Below are positions 1 to 64,000 of a stretch of DNA of 64,000 nt, piece after piece. Under the pieces are notes generated by a model. The model saw only the letters and a list, made by a program, of their open reading frames with translations, had not been told where the DNA came from and did no database searches. The translations under genes and the position numbers were made by a program. This stretch comes from Saccharopolyspora spinosa NRRL 18395. GTDB lineage: Bacteria > Actinomycetota > Actinomycetes > Mycobacteriales > Pseudonocardiaceae. Numbering within the stretch: position 1 is the stretch's first letter; each line of letters begins with the position of its first letter. The stretch lies in assembly GCF_000194155.1 (NCBI RefSeq), contig NZ_GL877878.1, positions 1,266,351 to 1,330,350 of the forward strand, in the 5' to 3' direction.

Positions 1-105
1 CGCACGGAGGCCCTGCGCCCGCTGTTCGTCGCGGTCCCCGCCGCCCGCCGGGCGTCGGTCGCCGAGATGGTCCGCGTCCTCGCCGACCGAGCCGAGAAGT
101 CCTGA
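1..105 (+). CDS. C-terminal end of an unidentified protein (partial)
   Basis: An open frame enters from the left edge and stops at TGA 103-105, giving 34 residues rich in Ala, Arg and Val that end in ADRAEKS. The residues look like an alpha-helical C-terminus, but there is no motif to name a family. The gene is cut by the window edge. It is followed within 25 bases by a strong hairpin, consistent with the end of a transcription unit. Function unknown. Confidence 0.5.
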   Translation, partial: RTEALRPLFVAVPAARRASVAEMVRVLADRAEKS

Positions 106-125
106 CTCACCCGATCGTGGAAGCG

Positions 126-170
126 TGAAGGGCGCCTTTCGCCAAATCATTTGGCAGGAGGCGCCCTTCA
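126..170. terminator. Hairpin terminator between convergent units
   Basis: An 11-base perfect inverted repeat (TGAAGGGCGCC at 126-136, complement at 160-170) encloses a second short stem, CCAAAT/ATTTGG. It lies just after the plus-strand gene ending at 105 and downstream of the minus-strand hemH unit, so it could terminate both. There is no T-run, as is common in actinomycetes. Confidence 0.7.
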
Positions 171-190
171 CCCGGAACGATGGCCCACCG

Positions 191-325
191 TCAGCGGCCG
201 GTCAGCACGAGATCCCGCACTCCGATCGTGGCGTGCAGCTGCTCGACTTCAGGAAATCCTCGAACCGTGCGCACGACGTCCAGGCCGTAGTTCGGCTCGA
301 TCGTCACCATCGTGATGCCCTCCAC
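191..325 (-). CDS. Small hypothetical protein downstream of hemH
   Basis: A 44-residue frame starts at GTG 325 (ATG 310 is an alternative) and stops at TGA 191-193, directly after the hemH stop and on the same strand. The peptide contains VTIEPNYGLDVVRTV and ends DLVLTGR; its composition looks protein-like rather than random. It could also be a degraded C-terminal piece of a longer protein, because the same frame is closed upstream by a TGA inside the end of hemH. No family recognised and no clear ribosome binding site. Confidence 0.3.
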   Translation of the reverse strand: MEGITMVTIEPNYGLDVVRTVRGFPEVEQLHATIGVRDLVLTGR

Positions 326-339
326 GCGGAACCGGCCCG

Positions 340-1359
340 TCAGCAACCGGGGGCGCAGGGTTCACCGTTGGTGGTGGAACCTGCTGCCGGCATGGTGGAA
401 AGCTTCCGCGGCTCGACGCCGTCGGTGTGCTCGGCGATGAGTTCGACGATCAGCTTCGCGAACCGCGGGTCCGGACCGGCCGTCGCCGCGCGGGCGAAGC
501 CCATGTCCAGCTCCGCGGCCTTATCCTTGGCTTCGTTGTCCAGGTCCCAGAGCACCTCCAGGTGGTCGGAGACGAAGCCGATCGGGCTGACCACCACCGC
601 CTGGACGCCTTTGGCGTGCAGACCCTCGATGTGGTCGCAGATGTCCGGCTCCAGCCACGGCACCTGCGGCGGCCCGGAGCGCGACTGCCAAACCACGTCG
701 TAGTCAGCCTCCCCGACCGCCTCCGCTACCAGCCGCGACGCCTCGGCGATCTGGCGGGAATACCACTGCGGCGCACCGTCCGGCCCCTCCTGCCCATCGG
801 CCCTCACCGGGATCGAGTGCGCGGTGAACACCAGGCGCGCCTGCTCGCGCTGCGCCGGGTCCATCTCGGCGAACGCGCGGCGCACCGCGTCGGCGTTGGA
901 CTCGACGAACAGCGGGTGGTCGAAGAACTGCCGCAGCTTCACCAGTTCCGGGGCCCGCTCGCCGACCGCGGCGCGGGCCCGCGCGATGTCCTCGTGGTAC
1001 TGCTTGCAACCCGAGTAACCACCCCAGGCGGAGGTGGCGAACACCAGTGCGCGGCGCACCCCGTCATCGGCCATCTTCGCGACGGTTTTCTCGACCATCG
1101 GGTGCCAGTTGCGGTTACCGAAGTAGACCGGCAGCTCCCGGTCCTGCGCAGCGAGTTCCGCCTCCAGGGCCGCCATGATGTCCTTGTTGAGCCGGTTGAT
1201 CGGAGACACCCCGCCGAAGTGGTGGTAGTGCTCGGCGACCTCGTCGAGGCGTTCCGGCGGCACTCCCCTGCCTCTGGTCACGTTCTCCAGGAACGGTCGG
1301 ACTTCATCCGGGCCTTCGGGGCCCCCGAACGACAGGAACAGCAACGCATCAAAGCTCAC
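340..1359 (-). CDS. hemH: Ferrochelatase (coproporphyrin ferrochelatase type)
   Basis: Inserts ferrous iron into the porphyrin; in Actinobacteria this family acts on coproporphyrin III in the coproporphyrin-dependent haem pathway. The 339-residue product starts [19 protein letters not shown], the typical N-terminus, followed by the [10 protein letters not shown] segment, a FGNRNWHP stretch and FTAHSIP containing the conserved His, then [16 protein letters not shown] and [17 protein letters not shown] near the C-terminus. GTG at 1357-1359 is chosen because homology begins there; an upstream in-frame extension is Arg-rich and unlike the family. It lies downstream of inhA on the same strand (about 67 bases), matching the fabG1-inhA-hemH order of mycobacteria. 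The last residues (EPCAPGC) are not conserved. Confidence 0.95.
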
Positions 1360-1426
1360 CCGACCATGATGCCGCCGCGCGACGAGCGCCCGCAGCCGGG
1401 GGCACCGGCCGCGGGCGCGTCGCAAC

Positions 1427-2194
1427 TCAGATGCCGAGGGCGTGCACGCCGCCGTCGACCATGATCATCGAACCGGTGGTCTTGGGCAGCCAGTCCGACA
1501 GCACCGCGCACACCGACTTGGCCACCGGGGTGGGGTCGTTGACGTCCCAGCCCAGCGGGGCGCGATTGCCCCAGCCGGCCTCCAGGTCGGCGAAGCCCGG
1601 GATCGACTTGGCCGCCATCGTCCGCACCGGACCGGCCGACACCAGGTTGACCCGGACGCCCTTCGGCCCCAGCTCGCGCGCCAGGTAGCGGGAGGTCGAC
1701 TCCAACGCGGCCTTGGCCACGCCCATCCAGTCGTAGGCGGGCCAGGCGACGCGGGCGTCGAAGTCCATGCCGACGATCGAGGCGCCGTCGCCCAGCAGCG
1801 GCAGCGTGGCGGTGCTCAGCGACTTGAACGAGTACGCCGAGACCTCCAGCGCGGTCGAGACGTCCGACCACGGCGCGGCCAGGAAGTCCCCGCCCAGGCA
1901 GGACGCCGGGGCGAAGCCGATGGAGTGCAGCACGCCGTCGAGCCCATCGACATGCTCGCGCACCCGGTCGGCGAGGCTGTCGAGGTGCTCGTCGCTGGTC
2001 ACGTCCAGCTCCAGCACCGGCGCAGGCTTGGGCAACCGGCCGGCGATGCGCTGAACCAGGCTCATCCGGCCGAACCCGGTGAGCACCACCTCGGCGCCCT
2101 GCTCCTGGGCGGCCTTGGCCGCGTGGAACGCGATCGAGGCGTCCGTGATCACGCCAGTGATCAGAATCCGCTTGCCTTCGAGCAATCCGCTCAC
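1427..2194 (-). CDS. inhA: Enoyl-[acyl-carrier-protein] reductase (NADH)
   Basis: FabI/InhA-type reductase of type II fatty acid synthesis, catalysing the last step of each elongation cycle with NADH. The 255-residue protein begins [19 protein letters not shown] with the nucleotide-binding loop, has LHSIGFAP in the middle, and the catalytic Tyr/Lys pair in [13 protein letters not shown] (Tyr, six residues, Lys). It ends [17 protein letters not shown] 2192-2194 is chosen because GGAGG lies 6-10 bases upstream; longer in-frame extensions are not homologous. It follows fabG1 on the same strand and is transcribed toward hemH, as in mycobacteria where the two reductases form an operon. Confidence 0.95.
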
Positions 2195-2262
2195 GTGTTT
2201 CCTCCGCTGTGCTTTCGCGAAAAGACTTGATCGTCCACTGCACCCGTCCAACCGGACCGGAC

Positions 2263-2991
<729 letters not shown>

Positions 2992-3143
2992 TCAAGATTC
3001 CTTTCAGCCGCGACATTATCCGCTCGCGATCCCTGGCCGCTCGTCGCGTCCATACAGAAATACCTGCACCGTGTCGTGGTCCCCCTACAGCGACCGGGGC
3101 AGGCAGACTGCGCTACAGGAGCCCCGACCCGGGAGGCGCTTTC

Positions 3144-6035
3144 ATGGCCACCTCGTTCGACGACCTCGCCGCCGAGCTGCGCGGCGCGCTGTCCGGCCCG
3201 GTTCGTTTCGACCCCGGCACCCGCGCGCTGTACTCCACCGATGCGTCCAACTACCGCCAGGTCCCGATCGGCGTGGTGCTCCCCCGCACCGAGGACGACG
3301 TGACCGCGGCGGTCGCAGTCGCCCGGCGGTACGGCGTGCCGATCACCGGCCGCGGCGCGGGCACCAGCATCGCCGGGAACGCTGTCGGTCCCGGCCTCGT
3401 TCTCGACTTCTCCAGGCACCTCAACCGAATCCTGGACATCGACCCCGAGCGGCGGCTGGCCCGCGTGCAGCCGGGCGTCGTGCTGGACTCGCTGCGGTCC
3501 GCGGTCGCCGGGCACGGCCTGACCTTCGGGCCGGATCCCTCCACCCACAGCCGCTGCACGCTCGGCGGCATGATCGGCAACAACGCGTGCGGCACGCACT
3601 CGGTCGCCTGGGGCAAGACCGTCGACAACGTGCATTCGCTGGACGTGCTGCTCGCCGACGGCACCCGACTGCAGCTCGGCGCGACCTCGCCGACCGAACT
3701 GGACCGGCTGTGCACGCGCGGCGACCGGACGGGTCGCCTCTACCAGGAGCTGCGGGCGCTGCGCGAGGACGCCGGTGACCTGGTTCGCCGCTCGTTCCCG
3801 GACCTGACCCGGCGGGTGTCCGGCTACAACCTGGACCAGCTGCTGCCGGAGAACGGGTTCCACCTGGCCCGGGCCCTGGTCGGCACCGAGGGCAGCTGCG
3901 CCGTGGTGCTGGGCGCGACGGTCCAGCTGGTGCCCTCACCGCCGGTCCGGGCGATGACGGTGCTCGGCTTCCCCGACACCTACGCTGCGGCCGACGAGGT
4001 GCCCCGGCTGCGCGGGTTGGACGCGCTGGCGATCGAGGGGCTCAGCGCCGAACTGGTGGACGTCGTGCGCCAGCGCAACCCCGGCTCGCCCGCATTGCGG
4101 CTGCTGCCCGTTGGCCGGAGCTGGCTGCTGGTGGAATCCGGCGGAGCCGACCAGGGCGAGGCCGAGGCGGCGGCGAATCGCATCGCGGAGGCGATGGGTA
4201 CACGGGCGGAGAGCGTGATCCACACCGTCCCAGCCCGGATGGCCGCGCTGTGGAAGATCCGCGAGGAAGGCTCTGGCTACTCGACGCGGATGGCCGGTTC
4301 CGAACGGTGGCCCGGGTGGGAAGACGCCGCCGTACCGCCCGAGCGCCTGGGCTCCTACCTGCGGGAATTCGACGCGCTGCTGGCCAGGTTCGGCCGCCGC
4401 GGGGTGACCTACGGCCACTACGGGGACGGCTGCATCCACGTCCGGATCGACTTCGACCTGCTGTCCTCCCCTGGCGCAACCGAGTACCGGGCCTTCCTGG
4501 AGGCTGCGGCGGACCTGGTCGTCGCGCACGGCGGTTCGGTCTCCGGCGAGCACGGCGACGGCCAGGCGCGGTCGGCGCTGCTGAGCCGGATGTACCCGCC
4601 CGAGGTGATCGATGCGTTCGAGCGGTTCAAGACCGCCTTCGACCCCGTCGAGCGGTTCAAGACCGCCTTCGACCCCGACGACCTGCTCAACCCGGGCCAG
4701 ATCGTGCGCCCGCGCCCGGTCGACGCCGACCTGCGGCTGCTGGTGGCCCCGCCCCGGCTGCCGAGCCGGACCACGCTGGCGCTGCACGCCGACTCTGGCG
4801 ATCTCGCGGCCGCGACCCGGCGCTGCGTCGGGATGGGCAAATGCCTGAACACCACGGGCGGGGTGATGTGCCCGAGCTACCGGGCCACGAAGGAGGAGAA
4901 GCACTCCACCCGGGGTAGGGCGCACCTGCTGTTCGAGATGCTGGCCGGTCGTGTCGTCCGCCGCGGCTGGCGTTCGCCGGAGGTCCGGGACGCGCTGGAC
5001 CTGTGCTTGTCGTGCAAGGGCTGCAAGTCGGACTGCCCGGTCGATGTCGACATGGCGACGTACAAGGCCGAGTTCCTGCACCACCATTACCGGCACCGCG
5101 TCCGCCCAGCCTCGCACTACGCTATGGGTTTCCTGCCGCTGTGGTTGCGCTTGGGGCAGCGCGTTCCGAAGCTGGCGAACCGGGTGCTCGCCGGACCGCT
5201 GGCCCCAGTGCTCAAGCGGCTCGGCGGCATCGACGCCCGGCGCGCGGTCCCGGAGTTGGCGCCGCAGACACTACAGGCGTGGTGGTCGAGGCGGCGCCCG
5301 ATCGTCAACACCACCACTCGCGTGGTGCTTTTCCCGGACACCTTCACCAACCACTTCGATCCGCAGATCGGCCGGGACGCCGTCGCGGCCCTCGAAGCGC
5401 TGGGCCACACTGTGGAGATGCCGCGCGAGCCGGTCTGCTGCGGGCTGACCTGGCACTCGACCGGGCAGCTCGGCATCGCCCGCTCGATGGCCCGCCGCAC
5501 GGCCCACCTGCTGCGACCCCGAATCGACCAGGGCCTGCCCGTCGTCGGCCTGGAACCCAGTTGCACCGCCTTCCTGCGCAACGACGCGCTGGAACTCGCA
5601 CCACACGACCCGGACGTCGCGGCGCTGGCCGCGGCAACCAAGACATTCGCCGAATGGGTCGAACCGACCCGCTCGCAGTGGCGGCGAGCCGAATCCGGGC
5701 CGGAGGCGCTGGTGCAGGTCCACTGCCACCAGCACGCGGAACTGGGCTTCGCCGCCGATCAGGCCACATTGGACGCCACCGGAACCCGCGCGCGGGTGCT
5801 GGATTCGGGCTGCTGTGGCCTGGCGGGGAACTTCGGCTTCGAACGCGGCCACTACGACGTCTCGATCGCCTGCGCCGAACAAGCCCTGCTCCCGGCCGTG
5901 CGAGCGGCCGACCCGGGCACTGAGATCGTCGCCGACGGCTTCAGCTGCCGAACCCAACTACGCCAGACCAGCGAGACCGAGCCGGTCCACCTCGCCACCC
6001 TCGTCGCCCGCGCTCTCAACGTCAGCGGGTCGTGA
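3144..6035 (+). CDS. FAD-linked oxidase / 4Fe-4S / CCG-domain oxidoreductase (D-2-hydroxyacid dehydrogenase type)
   Basis: A 963-residue fusion. The N-terminal half is a PCMH/VAO FAD-binding domain (ITGRGAGTSIAGNAVG, FGPDPSTHSRCTLGGMIGNN, ALVGTEGSCAVV) with the oxidase C-terminal domain (YGHYGDGCIHVR, SGEHGDGQARS, LLNPGQIV). After it come two cysteine clusters, RCVGMGKCLNTTGGVMCPSY and CLSCKGCKSDCPVDVD, typical of a GlpC-like dicluster ferredoxin, then two cysteine-rich CCG motifs (EPVCCGLTW, SGCCGLAGNFGFE). The architecture matches membrane-associated D-lactate/D-2-hydroxyglutarate dehydrogenases that pass electrons to a carrier; the substrate cannot be read from sequence. ATG 3144 follows GGGAGGC. 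An in-frame 30-base duplication sits at 4619-4678. Transcribed divergently from fabG1; trxA-like gene follows after 93 bases. Confidence 0.88.
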   Translation: MATSFDDLAAELRGALSGPVRFDPGTRALYSTDASNYRQVPIGVVLPRTEDDVTAAVAVARRYGVPITGRGAGTSIAGNAVGPGLVLDFSRHLNRILDIDPERRLARVQPGVVLDSLRSAVAGHGLTFGPDPSTHSRCTLGGMIGNNACGTHSVAWGKTVDNVHSLDVLLADGTRLQLGATSPTELDRLCTRGDRTGRLYQELRALREDAGDLVRRSFPDLTRRVSGYNLDQLLPENGFHLARALVGTEGSCAVVLGATVQLVPSPPVRAMTVLGFPDTYAAADEVPRLRGLDALAIEGLSAELVDVVRQRNPGSPALRLLPVGRSWLLVESGGADQGEAEAAANRIAEAMGTRAESVIHTVPARMAALWKIREEGSGYSTRMAGSERWPGWEDAAVPPERLGSYLREFDALLARFGRRGVTYGHYGDGCIHVRIDFDLLSSPGATEYRAFLEAAADLVVAHGGSVSGEHGDGQARSALLSRMYPPEVIDAFERFKTAFDPVERFKTAFDPDDLLNPGQIVRPRPVDADLRLLVAPPRLPSRTTLALHADSGDLAAATRRCVGMGKCLNTTGGVMCPSYRATKEEKHSTRGRAHLLFEMLAGRVVRRGWRSPEVRDALDLCLSCKGCKSDCPVDVDMATYKAEFLHHHYRHRVRPASHYAMGFLPLWLRLGQRVPKLANRVLAGPLAPVLKRLGGIDARRAVPELAPQTLQAWWSRRRPIVNTTTRVVLFPDTFTNHFDPQIGRDAVAALEALGHTVEMPREPVCCGLTWHSTGQLGIARSMARRTAHLLRPRIDQGLPVVGLEPSCTAFLRNDALELAPHDPDVAALAAATKTFAEWVEPTRSQWRRAESGPEALVQVHCHQHAELGFAADQATLDATGTRARVLDSGCCGLAGNFGFERGHYDVSIACAEQALLPAVRAADPGTEIVADGFSCRTQLRQTSETEPVHLATLVARALNVSGS
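4619..4678 (+). repeat. Perfect in-frame 30-base tandem duplication inside the FAD oxidase
   Basis: Two copies (4619-4648 and 4649-4678) differ at one base and encode ERFKTAFDPV followed by ERFKTAFDPD just before DLLNPGQIV. Related oxidases normally have one copy of the FK..FDP..LLNPG segment, so one copy looks like an insertion of ten residues. Confidence 0.9.
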
Positions 6036-6128
6036 CGCGCGGTGATGGATGCGATACCGGGCCGGGGAATGCGAGGCCGGTGCCCCGTGTTGCTCGGATA
6101 AGCGCGCAACCAGCCAGGAGGAAATCAG

Positions 6129-6479
6129 ATGGCAACGGTCGAGCTGACCACCGAGAACTTCGACGAGGTCGTCTCCGGCAACGAATTCGTGATCATCGAC
6201 TTCTGGGCTGATTGGTGCGGCCCGTGCAAGATGTTCGCGCCAGTCTTCGAACGCAGTGCCGAGAAGCACGACGACATCGTCTTCGCCAAGGTGGACACCG
6301 AGGCCCAGCCGCAGCTGGCCGGCGCCTTCGAGGTCCGCTCCATCCCGACGCTGGCGATCGTCCGCGACAACGTCCTCGTCTTCCAACAGCCCGGTGCACT
6401 CCCGGAGAACGTCTTCGAAGACGTCATCCGCCAGGCCCGCGAACTCGACATGGAAGAAGTCCGCAACAGCGCGACGTGA
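6129..6479 (+). CDS. Thioredoxin
   Basis: A 116-residue thioredoxin-fold protein with the classical active site FWADWCGPCKMFAPVFE near residue 30, the conserved Asp before it (IDFWADWCGPC) and the cis-Pro loop SIPTLAIV. It would reduce protein disulfides in the cytoplasm; there is no signal peptide. ATG 6129 is preceded by AGGAGG. The C-terminal tail (ARELDMEEVRNSAT) is slightly longer than TrxA. Downstream of the FAD/FeS oxidoreductase, possibly co-transcribed, and convergent with the MgtC gene with one base between stops. Confidence 0.93.
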   Translation: MATVELTTENFDEVVSGNEFVIIDFWADWCGPCKMFAPVFERSAEKHDDIVFAKVDTEAQPQLAGAFEVRSIPTLAIVRDNVLVFQQPGALPENVFEDVIRQARELDMEEVRNSAT

Positions 6480-6480
6480 G

Positions 6481-7203
6481 CTAGAAGCCCGGTTCGAAGG
6501 CCTCCCCGACCGCGGTATGCAAGACGCCCGGCAGCGCGCTGATCTCTTCGACCAGCGCCGCTGCGGGGGCTTTGCCTCGCAGCCTCAGCGCGACCACGGC
6601 GGTCCGCTGCTGCTCGTCGTCGGTGTCCTCGCGTTCCACTTCCAGATCCATCACGGTCCACCCCCGGCTGGTGCACAGGGTCAGCACGCTGCGCAGCACG
6701 CCGTACCCGTCGAGGTAACCGATGCGAAGCACCTGCGGCTCCCGCAGCGACTTACGCATCAACCGCATCAACCGCGGATATCCCATCGCCACGAGGAAGT
6801 GCACAGCCGTCACCGCCGCGGCCAGCACCACCAGGCCGCTGCCGCAAGCCATACCGACCGCGGCGACCACCCACACCGTGGCCGCAGTGGTCAGGCCACG
6901 AACCGCGTCGCGGCGCACGAAGATCAAGCCACCGCCGATGAACCCGATGCCCGAGACGATCTGCGCCGCCACCCGCGACGGGTCGAACGAGACCCGGTCG
7001 AGCACCAGCAGATCACCGAAGCCGTACTTGGACACCAGCATGAACAGCGCCGCGCCGACGCCCACCAAGGCGTGCGTGCGGAGTCCGGCGCTCTTGGCCC
7101 GGATCTCCCGCTCCAGCCCGATCAAGCTGGAGAACAGCAGCGCAATGCCCAGCTCGACGAGCAGTGGAACCTCGCCCAACCCGGCTACAACCGCACCAGA
7201 CAT
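6481..7203 (-). CDS. MgtC/SapB family membrane protein
   Basis: About 240 residues with four or five hydrophobic segments in the first 150 (for example ELGIALLFSSLIGLEREI, GLRTHALVGVGAALFML, QIVSGIGFIGGGLIF, LTTAATVWVVAAVGMACGSG), the characteristic MgtC signature regions, followed by a soluble ACT-like C-terminal domain. MgtC proteins are linked to magnesium limitation, acid tolerance and inhibition of F-type ATPase in other bacteria; the role here is inferred only from family. ATG 7203 is used; GTG 7221 is an alternative and neither has a strong Shine-Dalgarno. Last gene of the minus-strand run that starts at moxR. Confidence 0.85.
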   Translation of the reverse strand: MSGAVVAGLGEVPLLVELGIALLFSSLIGLEREIRAKSAGLRTHALVGVGAALFMLVSKYGFGDLLVLDRVSFDPSRVAAQIVSGIGFIGGGLIFVRRDAVRGLTTAATVWVVAAVGMACGSGLVVLAAAVTAVHFLVAMGYPRLMRLMRKSLREPQVLRIGYLDGYGVLRSVLTLCTSRGWTVMDLEVEREDTDDEQQRTAVVALRLRGKAPAAALVEEISALPGVLHTAVGEAFEPGF

Positions 7204-7249
7204 CCCTGGAACGTAACGCACCGCACCAGATCGGTCGCCATCAGTGCGC

Positions 7250-7840
7250 TCAGCCGGCCTGCCGCGGCCGCCTGGCCAAGTAGGCCACGGCAGGCGGCAG
7301 GTTGCGCCAAACAGTCCGGCTGATCACCGTCTCCTCGAACTCGGCCCGCAGGTCTGCCAGCTGCCGGCGGGCCGGCGGGGCCCACCTCGTCCAGGTGTAG
7401 GCGAACTGCGTGAACGCGCCGCCGGGAACCAGCGACCGGGCGATCAGCCGGATCAGCGGAACCCCGTCCATCGGCGCGTGCGCCACCCACGGCAGGCCGC
7501 TGACCACGACATCGGCCCGCAACTCGCGCTGCCGCAACAGCTCCGGCAGCTCCCGGGCGTTCGCGCACACCGACTCCACCGCCGGGAACCGCTCCCCCAG
7601 CTCCGCCGACCACCGCGGGTTGAGCTCCAGCGCCAGGTGCCGTCCGCGGCCGCCGAGCCGGCGCTGGATCACCTCGGTGAACGCGCCGGTGCCCGGCCCC
7701 AGCTCGACCACCACCGGATCACCCCGGTGCGGGATGGGCGCCACCATCTGCTCGGCCAACGACAGCGAGCTGGGACCGACGGCAGCGGTCGTGGTCGGCG
7801 ATTTGACGAACTCCCACAGAAAACCCGCTGCTGTGCCCAC
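7250..7840 (-). CDS. SAM-dependent methyltransferase (PmtA/KsgA-like), paralogue 1
   Basis: A 196-residue class I methyltransferase: VVVELGPGTGAFTE is the SAM-binding motif I, followed by LALELNPRW, VVSGLPW and the C-terminal TVWRNLPPAVAYLARRPRQ. The pattern resembles phospholipid N-methyltransferases and rRNA dimethylases, but the NPPY-type catalytic motif is replaced by SGLPW, so the substrate is uncertain. GTG 7838-7840 is chosen because GGGAG precedes it and homology starts nearby. It follows the VWA gene by 14 bases. A close relative lies at 28845-29510, sharing FVKSP/VHKPN-like N-termini, GLPW and the RRPRQ end. Confidence 0.8.
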   Translation of the reverse strand: MGTAAGFLWEFVKSPTTTAAVGPSSLSLAEQMVAPIPHRGDPVVVELGPGTGAFTEVIQRRLGGRGRHLALELNPRWSAELGERFPAVESVCANARELPELLRQRELRADVVVSGLPWVAHAPMDGVPLIRLIARSLVPGGAFTQFAYTWTRWAPPARRQLADLRAEFEETVISRTVWRNLPPAVAYLARRPRQAG

Positions 7841-7854
7841 CGGCGCTCCCGTCG

Positions 7855-8838
7855 CTAAGGCAACCTTCGGCCGGCGAACAACGAGATCCCGGCCGCGATG
7901 ATCGCGGCGAGCGTACCCAGCACCAGCCACGGCTTGCTGGCGTCTGTGTGCTTGGTCTCGTACCCGATCTGCTCGCCGAGCGTCGCGTACACCTCGCGCA
8001 ACTGCTCGGCGCTGGCAGCCTTGTGGAACTCACCGCCAGAGAGCCGAGCGATCTCCTGCATCGCCTCGTCGTCGACCTCGACCCACTCCTGCTCGCCCTC
8101 GATCTCGATGCTGCCGTGCTTGGTGCCGAAGGAGATCGTGGAGATCGGGATCCCGACCTGCTTGGCTTCCTTGGCCTTGGTGTAGGCACCGCGCGGCGCG
8201 TCCATCTCGCGCGGGATCGTCTGCCCACCGTCGGCCATCAGCACGATCCGAGCCGGTGGCGCCCCGGCCGGGCCGCCGACGATCTTCCCGAACGAGTCGA
8301 TGGCCTGCAGCGAGGCGTTGATCCCGTCGCCGGTGGCGGTCGCCTCTGCCAGCTTCAGGCTGTCGATGGCCTGCTTGACGCTCGCCCGGTCGGTCGTCGG
8401 CATCACCAGCACCGTCGCGGTGCCCGCGAACGAAACCAGCCCGAGGTTGATGCCCGGCGTCAGCTTGTCCGCGAACTCCTTCGCGGCGACCTTCGCCGCC
8501 TCCAAGCGGCTGGGTTCGACGTCGGTGGCCTTCATCGACAGCGACACGTCGATGGTGAGCATCACGGTGGCCCGGTTGCGCGGGATCCGCTGCTCGGCGG
8601 TGGGTCCGGTCAGCGCCACGGTGAGCAGGATCAGCGCCACTCCGAGCAGCGCCGGAGGCACGTGCTTCCACCAGCCTTGCCGGGTCGATGCGACCCGGTC
8701 GAGCACCTCCATGTTGCTGAACCGCAGCGTGTCCCGACGGCGGCGGCGCAACGCCCACAGGTAGCCGGCGATCAACGCCGCGACCACGAACAGCAGCAGG
8801 AACCACCACGGTGTGGTGAATCCCGACAAACTCAACAT
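7855..8838 (-). CDS. VWA-domain membrane protein of the MoxR operon (BatA-like)
   Basis: A 327-residue protein with two N-terminal transmembrane helices (WFLLLFVVAALIAGYLWAL and the ALLGVALILLTVALTG segment), a von Willebrand A domain with a MIDAS motif DVSLSMKATD plus the distal Thr and Asp (TATGDGIN, LMADGG), and a C-terminal helix (WLVLGTLAAIIAAGISLFAG). It corresponds to Mycobacterium tuberculosis Rv1481 by position and architecture. It probably works with MoxR ATPase and the DUF58 protein in envelope-linked complex assembly. ATG 8838 shares its A with the upstream TGA (TGATG), and AGGAG precedes it. Confidence 0.9.
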   Translation of the reverse strand: MLSLSGFTTPWWFLLLFVVAALIAGYLWALRRRRRDTLRFSNMEVLDRVASTRQGWWKHVPPALLGVALILLTVALTGPTAEQRIPRNRATVMLTIDVSLSMKATDVEPSRLEAAKVAAKEFADKLTPGINLGLVSFAGTATVLVMPTTDRASVKQAIDSLKLAEATATGDGINASLQAIDSFGKIVGGPAGAPPARIVLMADGGQTIPREMDAPRGAYTKAKEAKQVGIPISTISFGTKHGSIEIEGEQEWVEVDDEAMQEIARLSGGEFHKAASAEQLREVYATLGEQIGYETKHTDASKPWLVLGTLAAIIAAGISLFAGRRLP

Positions 8839-9805
8839 CACGCTGCTCCTCCGGACCAACCCCGTTTGCGCGCCACCACGAACCGCACCACGTCGGCGAT
8901 CCAGTCCGAGTCCGTCCGCAGCGACAGGTGCGCGCACCCGGCTCGCCGCAGCACGGCCGCGACCTGGTCACGGTGCGCCGCAGCGGCGGCGGCGAACTCC
9001 TTGCGCAGCACCGGGGTCGTGTGCACCTCCCGCTGCTTGCCCGTTTCCGGGTCCGACAGCAGGACGGTGCCGACATCGGGCAATTCCAGGTCGCGCGGGT
9101 CCAGCACCTCGATCGCCAGCAGCGAGTGGCGGGCCCCCAGCCCGCGCAGCGCGCGCTGCCAATCCGTCGGCCCCAGGAAGTCCGAGATGACCACCGCCAG
9201 CCCGCGCCGGCGGGGCGGTCGACGCAGCGCCTCCAGCAACTTCGCTAGATCACCCCGCGTGCCTTCCTCGGCGCGCGGCGTCTCGGCCACCTTCTTCAGC
9301 AGCGCCCGCGCATACGCCGCGCCACCGCGCGCCGGCAGCCGGACCGGGTTGGTGCCGTTGTCCACCACCGCGCCGATCCGGTTGCCGCCGCCGCTGGTCA
9401 GGAACATCACTGCGGCCAACGCGGCGACGGCGAGCTCCCGCTTGTCGCAAGCCGCCGAGCCGAAGTCGAGGCTCGGCGACAGGTCCATCGCCACCCAGGT
9501 CTCCAGCTCGCGGTCCGCGACCGTCTGCCGGATGTGCGGTTCGGCGGTACGGGCGGTGACCGCCCAGTCCATCCGCCGCACGTCGTCACCTGGCTGGTAA
9601 ACCCGCGCCTCGCCCGGCTCGGTGCCCGGACCGGGCACCAACCCCAGGTGGTTGCCCTGCAGGAGGCCGTCGAGTCGGCCGCGCACGTTCAGCTCCAGCG
9701 ACCGCAGGGCGGCCTCCAGCCGTCCGGAGTCCAGGGCGGGAGGCGCCCAGGACGGACGATCGCCTCGGCCGGAATGGGGTGCTGCCGACACCGCTGCGTC
9801 GCTCC

Positions 9806-9809
<4 letters not shown>
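8838..9809 (-). CDS. DUF58 domain protein of the MoxR operon
   Basis: A 323-residue DUF58 protein. The signature region EARVYQPGDDVRRMDWAVTART lies about residue 70, followed by a VWA-like fold (WVAMDLSPSLDFGSA, with an incomplete MIDAS) and VVISDFLG. The same gene order, moxR-DUF58-VWA, is found in M. tuberculosis (Rv1479-Rv1481). DUF58 proteins are thought to act as partners of MoxR chaperones, but the mechanism is not established. Starts at GTG 9807-9809, overlapping the moxR stop by four bases, so translational coupling is likely. Confidence 0.9.
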
Positions 9810-10936
<1,127 letters not shown>

Positions 10937-11165
10937 TTCTCCCAGCCTCCTGTCGTCGATGCGGCCGTCCCCGGCCGATCAAGATCCTGGCACGCTCCCG
11001 TCGCACACTCGCGCGGGGGCAATCTCCCACGGACACCCAACCCCACCGGCGGTATGAGCGCTGTGAAGCCCCACCGAAATCTTAATTTCACTCAACACTG
11101 AAACCACAGATACTACAAACATTACGAGCGGAGTTCTTTGCCGAGTTGGTCGTCAGGGATGCCCC
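10937..11165 (-). promoter_or_regulatory. AT-rich upstream region of the moxR operon
   Basis: About 230 bases without a gene between the mobA-like stop and moxR. The part at 11080-11140 is markedly AT-rich for this genome and reads on the minus strand as a plausible promoter region (TTGAG and TAAGAT elements with non-ideal spacing). No terminator hairpin separates it clearly from the mobA-like gene. Confidence 0.35.
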
Positions 11166-11780
11166 TCACCCATCGCCTTCCCGGGCCTGACGGGCTCGAC
11201 TGAGGTCCTCGGGTGTGTCCACATCGGACGCCTCTGCCCCGGAGGCCCTAACCCGTAGCGGAGCGAGCGGCGCGAAGACGGAGCGGAGAGCACGGTTGCG
11301 GATTTCCGCAGGCATCGACACCCGAACAGCGGCTGTCCGCCACACCCCCACCAGCCATTGTGGATTTCCACCATCGTCCGCCAGCACCGCGCCAGAGGCT
11401 TCCGGATCGGCGCGCAACGCCTGCATCAGGCGCGAGATCGTCGCCGCCGTCAGATGCGGGTGATCTCCAGCGAGCACCGCCACCAACGGCATCGACGCGG
11501 GCACCTTCAGCAAGCCGGCGTGCACACCTGCGAGCGGACCTCCACCCGGCGGGTCTTCCAACGTCCACTCGACTGGCCTGGACGTCGTGCGCGGACGCCC
11601 TACCACCACTACCGGGTCGGCGTCCACGACCGCATCAAGCGTGCGGTCAAGCAGGGTCCTGCCCCCGACCGGCAGCAAGACCTTGTCCACGCCGCCGAGC
11701 CGACGCGCGCTGCCACCGGCCAGCACCACTGCCGCGAAGTCCGCTGCCACAAGCTCAATGGTTCCAGCCGACCAAACCAC
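11166..11780 (-). CDS. Molybdenum cofactor guanylyltransferase-like NTP transferase (MobA-like)
   Basis: A 204-residue protein with the NTP-transferase start VVLAGGSARRLGGVDKVLLPVGG (nucleotide-binding LAGG...RxGxDK), a second loop PPGGGPLAGVHAGL, AGDHPHL at the place of the metal-binding Asp and VDTPEDLSRA at the end, as in MobA. MobA attaches GMP to molybdopterin; bis-MGD is the cofactor expected for the nearby nitrate reductase NasA, which makes this neighbour meaningful, though not in the same operon. GTG 11780 or GTG 11750 could be the start. It follows the NlpC/P60 gene by 28 bases on the same strand. Confidence 0.8.
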   Translation of the reverse strand: MVWSAGTIELVAADFAAVVLAGGSARRLGGVDKVLLPVGGRTLLDRTLDAVVDADPVVVVGRPRTTSRPVEWTLEDPPGGGPLAGVHAGLLKVPASMPLVAVLAGDHPHLTAATISRLMQALRADPEASGAVLADDGGNPQWLVGVWRTAAVRVSMPAEIRNRALRSVFAPLAPLRVRASGAEASDVDTPEDLSRARQAREGDG

Positions 11781-11807
11781 ACGGCCAGCCGGTCCGCGTT
11801 CGGCGAC

Positions 11808-13136
11808 TCAGAGTATCCGGACCGCGTACGGGGCGATGCCGCCGTAGCGGACTGCGGTGACCCGGACCTGCGAGCCCGAGTACGGCGCTTCGACCATCCT
11901 GCCGCTGCCGAGGTAGAGCGCCACGTGATGGATCCTGCCGCCGTCCTGCCAGAACAGCATGTCGCCGCGCCGCATCTGCGACAGCGGCACCCGCCGACCG
12001 GACTGGTACTGGTAGCCGCTGTAGTGGTCGAGGCCGACGCCCGCACCGGCGAAGGCGTAGATCATCAACCCGGAGCAGTCGAAACCGACCTTGCGGTAGT
12101 CGCCGTACGAGTCGGCCACTCCCCCGTCCCGGATGCCCTGCGATGGGCCGCGCGAAGTCCCGCCACCCCAGGCGTACTGCACCCCCAGCTGGGACAGCGC
12201 CCGCCCGACGACCATCTCCACAGACCGGCTACTCGAAGGCTGCGTGGCCACGACAGCCGCCGACGCGGCTTCGCCGCTCGCTGCGACCTGGAGCGCCGCC
12301 TGCGCCGCCGCCTCCTCCTCGCGCTGCTTCGCAGCCTGCCAGCTCTCATACCGGCCGCGTTGCGCTTCCAGACCCGCTACGCGGGAGCGCGCCTGGGCGA
12401 GCTGCGCCTCGACGCCCGCCTTGTCGGCCTCCAGTCGGCGCGCCTGCTCCGCCTGCGTCGCCTGCGCCGTGATGGCCACCTGCTTCGCGGCCTCGGCGGC
12501 GCTGCGCGCCTGGTCCGCCGCGATGCGCTTCGCTTCCGCGTCCTGCAGGGCCGCTCGGGTCAGCGAGTCCTTGTTGACCTTCTCGACCCGTGCGCGCTCC
12601 AGGTCGTCCAGGGCGTCGAGCTGGGATGCGCTGATCGCGTCCAGCAGGACCGCCCGGTCGAGTACGTCCTGCGGGTTTTTCGAACCGATGTAGGCCGTGA
12701 CCGAGCCGACCCGGCTGCCCTGCCGGTAGCTGCTGGCCGCGAACCGGTCGAGCCGCTTGCGCTGCTCCTCGATCTGCCTGGCGGCCGCATCCGCCTCGGC
12801 ACCGGCCGTTTCGGCGGCCTTCCGCGCGTCGTCGTAGGCGCGCTCCGCGCGGCCGAGGTCGACTCGCGCCTTGTTCGCGTCCTCCATCTTGATCTCGACC
12901 TGGGACTGCAGGCCGACCAGCTGCGACTCGGCCTCGGACAGCCGGTAGGCCAGCTCCCCCACCTGGCCCGCCGTGTACTGCGCCGTCGCTCGGCCGGCGT
13001 TCAGCTCGGCGTCGCTGGGGTTGGCCGGCGGAGGCGGCACGGCCAGGGCGGTGCCACCCATCGCCAGTCCTACGGCGGTCAGCAGCGTGATCGTGGCAAT
13101 GCTTTGCGTGCGGAGTACCCCTCGGGATCGCGACAC
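11808..13136 (-). CDS. Secreted NlpC/P60 peptidoglycan endopeptidase (RipA-like)
   Basis: A 442-residue exported hydrolase. After a short basic start (VSRSRGVLRT) comes a signal peptide ending near ALAVPPPP, then roughly 220 residues of coiled coil rich in Ala, Glu, Arg (for example EIKMEDANKARVDLGRAERA), a low-complexity linker and the C-terminal NlpC/P60 domain with catalytic Cys in KVGFDCSGLMIYAF and His in IHHVALYLG. It corresponds to M. tuberculosis RipA in architecture and by its position between acn and moxR. RipA cleaves the D-Glu to meso-DAP bond during septation. GTG 13136 has GGAGG eight bases upstream; longer reading is not homologous. Confidence 0.92.
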   Translation of the reverse strand: MSRSRGVLRTQSIATITLLTAVGLAMGGTALAVPPPPANPSDAELNAGRATAQYTAGQVGELAYRLSEAESQLVGLQSQVEIKMEDANKARVDLGRAERAYDDARKAAETAGAEADAAARQIEEQRKRLDRFAASSYRQGSRVGSVTAYIGSKNPQDVLDRAVLLDAISASQLDALDDLERARVEKVNKDSLTRAALQDAEAKRIAADQARSAAEAAKQVAITAQATQAEQARRLEADKAGVEAQLAQARSRVAGLEAQRGRYESWQAAKQREEEAAAQAALQVAASGEAASAAVVATQPSSSRSVEMVVGRALSQLGVQYAWGGGTSRGPSQGIRDGGVADSYGDYRKVGFDCSGLMIYAFAGAGVGLDHYSGYQYQSGRRVPLSQMRRGDMLFWQDGGRIHHVALYLGSGRMVEAPYSGSQVRVTAVRYGGIAPYAVRIL

Positions 13137-13307
13137 GACCGTCACCTCCAACTGCTGCGCCCGATCGATGTAAACGATCGGCCGAATGGAGTCACACGAC
13201 GGTCGGAACTTTGGCACTCCTGTCCCGAATACACCACCCGAAACGGCTACGACACGCGCATCATCAACCACTCGTGTCACACCGATGGAAGTCCGCTTTC
13301 GGCCCGG

Positions 13308-14138
13308 TCAGCTCCAGGTGCTGGGGTCGCCCCAGGTGCTCAGCGGGCCCGGCGGTTCGATCAGCGGCGCGGCCGCGAGGGCCGGCAGCACCTCGACCAG
13401 CGACTCGCGCAGCACCGCGGCCGCCGCGTTGTCGTACGGAGTCGGCTCGGCGTTGCAGATGATCAGCTCCGCACCAGCCCTGACAGCCAGCTCCGCGAAA
13501 TCCGCCGCCGGGTGCACCGTCAGCGAGGTGCCAGCCGCGACGAACAGGTCACAGTTCAGCGCCGCGCGCTGGGCGCTGCGCAGGACGTCGGGGTCCAGGG
13601 ACTGTCCGAAGGAGACGGTGGCCGACTTCAGGATTCCGCCGCAGGAACGACAGGGCGGGTCCGCCTCACCCGTGGTCACCCGCTCCAGCGCGGCGCTCAT
13701 CGGGCCGGTCGCGCCGCAGTCCAGGCACACCGTGCGGAAGATCGTGCCGTGCAACTCCAGGACCCGGTCCGGGTCCAGGCCGGCTCGTTGGTGCAGCCCG
13801 TCGATGTTCTGGGTCAGCAGCGCACCCAGCCGCCCGGAGCGGTCGAGGTCGACGAACGCGCGATGGGCGGCGTTGGGTCCGGCGCGCCACGCCGGGTGCT
13901 CGGCGCGGCTGCGCCAGGCCTGCTCGCGGACCTGCGGGTCGGCGACGTAGCTGTCGAGGTCGCTGAGTCGCTGCGCCGCCGGGTTCTTGGTCCACACCCC
14001 GTCGGGGCCGCGGAAGTCCGGGATCCCGGAGGCCGTGGACACCCCTGCGCCGGTGAGGGCGGTGATCCGGCGCGCGCCGCCGAACAGTTCGCGAGCGCGC
14101 TGCCAGTCCGCGCCGTCAACCGTGCCTCGCTGCGTCAC
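13308..14138 (-). CDS. Sir2-family NAD-dependent protein deacylase
   Basis: A 276-residue sirtuin with TGAGVSTASGIPDFRGPDG (NAD-binding), TQNIDGLHQRAG, the catalytic His in LELHGT, two zinc Cys pairs (CLDC and CRSC, 24 residues apart) and VAAGTSLTVHPAA. It would remove acyl groups from lysines using NAD and is cytosolic; acetyl-CoA synthetase is the classical target in bacteria. GTG 14138 is chosen because GGTGGAG precedes it. It lies head-to-head with the narK operon and ends 170 bases upstream of the RipA-like start. Confidence 0.92.
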   Translation of the reverse strand: MTQRGTVDGADWQRARELFGGARRITALTGAGVSTASGIPDFRGPDGVWTKNPAAQRLSDLDSYVADPQVREQAWRSRAEHPAWRAGPNAAHRAFVDLDRSGRLGALLTQNIDGLHQRAGLDPDRVLELHGTIFRTVCLDCGATGPMSAALERVTTGEADPPCRSCGGILKSATVSFGQSLDPDVLRSAQRAALNCDLFVAAGTSLTVHPAADFAELAVRAGAELIICNAEPTPYDNAAAAVLRESLVEVLPALAAAPLIEPPGPLSTWGDPSTWS

Positions 14139-14240
14139 GACTCCACCGTCCCACGGACCGCCCGCCGGGAGTGTCCTTCTGCACCGTTCCACTGCTCACA
14201 ACGCCTGGACCTGGGCATGTGAAGGCCGGTTTGCATCGTG

Positions 14241-14267
14241 GTAACGATCGGCAAGCCCGCTTGAAAC
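14241..14267 (+). promoter_or_regulatory. GlnR-like operator upstream of the nitrate operon
   Basis: GTAAC at 14241, CAAGC at 14252 and GAAAC at 14263 are spaced by six bases each (11-base period), resembling the actinomycete GlnR pattern GTnAC-n6-GaAAC. The middle box is a poor match. Location 44 bases before narK fits nitrogen control of nitrate assimilation, known for GlnR in related genera. Not tested here. Confidence 0.45.
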
Positions 14268-14310
14268 ACCCGGTTCCTACCTTCGGAGCAACCCGACGAG
14301 AGGAGCCGAG

Positions 14311-15711
14311 TTGACCACGAGAGCTCTGGCCGGCAGAGGCCACTGGATCGAGGGCTGGGACCCGGAGGACGAGCGGTTCTGGGAGTCCACCGGCAAGCGG
14401 GTGGCGCGCCGGAACCTGATCTTCTCGATCCTGTCGGAGCACGTCGGCTTTTCCGTCTGGAGCATCTGGTCGGTTCTGGTGCTGTTCATGTCCCCGAGCA
14501 TCGGCCTGCCGTTCACCGCGGCGGAGAAGTTCCTGCTGGTCGTCACCCCGAACCTGGTCGGCGCCGTGCTGCGGCTGCCCTACGGCGCGGCGGTAACCCG
14601 CTTCGGCGGCCGCAACTGGACGATCTTCAGCTCGGCGGTCCTGCTGGTGCCGACCGCGCTGGCGTTCTTTTTCGTGCAGCAGCCGGGCACGCCGCTGTGG
14701 GTGTTCATGCTGATCGGCGCCGCGGCCGGAGTCGGCGGCGGCAACTTCGCCTCGTCGATGACGAACATCACGACCTTCTACCCGCAGCGCCACCAGGGCT
14801 GGGCGCTGGGGCTCAACGCCGGCGGCGGCAACCTCGGCGTGGCGGCGATCCAGGTGGTCGGTCTGCTGGTGATCGCCACCGCCGGCAACACCCACCCGTC
14901 CTACGTGGCGGCGATCTACCTGCCGCTGATCGTGGTCGCCGCCGTGTGCGCGGCGCTGTTCATGGACAACGTGGACGCGGTGCGAGTCCGCCCCGGTGCG
15001 TTGCGGGAGGCCGCCGCGAACAAGCACACGTGGTGGATCTCGTTCCTCTACATCGGAACGTTCGGCTCGTTCATCGGCTACAGCTTCGCCTTCGGCCTGG
15101 TGCTGCAGACCGAGTTCGACTTCACCCCGCTGCAGGCCGCGAGCTGGACGTTTCTCGGCCCGCTGATGGGCTCGATCGCCCGGCCGTTCGGGGGCTGGCT
15201 CTCCGACCGCCTGGGCGGTGCCCGGGTCACCCTCTGGGCCTTCGCCGGTATGAGCGCGGGCACCGGGGCCTTGCTGTTCGCATCGTCGCAGGGCTCCTTC
15301 GCGCTCTACGTCGCGGCGTTCATCGTGCTGTTCGTGCTGACCGGCATCGGCAACGGCTCGACCTACAAGATGATCCCGGCGATCTTCGCCAAGGAGGCCG
15401 AGGACGAGGTGACCGATGGCGGTGAGGCAGTCGCGGCCTTCGCCCGGGCCCGGCGGATGTCCGGTGCGGTGATCGGCATCGCAGGTGCGATCGGCGCGCT
15501 CGGCGGCGTGGGCATCAACCTCGCGTTCCGCTCCTCCTACGGCGGCGAGGCCGCCAACGGCGACGCTGCCCTGACGACGTTCCTCGTCTACTACGTGGTT
15601 TGCGGAATCGTCACATGGGCGGTGTATCTGCGCGGGGCGCTCAAGAACACCGCCGCCCCGCAGCCGCTCCCGACGCAGCAGTCGTCGAAGGCCGAGGCCG
15701 GTCGTGCCTGA
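14311..15711 (+). CDS. narK: Nitrate/nitrite transporter, MFS (NarK family)
   Basis: A 466-residue major facilitator protein with twelve predicted helices. The N-terminal WIEGWDPEDERFWESTGKR and the conserved GGNFASSMTNITTFYP and GLNAGGGNLGVA segments are NarK-type nitrate signatures. It would import nitrate into the cell for the assimilatory enzymes encoded next. TTG 14311 is used with GAGAGGAG five bases upstream. First gene of a tight operon; its stop overlaps the GTG start of nasA by eight bases. Confidence 0.93.
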   Translation: MTTRALAGRGHWIEGWDPEDERFWESTGKRVARRNLIFSILSEHVGFSVWSIWSVLVLFMSPSIGLPFTAAEKFLLVVTPNLVGAVLRLPYGAAVTRFGGRNWTIFSSAVLLVPTALAFFFVQQPGTPLWVFMLIGAAAGVGGGNFASSMTNITTFYPQRHQGWALGLNAGGGNLGVAAIQVVGLLVIATAGNTHPSYVAAIYLPLIVVAAVCAALFMDNVDAVRVRPGALREAAANKHTWWISFLYIGTFGSFIGYSFAFGLVLQTEFDFTPLQAASWTFLGPLMGSIARPFGGWLSDRLGGARVTLWAFAGMSAGTGALLFASSQGSFALYVAAFIVLFVLTGIGNGSTYKMIPAIFAKEAEDEVTDGGEAVAAFARARRMSGAVIGIAGAIGALGGVGINLAFRSSYGGEAANGDAALTTFLVYYVVCGIVTWAVYLRGALKNTAAPQPLPTQQSSKAEAGRA

Positions 15712-17768
15712 CATCCGGACGGTGGCCACGCACTGCCCCTACTGCGCCCTGCAGTGCGGTACGCAGCTGACGCGGGAACGGCGCGGGGTGTCGGTGCGGC
15801 CGACGGATTTCCCGGTCAACCGGGGCGGGTTGTGTCAGAAGGGTTGGACCGCGCCGGCCCTGCTGGACGTCCCGGACCGGTTGCGGCACCCGCTGGTGCG
15901 CCGTGGCGGCGAGCTCACCCCGGTCGACTGGGACACCGCGCTGGGCACCGTCGCCACCGGCATCGACCGGATCCGGCGTGCGCACGGGCCGGACGCGGTC
16001 GGCGTGTTCGGCGGCGGCGGGTTGACCAACGAGAAGGCCTACCTGCTCGGCAAGTTCGCCCGGCTGGCGCTGGGCACCAGCCAGATCGACTACAACGGCC
16101 GGTTCTGCAGTCCTCGGCCGCGGCCGCGGGTAACGCCGCCTTCGGGGTCGACCGGGGGCTGCCGTTCCCGGTCACCGACCTCGGCGGCGCCGACGTGGTG
16201 CTGCTGGCCGGGGCGAACCCGGCCGAGACCATGCCGCCGCTGATGCAGCACCTGCGCGACGCGCAGCTGGTGGTCATCGACCCGCGCCGGACCGCGACCG
16301 CCGAGAGCGCCGCGCTGCACCTGCGACCGGCTCCCGGCACCGACCTGGCCCTGGTACTGGGGCTTCTGCACATCGCGGTGGTCGACACCCCGCCTACATC
16401 CAGGACCGGACCACCGGTTTCGACGCCGCGTGGCAGCGGGCGACGGCCTGGTGGCCGGAGCGCGTCGAGCGCGTCACCGGTGTTCCAGTGACCGCGCAGC
16501 GGCAGGCGGTGCGGATGCTCGCCGAGGCCGAAAGTGCTTACGTGCTTACCGGTCGCGGCGCCGAGCAGCACAGCAAGGGCGTCGACACCGTGGCCGGGTT
16601 CATCAACCTCGCCCTCGCGCTCGGCCTGCCGGGCCGCCCCGGTCGCGGCTACGGCTGCCTGACCGGGCAGGGCAACGGGCAGGGCGGACGCGAGCATGGC
16701 CAGAAGGCCGACCAGCTGCCCGGTTACCGGATGATCACCGATCCGGCCGCGCGGGCGCACGTGGCCGAGACCTGGGGCGTGCTGCCGGATGTGCTGCCAG
16801 GCCCGGGGCGCAGCGCGTACGAGCTGCTCGACGCGCTGGGCACCACCGACGGCCCCCGGGCGCTGCTGGTCTTCGGCTCCAACCCGGTGGTTTCGGCCCC
16901 GAACGCCGACCACGTCGGGAAGCGCCTGTCCGCTTTGGACTTGCTGGTGGTGGCCGATTTCGTGCCGTCGGAGACCACCAGGCTGGCCGATGTGGTGCTG
17001 CCGGTGACGCAGTGGGCCGAAGAGGACGGCACCATGACCAACCTCGAAGGCCGCATCCTGCGGCGCCGCCGGTTGCAGGTCCCGCCCGGCCATGCGCGAA
17101 GCGATCTCGAAGTGCTGCACGGCCTGGCGGTCCGGCTCGGCGAGCCCGGCCACCGCTACCCCACCTCGCCGCGCGAGGTCTTCGAGGAGCTGCGCCGCGC
17201 ATCGGCCGGCGGCAAGGCCGACTACGCCGGGATCACCTACGACCGCCTCGACGCCGGTGAGGCCCTGCACTGGCCATGCCCGCACCCGGAACATCCCGGC
17301 ACGCCGCGGTTGTTCCTCGACGGGTTCGCGCATCCCGAGGGGCTGGCCCGGTTCGCCACCGTGGACCACCGCGATCCGGCCGAGACGCCGCAGGAAGCGT
17401 TCCCGCTGACCGCCACCACCGGTCGCGTGCTGGCCCAGTACCAGTCCGGGGCGCAGACGCGTCGGGTCGCCGAGCTCAACGAGGCTTCGCCCGAGGCATT
17501 CGTCGAGATCCACCCGGACACCGCCGACCGCGCAGGTCTCGCCGACGGGGTCATGGCCAAGGTGACGTCCCCTCGCGGGAGCGCGCTGGCGCGCGTGCGG
17601 GTGGTCGCCACGATGCGCACCGACACCGTGTTCCTGCCGTTCCACTTCCCCGGCGCGGCGCGGGCGAACCTGCTCACCGGCGACGCGCTGGACCCGTGCA
17701 GCCGGATGCCGGAGTTCAAGGTCAGCGCCGTCCGGATCGAACCCGTCGAGGAGGTTATCGCCCGATGA
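15704..17768 (+). pseudogene. nasA: Assimilatory nitrate reductase catalytic subunit, frame-disrupted
   Basis: Molybdopterin oxidoreductase reducing nitrate to nitrite. The start GTG 15704 encodes THCPYCALQCG (four-Cys 4Fe-4S site) and GGLCQKGWTAPALL. Around 16109 the frame shifts: TTCTGCAGTCCTCG fits TTC TGC A(T)G TCC TCG with one T missing, and the SSAAAAGNAAFGVDRG sequence continues in the -1 frame. A second -1 shift occurs about 16385-16391, after LLHIAVVD; AYIQDRTTGFDAA then continues in the third frame to the stop at 17768. The rest is complete (GCLTGQGNGQGGREHG, DVVLPVTQWAEEDGT, LTATTGRVLAQYQSG, FPGAARANLLT). Either an inactive gene or two base-calling errors; all other operon members are intact. 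The stop overlaps the next start (ATGA). Confidence 0.85.
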
Positions 17769-19150
17769 GCCGCATCGTCATCGTCGGCAACGGGCCCGCC
17801 GCGCACCGGCTGGTCGAGCGGCTGCGCGCGCACAACCACACCGGCCCGATCACGGTGCTGGGCCGCGAGGAACACCCCGCCTACAACCGGGTTCTGCTCG
17901 GCGCGGTGCTCGACCGCACGCTGACTCCGTCCACTGTGGCGTTGCCCGCTTTGGACGCCGAGGTGCGCCTGCGAGTCACCGCCACCGGAATCGACCGCGC
18001 CCGGCGCGTGGTGCGCACCGACACCGGTGAGGACCACCCCTACGACGTCCTCGTGCTGGCCACGGGCTCACGGCCGAGGATGCCGGAAATCCCCGGTTTG
18101 AGCGGAGATCGGCTCCAGCCGTTGCGCACGCTCGCCGACTGCGCACGCATCGGCTCCGCCACAGGCCCGGTCGCGGTGCTGGGCGGTGGAATCCTCGGAG
18201 TCGAGGCGGCGCGGGCCCTGCTGGCCCGCGGTCACGACGTGACGCTGGTGCACCCGAATCCGCACCTGATGCACCGGCAGCTCGACGAGCCCGGTGGGCG
18301 GCTGCTCGCCGAGCGGCTCGGAAAGCTCGGCGTGGACCTGCACCTGGGCCGCCGGGCGATGGCCTACCGGCGCGGTCGACTCATCCTGGACAGCAGCGAC
18401 GTCGTGCTGGCCAGCCTGGTCGTGGCGTGCACCGGGGTGACAGCTGAGACCGGGCTGGCGGTGCGGGCCGGGTTGCCGGTGCAGGGCGGGATCGTCGTCG
18501 ATGACCAGTTGCGCACCAGCGATCCGCGGATCCACGCCATCGGCGACTGCGCCGAGCACGACGGCGACACGCCCGGCCTGATCTCTTCTGCCTGGGAACA
18601 GGCCGACGTACTGGCAGTGCTGCTCACCGGCGGCGACGCCGGCTACCGCGGCACCCGCAGCGTCACCCGGCTCAAGGCCCGCGGCATCGACCTCGTCTCG
18701 ATCGGCTCGGTCGACTGCCTCAAGAGCGCGGACGCCGAGGTCGTGACGCTGTCCGACCCGGCCCGCGGTCGCTACGCGAAGCTCGCACTGCGAGACGAGC
18801 GGATCACCGGCGCGGTGCTGTTCGGCTTCCCGGAGGCGATCGCGTCGGTCAGCCAGCTGCACGACCGCGACCTGCCGGTGCCCAGCGACCGCCTCGCGCT
18901 GCTGCTGGGCACCCCGGCCGCGGTGTCCAGCACACCCGTCGAGCTGCCCGACGACGCGGTGATCTGCCGCTGCAACAACGTCACCAAGAGGTCCCTGACC
19001 GCCGCCTGGCAAGGCGGCGCCCGCTCGGTGCCCGAGCTGGCCAGGACAACGCGGGCGACCACCGGCTGCGGAGGTTGCGTCGACGACGTCGGCCGTATCT
19101 GCGGCGCGCTGGCCGACCGCATCGAACACCAGAAGGAGGGCGCGGCATGA
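17765..19150 (+). CDS. FAD-dependent pyridine nucleotide reductase with [2Fe-2S] BFD-like domain (nitrate reductase electron-transfer subunit)
   Basis: A 461-residue protein: FAD fold at the N-terminus (VIVGNGPAAHRLVERL), central NAD fold (VAVLGGGILGVEAARALL), the FAD closing motif IHAIGDCAEHDG and a C-terminal BFD-like [2Fe-2S] domain with CRCNN and TGCGGCVDDVG. This is the layout of NasC-type subunits that deliver NAD(P)H electrons to NasA, and of the N-terminal half of NirB. Its start overlaps the nasA stop by four bases and its stop overlaps the nirB start, so it is probably translated in coupling with both. Confidence 0.85.
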   Translation: MSRIVIVGNGPAAHRLVERLRAHNHTGPITVLGREEHPAYNRVLLGAVLDRTLTPSTVALPALDAEVRLRVTATGIDRARRVVRTDTGEDHPYDVLVLATGSRPRMPEIPGLSGDRLQPLRTLADCARIGSATGPVAVLGGGILGVEAARALLARGHDVTLVHPNPHLMHRQLDEPGGRLLAERLGKLGVDLHLGRRAMAYRRGRLILDSSDVVLASLVVACTGVTAETGLAVRAGLPVQGGIVVDDQLRTSDPRIHAIGDCAEHDGDTPGLISSAWEQADVLAVLLTGGDAGYRGTRSVTRLKARGIDLVSIGSVDCLKSADAEVVTLSDPARGRYAKLALRDERITGAVLFGFPEAIASVSQLHDRDLPVPSDRLALLLGTPAAVSSTPVELPDDAVICRCNNVTKRSLTAAWQGGARSVPELARTTRATTGCGGCVDDVGRICGALADRIEHQKEGAA

Positions 19151-21660
19151 CCCGCACGCTTGTCGTCGTCGGCCACGGGATGGTCGGACACCGGCTCGTC
19201 GAAACGCTTCGGGAGCGCGACGCGGACAACACCTGGCGGATCGTCGTCCTCGGCGAGGAACCCCGGGCCGCCTACGACCGGGTGGCGCTGTCGTCCTACC
19301 TGGACGGCAAGAGCGCCGAGGACCTCAGCCTGGCCAGCCACGAGCTGCTGGACGACCCGATGGTCGACCTGCGGCTGAGCACGGCCGTGACCGGCATCGA
19401 CCGGGCCGCCCGCACGGTGTCCACATCGGACGGTTCAGAGCTGCCCTACGACGCGCTGGTGCTGGCCACCGGCTCGCGGCCGTTCGTGCCGCCGTTGCCC
19501 GGCCACGACCTCGACGGCTGCTTCGTCTACCGCACCATCGAGGATCTCGACGCCATCCGCGCCGCCGCGACCGAGGACAAGCCCGGGGTGATAATCGGCG
19601 GCGGGCTGCTCGGCCTGGAGGCTGCCAACGCCCTGCGGCTGCTGGGCATGCGCGCGCACGTCGTGGAGATGGCTCCGCGGCTGATGCCGTTGCAGGTCGA
19701 CGAGGGCGGCGGTCAGGTCCTCAGCCGGTTGGTCGGCGACCTCGGCTTGACGATCCACTGTGGCGCTGCCACGAAGTCCATCGACGGCGAGGACCACGTC
19801 CGCAGCGTCACGCTGGCCGACGGCACCGTGATCGACGCCGATGTGGTGGTGTTCTCCGCCGGGGTCCGGCCGCGCGACGAGCTCGCCGAACTCGCTGGGC
19901 TGGAGCGTGCGGAACGCGGTGGTTTCCTGGTCGACGAAGGTTGTCGCACCAGCGACGAGAACATCTGGGCCATCGGCGAATGCGCCGCGGTGGACGGCCG
20001 CTGCTACGGCCTCGTCGCGCCCGGCTACAGCATGGCCGAGGGCGTCGCCGAGCAACTGCTCTGCCTCGGCGAGGGAACCTTCCCCGGCGCGGACCTGTCC
20101 ACCAAGCTCAAGCTGCTCGGCGTCGACGTCGCCAGCTTCGGCGACGCCCACGGGCAGACGGAAGGGGCCCTGGAGGTCGTCTACGCCAACAACGCCGCCG
20201 GGACCTACGCCAAGCTCGTGCTCAGCGACGACGCGCGGATCCTGCTCGGTGGTGTGCTGGTCGGCGACGCCAGCGCGTATTCGGTGCTGCGGCCGCTGAT
20301 CGACCGGGAACTGCCCGCCCCGCCGGAACAACTGCTGCTGCCCGCCGGCTCCGGTGTCGACGCCGGCGCGCTACCCGCCGACGCCACGGTCTGCTCGTGC
20401 AACAACGTGTCCAAAGAGGACATAACCACGGCGATCGCCGAGCAGGGGCTCACCGACGTGCCCGGCATCAAGGGCTGCACCAAGGCCGGCACCAGCTGTG
20501 GATCGTGCGTGCCGATGTTGAAGAACCTGCTCGCCGAGTGCGGTGTCAGCACCTCCAAGGCGCTGTGCGAGCACTTCCCCCAGTCCCGCACGGAATTGTT
20601 CGAGATCGTCCAGGCGACCGCGATCGGCTCGTTCTCCGAGCTGATCGGCAAGCACGGCACCGGCCGCGGCTGCGACATCTGCAAGCCCTCCGTCGCGTCC
20701 ATCCTCGCCAGCCTCGGCCACGGCCACATCCTCGACGGCGAGCAGGCCGGGCTGCAGGACACCAACGACCGGTTCCTGGCCAACATGCAGCGCAACGGCA
20801 CGTACTCGGTGGTGCCCCGGGTGCCCGGTGGCGAGATCACCCCGGACAAGCTGATCGTGCTCGGCGAGGTCGCCAAGGAGTTCGGCCTCTACACCAAGAT
20901 CACCGGCGGGCAGCGCATCGACCTGTTCGGGGCCCGGGTGGAGCAGCTGCCGCTGATCTGGCGGCGGCTGGTCGATGCCGGGTTCGAATCCGGCCACGCC
21001 TACGGCAAGGCGCTGCGCACCGTGAAGTCCTGCGTCGGCAATGACTGGTGCCGCTACGGCGTGCAGGACTCGGTGAGCATGGCCATCCGGCTGGAGCTGC
21101 GCTACCGGGGCCTGCGGGCGCCGCACAAGATCAAGGCCGGAGTGTCCGGCTGCGCCCGCGAATGCGCCGAGGCGCGCGGCAAGGACTTCGGCGTGATCGC
21201 CACCGACAAGGGCTGGAACCTTTATGTCGGCGGCAACGGCGGCTTCACCCCGCGGCACGCCGAGCTGCTGGCCGCCGACCTCGACGACGAGCAGCTGATC
21301 AGGCTCGTGGACCGGTTCCTGATGTTCTACGTGCGCACCGCCGACCGGCTGCAGCGCACGTCGGCGTGGCTGGAGTCGCTCGACGGCGGGCTGGACCACC
21401 TGCGGGAGGTGGTCGTCGAGGATTCCCTCGGCATCGGCGCCGAACTGGAGGCCGCGATGCGGCGCCACGTCGACAACTACGCCGACGAGTGGGCCGGGGT
21501 GCTGGCCGATCCCGGCAAGCTCGCCCGCTTCGTGTCCTTCGTCAACGCCCCCGACGCGCCGGACCCGACGATCCGCTTCGTCCAGGAGCGCGGCCAGATC
21601 CGGCCGGGCCCGGTTTCCCTGCCGATGCCCACCACCCAAAACCAGGAGGTGCTCACGTGA
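19147..21660 (+). CDS. nirB: Assimilatory nitrite reductase [NAD(P)H], large subunit
   Basis: An 837-residue NirB reducing nitrite to ammonia. Domains in order: FAD domain (VVVGHGMVGHRLVETL), NAD domain (VIIGGGLLGLEAANALRLLG), two iron-sulfur BFD-like regions (CSCNNVS...CGSC and RGCDICKPSV), then the nitrite/sulfite reductase ferredoxin-like half-domain (RVPGGEITPDKL) and the sirohaem/4Fe-4S site with KSCVGNDWCRYG and GVSGCARECAEARGKDFG. Length is normal. ATG 19147 overlaps the preceding TGA. Sirohaem needed here is probably supplied by the last two genes of the operon. Confidence 0.96.
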   Translation: MTRTLVVVGHGMVGHRLVETLRERDADNTWRIVVLGEEPRAAYDRVALSSYLDGKSAEDLSLASHELLDDPMVDLRLSTAVTGIDRAARTVSTSDGSELPYDALVLATGSRPFVPPLPGHDLDGCFVYRTIEDLDAIRAAATEDKPGVIIGGGLLGLEAANALRLLGMRAHVVEMAPRLMPLQVDEGGGQVLSRLVGDLGLTIHCGAATKSIDGEDHVRSVTLADGTVIDADVVVFSAGVRPRDELAELAGLERAERGGFLVDEGCRTSDENIWAIGECAAVDGRCYGLVAPGYSMAEGVAEQLLCLGEGTFPGADLSTKLKLLGVDVASFGDAHGQTEGALEVVYANNAAGTYAKLVLSDDARILLGGVLVGDASAYSVLRPLIDRELPAPPEQLLLPAGSGVDAGALPADATVCSCNNVSKEDITTAIAEQGLTDVPGIKGCTKAGTSCGSCVPMLKNLLAECGVSTSKALCEHFPQSRTELFEIVQATAIGSFSELIGKHGTGRGCDICKPSVASILASLGHGHILDGEQAGLQDTNDRFLANMQRNGTYSVVPRVPGGEITPDKLIVLGEVAKEFGLYTKITGGQRIDLFGARVEQLPLIWRRLVDAGFESGHAYGKALRTVKSCVGNDWCRYGVQDSVSMAIRLELRYRGLRAPHKIKAGVSGCARECAEARGKDFGVIATDKGWNLYVGGNGGFTPRHAELLAADLDDEQLIRLVDRFLMFYVRTADRLQRTSAWLESLDGGLDHLREVVVEDSLGIGAELEAAMRRHVDNYADEWAGVLADPGKLARFVSFVNAPDAPDPTIRFVQERGQIRPGPVSLPMPTTQNQEVLT

Positions 21661-21980
21661 ACTGGCAACAGATCTGCGAACTCGACCTGCTGCCGCCCGA
21701 GTACGGGCTGCCCGCGCTGATCCGGGACCACCCGGTGGCGCTGTTCCGCACCCGCGACGACGAGCTGTTCGCGGTCGGCAACGTGGACCCGTTCTGCGGG
21801 GCCGGTGTGATGAGTCGCGGGATCGTCGGCGACCGCGACGGCGAGCCCACGGTCGCCTCGCCGATGCTCAAGCAGGTCTTCTCGTTGCGGACCGGGCAGT
21901 GCCTGGACGACCCGGACGCGCGGCTGCCGGTGTACCCGGTGCGCCGCCGGGCCGACGTGGTGGAGGTCGCCGTCCCTTGA
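21657..21980 (+). CDS. nirD: Nitrite reductase small subunit
   Basis: A 107-residue Rieske-fold NirD (ALFRTRDDELFAVGNVDPF, GVMSRGIVGDRDGEPTVASPMLKQVF). As in other NirD proteins the Rieske Cys/His ligands are absent, so it is a structural partner of NirB rather than a redox protein. GTG 21657 overlaps the nirB stop (GTGA) with AGGAGG upstream, and the stop overlaps the following TTG start. Confidence 0.95.
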   Translation: MNWQQICELDLLPPEYGLPALIRDHPVALFRTRDDELFAVGNVDPFCGAGVMSRGIVGDRDGEPTVASPMLKQVFSLRTGQCLDDPDARLPVYPVRRRADVVEVAVP

Positions 21981-23119
21981 CCGACGAACTCGCTGGTTAC
22001 ACCGTCGCCGTGACCGCGGCTCGGCGCGCCGACGAGCTCGGTTCCCTGCTGGAGCGCCGCGGCGCGCGGGTCGTGCACGGCCCCGCGCTGCGGATCCTCC
22101 CGCTGGCCGACGACACCGAGCTACGCCTGGCCAGCCGCGAATGCATCATCGCCCCACCTGACGTGGTCGTGGCGACCACCGGCATCGGGTTCCGCGGCTG
22201 GATCGAGGTGGCCGAGGGATGGGGCATGGGCACCGAGCTACTCGACGCGCTGCGCCCCACGCGACTACTTGCCCGCGGGCCGAAGGCACGCGGAGCGGTC
22301 CGCGCCGCTGGGCTGCCCGATCCGTGGTCGCCTGCCTCCGAGTCCTCCGCGGAACTGCTGGAACACCTGCTCGACCAGCCGCTGGACGGTGTTCGGGTCG
22401 CGGTGCAGCTGCACGGTCAGCCGCTGCCGGACTTCGTCGAGGCGCTGCACTGCGCAGGTGCGAAGGTCATCGAGATCCCGGTGTACCGGTGGACCGCGCC
22501 CGCCGACATCACCGCGCTGTACGGGCTGCTGACCTCGGTGTGTGCGCGGGAGATCGACGCGGTGACGTTCACCAGCGCGCCCGCTGCGGCCAGCATGCTT
22601 TCGCTGGCCGCCGAGCGGCGCTGCCAGGACGAGCTGCTCGCAGCGCTCCGCGGACCGGTGCTCGTCGCCTGCGTCGGGCCGGTGACGCACGCGCCTCTGG
22701 CCGATCACGGCGTGCCCGCGGTGATCCCGCAGCGGTTCCGTATCGGCGCGCTGGTGCACTTGCTGTGCGACGCGCTGCCGAGACGCTCGCCGACGCTGCC
22801 GGTCAGCGGCCGGGAACTCCAGGTCCGCGGGCACGCCGCCGTCGTCGACGGAGTGGTGAAGCCGCTCTCTCCGCAGGGGAGAACATTGCTCCAGACGCTC
22901 GCGGAGCGGCCCGGGCGGGTCGTATCGCGGCGCAGCCTGGCCGAAGCGCTCAGCAGCGCCGGGAACGCGCCCGACGAGCACGCCGTGGAACAGGCAGTCG
23001 CCCGGTTGCGGGCCTCGCTGGGTGCGCCCGAGCTGGTGCAGACCGTGATCAAGCGCGGATACCGACTTCCGCTGGAACCAACGAGGGATGCCCCGCGATG
23101 CGTCGATCCGCAACCCTGA
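21977..23119 (+). CDS. Uroporphyrinogen-III synthase fused to an OmpR-type winged-helix domain
   Basis: A 380-residue two-domain protein. Residues about 1-260 are HemD-like (VAVTAARRADELGSLLERRGA, VVVATTGIGFRGWI, DAVTFTSAPAAASML, VACVGPVTHAPL). Residues about 280-370 are a DNA-binding winged helix like that of OmpR response regulators (KPLSPQGRTLLQTLAERPGRVVSRRSLAE and VEQAVARLRASLG...VIKRGYRL). M. tuberculosis has the same fusion (Rv0260c) beside narK3 and a CbiX-like gene. It may make uroporphyrinogen III for sirohaem, regulate the nitrate genes, or both. TTG 21977 overlaps the nirD stop. No receiver domain is present, so any signal must come through the HemD part. Confidence 0.88.
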   Translation: MTDELAGYTVAVTAARRADELGSLLERRGARVVHGPALRILPLADDTELRLASRECIIAPPDVVVATTGIGFRGWIEVAEGWGMGTELLDALRPTRLLARGPKARGAVRAAGLPDPWSPASESSAELLEHLLDQPLDGVRVAVQLHGQPLPDFVEALHCAGAKVIEIPVYRWTAPADITALYGLLTSVCAREIDAVTFTSAPAAASMLSLAAERRCQDELLAALRGPVLVACVGPVTHAPLADHGVPAVIPQRFRIGALVHLLCDALPRRSPTLPVSGRELQVRGHAAVVDGVVKPLSPQGRTLLQTLAERPGRVVSRRSLAEALSSAGNAPDEHAVEQAVARLRASLGAPELVQTVIKRGYRLPLEPTRDAPRCVDPQP

Positions 23120-23769
23120 CTCCCCCGCTGCTGCTGATCGCCCACGGCACCCGAGACCCCGATGGGCCACGGGTGATCGAACGCCTCGCCGATGCCGCGG
23201 CCCACCGCCTGCGGGTGCCGGTGCACGTCGCGTACGTGGACGTGATCGGCCCGACCGTCGCAGAGGCCTTGAGCGAGGTCGACGGCCCAGTGGTCGCGCT
23301 GCCCGCCTTCCTCGCGGCCGGTTACCACGTGCGCACCGACCTGCCAGAACAGATCACCGCCAGCGGGCGCGAGGACGTGGCGGTCAGCGCCCCGCTCGGG
23401 CCAGCCCCGGAAATCATCGAGGCGATGTTCCGGCGGCTGGTCGCAGCCGGGTGGCAGCCCGGGAGCCAGGTCGTGTTCGCGGCGGCCGGGTCGTCGGACG
23501 AGCGGGCGCTGTCCGACGTGCGCGCCGCGGCGCGCATGCTCGGCCGCCGCGTCGGCCAGTGGCTGACCCCGAGCTACGTCACCACCGCCTCGCCCACGAC
23601 CGCGGAAGTCTGCGGCCCGGCGGACTACATCGCTCCATACCTTCTGGCACCGGGCCTGTTCCATCGCCGGCTCGCGGAGCTGCCGGTGGCCGGTGTCGCC
23701 GAGCCGATCGGCGCGCACCCGGACGTGATCGACCTGATCGCCCGCCGCTACCGGCTGGCGGGGGGCTGA
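23098..23769 (+). CDS. CbiX/SirB-like chelatase (sirohydrochlorin chelatase family), C-terminus altered by a duplication
   Basis: A 223-residue protein with LLLIAHGTRDPDG (metal-binding His), AYVDVIGPTVAEAL, ALPAFLAAGYHVRTDLP (second His) and a second half-domain with VVFAAAGSSDERA. It would insert iron into sirohydrochlorin for NirB. ATG 23098 overlaps the end of the HemD fusion by 22 bases. The current stop is created by a 32-base imperfect duplication at 23734-23797: without it the frame would continue RYRLAVRDHVSAA to a TGA at 23817-23819, which is the more usual C-terminus. Effect on function is likely small because only the last residues change. Confidence 0.85.
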   Translation: MRRSATLTPPLLLIAHGTRDPDGPRVIERLADAAAHRLRVPVHVAYVDVIGPTVAEALSEVDGPVVALPAFLAAGYHVRTDLPEQITASGREDVAVSAPLGPAPEIIEAMFRRLVAAGWQPGSQVVFAAAGSSDERALSDVRAAARMLGRRVGQWLTPSYVTTASPTTAEVCGPADYIAPYLLAPGLFHRRLAELPVAGVAEPIGAHPDVIDLIARRYRLAGG

Positions 23770-23797
23770 TCGCCCGCCGCTACCGGCTGGCGGTGCG
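23734..23797 (+). repeat. 32-base imperfect tandem duplication at the end of the CbiX-like gene
   Basis: Copies 23734-23765 and 23766-23797 share 30 of 32 bases (CTGATCGCCCGCCGCTACCG...). Because 32 is not a multiple of three the second copy is out of frame and introduces an early TGA. Confidence 0.9.
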
Positions 23798-23940
23798 CGA
23801 CCACGTTTCCGCCGCCTGAGCGCACGCCTCCGAGATACATCTGTGCCGATCGGGGTACTTCAACAGGATCGAACAGCTTAGTAGGAATCTGACGTTCGGC
23901 GTAGCCTTAATTGGTTGCAGTCCCGGAGGAGGAGGTCCCA

Positions 23941-24309
23941 ATGGCCACCGCGACAAGCTCGAGCACCTCGTCGACGAGCTCGGCCGCGCAGCGCACGCGC
24001 AGGCAGCCCGCGACCAAACCCAGCCGGGCACGTGGCGGCACGGCGATCACCCTGCCCTACGTCACGGCGGAGCTCCACACCACCAAGGTCCAGCTGCCCG
24101 AGCTGCCGGGGATTCCCGGCCGCAAGGAGCTGGCGTCCGCTGTCGAGACCGTGCGCGGTCAGCTGCCCTCCCGCGACCAGGCGCTGTTCTACGGTGGGCT
24201 GACCGCAGCGGCCGCGTTCAGCCTGATCGAGTGGCCGGTAGCCGCGGCGATCGGCATCGGGAACGCACTTGTCCAGCGCAGCATGCACAAGGAGATCAGC
24301 GAGGCCTGA
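23941..24309 (+). CDS. Conserved-type hypothetical membrane-anchored protein
   Basis: A 122-residue protein with a Ser/Thr-rich then basic N-terminus (about 35 residues), a middle segment (LPYVTAELHTTKVQLPELPG, RKELASAVETVRGQLPSRDQ) and one hydrophobic helix near the C-terminus (ALFYGGLTAAAAFSLIEWPVAAAIGIG). No enzymatic motif. ATG 23941 follows GGAGGAGG. It lies in the interval where M. tuberculosis has a small membrane protein (Rv1476) between acn and ripA, but homology cannot be claimed from this. Function unknown. Confidence 0.75.
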   Translation: MATATSSSTSSTSSAAQRTRRQPATKPSRARGGTAITLPYVTAELHTTKVQLPELPGIPGRKELASAVETVRGQLPSRDQALFYGGLTAAAAFSLIEWPVAAAIGIGNALVQRSMHKEISEA

Positions 24310-24537
24310 TCGCGAAAGGATCCCCGCTGCCACGGGGTTAGCACTGGGGCATCACGCTCGGCACTTCTATCGCGGCGACTGACGGTGCTGCTGTGGCAGA
24401 TGTGGCCGCCGAGGACCTCCTGACCTGCACTGTTCTGGCTCGATTCACCTGCGCGTCATCTTCCGCGCAACCGCGGCTAACCCAGTCGGCGCACAGTCGG
24501 GGCGTAACAACGGAGCAACGTTGGAGAAAGCAGACCG

Positions 24538-24636
24538 ATGCCCCAGTTCCTCACCACCGTGCTCGCCGGCGTGGCCATCGCTCTCCTCGAGACCTTGTTG
24601 ATCCACCTGGTGAAGTCGGCCATCCGCATGGCCTGA
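24538..24636 (+). CDS. Very small hydrophobic protein (32 aa)
   Basis: ATG 24538 to TGA 24636 encodes 32 residues: MPQFLTTVLAGVAIALL, then an ETLLIHLVKSAIRMA amphipathic end. It is a single membrane helix with a basic C-terminus. GGAG lies eleven bases upstream, a weak Shine-Dalgarno. No other gene fills the interval 24310-24654, which otherwise shows only a short CCCCG/CGGGG hairpin near 24325. Similar tiny membrane peptides occur in actinomycetes; function unknown, toxin-like or regulatory roles are possible. Confidence 0.5.
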   Translation: MPQFLTTVLAGVAIALLETLLIHLVKSAIRMA

Positions 24637-24654
24637 CCCGCAACGCGCCCCGAC

Positions 24655-25695
24655 CTAAACTCCCGCCAGCTCGGACGCCTGAGTCTTCGCCGGCGCCGCG
24701 CGCTGCGCGATGAATGCACCAGCGAGGATCAGCGCCCCACCGACCAGCTGGATCGGCCCCAACTCCTCGGCGAGCAGCGCCCATGCCAGCATCGTGGCGA
24801 TCACCGGCTCCAGGAACGCGACCGCGCCGGCCACCTGCGGCGACAGGCGGCGCACCGCGACGATCCCGGTCAGGTACGCCAGGACCGTGCTCAACACCAC
24901 GATCCAGCCGACCGCGAACAGCGCGGGGAACTCGTGCTCGGCCAGCCGGACCTGGCCGAGCAGCAACGCCCAGTCCAGCTTCCACGGCTGCGCGAGCAGC
25001 GTGACGATCACGGCGCCCAGTAGCAGCCCGAAGCCCGCGAGGGCGAGCGGGTTGACCTCGGCCCCGCTGTCCGACAACAGGAAGTAGGTGGCCTGGCAGC
25101 CCGCCGCGCCCAGCGCCAGCAGCAGGCCGATCGGGTCGAAGCTCAACCCCGACCACAGCTCCACCACGCACGCCAGGCCAACCATCGCGACGGCCACGCC
25201 GATGGCCGCCGAGCGGGTCACCGGCTTGCGGCGGACGAACCGGATCCAGCCCAGTACCATCACCGGGCCGAGGAATTCGATCAGCAGCGCCACCCCGACT
25301 GGCACCGTGGCTATCGCGGCGAAGTAGAAGACCTGCACCCCGGCGATGGCGAACAGGCCGTACCCGGCGAGCAGCTTCGGCACCCGGCGCACGGCCGGCG
25401 CGTAGCGGATCACGAACGGGAGCATCAGCAGCGCGCCCCCGGCCAACCTCAACCAAGCCACCTGCAGCGGGGTGAACCCCGCGGTGATCAGCGGCTTCGC
25501 GAACGGTCCGGAACCGCCGAAGCAGAAGGCGGAGACGATCGCGATCGCCACGCCAGCGGACTTCGCGTTGTCGGGCAGGTAGCGCACCCACCAATCGAAC
25601 CACGCCGCCCCGTCGGCCCTGAACCCAGTTTCGGTACCGCCGTCCCAGTCCACGGTAAGCACGGAAATTCCGCGGTTTTGCACGCCGCGGTACAT
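24655..25695 (-). CDS. EamA (DMT) family transporter
   Basis: Ten predicted membrane helices in two EamA repeats (AGVAIAIVSAFCFGGSGPFAKPLI, ALLIEFLGPVMVLGWIRFVRRKP; then GLLLALGAAGCQATYFLLSDSG and VAGAVAFLEPVIATMLAWALLAEELGP). Members export amino acids or other small metabolites; the substrate is not predictable. The membrane part starts about residue 45 of the frame beginning at ATG 25695; no convincing Shine-Dalgarno is seen, and GTG 25587 is an alternative start just before the first helix. Divergent from aconitase. Confidence 0.82.
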   Translation of the reverse strand: MYRGVQNRGISVLTVDWDGGTETGFRADGAAWFDWWVRYLPDNAKSAGVAIAIVSAFCFGGSGPFAKPLITAGFTPLQVAWLRLAGGALLMLPFVIRYAPAVRRVPKLLAGYGLFAIAGVQVFYFAAIATVPVGVALLIEFLGPVMVLGWIRFVRRKPVTRSAAIGVAVAMVGLACVVELWSGLSFDPIGLLLALGAAGCQATYFLLSDSGAEVNPLALAGFGLLLGAVIVTLLAQPWKLDWALLLGQVRLAEHEFPALFAVGWIVVLSTVLAYLTGIVAVRRLSPQVAGAVAFLEPVIATMLAWALLAEELGPIQLVGGALILAGAFIAQRAAPAKTQASELAGV

Positions 25696-25850
25696 GTGAT
25701 CGAGAGTTTGCCGACCCTTAGTTGAGGGCGAATACAGGACAAGCGTACTGTTAGCGGGCGAAGAGAGCGGGTTCTCGCGCACGCTCGGCCGACGTGCGCG
25801 AGACTCGCAATCGTTCCCGAACTTGCGCCCGTCGCGAGATGGAGTTGAAC

Positions 25851-28655
<2,805 letters not shown>

Positions 28656-28684
28656 TCCCCTGCCGATCCGGCCGGGAAATACCG

Positions 28685-28724
28685 AACGGGCCCGGTGCGC
28701 GACAAGCGCACCGGGCCCGTTCTT
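28685..28724 (+). terminator. Rho-independent terminator of acn
   Basis: A perfect 16-base stem (AACGGGCCCGGTGCGC at 28685-28700 and its complement at 28706-28721) with a five-base loop, followed by a short T-rich tail TTCTT. Thirty bases after the acn stop. Confidence 0.93.
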
Positions 28725-28844
28725 CTCAGATCCGCCCCTGCGGCGCGAGGAAGTCGCCCAGCTCGCGCCCATCTGTGGAGTCCCACCAGGAATGGATGTC
28801 CCGACCTGAGGCAGGCCACGCAGCACGGCGCGGCCTGAGGCGGA

Positions 28845-29510
28845 TCAGTCCTGGCGGGGGCGGCGGCAGACGTAGATGCGGGCGGGCGGGATGTTGCGCC
28901 ACACGGTGTGCGAGGTCAGCACCTCGTCGAAGCTCAGGTCCAGGCGGCGGCGGAACTGCCGGGCGCCGGCCATGCCCAGGGCGTGCACGTAGGCGAAGGT
29001 CGTGAAGGCACCGCCGGGCGCGAGGACCGCGCCGACCTGGTCCAGGATGTCCTGCTGCAGCTTGGCCGGGAAGATCGACCACGGCAGGCCGCTGACCACC
29101 GCGTCGACCCTGTCGATGCCCGCATCGGCCAGCAGGTCGCCGAGTCGGGAAGCGTCGCCCTGGATCACCTCCAGCCACGGCAGTTCCGCGCGCAGGTACT
29201 CGACCATGCCGGAGTCCACCTCGATCGCCACCTGGCGGCCGCCAACGGGCAGTCGCTGGGCGATCCCGCTGCTGAGCGCGCCGGTGCCGGGCCCCAGCTC
29301 CACGACCACTGGGCTGCCGGCGGTCGGCACCACGGCCGCCATCTCGCGAGCGAGGTTCGGTGAGCTGGGCGCGACCGCACCGACCAGGTTCGGTTTGTGC
29401 ACCGCGCGCTCGATGAACGTCCGGTAGTTGGTCAGCACCGATCTGGAGCCCGAACTCGGCAGCACCGGACCACCCGGCTGTGGACCACTGGACTGTTCGA
29501 CTGGACTCAC
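28845..29510 (-). CDS. SAM-dependent methyltransferase (PmtA/KsgA-like), paralogue 2
   Basis: A 221-residue class I methyltransferase with VVVELGPGTGALSSG (motif I), IEVDSGMVEYL (motif II), DAVVSGLPWSIFP and the end TVWRNIPPARIYVCRRPRQ. It is clearly related to the protein at 7250-7840, but carries a longer Pro/Ser-rich N-terminus. Phospholipid methylation is the nearest guess from family; not proven. GTG 29510 has GGAAGGG five bases upstream. Faces acn across the terminator at 28685 (convergent). Confidence 0.8.
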   Translation of the reverse strand: MSPVEQSSGPQPGGPVLPSSGSRSVLTNYRTFIERAVHKPNLVGAVAPSSPNLAREMAAVVPTAGSPVVVELGPGTGALSSGIAQRLPVGGRQVAIEVDSGMVEYLRAELPWLEVIQGDASRLGDLLADAGIDRVDAVVSGLPWSIFPAKLQQDILDQVGAVLAPGGAFTTFAYVHALGMAGARQFRRRLDLSFDEVLTSHTVWRNIPPARIYVCRRPRQD

Positions 29511-29582
29511 GGATGCCCTTCCCGATCGGCGTGCGGACCTCGTTCGGCCCACCCTATCGGTCGCCGCACCTGCCGCGACCGA

Positions 29583-29600
29583 CATGTGCGGCATCACATG
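29583..29600. promoter_or_regulatory. Palindrome upstream of methyltransferase paralogue 2
   Basis: CATGTG, six bases, CACATG: a perfect inverted repeat about 75 bases upstream of the GTG start of the methyltransferase gene. It could be an operator; no matching regulator is next to it. The surrounding 29511-29720 holds no gene. Confidence 0.3.
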
Positions 29601-29724
29601 CCGATCACGCATACCTGGCCAACCGCGACATTAGTTACCTTTGCAAACAACCGGGTCGGGAAAATCGCGGAATCGACGCGTGGTGCACGTCAATCAAAAA
29701 GACACCCGGAATTGGGTAACGAAA

Positions 29725-29807
29725 ACCGGCCGAGCGGCGATTGGATTCACCGCTCCGTGGCCGGTTCGAAGTTCGCGGGCTCGTTCCCGACCGCGGGAAC
29801 AAGCCCG
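29725..29807 (-). terminator. Tandem hairpins after the small membrane protein gene
   Basis: Two stems lie just downstream of the minus-strand gene at 29819-29968: CGGGCT-C-GTTCCCG paired with CGGGAAC-A-AGCCCG (29776-29807, one mismatch) and ACCGGCC..AGCGG paired with CCGCT..GGCCGGT (about 29725-29764). Together they look like a terminator. Confidence 0.6.
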
Positions 29808-29818
29808 ACTGCGCTTCC

Positions 29819-29968
29819 TCAAGCGAGGCGCTCGGCCGCTGGGCCGATCGCCTCGATCACCTGGCCAGGGGTGCCCGGCTGCAGCCGCTGCGCCCACTTG
29901 GTCATCGCTCCCGCCACCGCCAGCAGTACAACCGACTCGACCGCCAGGGCCACCCACACCGTTGTCAC
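29819..29968 (-). CDS. Small membrane protein (49 aa)
   Basis: GTG 29968 to TGA 29819 encodes 49 residues: a single N-terminal helix (TTVWVALAVESVVLLAVAGA) then a soluble, charged tail (MTKWAQRLQPGTPGQ, AIGPAAERLA). An excellent Shine-Dalgarno, AGGGAGG, lies six bases before the start, and a terminator follows, which makes it a convincing gene despite its size. Function unknown. Confidence 0.65.
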   Translation of the reverse strand: MTTVWVALAVESVVLLAVAGAMTKWAQRLQPGTPGQVIEAIGPAAERLA

Positions 29969-30329
29969 TTCTTGCCTCCCTTCTGCAAACCTCCCCGCCT
30001 TCCGCGCGCGCTAGGCATTGCCGACAAAGGGCAGGACGAACGGAAGAGGGTTTGGGGAACCATCGCTTACGAAATCAATCGTAGGGCGTTGTATCGGTGG
30101 GATTAAAGGCACCCCACGGGTGTCTTCCATCGCACCCTCTTGGCCGATTCGAACAACTCCGCAGCAGTGGCGCAGCCCCTTCCCGCAGGAAGAATCCGGC
30201 GCGGCGGCTGTTCTGCCGGCTGCTGCGGACAAGATCAAGAAAGCCTTAAACGGGCCGGTCCAGGGACCTAATGCCCTGTGACCGTTACGTCACAGGCAGC
30301 AAGCTGCCGGATGGCGGCTCAACCGCGCC
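29969..30329. other. Gene-free interval with an operator-like palindrome
   Basis: No convincing reading frame. It contains a patch of lower GC (30050-30120) and a perfect inverted repeat CCTGTGAC-n6-GTCACAGG at 30275-30296 that resembles a dimeric regulator site (a CRP/FNR-like spacing). The downstream genes on the minus strand end here, and the small-protein gene at 29968 starts from the other side, so this may hold its promoter. Confidence 0.45.
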
Positions 30330-30368
30330 AGCGGCGCCATCTCCAGGAGAGGGGGAGGTGGCGCCGCT
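30330..30368 (-). terminator. Hairpin after the P450-ferredoxin operon
   Basis: A perfect ten-base stem, AGCGGCGCCA (30330-30339) and its complement (30359-30368), with a 19-base loop, about 50 bases past the ferredoxin stop. No T-run. Confidence 0.7.
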
Positions 30369-30417
30369 TAACGCGCCGCTACTCGGATGAGAAAGCGGTC
30401 CGCGATCTCCTGGTCGG

Positions 30418-30627
30418 CTACCGGTCGTCGACCAACGACAGCGCACCCGACGGGCAGACGTGCACCGCTTCCCGCACTGCGGCCACCGCGCTGTCGTCGC
30501 CGTCGTCGACCTCGGTCGCCAGCAGCACCACCCGGCCGTCCTCGTCGTTCTGGTCGAACAGCGCCGGTTCGGTCAGCACGCACTGGCCCGCGCCCACGCA
30601 GCGGTCCAGATCCGCCTCGATCCGCAT
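30418..30627 (-). CDS. [3Fe-4S]-type ferredoxin
   Basis: A 69-residue acidic ferredoxin with CVGAGQC near residue 10 and VCPSGAL near the C-terminus, i.e. three Cys positions with Ala/Gly at the usual fourth, typical of P450-partner 3Fe-4S ferredoxins. It carries electrons to the P450 encoded 11 bases upstream. ATG 30627 follows GAGGAG. Ends with TAG. Confidence 0.92.
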   Translation of the reverse strand: MRIEADLDRCVGAGQCVLTEPALFDQNDEDGRVVLLATEVDDGDDSAVAAVREAVHVCPSGALSLVDDR

Positions 30628-30638
30628 GATCGCTCCTC

Positions 30639-31847
30639 TCACCAGGTCACGGGCATTTCGTAGATCCCGTAGATGGTGGCGTCGGACTTGAACGGTATGT
30701 CGTCGACGCCGACGGCCAGCCGCAGTCCTGGCAGCCGCCGGAACAACGTGTCGAAAACGATCTGCAGTTCCAGCCGCGCCAGGTTCTGCCCCAGACACTG
30801 GTGCGGGCCGAAGCCGAACGCGACGTGCCCGCGGGCGTTGCGGTTGATGTCCAGTTCGTCGGGCCGGTCGAAGACCTCGGGGTCGCGGTTGGCCGAGCTG
30901 GCCAGCGCGACAACACCCTCCCCTGCCCGGATCAGCACGCCGCCGATCTCGACGTCCTCCACCGCGGTGCGCGAGGTCCCCGCCTCGATGATGGTGAAGT
31001 AGCGCAGCAGCTCCTCGACGGCGGGCAGCGTCTTGGCCGGGTCGGCGACGATCTCCGCCAGCTGGTCCGGGTTCTCCAGCAGCGCCAGGGTTCCCAGCGA
31101 GATCATGCTCGCGCTCGTGTCGTGCCCGCCGATCAGCAACAGGAACGCCATCAGCACGAGCGCGTCGTGGTCGACCTCGCCGGTTTCGCGCTGCTTGCGG
31201 ATCTGCCTGCCGATCAGGTCGTCGGTGGGCTCGTGCTCCTTGGCGGTCACCAACCCGTCCAGGTATGCCTGGATTTCCCCGATAGCGGCGCCGCGGCTCT
31301 CGGCGGAGGTCGTCCTCCGAAACAACCGGCTGGTTCGCTCCTGGAAGAAGTCGTGCTCGGCGTAGGGCACGCCCAGCAGCTCGCAGATCACCAGCGAGGG
31401 CACCGGCAGCGACATCGCCCGCACCAGGTCGACCGGGCGGGGCCCGGCGAGCATCTCGTCGATGCAGTCGTTGACGATCTGCTGGATGCGCGGTCGCATC
31501 GCCTCGATCCGCCGCACGGTGAACTCGCCGAGCACGGCGCGTCGGGCCGCGGTGTGCGCGGGCCCGTCCAACCCGATTATCGACGGTGCCATGAGGTCGG
31601 CGATGGCGCGCTGGCCGGACGAGAGCTGCGGGTATCCGGGACGGCGCAGGTTGGAACTCATCCGCGGATCGGTGAGCACCTGGCGGAAATGCTCGTGCCG
31701 GGTGACCAACCAGGCGGTTCCGCCGCCCGCCATCGGGACCTTGGTGACCGGCGCTTCGGCGCGCAGTTCGGCGTATTCCGGTTCGGGTGCGAACGGGCAG
31801 GTGCGAGCTTTCGGGTAGACCGCCGGGTCAATGGCTTGCTCCGACAT
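30639..31847 (-). CDS. Cytochrome P450 (CYP105-like)
   Basis: A 402-residue soluble bacterial P450: I-helix LLLIGGHDTSASM, ExxR in VEELLRYF, and the haem-binding loop FGFGPHQCLGQNLARLEL with the Cys ligand. Overall it resembles CYP105-type monooxygenases, which oxidise diverse small molecules and are often paired with a ferredoxin, as here. Starts with ATG 31847 (GAGCCACG upstream is a weak site). Divergent from a broken TetR gene that may have controlled it. Substrate unknown. Confidence 0.93.
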   Translation of the reverse strand: MSEQAIDPAVYPKARTCPFAPEPEYAELRAEAPVTKVPMAGGGTAWLVTRHEHFRQVLTDPRMSSNLRRPGYPQLSSGQRAIADLMAPSIIGLDGPAHTAARRAVLGEFTVRRIEAMRPRIQQIVNDCIDEMLAGPRPVDLVRAMSLPVPSLVICELLGVPYAEHDFFQERTSRLFRRTTSAESRGAAIGEIQAYLDGLVTAKEHEPTDDLIGRQIRKQRETGEVDHDALVLMAFLLLIGGHDTSASMISLGTLALLENPDQLAEIVADPAKTLPAVEELLRYFTIIEAGTSRTAVEDVEIGGVLIRAGEGVVALASSANRDPEVFDRPDELDINRNARGHVAFGFGPHQCLGQNLARLELQIVFDTLFRRLPGLRLAVGVDDIPFKSDATIYGIYEMPVTW

Positions 31848-31987
31848 CGTGGCTCCCTGATCACCGAGCGAACAAGTGGATGGATCTCTTCCGTCTTATA
31901 GCGAACCGGAACTTTCCCGTCCATCACTTTCGGCCTGGAACATGCGACAATCCGCCCAACCCAATGCACAGCACGCGAGCAACGATC

Positions 31988-32654
31988 ATGATGACCGACG
32001 CCACGCCACGGCTGCGGGCCGACGCCCGCCGCAACCGGGACCGGATCATCGCGGCTGCACGGACCGTCCTCACCGAGCGCGGCACCGAGGTGCCGATGGA
32101 GGAGATCACCCGCGCCGCAGGCGTCGGGATCGGCACGCTGTATAGCCGCTTCCCAGACCGCGATTCGCTGCTCAGCGCCATCGGCCGGGACGCGTTCCAG
32201 CGGGTTCTCGACGAAGCCCGCACGATCTGCGACCGCGAGTCCGATCCGTGGCGCGCGCTGACCGGTTTCCTGCTGCGCGCGGTGGACCTGCACGGTGGAC
32301 CTGCGCACGGTGATCCGGTTTTCCATGCTCTCCCCCCGCGCCAGGGGGATCCTGGGCACGGACCCGGCAGTCGACCAGGCCCGCAACGAACCGCTGGAAA
32401 TCCTGGACGGGCTTGTACGCGGCGCACAGGCCAACGGTTCGCTGCGCCCGGACGTCAGCAGCGGTGACCTGGGTGTGATCCTGTCCCTCGTGCTGCAGGG
32501 TGTGCACGGCGCCCCCGACGACATCCGCCACGAAGCACCGGCCCGCTACCTGACGCTGATGCTCGACGGCCTGCAGGCCCGCCCCGGCACACCGCTGCCT
32601 GGCCGCCCAGTGACCGCGGCCGACATCGCGATGGTGCGGGGGGTGCCCGGGTGA
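31988..32654 (+). pseudogene. TetR-family regulator disrupted by a 13-base duplication
   Basis: The N-terminal half is a normal TetR DNA-binding domain (ADARRNRDRIIAAARTVL, EEITRAAGVGIGTLYSRFPDRDSL). At 32281-32308 GGTGGACCTGCAC is repeated imperfectly, shifting the frame by +1; the C-terminal ligand-binding half (RTVIRFSMLSPRARGILGTD to AADIAMVRGVPG) continues in another frame to TGA 32654. Removing one copy restores one continuous protein of about 218 residues. ATG 31988 or ATG 31991 is the start. Divergent from the P450 gene, with 140 bases between, so it was probably its repressor. It may be inactive or a sequence error. Confidence 0.85.
32281..32308 (+). repeat. 13-base imperfect tandem duplication in the TetR gene
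   Basis: GGTGGACCTGCAC (32281-32293) is followed directly by GGTGGACCTGCGCAC (32294-32308). The extra unit puts the two halves of the TetR protein in different frames. Confidence 0.85.
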
Positions 32655-32656
32655 CG

Positions 32657-33037
32657 TCAGCTCGCCAGGTCGTCGGCCTCGAACATGCCGAAGATGTTGC
32701 CCTCGGTGTCCCGGCAGTAGGCCACCCAGCCCATGCCGGTCAGGGCGGTCTTGGGCATCGCAACCCGGCCGCCCGCGGTTTCCACGATCGACAGCATGGC
32801 CTCGACGTCGTCCACTTCCACAGTCGTCGCGAACGCCGCGATCGGCGTCTCGTCGGAGGGCTCGGGGCCCTCGCGGGGCAGCAAGCCGCCGTCGATACCC
32901 GGGCCTTCACCGGTCAAGACCAACAAGTACTGCTCGTCGCCCCACTGCTGGAACCGCCAGCCGAACACGGTCGAGTAGAACGTGCGGGCGCGGTCCACGT
33001 CTCCCGCGTGGATCTCGAAGTGCACGGGACGCAGCAT
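32657..33037 (-). CDS. VOC superfamily protein (glyoxalase/bleomycin resistance type)
   Basis: A 126-residue vicinal-oxygen-chelate fold: starts MLRPVHFEIHAGDVDRARTFY with the usual beta-strand and His, then WRFQQWGDEQYLLV, TTVEVDDVEAMLSIVE, ending DTEGNIFGMFEADD with the metal-binding Glu. Members include dioxygenases, glyoxalases and drug-binding proteins; no specific role can be assigned. ATG 33037 follows GAGGCCGCC. Convergent with the TetR gene, whose stop is 2 bases away. Confidence 0.85.
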   Translation of the reverse strand: MLRPVHFEIHAGDVDRARTFYSTVFGWRFQQWGDEQYLLVLTGEGPGIDGGLLPREGPEPSDETPIAAFATTVEVDDVEAMLSIVETAGGRVAMPKTALTGMGWVAYCRDTEGNIFGMFEADDLAS

Positions 33038-33122
33038 GGCGGCCTCCTCGACGCCGGTCGTCGTCTGCGAACCTACGGCTTGCCAGCCGCACCCGCACTG
33101 ACGATCAGAGACCGGGAGGCGG

Positions 33123-34463
33123 TCACCTGCGGGCGGGCACGAGCAACCGCAGCACGTGGTAGCCCAGCAGCGTCACGACGGTGCCCAGAGCGATGCCGCT
33201 GAGGCTGAACTGCGGGGTGATCTGCAGCGACACCCCGCCGATGCCGACGACCAGCCCGGCGGCCAGCGGCATCAGGTTGACCGGGTCGCCGAGGTCGACG
33301 CGGTTCTCCGTCCAGATCTTCGCGCCCAGCAGGCCGATCATGCCGTAGAGCACGACGGTGATGCCGCCTAGCACGCCACCCGGGGTCGCCGCGATCACCG
33401 CGCCGAACTTGGGGCACAACCCGAAGAGGATCGCCACGATCGCGGCCACCCAGTAGGCCGCCGTGGAGTACACCCGGGTGGCGGCCATGACTCCGATGTT
33501 CTCGGCGTAGGTGGTCGTGGGTGGGCCGCCGACAGCGCTGGAGAGCGTGCTGGCGAGGCCGTCGGCGAAGATCGCGCGCCCGAGGCTGCCGTCCAGCTTT
33601 GTGCCGGTCATCTCCTCGACGGCCTTGACGTGCCCGGTGTTCTCCGCGATCAGCGCGATCACCACGGGAAGCACGACGATGATCGCCGCCGCGTCGAACG
33701 ACGGCGCGTGCAGCGTCGGCAGGCCGAACCAGCTGGCGTCCGCGACGCCGCTGAGGTCGAGCCGGAAGTGCGTGCTGACCACACCGCTGGCGTTCGGCGC
33801 GGTGATCGGTCCGAAGCCCAGGTCGAACAGCCACGACAGGGCGTAGCCGGCGACAAGCCCGATCAGCACCGCGATGCGGGACCAGAATCCGCGCAGCAGC
33901 ACGCTGCAGCCGAGCACGAGGATCATGGTGATCAGCGCGATCCACTGGTCCTGCGGCCAGTACGACTCGGCGACTACCGGGGCGAGGTTGAAGCCGATCA
34001 GCATCACCACCGCGCCCGAGACCGCGGGCGGCAACAACCGGTGCACCACCTGCGGGCCGACGAAGTGGATGATCACCCCGACCACGGACAGCACGAGGCC
34101 GAGCACCAGGATCGCACCGGTGACCGTCGAGCTGTCCCCACCACCGGCCCGGATCACTGTCACCACACCCACGAAGGACGCGCTGCTGCCCAGGTAGCTG
34201 GGGATCTTTCCCTGCACGATCAGCAGGAAGAGGATGGTCGCCACGCCCGAGACCATGATCGCGAGGTTCGGGTCCAGTCCCATCAGCACCGGGAAGACGA
34301 AGGTGGCGCCGAACATGGCCACCACGTGCTGCGCGCCGAGCCCGACGGTGCGCCCCCAGGACAGCCGCTCGTCCGGAGCCACCGTCTCGCCGGGGCGCGG
34401 CGTGGAGCCGTCCCCGTGCAGTTTCCAGCCGATGCCCAGCTTCGCGCCGAGTCCCTGCCGCAT
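33123..34463 (-). CDS. Uracil/xanthine permease (NCS2 family)
   Basis: A 446-residue membrane protein with 12-14 helices. NCS2 signatures: LSWGRTVGLGAQHVVAMFGAT at the N-terminus, VVIALIAENTGHVKAVEEMTG and GGPPTTTYAENIGVMAATRVYS in the substrate-binding region. Uracil uptake is the best inference because it is the last gene of the pyrimidine degradation operon. ATG 34463 follows GGGGAGGGG. Separated from the flavin enzyme gene by about 100 bases. Confidence 0.92.
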   Translation of the reverse strand: MRQGLGAKLGIGWKLHGDGSTPRPGETVAPDERLSWGRTVGLGAQHVVAMFGATFVFPVLMGLDPNLAIMVSGVATILFLLIVQGKIPSYLGSSASFVGVVTVIRAGGGDSSTVTGAILVLGLVLSVVGVIIHFVGPQVVHRLLPPAVSGAVVMLIGFNLAPVVAESYWPQDQWIALITMILVLGCSVLLRGFWSRIAVLIGLVAGYALSWLFDLGFGPITAPNASGVVSTHFRLDLSGVADASWFGLPTLHAPSFDAAAIIVVLPVVIALIAENTGHVKAVEEMTGTKLDGSLGRAIFADGLASTLSSAVGGPPTTTYAENIGVMAATRVYSTAAYWVAAIVAILFGLCPKFGAVIAATPGGVLGGITVVLYGMIGLLGAKIWTENRVDLGDPVNLMPLAAGLVVGIGGVSLQITPQFSLSGIALGTVVTLLGYHVLRLLVPARR

Positions 34464-34563
34464 GGCGCCCCTCCCCGTTCCACCCCGCCGATCGGGCTGC
34501 CACTTCGGGCGGAACTCTACAAACCCGGGGCCGTGTGACCGCCGCCGCAGGGGTCGTGGGGTG

Positions 34564-35562
34564 TCAGGACATGGCCGGGATGACGCTCTCGCCGTAGGCG
34601 TCCACTGTGGAGTCCACGGCATCGTGCATGGCGTAGATCGCGAACTGGTCCACTCCCGCGTCGCGGAGTTCCCGCAGTTTGTTCACGTGTGCCTGGGCAG
34701 GGCCGAGCAGGCAGAAGCGGTCCACGATCTCGTCCGGCACGAACTCGGTGCTGGGGTTGTCGGCACGCCCGTGGTGCGAGTAGTCGTAGCCGTCCCGGCC
34801 CTTGATGTAGTCGGTGAGAGCGGCGGGCACCGCCCCGGTGGTGTCGCCGTAGCGGGCGACCAGGTCGGCGACGTGGTTGCCGACCATCCCGCCGAACCAG
34901 CGGCATTGCTCGCGGGCGTGGTCGAGGTCGTCGCCGACGTAGGCCGGGGCCGCCACGCAGACGCTGATCGACGCCGGGTCGCGCCCGGCGTCACGGGCCG
35001 CCTGCCGGACGTGGTCGACCATCCACCGCGTCAGGTACGGATCGGCGAGCTGCAGGATGAAGCCGTCGGCCTGCCGACCGGCAAGCTCCAGGGCCTTCGG
35101 CCCGTAAGCACCCATCCAGATCGGCAGCCGGCCATCGCGTACCCACGGCAGGCGCACCGGGGTGCCGTGCAGCTGCACCTCTCGGCCCTCGGCGAGGTCC
35201 TTGATCACGTGCATGGCCTTTTCGAGCGTCGCGAGCGTGGTCGGCCTGCCCCCGGTGACGCGCACCGCGGAGTCGCCCCTGCCGATGCCGCACACCGTGC
35301 GCGGCCCGAACATGTCGTTGAGCGTGGCGAAGGTCGAGGCGGTGACCGTCCAGTCGCGAGTGGCCGGGTTGGTGACCATCGGGCCGACGGTCAGCCGCTC
35401 GGTTGCGGCCAGGATCTGGCTGTGGATGACGAACGGCTCCTGCCACAGCACGCAGGAGTCGAAGGTCCAGCCGTGGCTGAAGCCGAGCCGCTCGGCCCGG
35501 CGCATCCGGTCCACCACCGACCAGGCCGGCGGATCGGTCTGCAGAACAAGTCCGAAATCCAT
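34564..35562 (-). CDS. Luciferase-like (LLM) flavin/F420-dependent oxidoreductase of the pyrimidine operon
   Basis: A 332-residue TIM-barrel LLM protein: DFGLVLQTDPPAWSVVDRMRRAERLGFSHGWTFDS at the N-terminus is split here by known LLM positions; GPMVTNPATRDWTVTAS, VCGIGRGDSAVRVTGG and IWMGAYGPKALELAG are the flavin/F420-binding segments. Members use F420 or FMN. It is encoded between dihydropyrimidinase and the uracil-type permease. Related LLM enzymes include RutA, which opens the uracil ring oxidatively, but this operon has reductive-pathway genes, so it might instead catalyse the first reduction (see findings). ATG 35562; stop just before the permease. Confidence 0.82.
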   Translation of the reverse strand: MDFGLVLQTDPPAWSVVDRMRRAERLGFSHGWTFDSCVLWQEPFVIHSQILAATERLTVGPMVTNPATRDWTVTASTFATLNDMFGPRTVCGIGRGDSAVRVTGGRPTTLATLEKAMHVIKDLAEGREVQLHGTPVRLPWVRDGRLPIWMGAYGPKALELAGRQADGFILQLADPYLTRWMVDHVRQAARDAGRDPASISVCVAAPAYVGDDLDHAREQCRWFGGMVGNHVADLVARYGDTTGAVPAALTDYIKGRDGYDYSHHGRADNPSTEFVPDEIVDRFCLLGPAQAHVNKLRELRDAGVDQFAIYAMHDAVDSTVDAYGESVIPAMS

Positions 35563-35581
35563 GCTTCATCCCCCAAGCCGG

Positions 35582-36982
35582 TCAGATCAGGTACTGGCAG
35601 GTGTCGCGCGGCAGGAACCGGCCGCGCCCGGCCCGGCCGCTGTAGGTGCCGGCGTCAACAACGACTTCGCCGCGGGACAGCACGGTGCGCACCTGTCCGG
35701 TGATCCGCTTGCCCTCGTAGGCGTTGTAGTCGACGTTCATGTGGTGCGTCTCGGCCGAGAGCACCTGCTCGGCGCGCGGGTCGTAGATCACGATGTCCGC
35801 GTCCCCGCCGGGCGCGATGGTGCCCTTGCGCGGGTGCAGGCCGAACATCCGGGCCGGGGTTGTGCAGGCCAGCTCGATCCACCTGCGGCGGCTGATGCGC
35901 CCCTCCACCACAGCCTGGTGCAACAGGTCGATCCGGTTCTCCACGCCCGGGATGCCGTTGGGGATCTTCGAGAAGTCGCCGCGGCCGAGCTCCTTCTGAT
36001 CCTTGAAGCAGAACGGGCAGTGGTCGGTCGACACCACGGAGAGGTCGTTGGTGCGCAGCGCCTGCCAGAGGTCCGCCTGATGTTCGACCGGCCGCAGCGG
36101 TGTCGAGCAGACGTATTTCGCGCCCTCGAACTCCGGCCGCGCTAGGTCGTCGGTGGTGAGGAACAGGTACTGCGGGCAGGTTTCGCCGAAGACGTTGAGC
36201 CCGTTGTCGCGGGCCCGGGTGATCTCCGCGACTGCGTCGGCGGCGGAGACGTGCACGACGTACAGCGGTGCACCGGCCACTCTGGACAGCTGGATCGCCC
36301 GGTGCGTCGCTTCGGCCTCCAGCAGCGGGTGCCGGACCTGCCCGTGGAATTTCGGGTCGGTGCGCCCGGCGGCCAGCGCCTGCTGCACCAGCACGTCGAT
36401 GGCGATGCCGTTCTCGGCGTGCATCATCGTCAACGCACCGTTGTCGGCGGCCTGCTGCATGGCGCGCAGGATCCGCCCGTCGTCGCTGTAGAACACGCCG
36501 GGGTACGCCATGAACAGCTTAAAACTGGTGATCCCCTCGGCGACCAGCGCGTCCATCTCCTTCAGCGCTTCGTCGCCGACGTCGGAGAGGATCATGTGGA
36601 AGCCGTAGTCGATCGCGCACCGCCCATCGGCCTTGGCGTGCCAGGCGTCCAGGCCCTCGCGTAGGGAGCCGCCGACCGGCTGGATCGCGAAGTCGACGAT
36701 CGTGGTGGTACCGCCCCACGCAGCGGCCCGGGTTCCGGTCTCGAACGTGTCCGACGCAAACGTCCCGCCGAAGGGCATCTGCATGTGCGTGTGCCCGTCC
36801 ACGCCGCCCGGGATGACGTAGTGCCCGGACGCGTCGATCACGCTGTCCGCAGTGGACACCCACTGCTCGGCGACGGTGGGCGCGGCGATCGCGGCGACCT
36901 GTTCGCCCTCGACGAGCACGTCCGCTCGGGTCTCCTCGGTCGCGGTGATCACCAGGCCACCGCGGATGATCGTTCGGCTCAT
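35582..36982 (-). CDS. hydA: Dihydropyrimidinase (D-hydantoinase)
   Basis: A 466-residue cyclic amidohydrolase opening dihydrouracil/dihydrothymine to N-carbamoyl-beta-alanine. Metal ligands: PGGVDGHTHMQMP (two His), carboxylated Lys in SFKLFMAYPG, MHAENG, YVVHVSAADAV and the Asp in STDHCPFCFKD. Full length for the family. It begins at ATG 36982, overlapping the aminotransferase stop by four bases, so the two are coupled. The LLM gene follows 19 bases later. Confidence 0.95.
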   Translation of the reverse strand: MSRTIIRGGLVITATEETRADVLVEGEQVAAIAAPTVAEQWVSTADSVIDASGHYVIPGGVDGHTHMQMPFGGTFASDTFETGTRAAAWGGTTTIVDFAIQPVGGSLREGLDAWHAKADGRCAIDYGFHMILSDVGDEALKEMDALVAEGITSFKLFMAYPGVFYSDDGRILRAMQQAADNGALTMMHAENGIAIDVLVQQALAAGRTDPKFHGQVRHPLLEAEATHRAIQLSRVAGAPLYVVHVSAADAVAEITRARDNGLNVFGETCPQYLFLTTDDLARPEFEGAKYVCSTPLRPVEHQADLWQALRTNDLSVVSTDHCPFCFKDQKELGRGDFSKIPNGIPGVENRIDLLHQAVVEGRISRRRWIELACTTPARMFGLHPRKGTIAPGGDADIVIYDPRAEQVLSAETHHMNVDYNAYEGKRITGQVRTVLSRGEVVVDAGTYSGRAGRGRFLPRDTCQYLI

Positions 36983-38277
36983 CGCCGCCCCGCCTCCTCC
37001 AGCGCCGCCACCAGGATCTGACCGCCTTCGCGCGCCTCGGCCTCGGTGAGACTCAGCGGCGGCGCGACGCGCAGCACGTTGCCGTCCAGTCCGCCCTTGC
37101 CGATGAGCACGCCACGCCGCCGGGCCGATTCGAGCACCTCGGTGGCGATCTCCGGCGCGGGCGTTCCGTCGGCGTGCGCCAGTTCGACGCCGATCATCAG
37201 GCCTTTGCCCCGCACGTCGACGACCGTCGGGATCCGGCCGAGCGCTCCGTCGAGCTCTTCGCGCAGGACCGCACCGACACGCGCGGCGTTGCCCTGCAGG
37301 TCGTTGGCGAGGAGGTGGTCGAGGTTGGCCAGCGCCCCAGCGGCGGTGATCGGGCTGCCGCCGAAGGTGGAGATCGAGTTCGCCCGGACGCTGTTCATGA
37401 TCTCGGCGCGGGCGATGACGCCACCGACCGACAGGCCGTTGCCGATGCCCTTGGCGAAGGTGACGATGTCCGGCGCCCCGTTCGCATCATGCGCCTGCCA
37501 GCCCCAGAAGTGCTCGCCAGTCCTCCCCCAGCCGGTCTGCACCTCGTCGCTGATCCACAGGATGCCCTGCCGGTCGAGGACCTCCTTGAACCGCGCGAAC
37601 AAGCCGTCGGGCGGGGTGGCGAACCCGCCCACGCCCTGGATGGGTTCGGCGATCAGGCAGGCGACGTTGCCGTGCAACTGCCCGAGCACGTCCTCCAGAT
37701 CGGACACGCACGCGGCGGTGAACTCCTCGTCCGGCAGGTCGGCGAGCGGTGTGCCGCGCCGACGGCTGCCGTGCACGTACGCCGTCTGCACCGGCGACAG
37801 GCTCGTCGGCGACCAGCCACGGTTGCCGGTCACCGCCAGCGCCGAGAACGACCGGCCGTGGTAGCTGTTGCGCAGCGCCAGCACCTGGTTCGAGGCGCGG
37901 TAGCCGGTGGCCAGCAGCAGCGCGGTGTCGTTGGCCTCGGTGCCGCTGGTCGTGAAGAACACCCGCGGGTCCTCGATGCCGGACAGCTCCGCGACCCGCT
38001 CCGCGAGCTCGATCATCGGGCGGTTGAGGTACAGCGTCGAGGTGTGCAGGATCTGGCCGGCCTGCGCGCTGACCGCCGCCGTCACCTCGGGCAGCGCGTG
38101 TGCCGTCATCGTCGTGAGGATGCCGCCGAAGAAGTCCAGGTACCGGTTGCCCTCGGCGTCCCAGACATGCCGGCCCTCGCCGCGCTCGATGTCGATCGGC
38201 TCGTCGTAGTACAGCGTGAGCCAGTCCGGCAGCACCGCGCGGTGCCGCTTGGTCAGCTCGGAGTGCGTGCTCGTCAT
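36979..38277 (-). CDS. Class III aminotransferase (beta-alanine / beta-aminoisobutyrate type)
   Basis: A 432-residue PLP-dependent fold-type I enzyme: TTSGTEANDTALLLA, NSYHGRSFSAL, SDEVQTGWGRTGEHFW with the Asp that contacts PLP, and the Schiff-base Lys in TFAKGIGNGLSVGG. In this operon it would transaminate beta-alanine or beta-aminoisobutyrate produced by beta-ureidopropionase. ATG 38277 follows GAGGGGAG. Stop overlaps the start of hydA. Confidence 0.93.
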   Translation of the reverse strand: MTSTHSELTKRHRAVLPDWLTLYYDEPIDIERGEGRHVWDAEGNRYLDFFGGILTTMTAHALPEVTAAVSAQAGQILHTSTLYLNRPMIELAERVAELSGIEDPRVFFTTSGTEANDTALLLATGYRASNQVLALRNSYHGRSFSALAVTGNRGWSPTSLSPVQTAYVHGSRRRGTPLADLPDEEFTAACVSDLEDVLGQLHGNVACLIAEPIQGVGGFATPPDGLFARFKEVLDRQGILWISDEVQTGWGRTGEHFWGWQAHDANGAPDIVTFAKGIGNGLSVGGVIARAEIMNSVRANSISTFGGSPITAAGALANLDHLLANDLQGNAARVGAVLREELDGALGRIPTVVDVRGKGLMIGVELAHADGTPAPEIATEVLESARRRGVLIGKGGLDGNVLRVAPPLSLTEAEAREGGQILVAALEEAGRR

Positions 38278-38288
38278 CGTCGCTCCCC

Positions 38289-39131
38289 TCACGGCTCGGT
38301 CAGCAGGCGGTAGGCGTCGGGGCGCCGGTCGCGGTAGAACGCCCATTTCTGGCGGACCTCGTCGATCAGGTCGAAGTCGAGGTCGCGCACCACGAGTTCC
38401 TCGTCGGCGTCGCTGGCGGGCTCGCCGACGAACTGCCCGTACGGGTCGACGAAGTAGCTGGTGCCGTAGAAGTCGTTGTCGCCGTACTCCTCGACGCCGA
38501 CTCGGTTGATCGCCGCGATGAAGTACTCGTTGGCGACCGCCGCGGCCGGTTGTTCGAGCTTCCACAGGTAGGACGAGAGGCCGCGGCTGGTCGCCGACGG
38601 GTTGTAGACCACCTGCGCGCCGGCCAGCCCGAGCGCCCGCCAGCCCTCCGGGAAGTGCCGGTCGTAGCAGATGTAGACGCCGACCCGGCCAACCGCGGTG
38701 TTGAAGACCGGCCAGCCGAGGTTGCCGGGCCGGAAGTAGTACTTCTCCCAGAACCCGGGCAGGTGCGGCAGGTGGTGCTTGCGGTACTTGCCGAGGTAGC
38801 TGCCGTCGGCGTCGATCACGGCGGCGGTGTTGTAGTAGAAGCCGGGGCCGTCGATCTCGTAGACCGGTACGACGACGACCATGCCGAGTTCCCGCGCCAG
38901 CGCGCACATCCGCTGCGTGGTCGGGCCGTCCGGCACCGGTTCCGCCCAGCGGTAGTGCTCCGCCTCCTGCACCTGGCAGAAGTACGGGGCGTTGAAGACC
39001 TCCTGGAAGCCGATGATCCGGGCGCCCTGGCCAGCTGCGGCGCGGGCGTGCTTCTCGTGCTGGTCGACCATCGAGGCGGTGTCGCCGGTCCACTTCGCCT
39101 GGACCAGCGCCGCACGAACGATGTTGGGCAT
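38289..39131 (-). CDS. Beta-ureidopropionase (nitrilase superfamily amidohydrolase)
   Basis: A 280-residue C-N hydrolase cleaving N-carbamoyl-beta-alanine to beta-alanine, CO2 and ammonia. The catalytic triad is visible: Glu in IIGFQEVFNAPYF, Lys in YLGKYRKHHLPHLPGF, Cys in VYICYDRHFPEGWRALG, plus NPSATSRGLSSYLW. The start at ATG 39131 is supported by homology (PNIVRAALVQ); GAAGGGG lies upstream. First gene of a minus-strand operon: this gene, aminotransferase, hydA, LLM enzyme, permease. Confidence 0.92.
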   Translation of the reverse strand: MPNIVRAALVQAKWTGDTASMVDQHEKHARAAAGQGARIIGFQEVFNAPYFCQVQEAEHYRWAEPVPDGPTTQRMCALARELGMVVVVPVYEIDGPGFYYNTAAVIDADGSYLGKYRKHHLPHLPGFWEKYYFRPGNLGWPVFNTAVGRVGVYICYDRHFPEGWRALGLAGAQVVYNPSATSRGLSSYLWKLEQPAAAVANEYFIAAINRVGVEEYGDNDFYGTSYFVDPYGQFVGEPASDADEELVVRDLDFDLIDEVRQKWAFYRDRRPDAYRLLTEP

Positions 39132-39329
39132 GGTTGCGCTGCACCCCTTCGGTCTGTGATGCCCTCTAATACGACGTTCGGAGGGCGACCATGACGAGCC
39201 GGTCGGCCCGTTCACTGAAGGTATGACCAGCGGCCACCACGCGCAATGATCACGCGGTTACCCAGAGTTCCGGTTCTCTGCCTGGCGGGAACCTGACGTG
39301 CGCCCCGGCGAGCGAAGATGGCAGAAACG

Positions 39330-39378
39330 CACCGGCGCTTCGCCGTGCGAATTCCTTCGAACAGGCGAAGCGCCGGTG
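39330..39378 (-). terminator. Hairpin after the SRPBCC gene
   Basis: A perfect 15-base stem, CACCGGCGCTTCGCC (39330-39344) and its complement (39364-39378), with a 19-base loop, 45 bases past the stop of the SRPBCC gene and 200 bases upstream of the pyrimidine operon. The interval 39132-39423 holds no other gene. Confidence 0.85.
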
Positions 39379-39423
39379 TGTCGGACACGGCGAGGAGCAG
39401 ATGCGAATACTCGCCGCGCCTTG

Positions 39424-39867
39424 TCACGACTCCTTGGGGAGGGCGTCCAACTTCTCGAGAACTCCGGCGTAGATGCGCTTGAGACCGCCCGGGGCGAACG
39501 TTCGCTCGAAGAATCCGCCGATTCCCTTCGCGCCTTCCCACGTGGTCTCGATCCGCACGAGGCAGCCGCCGTTCTCCTCGCGCACCGTCCACGTGGTCAC
39601 CATGCTGGAGTTCGCGTCGGTCTCGACGAGCTTGCCGGGCTCCGGCTCGCTCACGACGGCCTTGACGTCACGCACGCGTTTGGAGGTTGCCTGGAGCTTC
39701 CAGGTCGCGATCGTTCCCGCACCCGTGCCGCCTTCGACAACCGCGTAGTCCCGGTAGTGCTCGGTAAGGATCTTCGGCCTGCTTTGCGCGTAGTCGGCGA
39801 TGATCGTCCGCACCTGCTCCGCGGATGCGCCGGTCCGGCGCTCCGCGCTGGCCGTGACCTTGCCCAT
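39424..39867 (-). CDS. SRPBCC (polyketide cyclase/dehydrase-like) protein
   Basis: A 147-residue START-like fold protein, for example ERRTGASAEQVRTIIADYAQ and GAGTIATWKLQATSK, ending GGFFERTFAPGGLKRIYAGVLEKLD. These proteins bind hydrophobic small molecules; the biochemical role is usually unknown. ATG 39867 has a GGAGG site (TTGGAGGAATGAC) seven bases upstream. Single gene followed by the hairpin at 39330. Confidence 0.88.
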   Translation of the reverse strand: MGKVTASAERRTGASAEQVRTIIADYAQSRPKILTEHYRDYAVVEGGTGAGTIATWKLQATSKRVRDVKAVVSEPEPGKLVETDANSSMVTTWTVREENGGCLVRIETTWEGAKGIGGFFERTFAPGGLKRIYAGVLEKLDALPKES

Positions 39868-40023
39868 GTCATTCCTCCAAGTAGCCGACGGCAGACTGCA
39901 CCACCTATCTCACCAGCACGACGCACCACGTGCGTCACCAGTGCCCGGCCCGGGCGCGGCCGAGATCAGCACGACGGCAAGCAGGAACGCAGGCAACACA
40001 GAAAGAAGATCCATCGCCCACCC

Positions 40024-40275
40024 TCAGCGCAGCGACTCGACGAACCGAGACCACCGATCGACCGGGAAGGCCAAGACTGCACCGTCGGGGTCCTTGGAGT
40101 CTCGCACCCCGACGGCAGGTCCAGCGAAGGCGACCTCGACACAGTTGGCGTTCGCCCCACTCAGGCTGCTCTTGCACCAAGCCGCGTCGAGGAACGCCAC
40201 CTCAACGCAGTTCGCAGCGGCGCTACTGCGGCTACTCTTGCGCCATCGCACAGTCCTTATGTCCAGCGCAGGCAT
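40024..40275 (-). CDS. DUF397 protein with a duplicated N-terminal half
   Basis: An 83-residue DUF397 protein. The usual motif WRKSSxS...NCVEVA occurs twice: WRKSSRSSAAANCVEVAFLDA and WCKSSLSGANANCVEVAFAGP, then VGVRDSKDPDGAVLAFPVDRWSRF, the normal ending. A typical DUF397 protein is about 60 residues with one unit, so this is an internal duplication. DUF397 genes usually stand beside Scr1-type XRE regulators, as here (18 bases), and are linked to development or secondary metabolism control in Streptomyces (BldB/WhiJ-type systems). Confidence 0.88.
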   Translation of the reverse strand: MPALDIRTVRWRKSSRSSAAANCVEVAFLDAAWCKSSLSGANANCVEVAFAGPAVGVRDSKDPDGAVLAFPVDRWSRFVESLR

Positions 40276-40293
40276 CGTGCAAACCTCTCGTGG

Positions 40294-41139
40294 TCAAGCT
40301 TCGCCAACAACGCTCTTAATGAGCTCGGCCGTTGCACCCGGTGCAAGAGCCACGCCGAGGATATTCCGCAAACCCATGCGATAGGAGGCCAGATCTTGCT
40401 CTTCTTCCAAGAAGAGCATCGTGTAGTGGTTCTCGACATAGACGATGTCCGGCTCGTCTTGGAACTCAAGCAAGAGGAACGGCCCTTGCAGCCCGACGTA
40501 CACACCAGCCGACGTCGGGACCACTCGTAGGACCACGTTGCGTGTATCAGCGATGGTCAACAGATGTTGCAACTGCCGCTTCATCACTCCGGATCCGCCG
40601 ATCGTCCGGCGTAGGGCGTTCTCGTCGATGACCGCGAGAAACTGGGGCGCCTGCGACCTGGTGAGCACGATCTGACGCGCCATCCGCGTTGCGATGAGGC
40701 TCTCCAACTCATCCTCACTAAGCGTGTCGTCGATCGCTCGGAGGATTGCCCTGCTGTACTCCGCCGTCTGGAGCAGACCGGGCACGAACATGTTCTCGAA
40801 ATTCTGGATGCGGCTTGCCTTGGCTTCGAACTCCATGAGGTTCTTCCAATTCTGCGGCAAGCCTGTTTGCCTTTCCCACCAGCCCTTCTGGTCGGCACTC
40901 TTGGCCAACTCGACCAACGTGTGCCGTTCCGCATCCGGGACGTGGTAGAGCCCGAGCAGTGCCGCCACGTCCTCGATCTGCAGGCCGCTGACGCCGGTCT
41001 CGATGCGGCTGATCTTACTGCCGGACACCCCAAGCTTGGCGCCTGCTTCAGTGCAGCTAAGTCCCGCTTTCTCCCGATATCGCCGCAATTCATTTGCTAT
41101 CTGACGAGAACGTACTGACGTATGGCGGTTTCCCGGCAT
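40294..41139 (-). CDS. XRE regulator with DUF5753 (Scr1/WhiJ family)
   Basis: A 281-residue protein: N-terminal HTH_31 domain (RYREKAGLSCTEAGAKLGVSGSKISRIETG) and a C-terminal DUF5753 domain (ENMFVPGLLQTAEYSRAIL, IDENALRRTIGGSGVMKRQLQHLL, EFQDEPDIVYVE). This is the usual partner of DUF397 in Actinobacteria; the pair may behave like a regulator-antiregulator or toxin-antitoxin-like unit. ATG 41139 has a perfect AGGAGG. Divergent from the small broken gene at 41299. Confidence 0.93.
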   Translation of the reverse strand: MPGNRHTSVRSRQIANELRRYREKAGLSCTEAGAKLGVSGSKISRIETGVSGLQIEDVAALLGLYHVPDAERHTLVELAKSADQKGWWERQTGLPQNWKNLMEFEAKASRIQNFENMFVPGLLQTAEYSRAILRAIDDTLSEDELESLIATRMARQIVLTRSQAPQFLAVIDENALRRTIGGSGVMKRQLQHLLTIADTRNVVLRVVPTSAGVYVGLQGPFLLLEFQDEPDIVYVENHYTMLFLEEEQDLASYRMGLRNILGVALAPGATAELIKSVVGEA

Positions 41140-41298
41140 AGCAACCTCCTGCGAAGCGTTATTTTGATCAGGATCTCGAAGCCAGCGGACCGTCCACAAT
41201 GACCTGATCGGATGATTGCTTGCAACCATCGCATCTTGCGAGCTTCACTGCATCAGCCCTGCAACCAAGGCAAACACGAGATCAATTCGGGAGAGCGC

Positions 41299-41584
41299 AT
41301 GAGCGGCGAGCTCACGCGGAAGCGGACCGAACTACAACTGCGGATCATGTCCGAGATCGCCACGGAAAGTCCTGGCACATTCCGGCGCAGGCCGACAAGG
41401 GGCCGGTCACCGTCGCACTGCGGATTCCCGAGGTGCGCGTCACCGATTCGGCCGGGCGGCACATCCTGATCGGACCGGAACAGGCCGACGTGCTCGGTTC
41501 GAGCTGAGCAGCATCAGCGACTGGCTACAAGACGGCGACCGAGACTGGATCGAGCCCGACGCACAGCCCCGGAGAGGGTGGTGA
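41299..41584 (+). pseudogene. Small accessory gene of the Scr1/DUF397 locus, twice frameshifted
   Basis: Three protein-like segments lie in successive -1 frames. ATG 41299 (GGAGA upstream) gives MSGELTRKRTELQLRI; from about 41355 the next frame gives HGKSWHIPAQADKGPVTVAL and IPEVRVTDSAGRHILIGPEQ; from about 41505 the third frame gives ELSSISDWLQDGDRDWIEPD ending at TGA 41584. Joined, they make a 95-residue protein of unknown family. Either the gene is dead or two single-base deletions occurred in sequencing. Divergent from the XRE gene, which makes it the likely third member of that locus. Confidence 0.6.
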
Positions 41585-41633
41585 GTGGTTGTTCCGGTAA
41601 GAACCGGTCTTGAGAACCGGAGCAACCACTCAC
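41581..41633. terminator. Bidirectional terminator hairpin
   Basis: An 18-base stem (GTGAGTGGTTGTTCCGGT at 41581-41598 with its complement at 41616-41633, one G-T wobble) with a 17-base loop. It lies between the convergent small gene ending at 41584 and the DUF5313 gene ending at 41666. Confidence 0.9.
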
Positions 41634-41665
41634 GAGAGCAGTCGACACGGCGCAAACCGCCGCCG

Positions 41666-42049
41666 CTATTCCCACCACGGTCGGTAGCCGACGCCGTGCC
41701 TCGCCGCCCGGTTCACGTCCCGGCGGAGCTCCCGGGTTTCGCGCGCGACACCCGGCGCGAAACCGTGTTTGATGGAGCGGTGTTCGGCGGTCTCCCCCAG
41801 GTAGCAGACCGAATAGAACAGCCCGACCAGCAAGCCCAGCAGGATCGAGACCAGCCTGATCCACAGCGGACCGGGCAGCAGCACCAGGAGGCAGAACGGC
41901 GCCAACTGGGTGAGGGCGCGGCCGAGATGCCGCAGCACCCAGGTCGGGCACGTGACGTCGTGCAACACCCACTCGGCGCACCGGTCGGGAAGCTTGCCAC
42001 CGAAGGCGTACCAGACCCATTGCGCTGGATTGGGCCGGTTCTTCGCCAT
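41666..42049 (-). CDS. DUF5313 family membrane protein
   Basis: A 127-residue protein with the start MAKNRPNPAQWVWYAFGGKLP and EWVLHDVTCPTWVLRHLGRAL, then a membrane hairpin (LAPFCLLVLLPGPLWIRLVSILLGLLVGLFYSV split in two helices) and a basic C-terminal tail ending GVGYRPWWE. It matches the DUF5313 type found in mycobacteria and relatives; function unknown. ATG 42049. Confidence 0.8.
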   Translation of the reverse strand: MAKNRPNPAQWVWYAFGGKLPDRCAEWVLHDVTCPTWVLRHLGRALTQLAPFCLLVLLPGPLWIRLVSILLGLLVGLFYSVCYLGETAEHRSIKHGFAPGVARETRELRRDVNRAARHGVGYRPWWE

Positions 42050-42247
42050 TCGTCCAGGCTAGTCTTCGCGGGTTTTGGCCTGAGCCGCCCGTTCGGCCGG
42101 TCCTGGACAACGGCGCAATCCTATGGGCGGCGCGCCTCGGCTCCCGCACCCGTCCGCTCCACCGCGTGCGTCCCGCGACACATCTGCCGGATAGCCGGTA
42201 ACGAACGGCGCCCTTGATCGATGTTCTGGGCAGAAGGGGTGAGCAAA

Positions 42248-42400
42248 GTGTTCGTCGTCGTTGTGGCCTTGCTGTTCGTGCTGATCTTGGGTGTTGTCAT
42301 GTTCACCGATGTGCTGGACGGCAATCAGCCGTCGGGCCGTGGCCTGAAGGGCGCGGTGGCGCAGTTGCGGCGGGAGATCCGCCTGATCGGCCACCGCTGA
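42248..42400 (+). CDS. Small membrane protein (about 50 aa)
   Basis: GTG 42248 to TGA 42400: one helix (FVVVVALLFVLILGVVMF) followed by a polar, basic tail ending LRREIRLIGHR. AGGGG lies upstream. In-frame alternatives are GTG 42239 (VSK...) and ATG 42221. A terminator follows directly. Function unknown. Confidence 0.7.
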   Translation: MFVVVVALLFVLILGVVMFTDVLDGNQPSGRGLKGAVAQLRREIRLIGHR

Positions 42401-42404
42401 TCGT

Positions 42405-42446
42405 CCAGAATGGACTCCGGCCTCGCCTGCGGCGGGGCCGTTCTGG
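42405..42446 (+). terminator. Hairpin after the small membrane protein gene
   Basis: Nested stems CCAGAA/TTCTGG (42405-42410 and 42441-42446) and GGCCTCGCC/GGCGGGGCC (42419-42427 and 42431-42439), five bases after the stop. Confidence 0.75.
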
Positions 42447-42620
42447 TCCGCCGGGGCGGCCGCACCCCCGCCCACCGGTGATGATCTTGCAATCCCCATC
42501 GGACCGGGGGGCTGGCGACCCGGACCCGCGGTGTCGTAGGGTTCGACCGGCCGCAATCACTCTTTCGAGTGAACGGCGGCGTCGCGAGCACACCATATGG
42601 CCGAGAGGTGGGTGACAACA

Positions 42621-43244
42621 GTGGGTAAGTCGTCGTTGCCGCGAGCCCGCACTCGGGGCCGCCACCGGCGGGTGGAACCCAAGACGTGGCAGCACGCCAC
42701 TCCCCCACGGGTGATCGGCTACGCGGTCGCCGTGTTCCTCACCGTGATCGCGGTCAGCAGCGCCTACCACCGCACCGACGCGCCGCAGGCCCCCCCGGAA
42801 CCGGGTCCGCAGGTGGCCGCCGCCCAGTCTGGGGCGAAGTTCCTCGTGCCACAGGTCACTCCCACCGTCCCGGACTTGACCGCCCCGACGCCGGAACCGC
42901 GGCTGGTCGCCAGCGTGACCCCCGAGCCTGGGCCGACCACCACCGGCACCGCGCCGACGACCACCAAGCCACCCGCGCAGACCGAGGCCCCGGAAACCAC
43001 GAAGGCACCGAAGCCGACTTCCCGGACCTCGACCCCTGCGGAGTCCTCGCAGCCGGAGCCGACCCAGTCCTCCGAGCCGTCCCAGACCACGCAGCCGTCG
43101 GAGCAGCCGAACGAAACGGCCCCGCCTTCGCAGCCCGAGCCGGAGCCGACCCCGCCGAGCAGCTCCAAACCGACGCACCCAGGCCTGCTGCCGGAAGTCG
43201 GTGGCGTCATCGACGGCATCACCGGTCCGGTGTTGAACCGCTAG
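42621..43244 (+). CDS. Membrane-anchored Pro/Thr/Glu-rich protein
   Basis: A basic cytoplasmic start (GKSSLPRARTRGRHRR), one transmembrane helix (VIGYAVAVFLTVIAVSSAY) and a long extracytoplasmic segment of Pro, Thr, Ser, Glu, Gln without a folded domain, ending PEVGGVIDGITGPVLNR. It is likely a type II membrane protein with an extended, possibly wall-spanning stalk. GTG 42621 has AGAGG nine bases upstream; ATG 42597 is an in-frame alternative giving MAERWVTT first. No family recognised. Confidence 0.65.
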   Translation: MGKSSLPRARTRGRHRRVEPKTWQHATPPRVIGYAVAVFLTVIAVSSAYHRTDAPQAPPEPGPQVAAAQSGAKFLVPQVTPTVPDLTAPTPEPRLVASVTPEPGPTTTGTAPTTTKPPAQTEAPETTKAPKPTSRTSTPAESSQPEPTQSSEPSQTTQPSEQPNETAPPSQPEPEPTPPSSSKPTHPGLLPEVGGVIDGITGPVLNR

Positions 43245-43295
43245 CCTTCGCGACCCAGGCACCCCGGTGGGACAGTTGATCCAGGGGGTGCCGAC

Positions 43296-44096
43296 ATGGA
43301 CACAGTCGCGATCACCGGCGGAACCGGACACCTCGGGCGCGAGCTGGTGCGCCTGCTCAAGCCCACGCACCGGGTGCGGGTCCTGACGCGCCGCCCTGGC
43401 ACCGACCCCGATGCGGAGTGGGTGCAGGGAGACCTCACGACCGGAGAAGGTGTCGCCGAGGCGGTGGCCGCCGCGCACACAGTGGTGCACGCGGCGACGT
43501 ATTCCCCGGCCGCGCAGCGGGGTTTCATGCACCCGGTCGACTTCTGGCGCAGCCCGCCCGACGTGGACGTCGACGGCACCAGCCGGTTGCTCGAAGCTGC
43601 CACCGCGGCCCGGGTCCGGCACTTCCTGTACATCTCGATCGTCGGCGTGGACCGGCCGGCCATGCCGTACCTGCGGCTGAAGCACACGGCCGAAGAGCTG
43701 GTCAGCGTCGCCGACGTGCCTTGGTCGATCGTGCGCGCGACCCAGTTCCACTGGCTGCTGGACCGGATGTTCAACCAGGCTTCCCGGCTGCCGGTGCTGC
43801 CGCTGCCGGGCGCGCTGCCCACACAGCCCGCTGACGTCGGCGACTTCGCCGATTACCTGGTCGAATGCATCCGCGGCGGTGCCGGGCAGCGGCGCGAGGA
43901 CTTCGGCGGCCCGGAGGTACTCACCCTCCGTGATGCGCTGCGGACCTGGCAACGCGCGCGCGGCATCGACCGCCGGGTGCTGGGGTTCCCGGCGCCGCAT
44001 CGGCTGCGCCGCATCGCCACCGACATGACCTGCCCGGGCGGTCGCCGGGGCAAGATCACCTGGGCGGAGTGGCTGCAGTCGCATCCCGCCGAGTGA
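43296..44096 (+). CDS. NAD(P)-binding atypical SDR (NmrA-like)
   Basis: A 266-residue Rossmann protein with TGGTGHLGRELVRLL, VRVLTRRPG, VQGDLTTGEGVAEAV, HFLYISIVGVDR and WSIVRATQFHWLLDRM. The last is typical for NmrA/SDR_a5 proteins that lack the catalytic Tyr-x3-Lys and act as sensors or quinone-type reductases. The TetR gene downstream, after about 70 bases on the same strand, might regulate it. Confidence 0.85.
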   Translation: MDTVAITGGTGHLGRELVRLLKPTHRVRVLTRRPGTDPDAEWVQGDLTTGEGVAEAVAAAHTVVHAATYSPAAQRGFMHPVDFWRSPPDVDVDGTSRLLEAATAARVRHFLYISIVGVDRPAMPYLRLKHTAEELVSVADVPWSIVRATQFHWLLDRMFNQASRLPVLPLPGALPTQPADVGDFADYLVECIRGGAGQRREDFGGPEVLTLRDALRTWQRARGIDRRVLGFPAPHRLRRIATDMTCPGGRRGKITWAEWLQSHPAE

Positions 44097-44144
44097 CCGC
44101 CGTCCACCCCACGGCGGGCGCCGACCGCTCTCCTACGATCTAGG

Positions 44145-44157
44145 CGTACGGAGTACG
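44145..44157. promoter_or_regulatory. Palindromic operator for the TetR gene
   Basis: CGTAC-GGA-GTACG is a perfect inverted repeat 12 bases before the ATG at 44170, overlapping where the promoter should be. Such a position suggests autoregulation by the adjacent TetR protein. Confidence 0.5.
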
Positions 44158-44169
44158 GAGGCGGGTGCG

Positions 44170-44934
44170 ATGGCGATCGAGTACAGCGGCGGCGGTGATC
44201 CGGCGCGCAGCCTGGCGCTGCTGTGGCGGACCCACGACGGGCCGGGCAGCGGCCGAAAGGGGCGTTCCGACCTCGGCGTGGACCGCATCGTGCGGGCTGG
44301 GATCGAGATCGCCGACGCCGACGGGCTCGCCGCGCTCTCCATGCGCCGGGTCGCCGACCACCTCGGCGTCGGCACCATGTCGCTGTACACATACGTGCCG
44401 GGCAAGGCGGAGCTGATCGACGTCATGCTCGACACGGTCTACGGCGAGACCGCCCGCCCCGAACCCGAATCGGACTGGCGCGGCAGGTTGGCTCAGATCG
44501 CCCGGGAGAACTGGGCGCTGTACCACCGGCATCCGTGGATGCTGCAGGTCGCGGCCGGGCGCGCGGTGGTGGGGCCGAACGCGATCGCCAAGTACGACTA
44601 CGAACTGGGCGCGGTCGCGGAGCTGGGGCTCGCCGAGGTCGAGATGGACTCCGTGCTGAGCCTGGTGCTGGGGCACACCGAGGCCGCGGCCCGCCGCTCG
44701 GTGGAGATGGCGCAGGTCGAGCAGCGCAGCGGGATGACCGACGAGCAGTGGTGGCGTGCGCACGCCCCGCTGCTCAGCCGGCTCCTCGACCCGCAGCGCT
44801 ACCCGACCGCCGCCCGCGTCGGCGCCGCCGCGGGCGAGGCCCACGGCTCGGCGCACAACCCCGAGCACGCCTTCGAGTTCGGCGTGCAGCGGATCCTCGA
44901 CGGCATCGAGACCTTCGTCGCGAGCCGCCGGTAG
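44170..44934 (+). CDS. TetR-family regulator (TetR_C type)
   Basis: A 254-residue regulator: DNA-binding domain IVRAGIEIADADGLAALSMRRVADHLGVGTMSLYTYVPGK described here by its ends (IVRAGIEIADADGL and GVGTMSLYTYVPGK), then a C-terminal domain of the tetracycline-repressor type (ALYHRHPWMLQVAAGR, LGHTEAAARRSVEMAQ, EFGVQRILDGIETFV). ATG 44170 follows GGAGGCGGG. It ends 7 bases before the reductase gene on the other strand. Controlled genes may be itself and the SDR gene upstream. Confidence 0.9.
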   Translation: MAIEYSGGGDPARSLALLWRTHDGPGSGRKGRSDLGVDRIVRAGIEIADADGLAALSMRRVADHLGVGTMSLYTYVPGKAELIDVMLDTVYGETARPEPESDWRGRLAQIARENWALYHRHPWMLQVAAGRAVVGPNAIAKYDYELGAVAELGLAEVEMDSVLSLVLGHTEAAARRSVEMAQVEQRSGMTDEQWWRAHAPLLSRLLDPQRYPTAARVGAAAGEAHGSAHNPEHAFEFGVQRILDGIETFVASRR

Positions 44935-44940
44935 TCCAGG

Positions 44941-45945
44941 TCAGGCAATCTTCACCAGCATCTTGCCGGTGTTCTCGCCGCGCATGAGGCCGAGGAAGGC
45001 GTCCGGGGCGTTGCGCAGGCCCTCGACGACCGTCTCCCGGTAGTTGATCTTGCCGTCGCGCAGCCAGCCCCCGACCTCCGCGAAGAACTGGTCCTTGAGG
45101 TGCGCGTGGTCGCCGACGATGAAGCCCTGCACCTTCAGCCGCTTGGAGACCAGCATGAACAAGTTGTTCGGGCCGGGCTTGGGCTCCGCGTTGTTGTACT
45201 GCGAGATCATGCCGCACTCGGCGACCCGGCCGAAGTCGTTCAGCGAGCCGATCGCAGCCTCCAGGTGCTCGCCGCCGACGTTGTCGAAGTAGATGTCGAT
45301 GCCGTCGGGCGCGGCGGCCTTGAGCTGCTCGGCGACCGGGCCGTCGTGGTAGTTGAACGCGGCGTCGAAGCCGACCTCGTCCAGCAGGTAGCGGACCTTC
45401 TCCGCGGATCCGGCGCTGCCAATGACCCGGGACGCGCCGCGCTGCTTGGCGATCTGGCCGACCAGCGAACCCACCGCTCCGGCCGCACCGGAGACGAACA
45501 CGACGTCGCCTTCCTTCTGCTCGGCGACGTCGACGAGCCCGACGTACGCGGTCATGCCGGGCATGCCGAGCACGTAGAGGTAGGCGCTCGGCGGAGCGGC
45601 CTGCGGGTCGACCTTGACGGCGTGCTTGGCGCCGAACGCCGCGTAGTCGCGCCAGCCGAAGTTGTGCAGCACGAAGTCACCGGGCTGGAAACCCGCTGCG
45701 TTCGAGGCGACGACCTCGCCGACCGCGCCACCCTGCAGCGCCTTGCCCACCTCGAACGGCGGGACGTAGGACTTGCCCGCATTCATCCGGCCGCGCATGT
45801 ACGGGTCGACGCTCATCCACAGGTTGCGGACCAGCAGCTCACCGTTGCCGGGTTGCGGTGCATCGACCTCGACGATGTCGAAGTTTTCCGACGTCGGCCA
45901 GCCCTTGGGGCGGGACGCGAGGCGGATTTCCAGGCCCTTGCTCAT
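44941..45945 (-). CDS. NADP-dependent MDR reductase (curcumin/prostaglandin reductase type)
   Basis: A 334-residue zinc-free medium-chain reductase: NLWMSVDPYMRGRMN, GVGEVVASN-type catalytic domain, NADP-binding SGAAGAVGSLVGQIAKQRG, FDNVGGEHLEAAI and YNNAEPKPGPNNLFML, matching enone/alkenal reductases such as CurA. It reduces activated C=C bonds, often in detoxification. ATG 45945 follows AAGGAG. Divergent from a TetR gene with a palindrome between them, which suggests repression by that regulator. Confidence 0.92.
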   Translation of the reverse strand: MSKGLEIRLASRPKGWPTSENFDIVEVDAPQPGNGELLVRNLWMSVDPYMRGRMNAGKSYVPPFEVGKALQGGAVGEVVASNAAGFQPGDFVLHNFGWRDYAAFGAKHAVKVDPQAAPPSAYLYVLGMPGMTAYVGLVDVAEQKEGDVVFVSGAAGAVGSLVGQIAKQRGASRVIGSAGSAEKVRYLLDEVGFDAAFNYHDGPVAEQLKAAAPDGIDIYFDNVGGEHLEAAIGSLNDFGRVAECGMISQYNNAEPKPGPNNLFMLVSKRLKVQGFIVGDHAHLKDQFFAEVGGWLRDGKINYRETVVEGLRNAPDAFLGLMRGENTGKMLVKIA

Positions 45946-45991
45946 CTGCAACTCCTTCACGGATGTGGTCGGGACCGACACTACAGAAAAT

Positions 45992-46021
45992 GTCATACAC
46001 TGCCAATTGTCGTTACATGAC
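45992..46021. promoter_or_regulatory. Palindromic operator between the MDR reductase and TetR genes
   Basis: GTCAT, then CAATTG, then ATGAC form a symmetric site centred at 46006.5 in an AT-rich divergent promoter region (45946-46041). The symmetry of outer arms and centre supports a dimeric TetR operator controlling both genes. Confidence 0.5.
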
Positions 46022-46041
46022 TTATGTCGCGGTCTGGCACA

Positions 46042-46692
46042 ATGGCCACCATGACCGCCCCGACCGACTATGGTGGCCTGCGCGCCCGCAAGAAGCAGCG
46101 CACCCGGGCCGCCCTGATCGACGCGGGCCTGGACCTGTTCCTGGCGAAGGGTTACGACGCGACCACCATCGACGAGATCGCCGCCGAGGTGGAAATCTCG
46201 TCGCGCACGTTCTTCCGCTACTTCGCCGGCAAGGAGGACGTGGCCCTGGCCAAGGGCGCCGAGTTCGACGACCTCGTGCTCGACGCCCTCGCCGCCCGGC
46301 CCGCCGGCGAACCGCCGCTGACCGCCCTGCGGCACGCAGTGCTGGGCATGATCCGCGAATCGGCCGCCGACGACGTCCGCCGGTTCCTCCGCGTCCAGCA
46401 CTTGATCAACAAGACTCCGCCGCTGCTGGCGGGCAACCTCCGCCGAGCGGCTGGCAGCGAGGAGCGGCTGACCGCGGAGATCGCCGCGCGGCAAGGCGTC
46501 GACCCGGCCCGGGACATTCGGCCGCGGGTGCTGGTCGGGATGGTCTGGGGCGCGCTGCGCATAGGCCTGGAGACAATGTGCGCCGACCCGCGCCGAGACC
46601 TGGAGCGGCTGGTCGAGCTCGTGGCGGAAGCCATCGACCTGGCCACCGCCGGAATCCCCGAGCGCTGGGGCGACGACCCGCACACCTGGTGA
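46042..46692 (+). CDS. TetR-family regulator (MftR-like C-terminal)
   Basis: About 216 residues: LRARKKQRTRAALIDAGLDL, TIDEIAAEVEISSRTFFRYFAGKED as the HTH, then a C-terminal helical domain (RHAVLGMIRESAADDVRRFL, RPRVLVGMVWGALRIGLETM). Starts are possible at ATG 46024, 46042 or 46051; 46024 abuts the operator, so 46042 or 46051 is preferred. Divergent from the MDR reductase. Confidence 0.88.
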   Translation: MATMTAPTDYGGLRARKKQRTRAALIDAGLDLFLAKGYDATTIDEIAAEVEISSRTFFRYFAGKEDVALAKGAEFDDLVLDALAARPAGEPPLTALRHAVLGMIRESAADDVRRFLRVQHLINKTPPLLAGNLRRAAGSEERLTAEIAARQGVDPARDIRPRVLVGMVWGALRIGLETMCADPRRDLERLVELVAEAIDLATAGIPERWGDDPHTW

Positions 46693-48071
46693 TCACAACC
46701 TCGGCCAGGGGCGCTGCGCGGGGCGGAGCTGCTCGAAGGCCTGGGCCAGGCGAAGCACCCCCAGGTCGTCGAAGCGCTCGCCCGCGATCTGCAGTCCGAT
46801 CGGCAGGCCCTCCTCGGTCCAGCCGCAGTTGACCGAGACGGCGGGTTGGCCGGACATGTTGTAGGGCAGCGTGAACGCGATGTGCTCCATCGCTCGCATC
46901 GGGTCTCCGGTCGGGTAGGCCTGCTCGGCCGGGAACGCCGGGATCGGAGCCACCGGGGACAGCACGAAGTCGAAGTCGCGGACTACCCTGTTGGCGGCCA
47001 CCGAGATCGCATCCATCTGACTGAAGCCGTGGAAGACGTCGGCGGCCGAGACGTCCTTGGCGCTGGTCGCCCACTGCGCGATACCCGGCAGGATTCTGGC
47101 GCGGCGCTCCGCGGGCAGGGCCGAGATGTCGGTCCAGGACCGGAACCGCCAGAACCGGTCCATGCCGTCGAGCATCTCGCGGGACAGGAACGGGTCGATC
47201 GGTTCCACCACGGCCCCGGCCGCCTCGAAGAGATGCGCTGCGCGGGGGGGGTGCCCGCCGGTTCGACGGGCAGCCCCACGCGCTGGTCGAGAAGCAGGGC
47301 GACGCGCAGCCCGGCGACGTCGCAATCCAGCTGCGTCCAGTCGACATCGGCCGGGGGAAGCGCCGTGTGGTCTCGCGCGTCCGGCGCCGAAAGCACCGAC
47401 GTCAGCAGCGCGGTGTCCGCGACCGTGCGGGTCAGCGGGCCGATGACCCGGCCCGGATACGGCGGGGCGACCGGGATCCGACCGAAGCTGGGTTTGAGCC
47501 CGACCACCCCGCACCACCCGGCGGGCAACCGGACCGAGCCACCGATGTCGGTGCCCACGTGCAGCGGCCCGTATCCGGCGGCGGCCGCCGCGCCCGCCCC
47601 GGCACTGGAACCGCCGGGGGTGCGGCCCAGGTCCCAAGGGTTGCGGGAGAGGTGGTGGAAGCTCGACGCCCCAGAGGAGAGCATGCCGTAATCAGGCATG
47701 GTCGTCTTGGCGAAGATCACCGCGCCGCTCTCTCGCAGACGCGCCACAGCGGGGGCGTCTGCGCCAGCCGGGGACAGCTCCGTGGCCGCGGTGCCCTGCG
47801 GCACGGGCATTCCTCTCGTCGCGATGTTCTCCTTGACCGTCACCGGAACCCCGTCGACAGGCCCGGCCGGAGTACCGGCACGCCAACGCCGTTCCGACGC
47901 CTGCGCTGCAGCGCGCGCACCTTCGGGGTCCGGCGCGTAGAGGGCGCACAGTTTGGGCTCGTAGGAATCGATGCGCTCCAGCACGGCATCCACGACTTCG
48001 ACCGGCGAAATCTCGCCCGCTCGGTACGCCGCCGCCAGATCCACGGCCGTGCGGTCAGCCAGCTCCGTCAT
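46693..48071 (-). pseudogene. Amidase (amidase-signature family), one frameshift
   Basis: ATG 48071 (GAGGAG upstream) encodes a normal amidase N-terminal two-thirds: PVDGVPVTVKENIATRG (catalytic Lys), GRTPGGSSAGAGAAAAAGYG and GTDIGGSVRLPAGWCGVVGLK (Ser-cisSer-Lys triad residues). At a run of eight C on the minus strand (47245-47252) the frame is lost after LPVEPAG; adding one C would join it to RAAHLFEAAGAVVEPIDPFL and the rest, to the stop at 46693 (NMSGQPAVSVNCGW, GLPIGLQIAGERFDD). A single-base deletion in a homopolymer is a typical sequencing error, so the enzyme may be intact. Substrate unknown. Confidence 0.85.
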
Positions 48072-48253
48072 GCCACGTTCTCCTCGCTCGCGCTCGAAGT
48101 TCCGAGTCTCGACCAGACCGCACCGCAGGTAAAGGCGGAAGCGCGCGCCGACCTCGACGGTCCTTTGTGGTCGGTCCAGATGCTGAGCCGGTCGACCGGG
48201 CGCGACTAGGCTGGGAGCAGGACCGAAAGCCAACCACATTGATCGGAGCGCAC

Positions 48254-49268
48254 GTGTCGCAACCGTCCCTGCCTCATCGTCGACTGGGTCGCAGCGGCCC
48301 ATTGGTGAGCGCCATCGGCTACGGCGCGATGGGCCTGTCCGGGGTGTACGGCGCCGCCGACGACGCAGAGTCGGCCCGCCTGCTGAACCCGGTGCTCGTC
48401 GGACCGCCTGCTGAACCAGTTGCTCGACCTCGGGGTCGACTTCCTGGACACCGCCGACGTCTACGGCGAAGGGCACAACGAGGAGCTGATCAGCGGCCTG
48501 CTCGCGAAGCGCCGCGACGAGGTCGTGCTGGCCACCAAGTTCGGCGCCGACAAAGACATCGGCGGCGGCCGCCCCGAGTACGTACGCCAGGCGGTCGAGG
48601 CCAGCCTCGCCCGGCTCGGCACGGACCACATCGACCTCTACTACCTGCACCGGCTCGACCCGGCCACGCCGATCGAGGAAACCGTCGGGGCGATGGCCGA
48701 GCTGGTACAGGCCGGCAAGGTGCGGCACCTCGGCCTGTCCGAGATCAGCGCCGAAACCTTGCGCCGCGCCCATTCGGTGCACCCGATCGCGGCGGTGCAG
48801 CAGGAGTACTCGCTGTTCACCCGCGACCCGGAGGCCGAGCTGCTGCCCGCGCTGCGGGAGCTCGGCGTCGCGCTTGTCGCGTACTCGCCGCTGGGCCGTG
48901 GCGTGCTGACCGGTGCGTTCAGCAGCGTCTCGGACGTGGAGAACCTCGAAATGCGCAAGAAGCGGTACCCGCGCTTCGAGGAAGAGAGCCTGCGCCGCAA
49001 CATCGAGCTGACCCAGCCGCTGCGGGAGCGGGCCGAGGCGCTGGGACTCACCCCGGCGCAACTCGCGCTGGCCTGGCTGCTGGCCCAGGGCGAGGACGTC
49101 GTGCCGATCCCGGGCAGCCGCCGCATCGAGCGGGTGCAGGCCAACATCCACGCCGCCACGACCGAGCTGGACCCGGCGGTGGTGGCCGAGCTGTCCGTGC
49201 TGTTCCTGCCCGGTGCCGCCGCCGGCGAGCGCTACACGCCCGCCGGGATGGCCCGGCTGGACCGGTGA
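48254..49268 (+). pseudogene. Aldo-keto reductase disrupted by a 28-base duplication
   Basis: GTG 48254 (GGAG upstream) starts RRLGRSGPLVSAIGYGAMGLSG, the AKR N-terminus. A 28-base imperfect repeat at 48371-48426 shifts the frame after [10 protein letters not shown]. The remainder ([20 protein letters not shown] with the catalytic Asp and Tyr, LATKFGAD with Lys, YLHRLDP with His, [29 protein letters not shown]) is intact to TGA 49268. Removal of one repeat unit gives a normal AKR of about 325 residues, AKR13-like. Divergent from the amidase gene, convergent with the ferritin-VIT1 gene. Confidence 0.87.
48371..48426 (+). repeat. 28-base imperfect tandem duplication in the aldo-keto reductase gene
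   Basis: Copies 48371-48398 and 48399-48426 match at 25 of 28 bases (both contain CGCCTGCTGAACC). The extra copy changes the frame by +1. Confidence 0.88.
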
Positions 49269-49272
49269 CCAC

Positions 49273-50355
49273 TCACCCAGCGGTCGCGCCGAAGATCAAC
49301 CCGAGCAGGTAGGTCACTGCCGCTGCTCCCGCGCCGATGGCGAGCTGCCGCAAGGCGCGGGGCAGCGGGGCAGCGCCGGAGAGCACGCCGACGGCGGCGC
49401 CGGTGAGCATCAGCGCGAGGCCCACGAGCACGACGGCGATGAGGGCGGCGAGGCCGCCGGTGAGACCGAACACGAACGGCAGCACCGGGACCAGCGCGCC
49501 GGAGGCGAAGAAGACGAAGCTGGACAGCGCCGCCTTCGTGCCGGTCCCGACGATCTCGTGGTCGTCGGCGGGCTTTTCGGGCGACACCAGTGGTTTGGGG
49601 TCGCGCAGCAGGGCGTCCGCGCGGCGCTGGGCTTCGTCGGCGGACATCCCCCGTGCCCGGTAGACCAACGCGAGTTCGTTCGCATCGACGTCGAGGTAGG
49701 GCAACACCGCGCGGGCTTCAGGATTCGGGGCGGCCGCGGCCAGCAGTTCCCGCTGGGAACGCACCGAGATGTACTCGCCGGCCCCCATCGACAGGGCACC
49801 GGCCAGTAGCCCCGCCAAGCCGATCAGCAGCACGGTCGAGGTCGGTACGTTCCCGCCGATGACGCCCAGCACCAGTGCCAAGTTGCTGACCAAGCCGTCG
49901 TTGGCGCCGAACACCGCCGCGCGGAAAGTTCCGGAAACGCGGGCACGCCCGCGCGCGGCGAGGGCCCGCACCACCTCTTCGTGGATCCGCTCGTCGGCCG
50001 CCATCGCCGGGGGCGCGTCTCGGTCGGAGCGGTACGGTGTGCGGCTTTCTGCGCGCTGTGCCAGGGCGAGCACGAAGACCGAACCGAACCGGCGGGCGAG
50101 GAACACCAGCAGCCGCATCCGGAACTGGCCGCGCCGCTTCGGGCCGACCTCGTCGCCGAGCAGTTCTTCCCAGTAGGCGGCGTGCCGTTCTTCTGCCTCG
50201 GCGAGGCCCAGCAGGATCTCCCGCTCCTCGCCGGAGCGCCGGGCGGCCAGTTCCCGGTAGACCTTGGCCTCCTCGTGCTCGTCGGCGAGCCGGCGCCGCC
50301 AGCGGCGCACCGATTTCGCGTCTGCTGGGCCTGCTCGAAACCCGTTGTCCTGCAC
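49273..50355 (-). CDS. Ferritin-like/VIT1 fusion iron-manganese transporter (MbfA-like)
   Basis: A 360-residue protein. The N-terminal about 130 residues are a ferritin-like helical domain (LADEHEEAKVYRELAAR, GLAEAEERHAAYWEELLG with ExxH-type metal ligands), and the C-terminal part is a CCC1/VIT1 membrane domain of five helices (AVFGANDGLVSNLALVLGV, AGLLAGALSMGAGEYISVRSQ, then the hydrophobic end). Such fusions export iron or manganese in bacteria (MbfA). GTG 50355 has AGGAGG eight bases upstream, better than the earlier GTG 50403. Convergent with the AKR gene. Confidence 0.9.
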   Translation of the reverse strand: MQDNGFRAGPADAKSVRRWRRRLADEHEEAKVYRELAARRSGEEREILLGLAEAEERHAAYWEELLGDEVGPKRRGQFRMRLLVFLARRFGSVFVLALAQRAESRTPYRSDRDAPPAMAADERIHEEVVRALAARGRARVSGTFRAAVFGANDGLVSNLALVLGVIGGNVPTSTVLLIGLAGLLAGALSMGAGEYISVRSQRELLAAAAPNPEARAVLPYLDVDANELALVYRARGMSADEAQRRADALLRDPKPLVSPEKPADDHEIVGTGTKAALSSFVFFASGALVPVLPFVFGLTGGLAALIAVVLVGLALMLTGAAVGVLSGAAPLPRALRQLAIGAGAAAVTYLLGLIFGATAG

Positions 50356-50425
50356 GCGCCAAGCCTCCTGAACGGGCGTCGCCGGTGACCATTGGAAGTC
50401 CACAGTAGAGCTCTACTGTGCACGA

Positions 50426-51316
50426 TCAACGGCGCGGCGGCAGCAGTTCCATCGAGTCCGCCAGCACCCGGCGCGGCGTCGTCGGCAGCGGCTCGTCCGA
50501 AGCCCGCCAGCCCAGGCGCAGCACCAACTGGGGATTGCCTCCACCGCCGAGGACCGCCGCCCGGACCCGTTCCCGCTCCTCGGCGACCTCGCCCAATTGG
50601 TTCAGCGGGCAGGTGACCAGTCCCTCCCGCGCCGCCGCCAGCAGGACCGCGCTGAGTGCCTCCCCCACCGCCAGCCAGCTGTCGACGCGGTCGCCGCGGG
50701 TGGCCAGCACCGCTAGCTCCGCTTCGTCGGTCAGCACTGGAGCCGTCGGCTCGGGATCGTCCAGATCGGCGATCGCCTTCTGGTATTCGGGGGTTTCCCG
50801 GTATTGCGCGGCTCTCCGCAGGGCGTCGACCAGGAGCGAGCGGTGCTCAGCGGCGCGCACCAGGACGCCGTGCTCCGTCTCGGACGCGGCCCGCAGGGTC
50901 GTCAACAACTCCTGCGGAACTGTCTCCGCGCGGAATGAAAACCGCGCGGTGTGCCGCTGCCCCGCGAGACCGGCGAGCGCGACCATCTCCGGGGAGACCT
51001 GATCGCGCGGACTGAACTGGATCGACGCCAGGTGTCCAGGCTGGGCCGGGTTCGGCAGCCGGTGCACCAGTGCCCGCCAACCGAGCGCTGCGAACGCGAC
51101 CCGCGCGTGGTGCAGTGCGGCGCCGCAGCTGATCACCTGCGCGCGCCCCACCGGGTCGAGCTCCTCCGGCAACCGCGAAACGTCCAGGAACAGCTGCAGC
51201 GATCGCTCGGCGAGCAGCCACCGCCAGGGTTGGCAGTTGTGCACCGAGGGCGCTCGACACGTCAGGGACAGCGCCGAACACACGCTGTCGTAAGACGGCG
51301 CAGCGATGCGTGTCAT
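50426..51316 (-). CDS. Acg-type nitroreductase-fold protein
   Basis: About 296 residues: RAPSVHNCQPWRWLL, a nitroreductase FMN-region signature, GAALHHARVAFAALGW, AQYRETPEYQKAI and VGEALSAVLLAAAREGLVTCPLNQ with the C-terminal PQLVLRLGW. It resembles the mycobacterial Acg family (Rv2032, Rv3131), in which the fold is kept but catalytic activity may be reduced or absent. ATG 51316 is used; ATG 51355 or GTG 51334 are alternatives, none with a strong Shine-Dalgarno. Confidence 0.85.
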   Translation of the reverse strand: MTRIAAPSYDSVCSALSLTCRAPSVHNCQPWRWLLAERSLQLFLDVSRLPEELDPVGRAQVISCGAALHHARVAFAALGWRALVHRLPNPAQPGHLASIQFSPRDQVSPEMVALAGLAGQRHTARFSFRAETVPQELLTTLRAASETEHGVLVRAAEHRSLLVDALRRAAQYRETPEYQKAIADLDDPEPTAPVLTDEAELAVLATRGDRVDSWLAVGEALSAVLLAAAREGLVTCPLNQLGEVAEERERVRAAVLGGGGNPQLVLRLGWRASDEPLPTTPRRVLADSMELLPPRR

Positions 51317-51423
51317 CCACCACCACGTCCTCACGAACTCCAGGTCAAGCACCATCGTTCGCAGGGCCTACTGATCGGTCCAGGGCAAAAAGTCATAGCG
51401 CCCGCGGACCGCGATCTCGATGC

Positions 51424-52203
51424 TCAATCGCCGAAGGTAGGGCTGCGCTTCTCCAGGAACGACTGCATGCGTTCGCGCGCGTCCGGGGTTTGCGAGGTCG
51501 CGGCCATCACCTCGGTGGCGATCGCGTAGGCGTCGGCTTCCGGCCGGTCGAGCTGCGCGTAGATGCTCTGCTTGCCCACCGCCTTGGTCTGCCTGCTGCC
51601 GCGCGTCGCTCGCTTCAGCAGCGCCGCGACAGCCTCGTCCAGCTCCGCGTCGGGCACCACCTGGTTGACCAGGCCCCAGCGCTCGGCGGTCGCGGCGTCG
51701 ATCGGATCACCGGTGAGCGCCATCTCCATCAGCCGCTTGCGGCCGACGGAGCGGGCCACCGGCACCGCCGGCGTGTGGCAGAACCAGCCGCCCTTGCCGC
51801 CGGGCAGCGCGAAACCGGCCGACTCAGCGGCCACCGCCAGGTCGCAGGTGGCCACCAGCTGGCAACCGGCCGCCACCGCCAGCCCGTGCACCCGTGCGAT
51901 CACCACCTGCGGAACCGCGTGGATGGTGCGCATCACCGACTCGCACAAGCGCAGCAGCTCGCGCATCCCGGGCAGGTCGCGGTCGGCCATGTCGCCGAAG
52001 TCGTGCCCGGAGCTGAACACCGGACCCGCGCCGGCCAGCACAATCCCGGTCGCCTTCGTCTCGGCCGCCGCTTCGAACGCCTGCCGCAGCTCGGCGAGGT
52101 GCGCTGCGGACAGCGAGTTGCGGCTCTTGGGGCGGTTCATGGTGATCCGGACGGTTGGACCGTCCTGCTCGGTCAGCAGGTGCTGGTACTCCGGGCTGCT
52201 CAT
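51424..52203 (-). CDS. Enoyl-CoA hydratase/isomerase family protein
   Basis: A 259-residue crotonase: RITMNRPKSRNSLSAAHLAELRQ, the first oxyanion-hole loop in GAGPVFSSGHDFGDMADRD, and HGLAVAAGCQLVATCDLAVAAE (second loop, with Gly-Cys). The Glu pair typical of true hydratases is not both present (PGGKGGWFCHTP replaces the E-containing loop), so the activity could be a different crotonase reaction. ATG 52203 follows TGGAG. Divergent from an IclR gene that may regulate it. Confidence 0.9.
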   Translation of the reverse strand: MSSPEYQHLLTEQDGPTVRITMNRPKSRNSLSAAHLAELRQAFEAAAETKATGIVLAGAGPVFSSGHDFGDMADRDLPGMRELLRLCESVMRTIHAVPQVVIARVHGLAVAAGCQLVATCDLAVAAESAGFALPGGKGGWFCHTPAVPVARSVGRKRLMEMALTGDPIDAATAERWGLVNQVVPDAELDEAVAALLKRATRGSRQTKAVGKQSIYAQLDRPEADAYAIATEVMAATSQTPDARERMQSFLEKRSPTFGD

Positions 52204-52328
52204 CGGTGCTCCAGGGAACTCCGCTTCGTCGTCGTCCTCCGAGCCTCGCACACCGAAGCCGCGGCGGCACCCACCGGGAACAGCTCCCCGACCGGACAGG
52301 GCGATCCCGCTATTCGCAAAATGGGGTC

Positions 52329-53144
52329 ATGTCGGGTTTCGAGACGGATCGCCGCACCCCACCTGGGTTGCCGCAGACCGCGGACCGCGCGCTGCAGGTG
52401 CTGCTCGCCTTCGACCGCGGCAGACCCGAATGGGGCGTCACCGAGGTGGCCACCGAGTTCGGCCTGCACACCTCGATCGCACAGCGCCTGCTGGCGACGC
52501 TCGCGCACCGCGGATTCCTGGTGCAGGACACCGCGAACCGCCGGTACCGCATCGGCCCGGCGGCGCTGCACCTCGGCCGGATGTGGGAGCAGGCCGGGGC
52601 GCTGGACATCCTGATGCGACCGCTGCTGGCCGAGCTCGCCGAGGAGACCGGGCACAGCGCCCTGCTGGCGCTGCCGGACAGCGCGCACATGCGGTGCGTC
52701 GTGGTCGCGGAAGGCGCCGACGGCAGGCTGCGGGACTACCCGCTGACCAACGAGCTCTACCCCGCACACGCCGGCGCGACCAGCAAGTCCTTCTACGCGT
52801 TCCTGGCCGACGACATGCGGTCGAAGATCTTCACCGACCGGCCGCTGGCCCGGTTCACCGAGCGCACCGTGACCGACCTGGCCGTGTTGGAGGAGCAATT
52901 CGCCGAGATCCGGGAGGCGGGCTGGGCCTACACCCTCGGCGAGTACGACCTCGGTGTGGCCACCCTCGCGGTGCCTGTCTTCCTGCACCACGAGCCCTAC
53001 GGGAGCCTGAGCGTCGGCTGGCAGTCCGAGCAGTACCGGCACGACCCCGCCGAGTGGGTGGAGCTACTGCAGGAGACCAGTTCCCGCGTCAGCCGCCGGC
53101 TGACCAGGCCCGTCTCCCGGCGCGACCGGCGCGGCCAGTTGTGA
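52329..53144 (+). CDS. IclR-family regulator
   Basis: A 271-residue regulator: winged-helix domain (RALQVLLAFDRGRPEWGVTEVATEF, LHTSIAQRLLATLAHRGFLVQD) and the IclR effector-binding domain (LAELAEETGHSALLALPD, AHAGATSKSFYAFLADDM, VATLAVPVFLHHEPYGSLSVGW). ATG 52329. Divergent from the enoyl-CoA hydratase gene with 125 bases between, suggesting control of fatty or aromatic acid degradation steps. Confidence 0.93.
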   Translation: MSGFETDRRTPPGLPQTADRALQVLLAFDRGRPEWGVTEVATEFGLHTSIAQRLLATLAHRGFLVQDTANRRYRIGPAALHLGRMWEQAGALDILMRPLLAELAEETGHSALLALPDSAHMRCVVVAEGADGRLRDYPLTNELYPAHAGATSKSFYAFLADDMRSKIFTDRPLARFTERTVTDLAVLEEQFAEIREAGWAYTLGEYDLGVATLAVPVFLHHEPYGSLSVGWQSEQYRHDPAEWVELLQETSSRVSRRLTRPVSRRDRRGQL

Positions 53145-53251
53145 TCGGCGGCCGGATGTGATCGGCTTTCTCCACGCGGGTGGAGAGCTGCCGGTGGCCG
53201 CCGGGTAGGGTCTCGTCGGCGTCGAAGGTGGTCGGACAGGGGGCTGAGCTC

Positions 53252-53434
53252 ATGAACCGCAAGGCCGTGATCGTGGTCGTGGCGCTCGTGGTCGTCGTTC
53301 TTGGCTCGCTGCTGGTCCGCGACCCGGTCGGGTCGGCGGACATCGTCCGGTCCGGGTTCGACCTGCTGGTGTCGGCGATCAGCGCAATGGCCAATTCGCT
53401 GACCACGTTCTTCCAGCACCTATTCGCTGGCTGA
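53252..53434 (+). CDS. Small membrane protein (60 aa)
   Basis: ATG 53252 with AGGGGG upstream encodes MNRKAVIVVVALVVVVLGSL as an N-terminal helix followed by a mostly helical tail (DLLVSAISAMANSLTTFF). A longer in-frame start at 53180 is less likely. No family named; such single-helix proteins are common in this group. Last gene before the AT-rich interval. Confidence 0.72.
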   Translation: MNRKAVIVVVALVVVVLGSLLVRDPVGSADIVRSGFDLLVSAISAMANSLTTFFQHLFAG

Positions 53435-54040
53435 CCGGCCAGGACTGCGCTGGGCCGACGGGCGCCATCGCCGACAACGACAATTTATTCACCAATTGCG
53501 CTGTCCGATACTTTCCAACCCAATGAATCCAGGTTGGCCGGAAACATACCCATGATTGATTTCCCGCATGTGAAAGCATAGCCAGCGACCTAAAAAGGAT
53601 CGTGCTCAATACCCACTCCCCCAACACCAAAACAAAACACGGAAAAAGCTCGGGACCAAATGCCCTAATTCCTCACGCGCCCCGCCTATGCGGTCTACAA
53701 AGCCGAAAAAATCCGCCGAACCAACACGAAAGCCAGCTTGTCCTACCCGGGTGGACCGCTTAGGGTGGGAACCGGTCACATCGAGGAAAGAGCCGGCCGA
53801 GGTCAGTGCCAAATGACATCGGCTACTGGGGAAGACCGACTCACCGGCGAAGTGGCCCGGCGCAGGAGAAAAGATTTCCGGCCGGTCGCAGTTCGCAAAG
53901 CTCCCACCGGGCACACGTTCGATCCAGGGCCCAGATCGTTCCCCTCCGGTGGTCTGCGGGGGACTGGAATCTCCATGCGCTGCATGCAAGCGCGCGCCGG
54001 ATCTCAGGGTTATCCGGCACGCGACGTGCATCGACCGAAA
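53435..54040. other. AT-rich, gene-poor interval before the Trp-Gly peptide gene
   Basis: The stretch 53450-53750 is clearly poorer in GC than the rest of the window and shows no convincing gene on either strand; there is a short repeat CCAACC/GGTTGG at 53515-53537. The frame of the peptide gene stays open upstream to 53738, but its composition there (Arg/Gly/Pro-rich, no conserved pattern) looks non-coding. It probably contains the promoter of the peptide gene and may mark transferred DNA. Confidence 0.45.
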
Positions 54041-54052
54041 ATGGTGATGGGA

Positions 54053-54157
54053 ATGCAGATCAAGGACTCGTTCAGGTTCGACCGGTTCCGCTCCTGGGGC
54101 GGCTGGGGCGGTTGGGGCTCCGGCTGGGGCGGCTGGGGCGGCTGGGGCTGCTGGTGA
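54053..54157 (+). CDS. Trp-Gly repeat peptide, candidate modified-peptide precursor
   Basis: ATG 54053 to TGA 54157 encodes 34 residues: a basic, Phe-rich start MQIKDSFRFDRFR, then SWGGWGGWG, SGWGGWGGWG and the end CW. Seven Trp lie at positions 15, 18, 21, 25, 28, 31 and 34, so every third residue except for one step of four; the only Cys is residue 33. Other starts are in frame at ATG 54041, GTG 54044, ATG 54047 and ATG 53975; none has a strong Shine-Dalgarno. Leader-like basic part plus repetitive core, followed by direct repeats, a hairpin and an ABC exporter, suggests a ribosomally made peptide that is modified and exported. A structural or metal-binding peptide is an alternative. I recognise no known family. 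Confidence 0.6.
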   Translation: MQIKDSFRFDRFRSWGGWGGWGSGWGGWGGWGCW

Positions 54158-54167
54158 GCCCTAGTAC

Positions 54168-54200
54168 CCACAGGACCGTCCTAGACGTCCACAGGACCGT
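54168..54200 (+). repeat. Two 12-base direct repeats 21 bases apart
   Basis: CCACAGGACCGT occurs at 54168-54179 and 54189-54200; both copies are followed by a TAGACG element. The 21-base spacing equals two helical turns, so the repeats could bind a regulator on one face, between the peptide gene and the exporter gene. Confidence 0.8.
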
Positions 54201-54206
54201 GTAGAC

Positions 54207-54242
54207 GCGTAGCTCCCGCTCCTCCCGGGGCGGGAGCTACGC
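54207..54242 (+). terminator. Strong hairpin between peptide and exporter genes
   Basis: A perfect 13-base stem, GCGTAGCTCCCGC (54207-54219) and its complement (54230-54242), with a ten-base loop. It may act as a terminator or partial attenuator that makes the peptide transcript more abundant than the exporter transcript, a common layout in peptide operons. Confidence 0.85.
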
Positions 54243-54248
54243 CTGTAA

Positions 54249-56129
54249 TTGGGGGGTGAGGATTTGCCGGGATTGGTGAGCTGGCTGTTCCGGCCGGCCG
54301 AACGGGACACCGAGGGGCTGGTCGAGCGCGCGCCGACGGTGCGAGTGCGCGAGGTTTTCCGCCGCTTCTGGCCGGATGCGCGGCAGTACCGCGGCTGGCT
54401 GCTGGTCAGCTTGGTGCTGGTGCTGGTATCGCCGCTGCTGGACGCGGCCGCGATCTGGTTGTTCAAGGTGCTCATCGACGACGTGCTGGCCCCACGCAAC
54501 TTCTCGCTCTTCCCCGCGATCGCGGTGGCGTACGCGTTGATAACGCTGGTGGCGGGCGCGCTGGACTTCTGCGGGCAATACCTGGCGACGTGGATCGGCG
54601 AGAACTTCCTGAACAAGTTGCGCACCAAGGTCTTCGCCCACCTGCACACGCTGTCGATCGGGTTCTTCGACCGCAGGCGCATCGGCGACACGCTGTCCCG
54701 GCTCACCGGGGACGTGGCCGCCATCGAGAGCCTGGTGCTGTCCGGGGTCGCGCAGACCTTCGCCTCGGTCGTGAAGGTCCTGCTGTTCGCCGGGGTGCTG
54801 TTCTACCTCGACTGGCTGCTGGCCCTCGTGTCACTGGTCGGGGCTCCGCTGTTCTGGGTCGTCGCCAAGTTCTTCGCGCGGCGGATCAGGGAGGCATCCC
54901 GCGAGGTCCGCGGTCGCAGCGGCTCGATCTCCACCGTCGCCGAGGAAAGCCTCGGCAACGCGCCGCTGATCCAGGCCTACGGGCGGGAACAGGCCGAGGT
55001 AGACCGCTTCACCCGGCAAAGCCGCGGCAACGTCTCCGCCGCGCTGACCTCGGTGCGAGTCGGTGCGCTGTTCTCCCCGCTGGTCGACCTGCTGGAAGTG
55101 GTCGGCGTGATGGCCATCCTCGGCGTCGGCATCTACGAGCTGTCGGCGGACCGGATCAGCCTCGGCGGGCTGCTGGTGTTCCTGGTCTACCTGTCCCAGC
55201 TCTACACGCCGGTGCGCAACCTCGGCCAGCTGTCCAACACCGTCTTCGCCGCGTCCGCCAGCGCGGAGCGCATCATCGATCTGCTCGACCAGCGCCCATT
55301 GGTTCAGAACCCGGCGCACCCGATCCCGCTGCCGCGGCGGATCACCGGCCGCCTGGAGGTCGACCGGATCGGCTTCCGCTACCCCGACACCGCCGCCGAC
55401 GTGCTGCGCGGGGTGAGCTTCTGCGCCTTGCCGGGGCAAACCACCGCAGTGGTCGGAGCCAGCGGCGCGGGCAAGTCCACGCTGACCAAGCTGCTGCTGC
55501 GCTTCTACGACCCCACCCACGGCCGGATCCTGCTGGACGGCATCGATCTGCGGGCCGTGGACCTGGACGCGCTACGCGCGAACATCGCGATCGTGCTGCA
55601 GGAAACCCTGCTGCTGGACGGCACCATCGCGGACAACATCCTGGCCGGGCGCTCGGACGCCACCCGCGAGCAGCTGGTCGAGGCGGCCGAGGCCGCCGAC
55701 GCGCACGAGTTCATCCAGCAGCTACCGGAGGGCTACGACACCCGGGTCGGGCAGCGCGGTCGCCTGCTCTCCGGAGGGCAGCGGCAGCGCATCGCGATCG
55801 CCCGCGCGATGATCCGCGACGCCCCGATCCTGCTGCTGGACGAGCCGACGACGAGCCTGGACGCCGAAGCCGCGCAGCGGATCCTGGCGCCGCTGCGCCG
55901 GTTGATGGCCGGGCGCACCACCATCGTGATCTCACACAACCTGCTCACGGTCCGCGATGCGCAGCAGATTATCTACCTGGACCGCGGGACGATCACCGAA
56001 GCCGGCACCCACGACGAGCTGCTGGCCAACAACAACGGCTACGCCCACCTCTACCGGCTGCACCACCCGGAGCGTCCGGTCGGACCGCCGGAAACTCCGG
56101 CCCGACCGGACGGGCACATGCCCAGTTAG
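54249..56129 (+). CDS. ABC exporter (fused membrane and ATPase domains)
   Basis: A 626-residue half-transporter: six-helix membrane domain (WLLVSLVLVLVSPLLDAAAIW, LFPAIAVAYALITLVAGALD, TFASVVKVLLFAGVLFYLDW and others) and an ATPase domain with Walker A GASGAGKSTLTK, Q-loop LQETLLLDG, signature LSGGQRQRIAIARAM, Walker B ILLLDEPTTSLD and the switch His in VISHNL. It lacks an N-terminal peptidase domain, so it would not cut a double-Gly leader. It lies 91 bases after the Trp-Gly peptide gene. TTG 54249 is used; TTG 54264 or GTG 54276 are alternatives. Functions as a homodimer; the substrate could be the peptide. Confidence 0.9.
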   Translation: MGGEDLPGLVSWLFRPAERDTEGLVERAPTVRVREVFRRFWPDARQYRGWLLVSLVLVLVSPLLDAAAIWLFKVLIDDVLAPRNFSLFPAIAVAYALITLVAGALDFCGQYLATWIGENFLNKLRTKVFAHLHTLSIGFFDRRRIGDTLSRLTGDVAAIESLVLSGVAQTFASVVKVLLFAGVLFYLDWLLALVSLVGAPLFWVVAKFFARRIREASREVRGRSGSISTVAEESLGNAPLIQAYGREQAEVDRFTRQSRGNVSAALTSVRVGALFSPLVDLLEVVGVMAILGVGIYELSADRISLGGLLVFLVYLSQLYTPVRNLGQLSNTVFAASASAERIIDLLDQRPLVQNPAHPIPLPRRITGRLEVDRIGFRYPDTAADVLRGVSFCALPGQTTAVVGASGAGKSTLTKLLLRFYDPTHGRILLDGIDLRAVDLDALRANIAIVLQETLLLDGTIADNILAGRSDATREQLVEAAEAADAHEFIQQLPEGYDTRVGQRGRLLSGGQRQRIAIARAMIRDAPILLLDEPTTSLDAEAAQRILAPLRRLMAGRTTIVISHNLLTVRDAQQIIYLDRGTITEAGTHDELLANNNGYAHLYRLHHPERPVGPPETPARPDGHMPS

Positions 56130-56146
56130 GAGGACACGACACGGCA

Positions 56147-57340
56147 CTAGCGCCAGGATTCGCCGCGCCGAAGCGCGCAAAACCACCGTCGGCCGATACC
56201 AGCAAGCAATTTTCCCTTGCGCACCAAGAAGTTCTGGTTCACGAGGTGCTGCTGGTACCGCCACGGCGGATGCTCGCCGTACCGACTGGCTATTGCGAAG
56301 GTGAAGTCCACGGCGTTGCTGTTGGCGTAGCGGTCGACGTTCTCGAACCAGGCCATGCTGGTGCGCGCGGCGGCTTGCGCCAGGCGCAGCTGCGCGTGGC
56401 CTTGCTCGTTGAAATCCTTCAATGCTGCTTTCGAGTCACCGTGGTCGAACAGGTTCTGCGCGAGCGCTACCGCATCCAGCAGCGCCAACTGGGTTCCGGA
56501 GCCGATGGTGAAGTGCGTTGTGTGCGCGGCATCGCCGATCAGGATCATGTTGTCGTGCAGCCACGACTCGTTGTAGACGTGGGTGAAGCGCTGCCAGGAA
56601 GCGGCTTTCCCGCGGGACTGGCTGACCAGCGAGCGGCCCTGCAGCGGGCGGGCAAAGATCCGCTCCAGCACCCGCGTGCTCTCCTCGTGGCCTAGCCGGT
56701 CCAGGCCCAGGTACCGCCAGGCCAGCTCCTGGCATTCGACGACGACGGTGCTGACCCCGGCGCTGCTCGGGTAGGCGTGGAACCAGATCCAGCCCTCCGG
56801 GGTCTCCTCGAAGTCGTAGGTGAACATGTCGAACCGCCGGTCCGTGCCCAGCCAGATGTAGGGGTTGCGCCCCTGGTCCACCCAGGTGCCGAACTCGTCG
56901 GCGTACTGCCCCCGGATCCGGCTGTTCGCGCCGTCGGCCACCACGACCAGGTCGGCGTCGGAGAACTCGGACACGTCGTCGACGGCGCGCTCGTACTCGA
57001 TGTGTGCCCCGACGTCCGTCGCCCGCTCGGCGAGGATCTCCAGCATCGTGGCGCGGTTGATGCTGTAGCCGTACCCCCCGAGATACGCCTTGTCCTGGCT
57101 GCACATCTCGATGACCTGCCCCTGCCACAACGTCGACGCCGCGCGGATCCGCTCAGCGCTTCCCCGGTCGTTGCGGTACAGCGTGTCCAGCAGGTCATCC
57201 CCGAACACGACACCCCAGCCATAAGTGGCGCCGCGCGGATCGCGTTCGACTACCGTCACGTCGTGCCCGGCGTCCCGCAGTTTCGTCGAAATGGCGAAGT
57301 ACAGCCCAGCGGGGCCAGCTCCGATGCACACAATTTTCAC
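56147..57340 (-). CDS. FAD-dependent aromatic monooxygenase (VioD / salicylyl-CoA hydroxylase type)
   Basis: A 397-residue FAD protein starting KIVCIGAGPAGLYFAI (GxGxxG), then DPRGATYGWGVVFGDDLLD, VVADGANSRIRGQY (DG motif) and LIGDAAHTTHFTIGSGTQLAL (GD motif). The TYGWGVVF segment is typical of anthraniloyl/salicylyl-CoA monooxygenases and of VioD, a hydroxylase acting on indole-derived substrates. The C-terminal oxidoreductase domain of the bifunctional CoA enzymes is absent. GTG 57340 has AGGAGG nine bases upstream. Convergent with the ABC exporter, 17 bases between stops, next to the Trp-rich peptide locus; modification of Trp is possible but unproven. Confidence 0.87.
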   Translation of the reverse strand: MKIVCIGAGPAGLYFAISTKLRDAGHDVTVVERDPRGATYGWGVVFGDDLLDTLYRNDRGSAERIRAASTLWQGQVIEMCSQDKAYLGGYGYSINRATMLEILAERATDVGAHIEYERAVDDVSEFSDADLVVVADGANSRIRGQYADEFGTWVDQGRNPYIWLGTDRRFDMFTYDFEETPEGWIWFHAYPSSAGVSTVVVECQELAWRYLGLDRLGHEESTRVLERIFARPLQGRSLVSQSRGKAASWQRFTHVYNESWLHDNMILIGDAAHTTHFTIGSGTQLALLDAVALAQNLFDHGDSKAALKDFNEQGHAQLRLAQAAARTSMAWFENVDRYANSNAVDFTFAIASRYGEHPPWRYQQHLVNQNFLVRKGKLLAGIGRRWFCALRRGESWR

Positions 57341-57509
57341 GGCACAGCACCTCCTGGAAACAGGCGGGCAGCTGCGCAGGCGCACCAGGCGGTACGTCTT
57401 GTCCGCGTGACGCCCTCGTTGTACACCGCTCTCCGACTCGTCGCACCCCGCAATCCAGCGGTCCAGATGTCGGACCAGTAGGCAGGAACCTCGATTGCGG
57501 CCGCCCGTA

Positions 57510-58170
57510 GGCCGCGATACTCGGCGACGACCAGATAGGTTTCGTGGTCACCGACCACCTGTGCGACCTGATGCCCGGCACCGACCACCGGGACGCATCG
57601 CTGGGGGTGGAGGCCGAACGGGGCAGCAACGCGTTCACGTTTCCGACGATCCTGAAGCGCCTGGTCGAACACCCGGAAATCCGCCGGAGCTCCGATGTAC
57701 CGCCAGGACCAGCTTCGCGCGTTGGAGGAGTTCGGCCCGGTGCTGGTGCAGTACCACGGCGTGGGCGAGGTCACCGGCAACATCACCGTGCTGCCACCGG
57801 ACCGGCACGACCGCCAGCTGCCCGACGCCCTGGACTTCGGCAGCTGGGAGCAAGACCGGTTCCCGAGCAGGAGCGGCGATTCCTGGCGGAGCGCCCGTTC
57901 ACGACATCCCGCGAGCACGGCTCGTTCCTGGCGGTCCTGCGCAGCCTGATGGTGTGTACGTCCTGCGTGATCTACTGTGGCTGCCGAACCTGTTCAAAGT
58001 CTTCGGAGAACCGATCTACACCGGCATCGTAGGAACACCCCAGGGGCCGAACAAGCCATTCACCCACTGCCACCGGATCGGCCCATTGAGGACGGAGGAC
58101 GGGCGCGATTTCCGTTTCCTGGCTGGGAGGTTCGGACGTTCAGGCATTGTGATCGGGCGCTTCGAGCGTC
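57510..58170 (+). pseudogene. Decayed or frameshifted gene of unknown family
   Basis: Protein-like pieces occur in successive frames on the plus strand. The first, from about 57510, gives DQIGFVVTDHLCDLMPGTDH and FTFPTILKRLVEHPEIR. From ATG 57695 another gives MYRQDQLRALEEFGPVLVQY and EVTGNITVLPPDRHDRQLPD. Then come the -1 frame piece RRFLAERPFTTSREHGSFLA and the next -1 piece DGVYVLRDLLWLPNLFKVFG with PIYTGIVGTPQGPNKPFTH. The three later pieces could be one gene with two single-base deletions. No family recognised; no stop can be placed safely. It separates the flavin monooxygenase from the PfkB gene. Confidence 0.45.
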
Positions 58171-58212
58171 TGTGTGCCCGGACCGCTCCGGGTTCACCAC
58201 TAGACTCGCGGC

Positions 58213-59118
58213 ATGGCTGCACCACCACCGCGCGGCGTGTTCGTCGGCCTGACCACCCTGGACGTGGTGCACCACGTCGACGCCCGCCCGGCGGCCGATC
58301 AGAAGGCCACCGCGACCGCGCAGTTCGTCGCGGCCGGTGGACCGGCTGCGAACGCGGCGGTGACATTCGCCGGTTTGGGTGGCGAGGCGGTGCTGATCAC
58401 CGCCATCGGCCGCAGCCCGATCGCGTCGGTCATCCGGACCGACCTGGAGTCCTGGGCCGTCCGAGTCGTGGACGCTGCCGGGGACCGGACCGACGACGCT
58501 CCGGTGTCGGCAGTCGCGGTCACCCGGGGCACCGGCGAGCGCTCGATCGTCGGCATCGACACCACGGCGTTGCAGGTGCGGCAGGCACCGGCGATCGCCG
58601 AACTTGTCGGCGCGGCCGACATCGTGTTGCTCGACGGCCACCACCCATTGCTCGCCGAAGCCGCCGCAGCCGCTGCTCAGGCGCCGGTCGTGGTGGATGC
58701 CGGCCGCTGGAAGCGGACCATGAGGCCGCTGCTGCCGCGCGCCCAGGTGATCATCGCCTCCGCCGATTTCCGGGTGCCCGGCTCGGAGACCTCCGAGGCG
58801 ACCGCCCGCGCCCTGGTCGACCAAGGCGTCCCGACCGTGATCACCACGCACGGCGACGCCCCGGTCCGCTGGTGGCACCGCGGCGACCACGGCGCGGTGC
58901 AGCCACCGAACGTCCAGGTGGTGGACACGCTCGGCGCGGGCGACGTCTTCCACGGCGCCTATTGCTTCTTCGCCTGCCAAGCTGACGCCGACGTCCCGAC
59001 CAGTATTGAACGCGCTGCGGCGGTCGCCGCCCTCAAGTGCGCGACCCCAGGTCCCCGCGGGTGGCTGCGACGGCTCCCTGAACTGGGGTGGCACCGCCCG
59101 CTACGTCGGGAAGAGTAG
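58213..59118 (+). CDS. PfkB-family carbohydrate kinase
   Basis: A 301-residue ribokinase-like protein: GGPAANAAVTFAGLGGEAVLI (substrate-binding GG), DIVLLDGHHP, and the catalytic VVDTLGAGDVFHGAYCFF (DTxGAGD with the base Asp), then the C-terminal ALKCATPGPRGW. It phosphorylates a sugar or nucleoside; substrate unknown. ATG 58213 follows CGGC only, a weak site. Single gene before the two-component system. Confidence 0.9.
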   Translation: MAAPPPRGVFVGLTTLDVVHHVDARPAADQKATATAQFVAAGGPAANAAVTFAGLGGEAVLITAIGRSPIASVIRTDLESWAVRVVDAAGDRTDDAPVSAVAVTRGTGERSIVGIDTTALQVRQAPAIAELVGAADIVLLDGHHPLLAEAAAAAAQAPVVVDAGRWKRTMRPLLPRAQVIIASADFRVPGSETSEATARALVDQGVPTVITTHGDAPVRWWHRGDHGAVQPPNVQVVDTLGAGDVFHGAYCFFACQADADVPTSIERAAAVAALKCATPGPRGWLRRLPELGWHRPLRREE

Positions 59119-59175
59119 AGACATGTTCGCTCCTAGGCCGACCCATGCGCCGCCCGCATCGCGGAGACTGCGAAC

Positions 59176-60285
59176 ATGCGCGCGATGAAATCGCTGATCG
59201 GGGACGCCGTGCTCGCCGTCCTCATCACGTTGATCGGCATCGTCGGCACATTGGGCGCCGACCACTGGACTGCGACCGCGCACCGGCCGATCGACGGCGT
59301 CGGCCTGGTGCTGGTGGCGGCCACCGGGCTGGTCCTGGTGCTGCGGCGTCGCCAACCGGTGGTGACGCTGCTCGTCGCCGCCGCCCTCACCTCGACGTAC
59401 CTGCTCCTGGGCTTCACCTACGGCCCGATCCTGCTGGCGTTGATGATCGCGGTCTACACGTTGGCCAGGCACCGCCCGCCGGCCACCTCGGTGCCGACGG
59501 CATTCGCCGCCCTCGTCTTGCTGCTGGTCCACATCTTCACCAGCGCAACCGCGGTGCCCGGCCTGCTCGGGGTGATCCCGGGTTCGGCGTGGGTGGTGGT
59601 GCCGTTCGCGATGGGCAGCGTCGTCCGGTTGCAGCGCGAGGCAGCGTCCCGGGCCAGGGCCGAGGTACTGCGCCAGCGCGTGGACGACGAGCGGTTGCGA
59701 ATCGCGCAGGAGGTGCACGACGTCGTGGGGCACGGGCTGGCAGCCATCAAGATGCAAGCCGACGTGGCGCTGCACGTGCTGCCGAAGAAGCCGGAGCAGG
59801 CGGAGGTCGCGCTGGAGGCGATCAGCCGCACGAGCAGTGATGCGCTGGAAGAGCTGCGCGCGACACTGGCCTTGGTGCGTCGGACCGCCTCGCAAGGCCC
59901 GACCCCGGGCTTGGCCAGGCTCGACGACCTGCGGAAGCGGATGAGCGAAGCCGGTGTTCAGGTCCAGTTGGTCACGAACGGTCGGCCGCGGGAGCTGCCC
60001 GCCGCGGTCGACCTGACCGGCTACCGGATCCTGCAGGAGTCGCTGACCAACGTGCTGCGCCACAGCGGCGACAAGCGCGCCGAGGCCACCATCGACTACG
60101 CGACCGACGCCCTGGTCATCACGGTCACCAACCCGCTCACCGGATCGCCGGGCGACAGCGGCGGGCTCGGCATCCCCGGAATGCGGCGGCGGGTCGCGTC
60201 GCTGGGTGGCGAGTTCACCGCCGGTCCCACCGGGGACGGCCGGTTCGAAGTGCAAGCCCGCCTGCCCATCGAAGGACATCCATGA
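59176..60285 (+). CDS. Sensor histidine kinase (HisKA_3 / NarL-type)
   Basis: A 369-residue membrane kinase: five or six N-terminal helices (residues 8-145), then the dimerisation box IAQEVHDVVGHGLAAIKMQ with His181, N-box YRILQESLTNVLRHSG and G-box GGLGIPGMRRR. The compact sensor has no large extracellular domain and may sense a membrane signal. ATG 59176 used (ATG 59185 also possible). Its stop overlaps the start of the response regulator by four bases. Confidence 0.93.
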   Translation: MRAMKSLIGDAVLAVLITLIGIVGTLGADHWTATAHRPIDGVGLVLVAATGLVLVLRRRQPVVTLLVAAALTSTYLLLGFTYGPILLALMIAVYTLARHRPPATSVPTAFAALVLLLVHIFTSATAVPGLLGVIPGSAWVVVPFAMGSVVRLQREAASRARAEVLRQRVDDERLRIAQEVHDVVGHGLAAIKMQADVALHVLPKKPEQAEVALEAISRTSSDALEELRATLALVRRTASQGPTPGLARLDDLRKRMSEAGVQVQLVTNGRPRELPAAVDLTGYRILQESLTNVLRHSGDKRAEATIDYATDALVITVTNPLTGSPGDSGGLGIPGMRRRVASLGGEFTAGPTGDGRFEVQARLPIEGHP

Positions 60286-60928
60286 TCACCGTGCTGATCG
60301 TCGACGACCAGGACCTGGTGCGCATCGGCCTCCGCACCCTCATTGACAGCGAGGACGACCTGACCTGCGTCGGCGAGGCCGCTGACGGGTTGGCGGCGGT
60401 GGCTGCGGCGCGCGAGCACCGCCCGGACGTGGTGCTGATGGACGTGCGGATGGCTGGCGTCGACGGGTTGGAGGCGACCCGCCGGATCACTGCGGCCCCG
60501 GAGCTGCCGGACACCAAGGTGATCGTGCTGACCACCTTCGAGATCGACGAGTACGTCTTCGCCGCGCTGCGCGGCGGGGCCAGCTGCTGAAGGACACCAA
60601 GCCGGTCGAGCTGCTCCGGGCGATCCGGCTCGTCGCCGGCGGTGAGGCGCTGCTGGCGCCGTCGGCGACCAGGCAGTTGGTCCGGGAGTTCGTGTCGATG
60701 GCGCCGCGGTCGCGCCGACCGCACCCGCAGCTGCACACACTCACCGAACGGGAGCGCGAGGTGCTGGGCCTGGTGGCGGAGGGCTTGAACAACGAGGAAA
60801 TCGCCGAACGCCTGGTGGTCAGCCCGGCGACGGCGCGCACCCACGTCAGCCGGGCGATGATCAAGTTGGGCGCGCGGGATCGCGCGCAACTCGTCGTCTT
60901 CGCCTACCAGTCAGGGCTGGCCGACTAG
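60282..60928 (+). pseudogene. NarL/LuxR-type response regulator, frameshifted
   Basis: The receiver domain is normal (VLIVDDQDLVRIGL with the acidic pair, the phosphorylated Asp in VVLMDVRMAGVDG, and VIVLTTFEIDEYV) up to ALRGGAS, where TGC TGA ends the frame at about 60590. The rest, LKDTKPVELLRAIRLVAGGE and the LuxR helix-turn-helix (LTEREREVLGLVAEGLNNEEIAERL), continues in another frame to TAG 60928. The usual ASGFLLKD sequence suggests that seven bases are missing. Either inactive or a sequence error; the partner kinase is intact. Confidence 0.87.
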
Positions 60929-61010
60929 CGCAGCGCGTACTCGCGGAAAGCCGGTCGCATCCCCATAAAAGGAGGTTCGCCGGGACTTGGCGGTAAGGCA
61001 GACTGTCGCC

Positions 61011-62405
61011 GTGCTCGTCACCCTGACCACCACCCACCGCCCGGCAACCGACCTCGGTTTTCTGCTGCACAAGCATCCAGAGAAGGCCCAAGCCTTCCCC
61101 GTGGCCGCCGGAACCGCGCACGTCTTCTACCCGATGGCCGCCGAGGAGGAATGCACCGCCGTGCTGCTGCTGGACGTCGATCCGATCAAGTTGGTGCGGG
61201 GCAAGCGCAACGACGCGTTCACGCTGGGCCAATACGTCAACGATCGGCCGTACGCGGCGGGTTCGCTGCTCGCGGTGGCGTTGGGTTCAGTGTTCCGGAC
61301 CGCGTTGAACGGGCGTTGCGATGCGCGGCCGGAACTGGCCGAGACCCCGATTCCGCTGCGGGTGAGGGTTCCCGCACTGCCGTGCCGAGGAGGCGTGGAG
61401 CTGGCTGCGCGGCTGTTCGAGCCGCTGGGCTGGCAGGTCGAGGCCACACCGGTGCCGTTGGATCCGCAGGTTCCCGGCTGGGGCGACTCGCACTACGTGG
61501 ACCTGCGATTGTCCGGCGAGCTGCGCGTCTCCGCCGCTCTCAAGCACCTCTACGTGCTGATCCCCGTGCTGGACAATGCGAAGCACTACTGGGTCAGCGG
61601 GGATGAGGTGGACAAGTTGCTGCGGGCCGGTGACGGCTGGCTCGCCGACCACCCCGAACGGGAGCTGATCAGCAACCGATACCTGGCGCACCGCAGGGCG
61701 TACGTCCGTTCTGCCCTGGCCCAGCTCGCCGAGTCCGATCCGGACGAACTGGACAACGCGCTCGTCGCGCCGGTGGTGACCGAAACATCCGAACAGGACA
61801 TTCCGCTCGCCGTGCAGCGCCGGGGCAGCGTGCTCGCCGCGCTCAAGGCCAGCGGGGCTCGCCGCGTCCTCGACCTCGGTTGTGGCGGTGGGGCTTTGCT
61901 GCACGACCTGATCCAGGAGCCGTCGTTCACCCAGATCGTCGGGGTGGACGTGTCGGCTCGCGCGCTCGAAGTCGCCGCGCGCCGTTTCGAGCGGCTGCCT
62001 GAGCGCCGCCGCGAGCGGCTCACGCTGCGCCAGTCCGCGCTCACCTACGTGGATCCCGCCCTGGCCGGGTTCGATGCGGCCGTGCTCATGGAGGTCATCG
62101 AGCACGTCGACCCGAGTCGGCTGCCCGCTCTGGAGCACGCGGTGTTCGCCGCCGCACGACCGAACACGGTCATCATGACCACCCCGAACGTGGCGTACAA
62201 CGTGCGTTTCGAGAACCTGCCCACCGGCGCGTTCCGGCATTCCGACCACCGCTTCGAGTGGACGCGGTCGCAGTTCCGGCAGTGGGCCCAGGGCGTGGCC
62301 GATCAGCACGGCTACGCGGTCAGGCACCTTCCGGTCGGCCCGGAGGATCCGGAAGTCGGGGCGCCGACCCAGATGGCAGTGTTCAGCAGGACGGTGGTGG
62401 CCTGA
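61011..62405 (+). CDS. hen1: 3'-terminal RNA ribose 2'-O-methyltransferase Hen1
   Basis: A 464-residue bacterial Hen1. The N-terminal domain begins LVTLTTTHRPATDLGFLLHKHP, characteristic of the family, and works with the ligase of Pnkp; the C-terminal domain is a class I methyltransferase (RRVLDLGCGGGALLHDL, MEVIEHVDPSRLP, TTPNVAYNVRFENLP, with the metal-binding Glu and His in EVIEH and RHSDHRFEW). It methylates the 2'-OH at the 3' end of cleaved RNA before repair. GTG 61011 is chosen by homology; a TTG 24 bases upstream is possible. Overlaps the pnkp start (TGATG). Confidence 0.95.
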   Translation: MLVTLTTTHRPATDLGFLLHKHPEKAQAFPVAAGTAHVFYPMAAEEECTAVLLLDVDPIKLVRGKRNDAFTLGQYVNDRPYAAGSLLAVALGSVFRTALNGRCDARPELAETPIPLRVRVPALPCRGGVELAARLFEPLGWQVEATPVPLDPQVPGWGDSHYVDLRLSGELRVSAALKHLYVLIPVLDNAKHYWVSGDEVDKLLRAGDGWLADHPERELISNRYLAHRRAYVRSALAQLAESDPDELDNALVAPVVTETSEQDIPLAVQRRGSVLAALKASGARRVLDLGCGGGALLHDLIQEPSFTQIVGVDVSARALEVAARRFERLPERRRERLTLRQSALTYVDPALAGFDAAVLMEVIEHVDPSRLPALEHAVFAAARPNTVIMTTPNVAYNVRFENLPTGAFRHSDHRFEWTRSQFRQWAQGVADQHGYAVRHLPVGPEDPEVGAPTQMAVFSRTVVA

Positions 62406-64000
62406 TGCGACTGTCCATTCCGGACATGGCGCTGGTGGTGCTGATCGGCGCCTCGGGCGCCGGGAAGTCCACCTTCGCTCGCACCCACTTCGCGCCGACG
62501 CAGGTTCTCTCCAGCGATTTCTTCCGCGGTCTCGTCGCCGACGACGTGACCGACCAGTCGGCTAGCGCTGCCGCCTTCGACGCGCTGCACTACGTCGCGG
62601 GCAAGCGGCTGGCGGCCGGGCGGGTCACGGTCGTCGACGCCACCAACGTCCAGCGCGGCGCCCGGTCCGCCTTGGTCGAGCTGGCCAGGAAGCACCACGT
62701 GCTGCCGGTGGCGATCGTCCTCGACATGCCCGAGTCGGTTTGCCTGGAGCGCAACGCGGAGCGCCCCGACCGGGACTTCGGCGCGCCGGTCGTCCGGCGG
62801 CACCGGGCCGAGCTCCGCCGCTCGCTGAAGTCGTTGCAGCGAGAGGGTTTCCGGCGCGTGCATGTGCTGCGCAGCGTCGAAGAGGTCGACGCGGCCACCA
62901 TCGAGATCGAGCCGCTGCTCAACGACAAGCGCGCCGAGACCGGGCCGTTCGACGTGATCGGCGACGTGCACGGCTGCCGGGCCGAGCTGGAGGAGTTGCT
63001 CGAAGCGCTCGGATACGTCATCGAGCGCGACGCAGAGCAGCGCGCCGTCGGTGCTGCGCACCCGGCCGGTCGGCGTGCGGTGTTCGTCGGCGACCTGGTC
63101 GATCGCGGCCCGGACACCCCGGGCGTGCTCCGGCTGGCCGTGGGCATGGTCGCCACCGGAACCGCGCTGGTGGTGTGCGGCAACCACGAGCAGAAGCTCG
63201 TCCGCGCGTTGCGCGGCCGGAACGTCACGATCGCGCACGGCCTGGCCGAATCGTTGGCGCAGTTGTCGGCCGAGCCGGAGGAATTCCGCAAGCAGGCAGA
63301 AGAGTTCTGCGACGGCTTGGTTGCGCATTACGTGCTCGACGGCGGCAAGCTGGTGGTGGCGCACGCTGGGCTGCCCGAGCACTTCCACGGCCGGGCATCG
63401 GGAACCGTGCGCAGCTTCGCGCTTTTCGGCGAGACCACCGGCGAAACCGACGAGTACGGGCTACCGGTGCGCTACCCGTGGGCCGACGACTACCGCGGCA
63501 AGGCGATGGTGCTGTACGGCCACACACCGATGCCCGAGGCGGAGTGGGTCAACGGCACGATGTGCCTGGACACCGGTTGCGTCTTCGGCGGCAAGCTCAC
63601 CGCACTGCGCTACCCGGAGCGCGAGGTCATGTCGGTGCAGGCGCAGCGCGTCTGGTACGAGCCGAAGCGGCCGCTGCTTCCGCCCGACCAACTGCCGCCG
63701 CTGGCCGACTCGGTGTCGCGGCGGGAGCCGCACGTGCTCAACCTCGACGATGTCGTGGGCCGTCGTTCGGTGGAAACCCGCCACCACGGGCGGATCGCCG
63801 TCCAGCCCGAGCGTGCCGCGGCGGCGCTGGAGGTGATGAGCCGCTTCGCGATCGACCCGAGGTGGCTGCTGTACCTGCCGCCGACGATGGCCCCGGTGAC
63901 CACCTCCAACCGGCCCGGCGTGCTGGAACACCCCGAGGATGCGTTCGCGGGTTATCGCGCCGCCGGCGTGCAGGACGTGCTGTGCGAGGAGAAGCACATG
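62405..64000 (+). CDS. pnkp: Polynucleotide kinase-phosphatase (Pnkp), 3' end outside the window
   Basis: ATG 62405 opens a frame of 532 codons that runs off the right edge. The N-terminal kinase has the P-loop GASGAGKSTFAR and DATNVQRGARS; the central phosphatase is a metallo-phosphoesterase (DVIGDVHGCRAELEELLE, VFVGDLVDRGPDTPGVL, CGNHEQKLVRAL, YGHTPMPEA); after residue about 395 the ligase-type domain begins (RIAVQPERAAAALEVMSRF). It heals and, with Hen1, repairs RNA breaks. The stop, and the ligase nucleotidyl Lys, are outside the window. Confidence 0.95.
   Translation, partial: MRLSIPDMALVVLIGASGAGKSTFARTHFAPTQVLSSDFFRGLVADDVTDQSASAAAFDALHYVAGKRLAAGRVTVVDATNVQRGARSALVELARKHHVLPVAIVLDMPESVCLERNAERPDRDFGAPVVRRHRAELRRSLKSLQREGFRRVHVLRSVEEVDAATIEIEPLLNDKRAETGPFDVIGDVHGCRAELEELLEALGYVIERDAEQRAVGAAHPAGRRAVFVGDLVDRGPDTPGVLRLAVGMVATGTALVVCGNHEQKLVRALRGRNVTIAHGLAESLAQLSAEPEEFRKQAEEFCDGLVAHYVLDGGKLVVAHAGLPEHFHGRASGTVRSFALFGETTGETDEYGLPVRYPWADDYRGKAMVLYGHTPMPEAEWVNGTMCLDTGCVFGGKLTALRYPEREVMSVQAQRVWYEPKRPLLPPDQLPPLADSVSRREPHVLNLDDVVGRRSVETRHHGRIAVQPERAAAALEVMSRFAIDPRWLLYLPPTMAPVTTSNRPGVLEHPEDAFAGYRAAGVQDVLCEEKHM

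Follow-up and report, generated by a model that had tools for sequence, protein, structure and literature searches.

A Trp-Gly repeat peptide gene linked to a VioD-like monooxygenase in Saccharopolyspora and other actinobacteria: a candidate RiPP-like system

A short gene in Saccharopolyspora spinosa NRRL 18395 encodes the 34-residue product MQIKDSFRFDRFRSWGGWGGWGSGWGGWGGWGCW, and the question is whether so repetitive a frame is a gene at all and, if so, what it would do beside an ABC exporter and a flavin monooxygenase. We analysed the surrounding stretch of contig NZ_GL877878.1 (the window, 64,000 nucleotides; Table 1) and compared related loci. An earlier note, made from the letters alone, had read the peptide as the precursor of a secreted, possibly Trp-oxidised or Cys-linked product; the direct repeats, 13-bp perfect hairpin, ABC exporter and convergent FAD-dependent monooxygenase (FMO) that it listed are all where it had placed them. 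It had also described seven Trp spaced every third residue and a terminal Cys-Trp. The seven Trp (positions 15, 18, 21, 25, 28, 31 and 34) are present, the last being that of the Cys-Trp end, but one of the steps is of four residues rather than three.

Table 1. Features of the locus, in positions of the window
Feature	Position	Strand	Remarks
Candidate cis-regulatory RNA in a conserved, structured 5′ region	53760..54033	+	domain 1 53760-53865; last stem 53983-54033
Purine-rich ribosome-binding-site-like element GAAAATGGTGATG	54037..54049	+	similar elements at the same place before other Saccharopolyspora peptide genes
Predicted precursor peptide gene	54053..54157	+	14-residue leader-like part MQIKDSFRFDRFRS, then Trp-Gly core, Cys-Trp end
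Two direct repeats CACAGGACCGT	54169-54179, 54190-54200	+	seen in sequence
Hairpin, 13-bp perfect stem, no T run	54207..54242	+	separates the peptide gene from the exporter gene
ABC exporter, a single chain with membrane and ATPase domains	54249..56129	+	Pfam PF00664, PF00005
FAD-dependent monooxygenase (FMO), VioD / salicylyl-CoA 5-hydroxylase type	56147..57385	-	PF01494; conserved part from 57340

That Trp-Gly repeats are an easy by-product of GC-rich DNA, as the earlier note feared, is contradicted by the counts. The WGGWGGW DNA pattern has two matches in the 8.58-Mb genome, and both lie within the peptide gene; when all six frames of the window were scanned for small aromatic/Gly-rich ORFs, this one alone came up. 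A chance ORF could still be argued from the low sequence complexity, and from unrelated ORFs above the threshold of the scan, two of them flanking L185 and L207 and one at L145; against it stand these counts and the flank scans inside and outside the FMO branch described below. The comparative data already refute it, and we give it practically no chance. The start codon at 54053 is supported because similarity among Saccharopolyspora loci beyond the closest strains begins at about GMQIKD, the residues upstream differing. The lack of a strong ribosome binding site, another suspected weakness, is partly answered by a GAAA..GTGAT-like purine-rich element before the ATG that recurs in the genus and presumably pairs with the 16S 3′ end. 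By sequence comparison, then, the peptide gene is real and conserved.

A search with the peptide alone (P0003 against 297 family genomes) gave matches at E ≤ 1 in 32, among which G275, G280, G269, G256, G102 and G138 are clear relatives on reading; the others were read as chance, yet G217 and G174 have the peptide elsewhere in the genome. The longer G102 peptide found nothing in 397 order genomes and missed even G000, so this search was insensitive.

We reduced 185 FMO matches to 138 distinct loci, some still near-copies, leaving out matches with fewer than 340 aligned residues (which excludes the peptide-bearing L031). The sample is non-random, comprising the best 80 among the matches listed, loci from further searches and 40 wider stretches. 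Peptide calls were corrected by eye at L145, where the hit was struck out as a glyoxalase-like frame, and at L188, where MSSIKSVFVYVNNRRRRHGWGWGHHRWGRK, with only three Trp, was added. In the tree 80 loci form one branch (SH-aLRT 92, quick tree) and 58 fall outside. Within the branch a peptide gene lies nearby at 60 loci, none is found at 12, and 8 end at a contig edge; outside it the peptide was found at none of the 58 (44 with flank, 14 at an edge), with no match in 499,933 flank bases. Fisher's test, which ignores relatedness, gives 2.7e-21 for the association, and the peptide label changes 10 times on the FMO tree versus 45.1 times for shuffles. A tailoring-type enzyme gene is thus linked to a precursor gene. 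The FMO gene is convergent with the peptide and ABC genes in Saccharopolyspora and co-directional with the peptide gene in most other lineages, and because the arrangement differs the linkage is not mere inherited synteny. Of the 35 peptide loci that lack the ABC gene, 34 have their nearest peptide frame ending 92–310 bp from the aligned part of the FMO; at the remaining one, L207, the distance is 447 bp. The 12 branch members without a peptide also have no ABC, and ten of them form one Saccharopolyspora paralogue clade that includes the second FMO copy of this genome (L215); this type of FMO can therefore work without a linked peptide. In G138 the peptide gene (L036) is present and no FMO match was found.

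The neighbours of 30 loci from six lineage groups were compared, and no gene besides the FMO and the ABC exporter recurs close by in at least four groups. No lanthionine, YcaO or radical-SAM families were among the neighbours scanned with Pfam at part of the loci. Exporter orthologues (64–97% identity) lie beside the FMO in 27 of the 80 branch members, 25 with a peptide gene and two ending at a contig edge. Conservation together with both partners, which the earlier note had proposed as a check, holds for the FMO in several actinobacterial families, and for the exporter in Saccharopolyspora and its relatives; the exporter is not universal, lying within 3 kb of the FMO at 25 of 60 peptide-bearing loci, although 14 of the 18 Frankiaceae loci have a flank of ≤1.5 kb on one side, where an ABC gene is possible. 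No such gene lies within 3 kb at the short-leader loci L035, L045 and L207 or at the wide-flank Frankiaceae loci L060 and L217-L219. The exporter scores below the cut-offs of the NCBIfam MsbA-type models and, unlike peptidase-containing bacteriocin exporters, has no C39 peptidase domain among the 11 Pfam families listed for it. Defence-system models matched the ABC protein three times, each match being of ATPase type, and matched neither the FMO nor the peptide.

Beside this one branch of VioD-like FMOs lie the genes of a family of aromatic-glycine repeat peptides, of which the window peptide is a member. Across lineages the repeat core is kept and the N-terminus varies, in correspondence with the exporter. 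A short leader, usually with the adjoining ABC exporter, is found in Saccharopolyspora and kin; eight Nocardia and six Streptomycetaceae precursors have, by inspection, a Sec-like signal peptide and not that exporter; and Frankiaceae precursors carry a lasso-type leader that is absent from the window peptide. Besides Trp and Gly, some cores contain Phe, Tyr, His, Asn or Asp, and in Streptomycetaceae many Trp are replaced by Phe, Tyr or His. A Cys-linked product is not supported, because many members are free of Cys (e.g. Nocardia, most Frankiaceae peptides read, and Pseudonocardiaceae L183, L186 and L189). The eight Nocardia genes, with products of 110–120 residues, are under purifying selection (pN/pS 0.28) and use differing codons at 412 of 823 aligned Gly pairs. 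Conserved leader-like N-termini followed by repeat cores make a precursor with leader and core, which a model tested in Frankiaceae and sequence comparison indicates elsewhere.

That model is NF033521 (NCBIfam lasso_leader_L3), passed by 9 of the 11 Frankiaceae peptides tested (22 were found). In their spacing (Tyr-17/Pro-14/Leu-12/Thr-2) these leaders agree with the description of lasso leaders in PMC10368454. The Frankiaceae genomes contain lasso-type loci as well, with precursors of their own that bear this leader motif. Unlike lasso peptides, the Frankiaceae Trp-Gly cores read lack, by inspection, an Asp or Glu residue at positions 7-9, and inspection of ORFs around four Frankiaceae loci showed no B1, B2 or cyclase genes beside the FMO. 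Where the FMO and a B2-type gene share a contig (six genomes) the distance between them ranges from about 55 kb to several hundred kb. An exception is L050/L051 (Nocardia nova and N. elegans), where a lasso-type locus with a separate precursor lies ~2.1 kb past the FMO; such genes were not found near the other Nocardia loci.

The FMO was aligned with 16 relatives. Its best NCBIfam match is NF006101 (salicylyl-CoA 5-hydroxylase, PRK08255), at 369.1 bits against a cut-off of 1078 and covering model positions 2–360 of 768, so that it is not the full-length two-part protein. The VioD equivalog NF053547 scores 197.8 bits (cut-off 620) and Trp_halogenase 17 bits (cut-off 21). The substrates of the nearest named families, salicylyl-CoA and protodeoxyviolaceinate, are small molecules. 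FMO relatives occur in 64 plasmid records, each at <60% identity. A profile search of the PDB gave VioD as best (8gqr and 3c4a, one titled 'Probable tryptophan hydroxylase'), and because these are the closest solved structures, Trp oxidation by the FMO may fairly be inferred. Peptidyl Trp can be modified by enzymes, among them the flavin-dependent halogenase MibH of NAI-107, and in ammosamide a peptide-borne Trp is trihydroxylated and later released (PMC12424672); MibH differs in being a halogenase.

We consider an undescribed RiPP-like system, in which the FMO oxidises core Trp and the product is exported, the best explanation, with a probability of about 0.6. The short ribosomal precursor would consist of an interchangeable N-terminal address and a Trp-Gly repeat core, and the dedicated FMO would act on core Trp within the cytoplasm, the likeliest oxidation being a VioD-like hydroxylation of the ring. 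Export of the modified form would follow, through the adjoining ABC exporter for short-leader precursors and through Sec for those with a signal peptide; the lasso-type leader of the Frankiaceae precursors suggests that they are recognised by RRE proteins whose genes lie elsewhere. Outside the cell it might serve as a surface coat, an adhesive or a bioactive repeat peptide. The system resembles RiPPs in its short precursor, whose N-terminal part is conserved and followed by a repeat core, in the tailoring-type enzyme linked to it and, for some family members, in a linked transporter. It differs in that this enzyme is a VioD-type FMO, and the modification is predicted. Against this explanation count the modest constraint on the Saccharopolyspora peptide genes (pN/pS 0.76 overall and 0.61 over leader codons 2–8), the branch members with neither peptide nor ABC, the G138 peptide gene with no FMO match, the replacement of many Trp in Streptomycetaceae cores, and the short-leader and wide-flank Frankiaceae loci at which no such ABC lies within 3 kb. 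No description of these peptides was found in the full-text literature covered, outside which most subscription journals lie, and the available parts of PMC7794033, PMC12424672 and PMC10368454 describe no Trp-Gly repeat peptides.

Could the FMO instead yield a small aromatic compound such as a hydroxylated indole or phenol, which the secreted peptide binds, carries or co-polymerises, or beside which it forms a surface layer? The small-molecule substrates of the nearest named families and the peptide-less paralogue clade favour this, as do flanking genes at some loci: short-chain dehydrogenases at 6 of 30 (0.02–2.8 kb away), P450s at 6 of 30 (0.1–8.9 kb, one within 2 kb), and, as in detoxification loci, TetR-like regulators 0.65–0.82 kb from the FMO at five Streptomycetaceae loci and 1.6–4.5 kb from it at L035, L045 and L047, the first of which also has MFS and HlyD genes in its vicinity. 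But none of these recurs as the FMO and ABC do, and every few positions the core keeps a ring-bearing residue although the precursor varies otherwise, so that we hold this reading to be unlikely. It is less probable again that the peptide is a scaffold from which oxidised Trp is cut out, the secreted product being modified Trp or short W-G pieces; the ammosamide case (PMC12424672) is a precedent and a precursor with many repeats would yield many copies, but no protease family was among the recurring neighbours scanned with Pfam, and the signal-like N-termini in Nocardia and Streptomycetaceae point to export of the whole chain.

The order of a Trp-rich short ORF, a conserved hairpin and the ABC gene would also suit an attenuator, in which the ORF senses charged tRNA-Trp and controls the exporter. 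Perfect stems of at least 8 pairs follow the peptide stop at 20 of 25 loci scanned; in 11 distinct copies of the GTAGCTCCC/GTGGCTCCC-type hairpin, taken from the loci, all 141 cells pair, and 2 of 13 pairs have changed on both sides (7 cells, reached by none of 500 shuffles, the number of pairs being reached by 117). The hairpin has one copy in the genome. Against attenuation are the signal-like or lasso-type N-termini on similar cores, the selection on the long Nocardia versions, the Gly kept along with Trp, and the co-directional peptide-FMO loci that do not have that ABC gene; we regard it as very improbable. Over the stretch of repeats and hairpin the Rfam 6C RNA scores 25.1 bits (gathering threshold 47, E 0.45), and we make no such assignment.

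If the RiPP-like reading is true, a low-complexity, easily dismissed ORF has led to a multi-family system and to a RiPP class in which one VioD-type FMO oxidises peptidyl Trp. This class would show a repeat core joined to short-leader/ABC, Sec-like or lasso-type addresses, and could provide a genetically encoded, tunable hydroxytryptophan-rich material. More tentatively, one may imagine a new class of ribosomal peptide with many oxidised Trp in a repeating Trp-Gly core, a counterpart in mycelial actinobacteria of oxidised-aromatic structural or adhesive proteins, with one core and enzyme, three export or recognition addresses and, in Saccharopolyspora, control by a new structured 5′ RNA.

This 5′ RNA is a second, separate lead. 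Rfam gave no match at the gathering threshold in 53000-58000 and none convincing for the 5′ region at E ≤ 10 or 5, and a DosR-type operator upstream of the peptide was rejected, the best matches having 2–4 mismatches and lying scattered with no shared site. The RNA is about 270 nt long and covaries at Saccharopolyspora loci. In alignment A7 (12 loci) 95.5% of 882 cells in 74 consensus pairs are paired; 14 pairs have changed on both sides, in 42 cells versus 15.7 in shuffles (0 of 500 reach this) and 0–9 when the structure is slid, and further pair types are not above shuffles (235 of 500). A model of domain 1 (R1), searched against 70 sources, did not match at the S. rosea peptide locus (L043/L181); it gave 12 matches at E ≤ 2.3e-13, the next best being at E 0.16. 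As L041 and L191 are the same locus, the 12 make 11 distinct loci, and each of these is a peptide locus.

The open reading frame translates as MQIKDSFRFDRFRSWGGWGGWGSGWGGWGGWGCW and gave no match among Pfam and NCBIfam models; on its 3′ side lie, in order, a perfect 13-bp hairpin at 54207-54242, the ABC exporter gene and a convergent flavin monooxygenase (FMO) gene. The peptide frame is not a chance product, because the WGGWGGW DNA pattern occurs only twice in the 8.58 Mb genome, both times within this gene, and because a scan of the 64 kb window found no other aromatic-glycine-rich small frame. In Saccharopolyspora the relatives begin MQIKDSF, MQIKDTF, MQIKDVF or MRIKDVF and continue into Trp-Gly cores of varying length, the whole peptide having 34 residues in the window, 55 in genome G275 and 57 in G280. 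Other Pseudonocardiaceae begin MRIKEIF, MKIATIF, MKIRAIF, MRISTVF or MSSIKSVFVY, with cores of Trp, Gly and often also His or Asn. Judged by their substitutions, the peptide genes are coding and under selection. For eight Nocardia genes pN/pS is 0.28, and the codon differs in half of the aligned Gly pairs (412/823). The signal of 13 Saccharopolyspora genes is weaker than that of Nocardia (0.76 overall and 0.61 across leader codons 2-8), in an alignment made uncertain by repeat indels.

Positions of features in the window and at related loci (L-numbers)
Feature	Position	Strand	Remark
Acg-type nitroreductase gene	window 50426-51355		2.7 kb upstream
Structured RNA	window 53760-54033		about 270 nt, upstream of the peptide gene
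Peptide frame	window 54053-54157	+	
ABC exporter gene	window 54249-56129	+	
FMO gene	window 56147-57385	-	
Histidine kinase, then 102-residue receiver-only response regulator	window 59176-60590		same pair adjoins the L032 and L033 loci
Hen1-type RNA repair methyltransferase	window 60987-62405		PF12623
Second FMO copy of the same genome (L215)	C1:1519001-1520038		member of the paralogue clade
Trp-Gly-His peptide gene of genome G138 (L036)	L036 4551-4796		MKVTEVFRLGRDVK...; adjoins EtfB/EtfA-like genes (named by eye)
Universal stress protein and nitroreductase-family genes, Nocardia nova	L050 5152-7111		before the peptide and FMO genes
Asparagine-synthase-like cyclase, PqqD-type, Transglut_core3 and ABC genes, N. 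nova	L050 11321-15760		same in L051 (N. elegans); about 2.1 kb past the FMO gene

The peptide gene tracks one branch of the monooxygenases. The best 80 FMO loci of a contig scan with the FMO alignment were supplemented by loci from profile searches, which covered 394 genomes at class level and 297 at family level; at the 138 distinct loci, flanks of up to 5 kb on either side were scanned for the peptide, and the loci were placed on a tree. All peptide-bearing loci fall in a single branch of 80 rows (SH-aLRT 92, quick tree), where 60 have the peptide, 12 have none and 8 are truncated at the edge of a contig or stretch. Outside the branch the peptide stands at 0 of 58 loci (44 with more than 2.5 kb of flank on both sides, 14 at edges), 499,933 flank bases having yielded no match. 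Mapped on the tree, the peptide label requires 10 changes; shuffled labels average 45.1. The locus proposed in the earlier note is real and conserved.

Ten of the 12 peptide-less members form one Saccharopolyspora paralogue clade (L215, L200, L202, L204, L205, L209-L211, L040 and L059); comparison of its flanks found no peptide, no ABC gene and no partner kept clade-wide. These enzymes could act in trans or on another substrate. The remaining two are L039, near which there is just a 54-residue ABC remnant, and L042. An orphan peptide occurs at L036, in a genome that gave no FMO match in the profile search.

Among the matches listed, the nearest relatives of the window FMO are Saccharopolyspora FMOs. 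Its nearest solved structures are those of VioD (E 1.9e-58 and 9.7e-56 in a PDB profile search), and the matches that follow, methylhydroxypyridine carboxylate oxygenases, reach no better than about 1e-20. VioD acts by hydroxylating an indole ring. The window enzyme falls below the curated cut-offs for both VioD and salicylyl-CoA 5-hydroxylase and is therefore assigned to neither. In the shared gene clusters of 30 loci, only the FMO and ABC genes are nearby in at least four lineage groups; TetR-like regulators, short-chain dehydrogenases and P450s appear in part of these loci, mostly kilobases distant. Oxidation of the core Trp by the FMO would be the most economical reading. The earlier note had proposed a secreted peptide, possibly Trp-oxidised or Cys-linked; a modified, exported Trp peptide acted on by the FMO is the best current reading of these sequences, and the Cys link fails, many members having no Cys. 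Full-text search of the open-licence PMC literature found no description of a Trp-Gly peptide-FMO system, which within those papers is apparently undescribed so far.

Across lineages the repeat core is kept and the N-terminal address varies. Sorted by reading, the 60 peptide loci comprise 25 with the ABC gene, 3 with a short leader and no ABC gene (L035, L045 and L207), 14 signal-like and 18 of Frankiaceae. The short N-terminus occurs in Saccharopolyspora, related Pseudonocardiaceae and Geodermatophilus. Of the 80 branch loci, 27 have an orthologous ABC gene no more than 3 kb from the FMO, 25 of them with the peptide and 2 at contig edges; MFS and HlyD-type genes are found near L035. In Nocardia (8 loci) and Streptomycetaceae (6) the precursors have N-termini that read as Sec signal peptides, and the ABC gene is absent. 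In Frankiaceae the ABC gene is absent at L060 and L217-L219, the loci with wide flanks; most loci of this family had about 1.5 kb of flank.

Frankiaceae precursors have starts of the type MKATYEAPALxxxGSFRxxTG, and 9 of 11 tested pass the NCBIfam model lasso_leader_L3; the distance from Tyr to Thr is the one given for lasso leaders in PMC10368454. Two tandem Trp-Gly precursors stand at four loci (L136, L138, L139 and L142). Lasso-type precursors with the same leader occur elsewhere, in 4 of 7 Frankiaceae lasso-type stretches fetched (L229, L230, L232 and L234); in L229, L230 and L234 their cores, Trp-Gly rich too, open with GRWGWGRD. A lasso-like precursor frame also lies immediately upstream of the lasso-type genes in N. 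nova and N. elegans; such genes were not found beside other Nocardia peptide loci.

The structured RNA is conserved in 12 Saccharopolyspora loci. Both sides change at 14 of 74 pairs, and the 42 covarying cells, against 15.7 in shuffles (reached by 0/500), reflect few independent events, all sequences being of one genus. Searched against 70 sources, a covariance model built on the first domain gave 12 matches, which represent 11 distinct loci; all are Saccharopolyspora peptide loci, and S. rosea (L043/L181) gave none. Across 150 family genomes the model matched 4, once each: that of the window (G000), G112, G129 and G145, where the peptide loci had been found separately. The remaining Saccharopolyspora among the 150 (G025, G063 and G091) gave neither RNA nor FMO match. 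Rfam gave no convincing match, and the element is a candidate new cis-regulatory RNA. The peptide and ABC genes are separated by a hairpin that is also conserved: 2 of its 13 pairs show compensatory changes, and the genome has a single copy.
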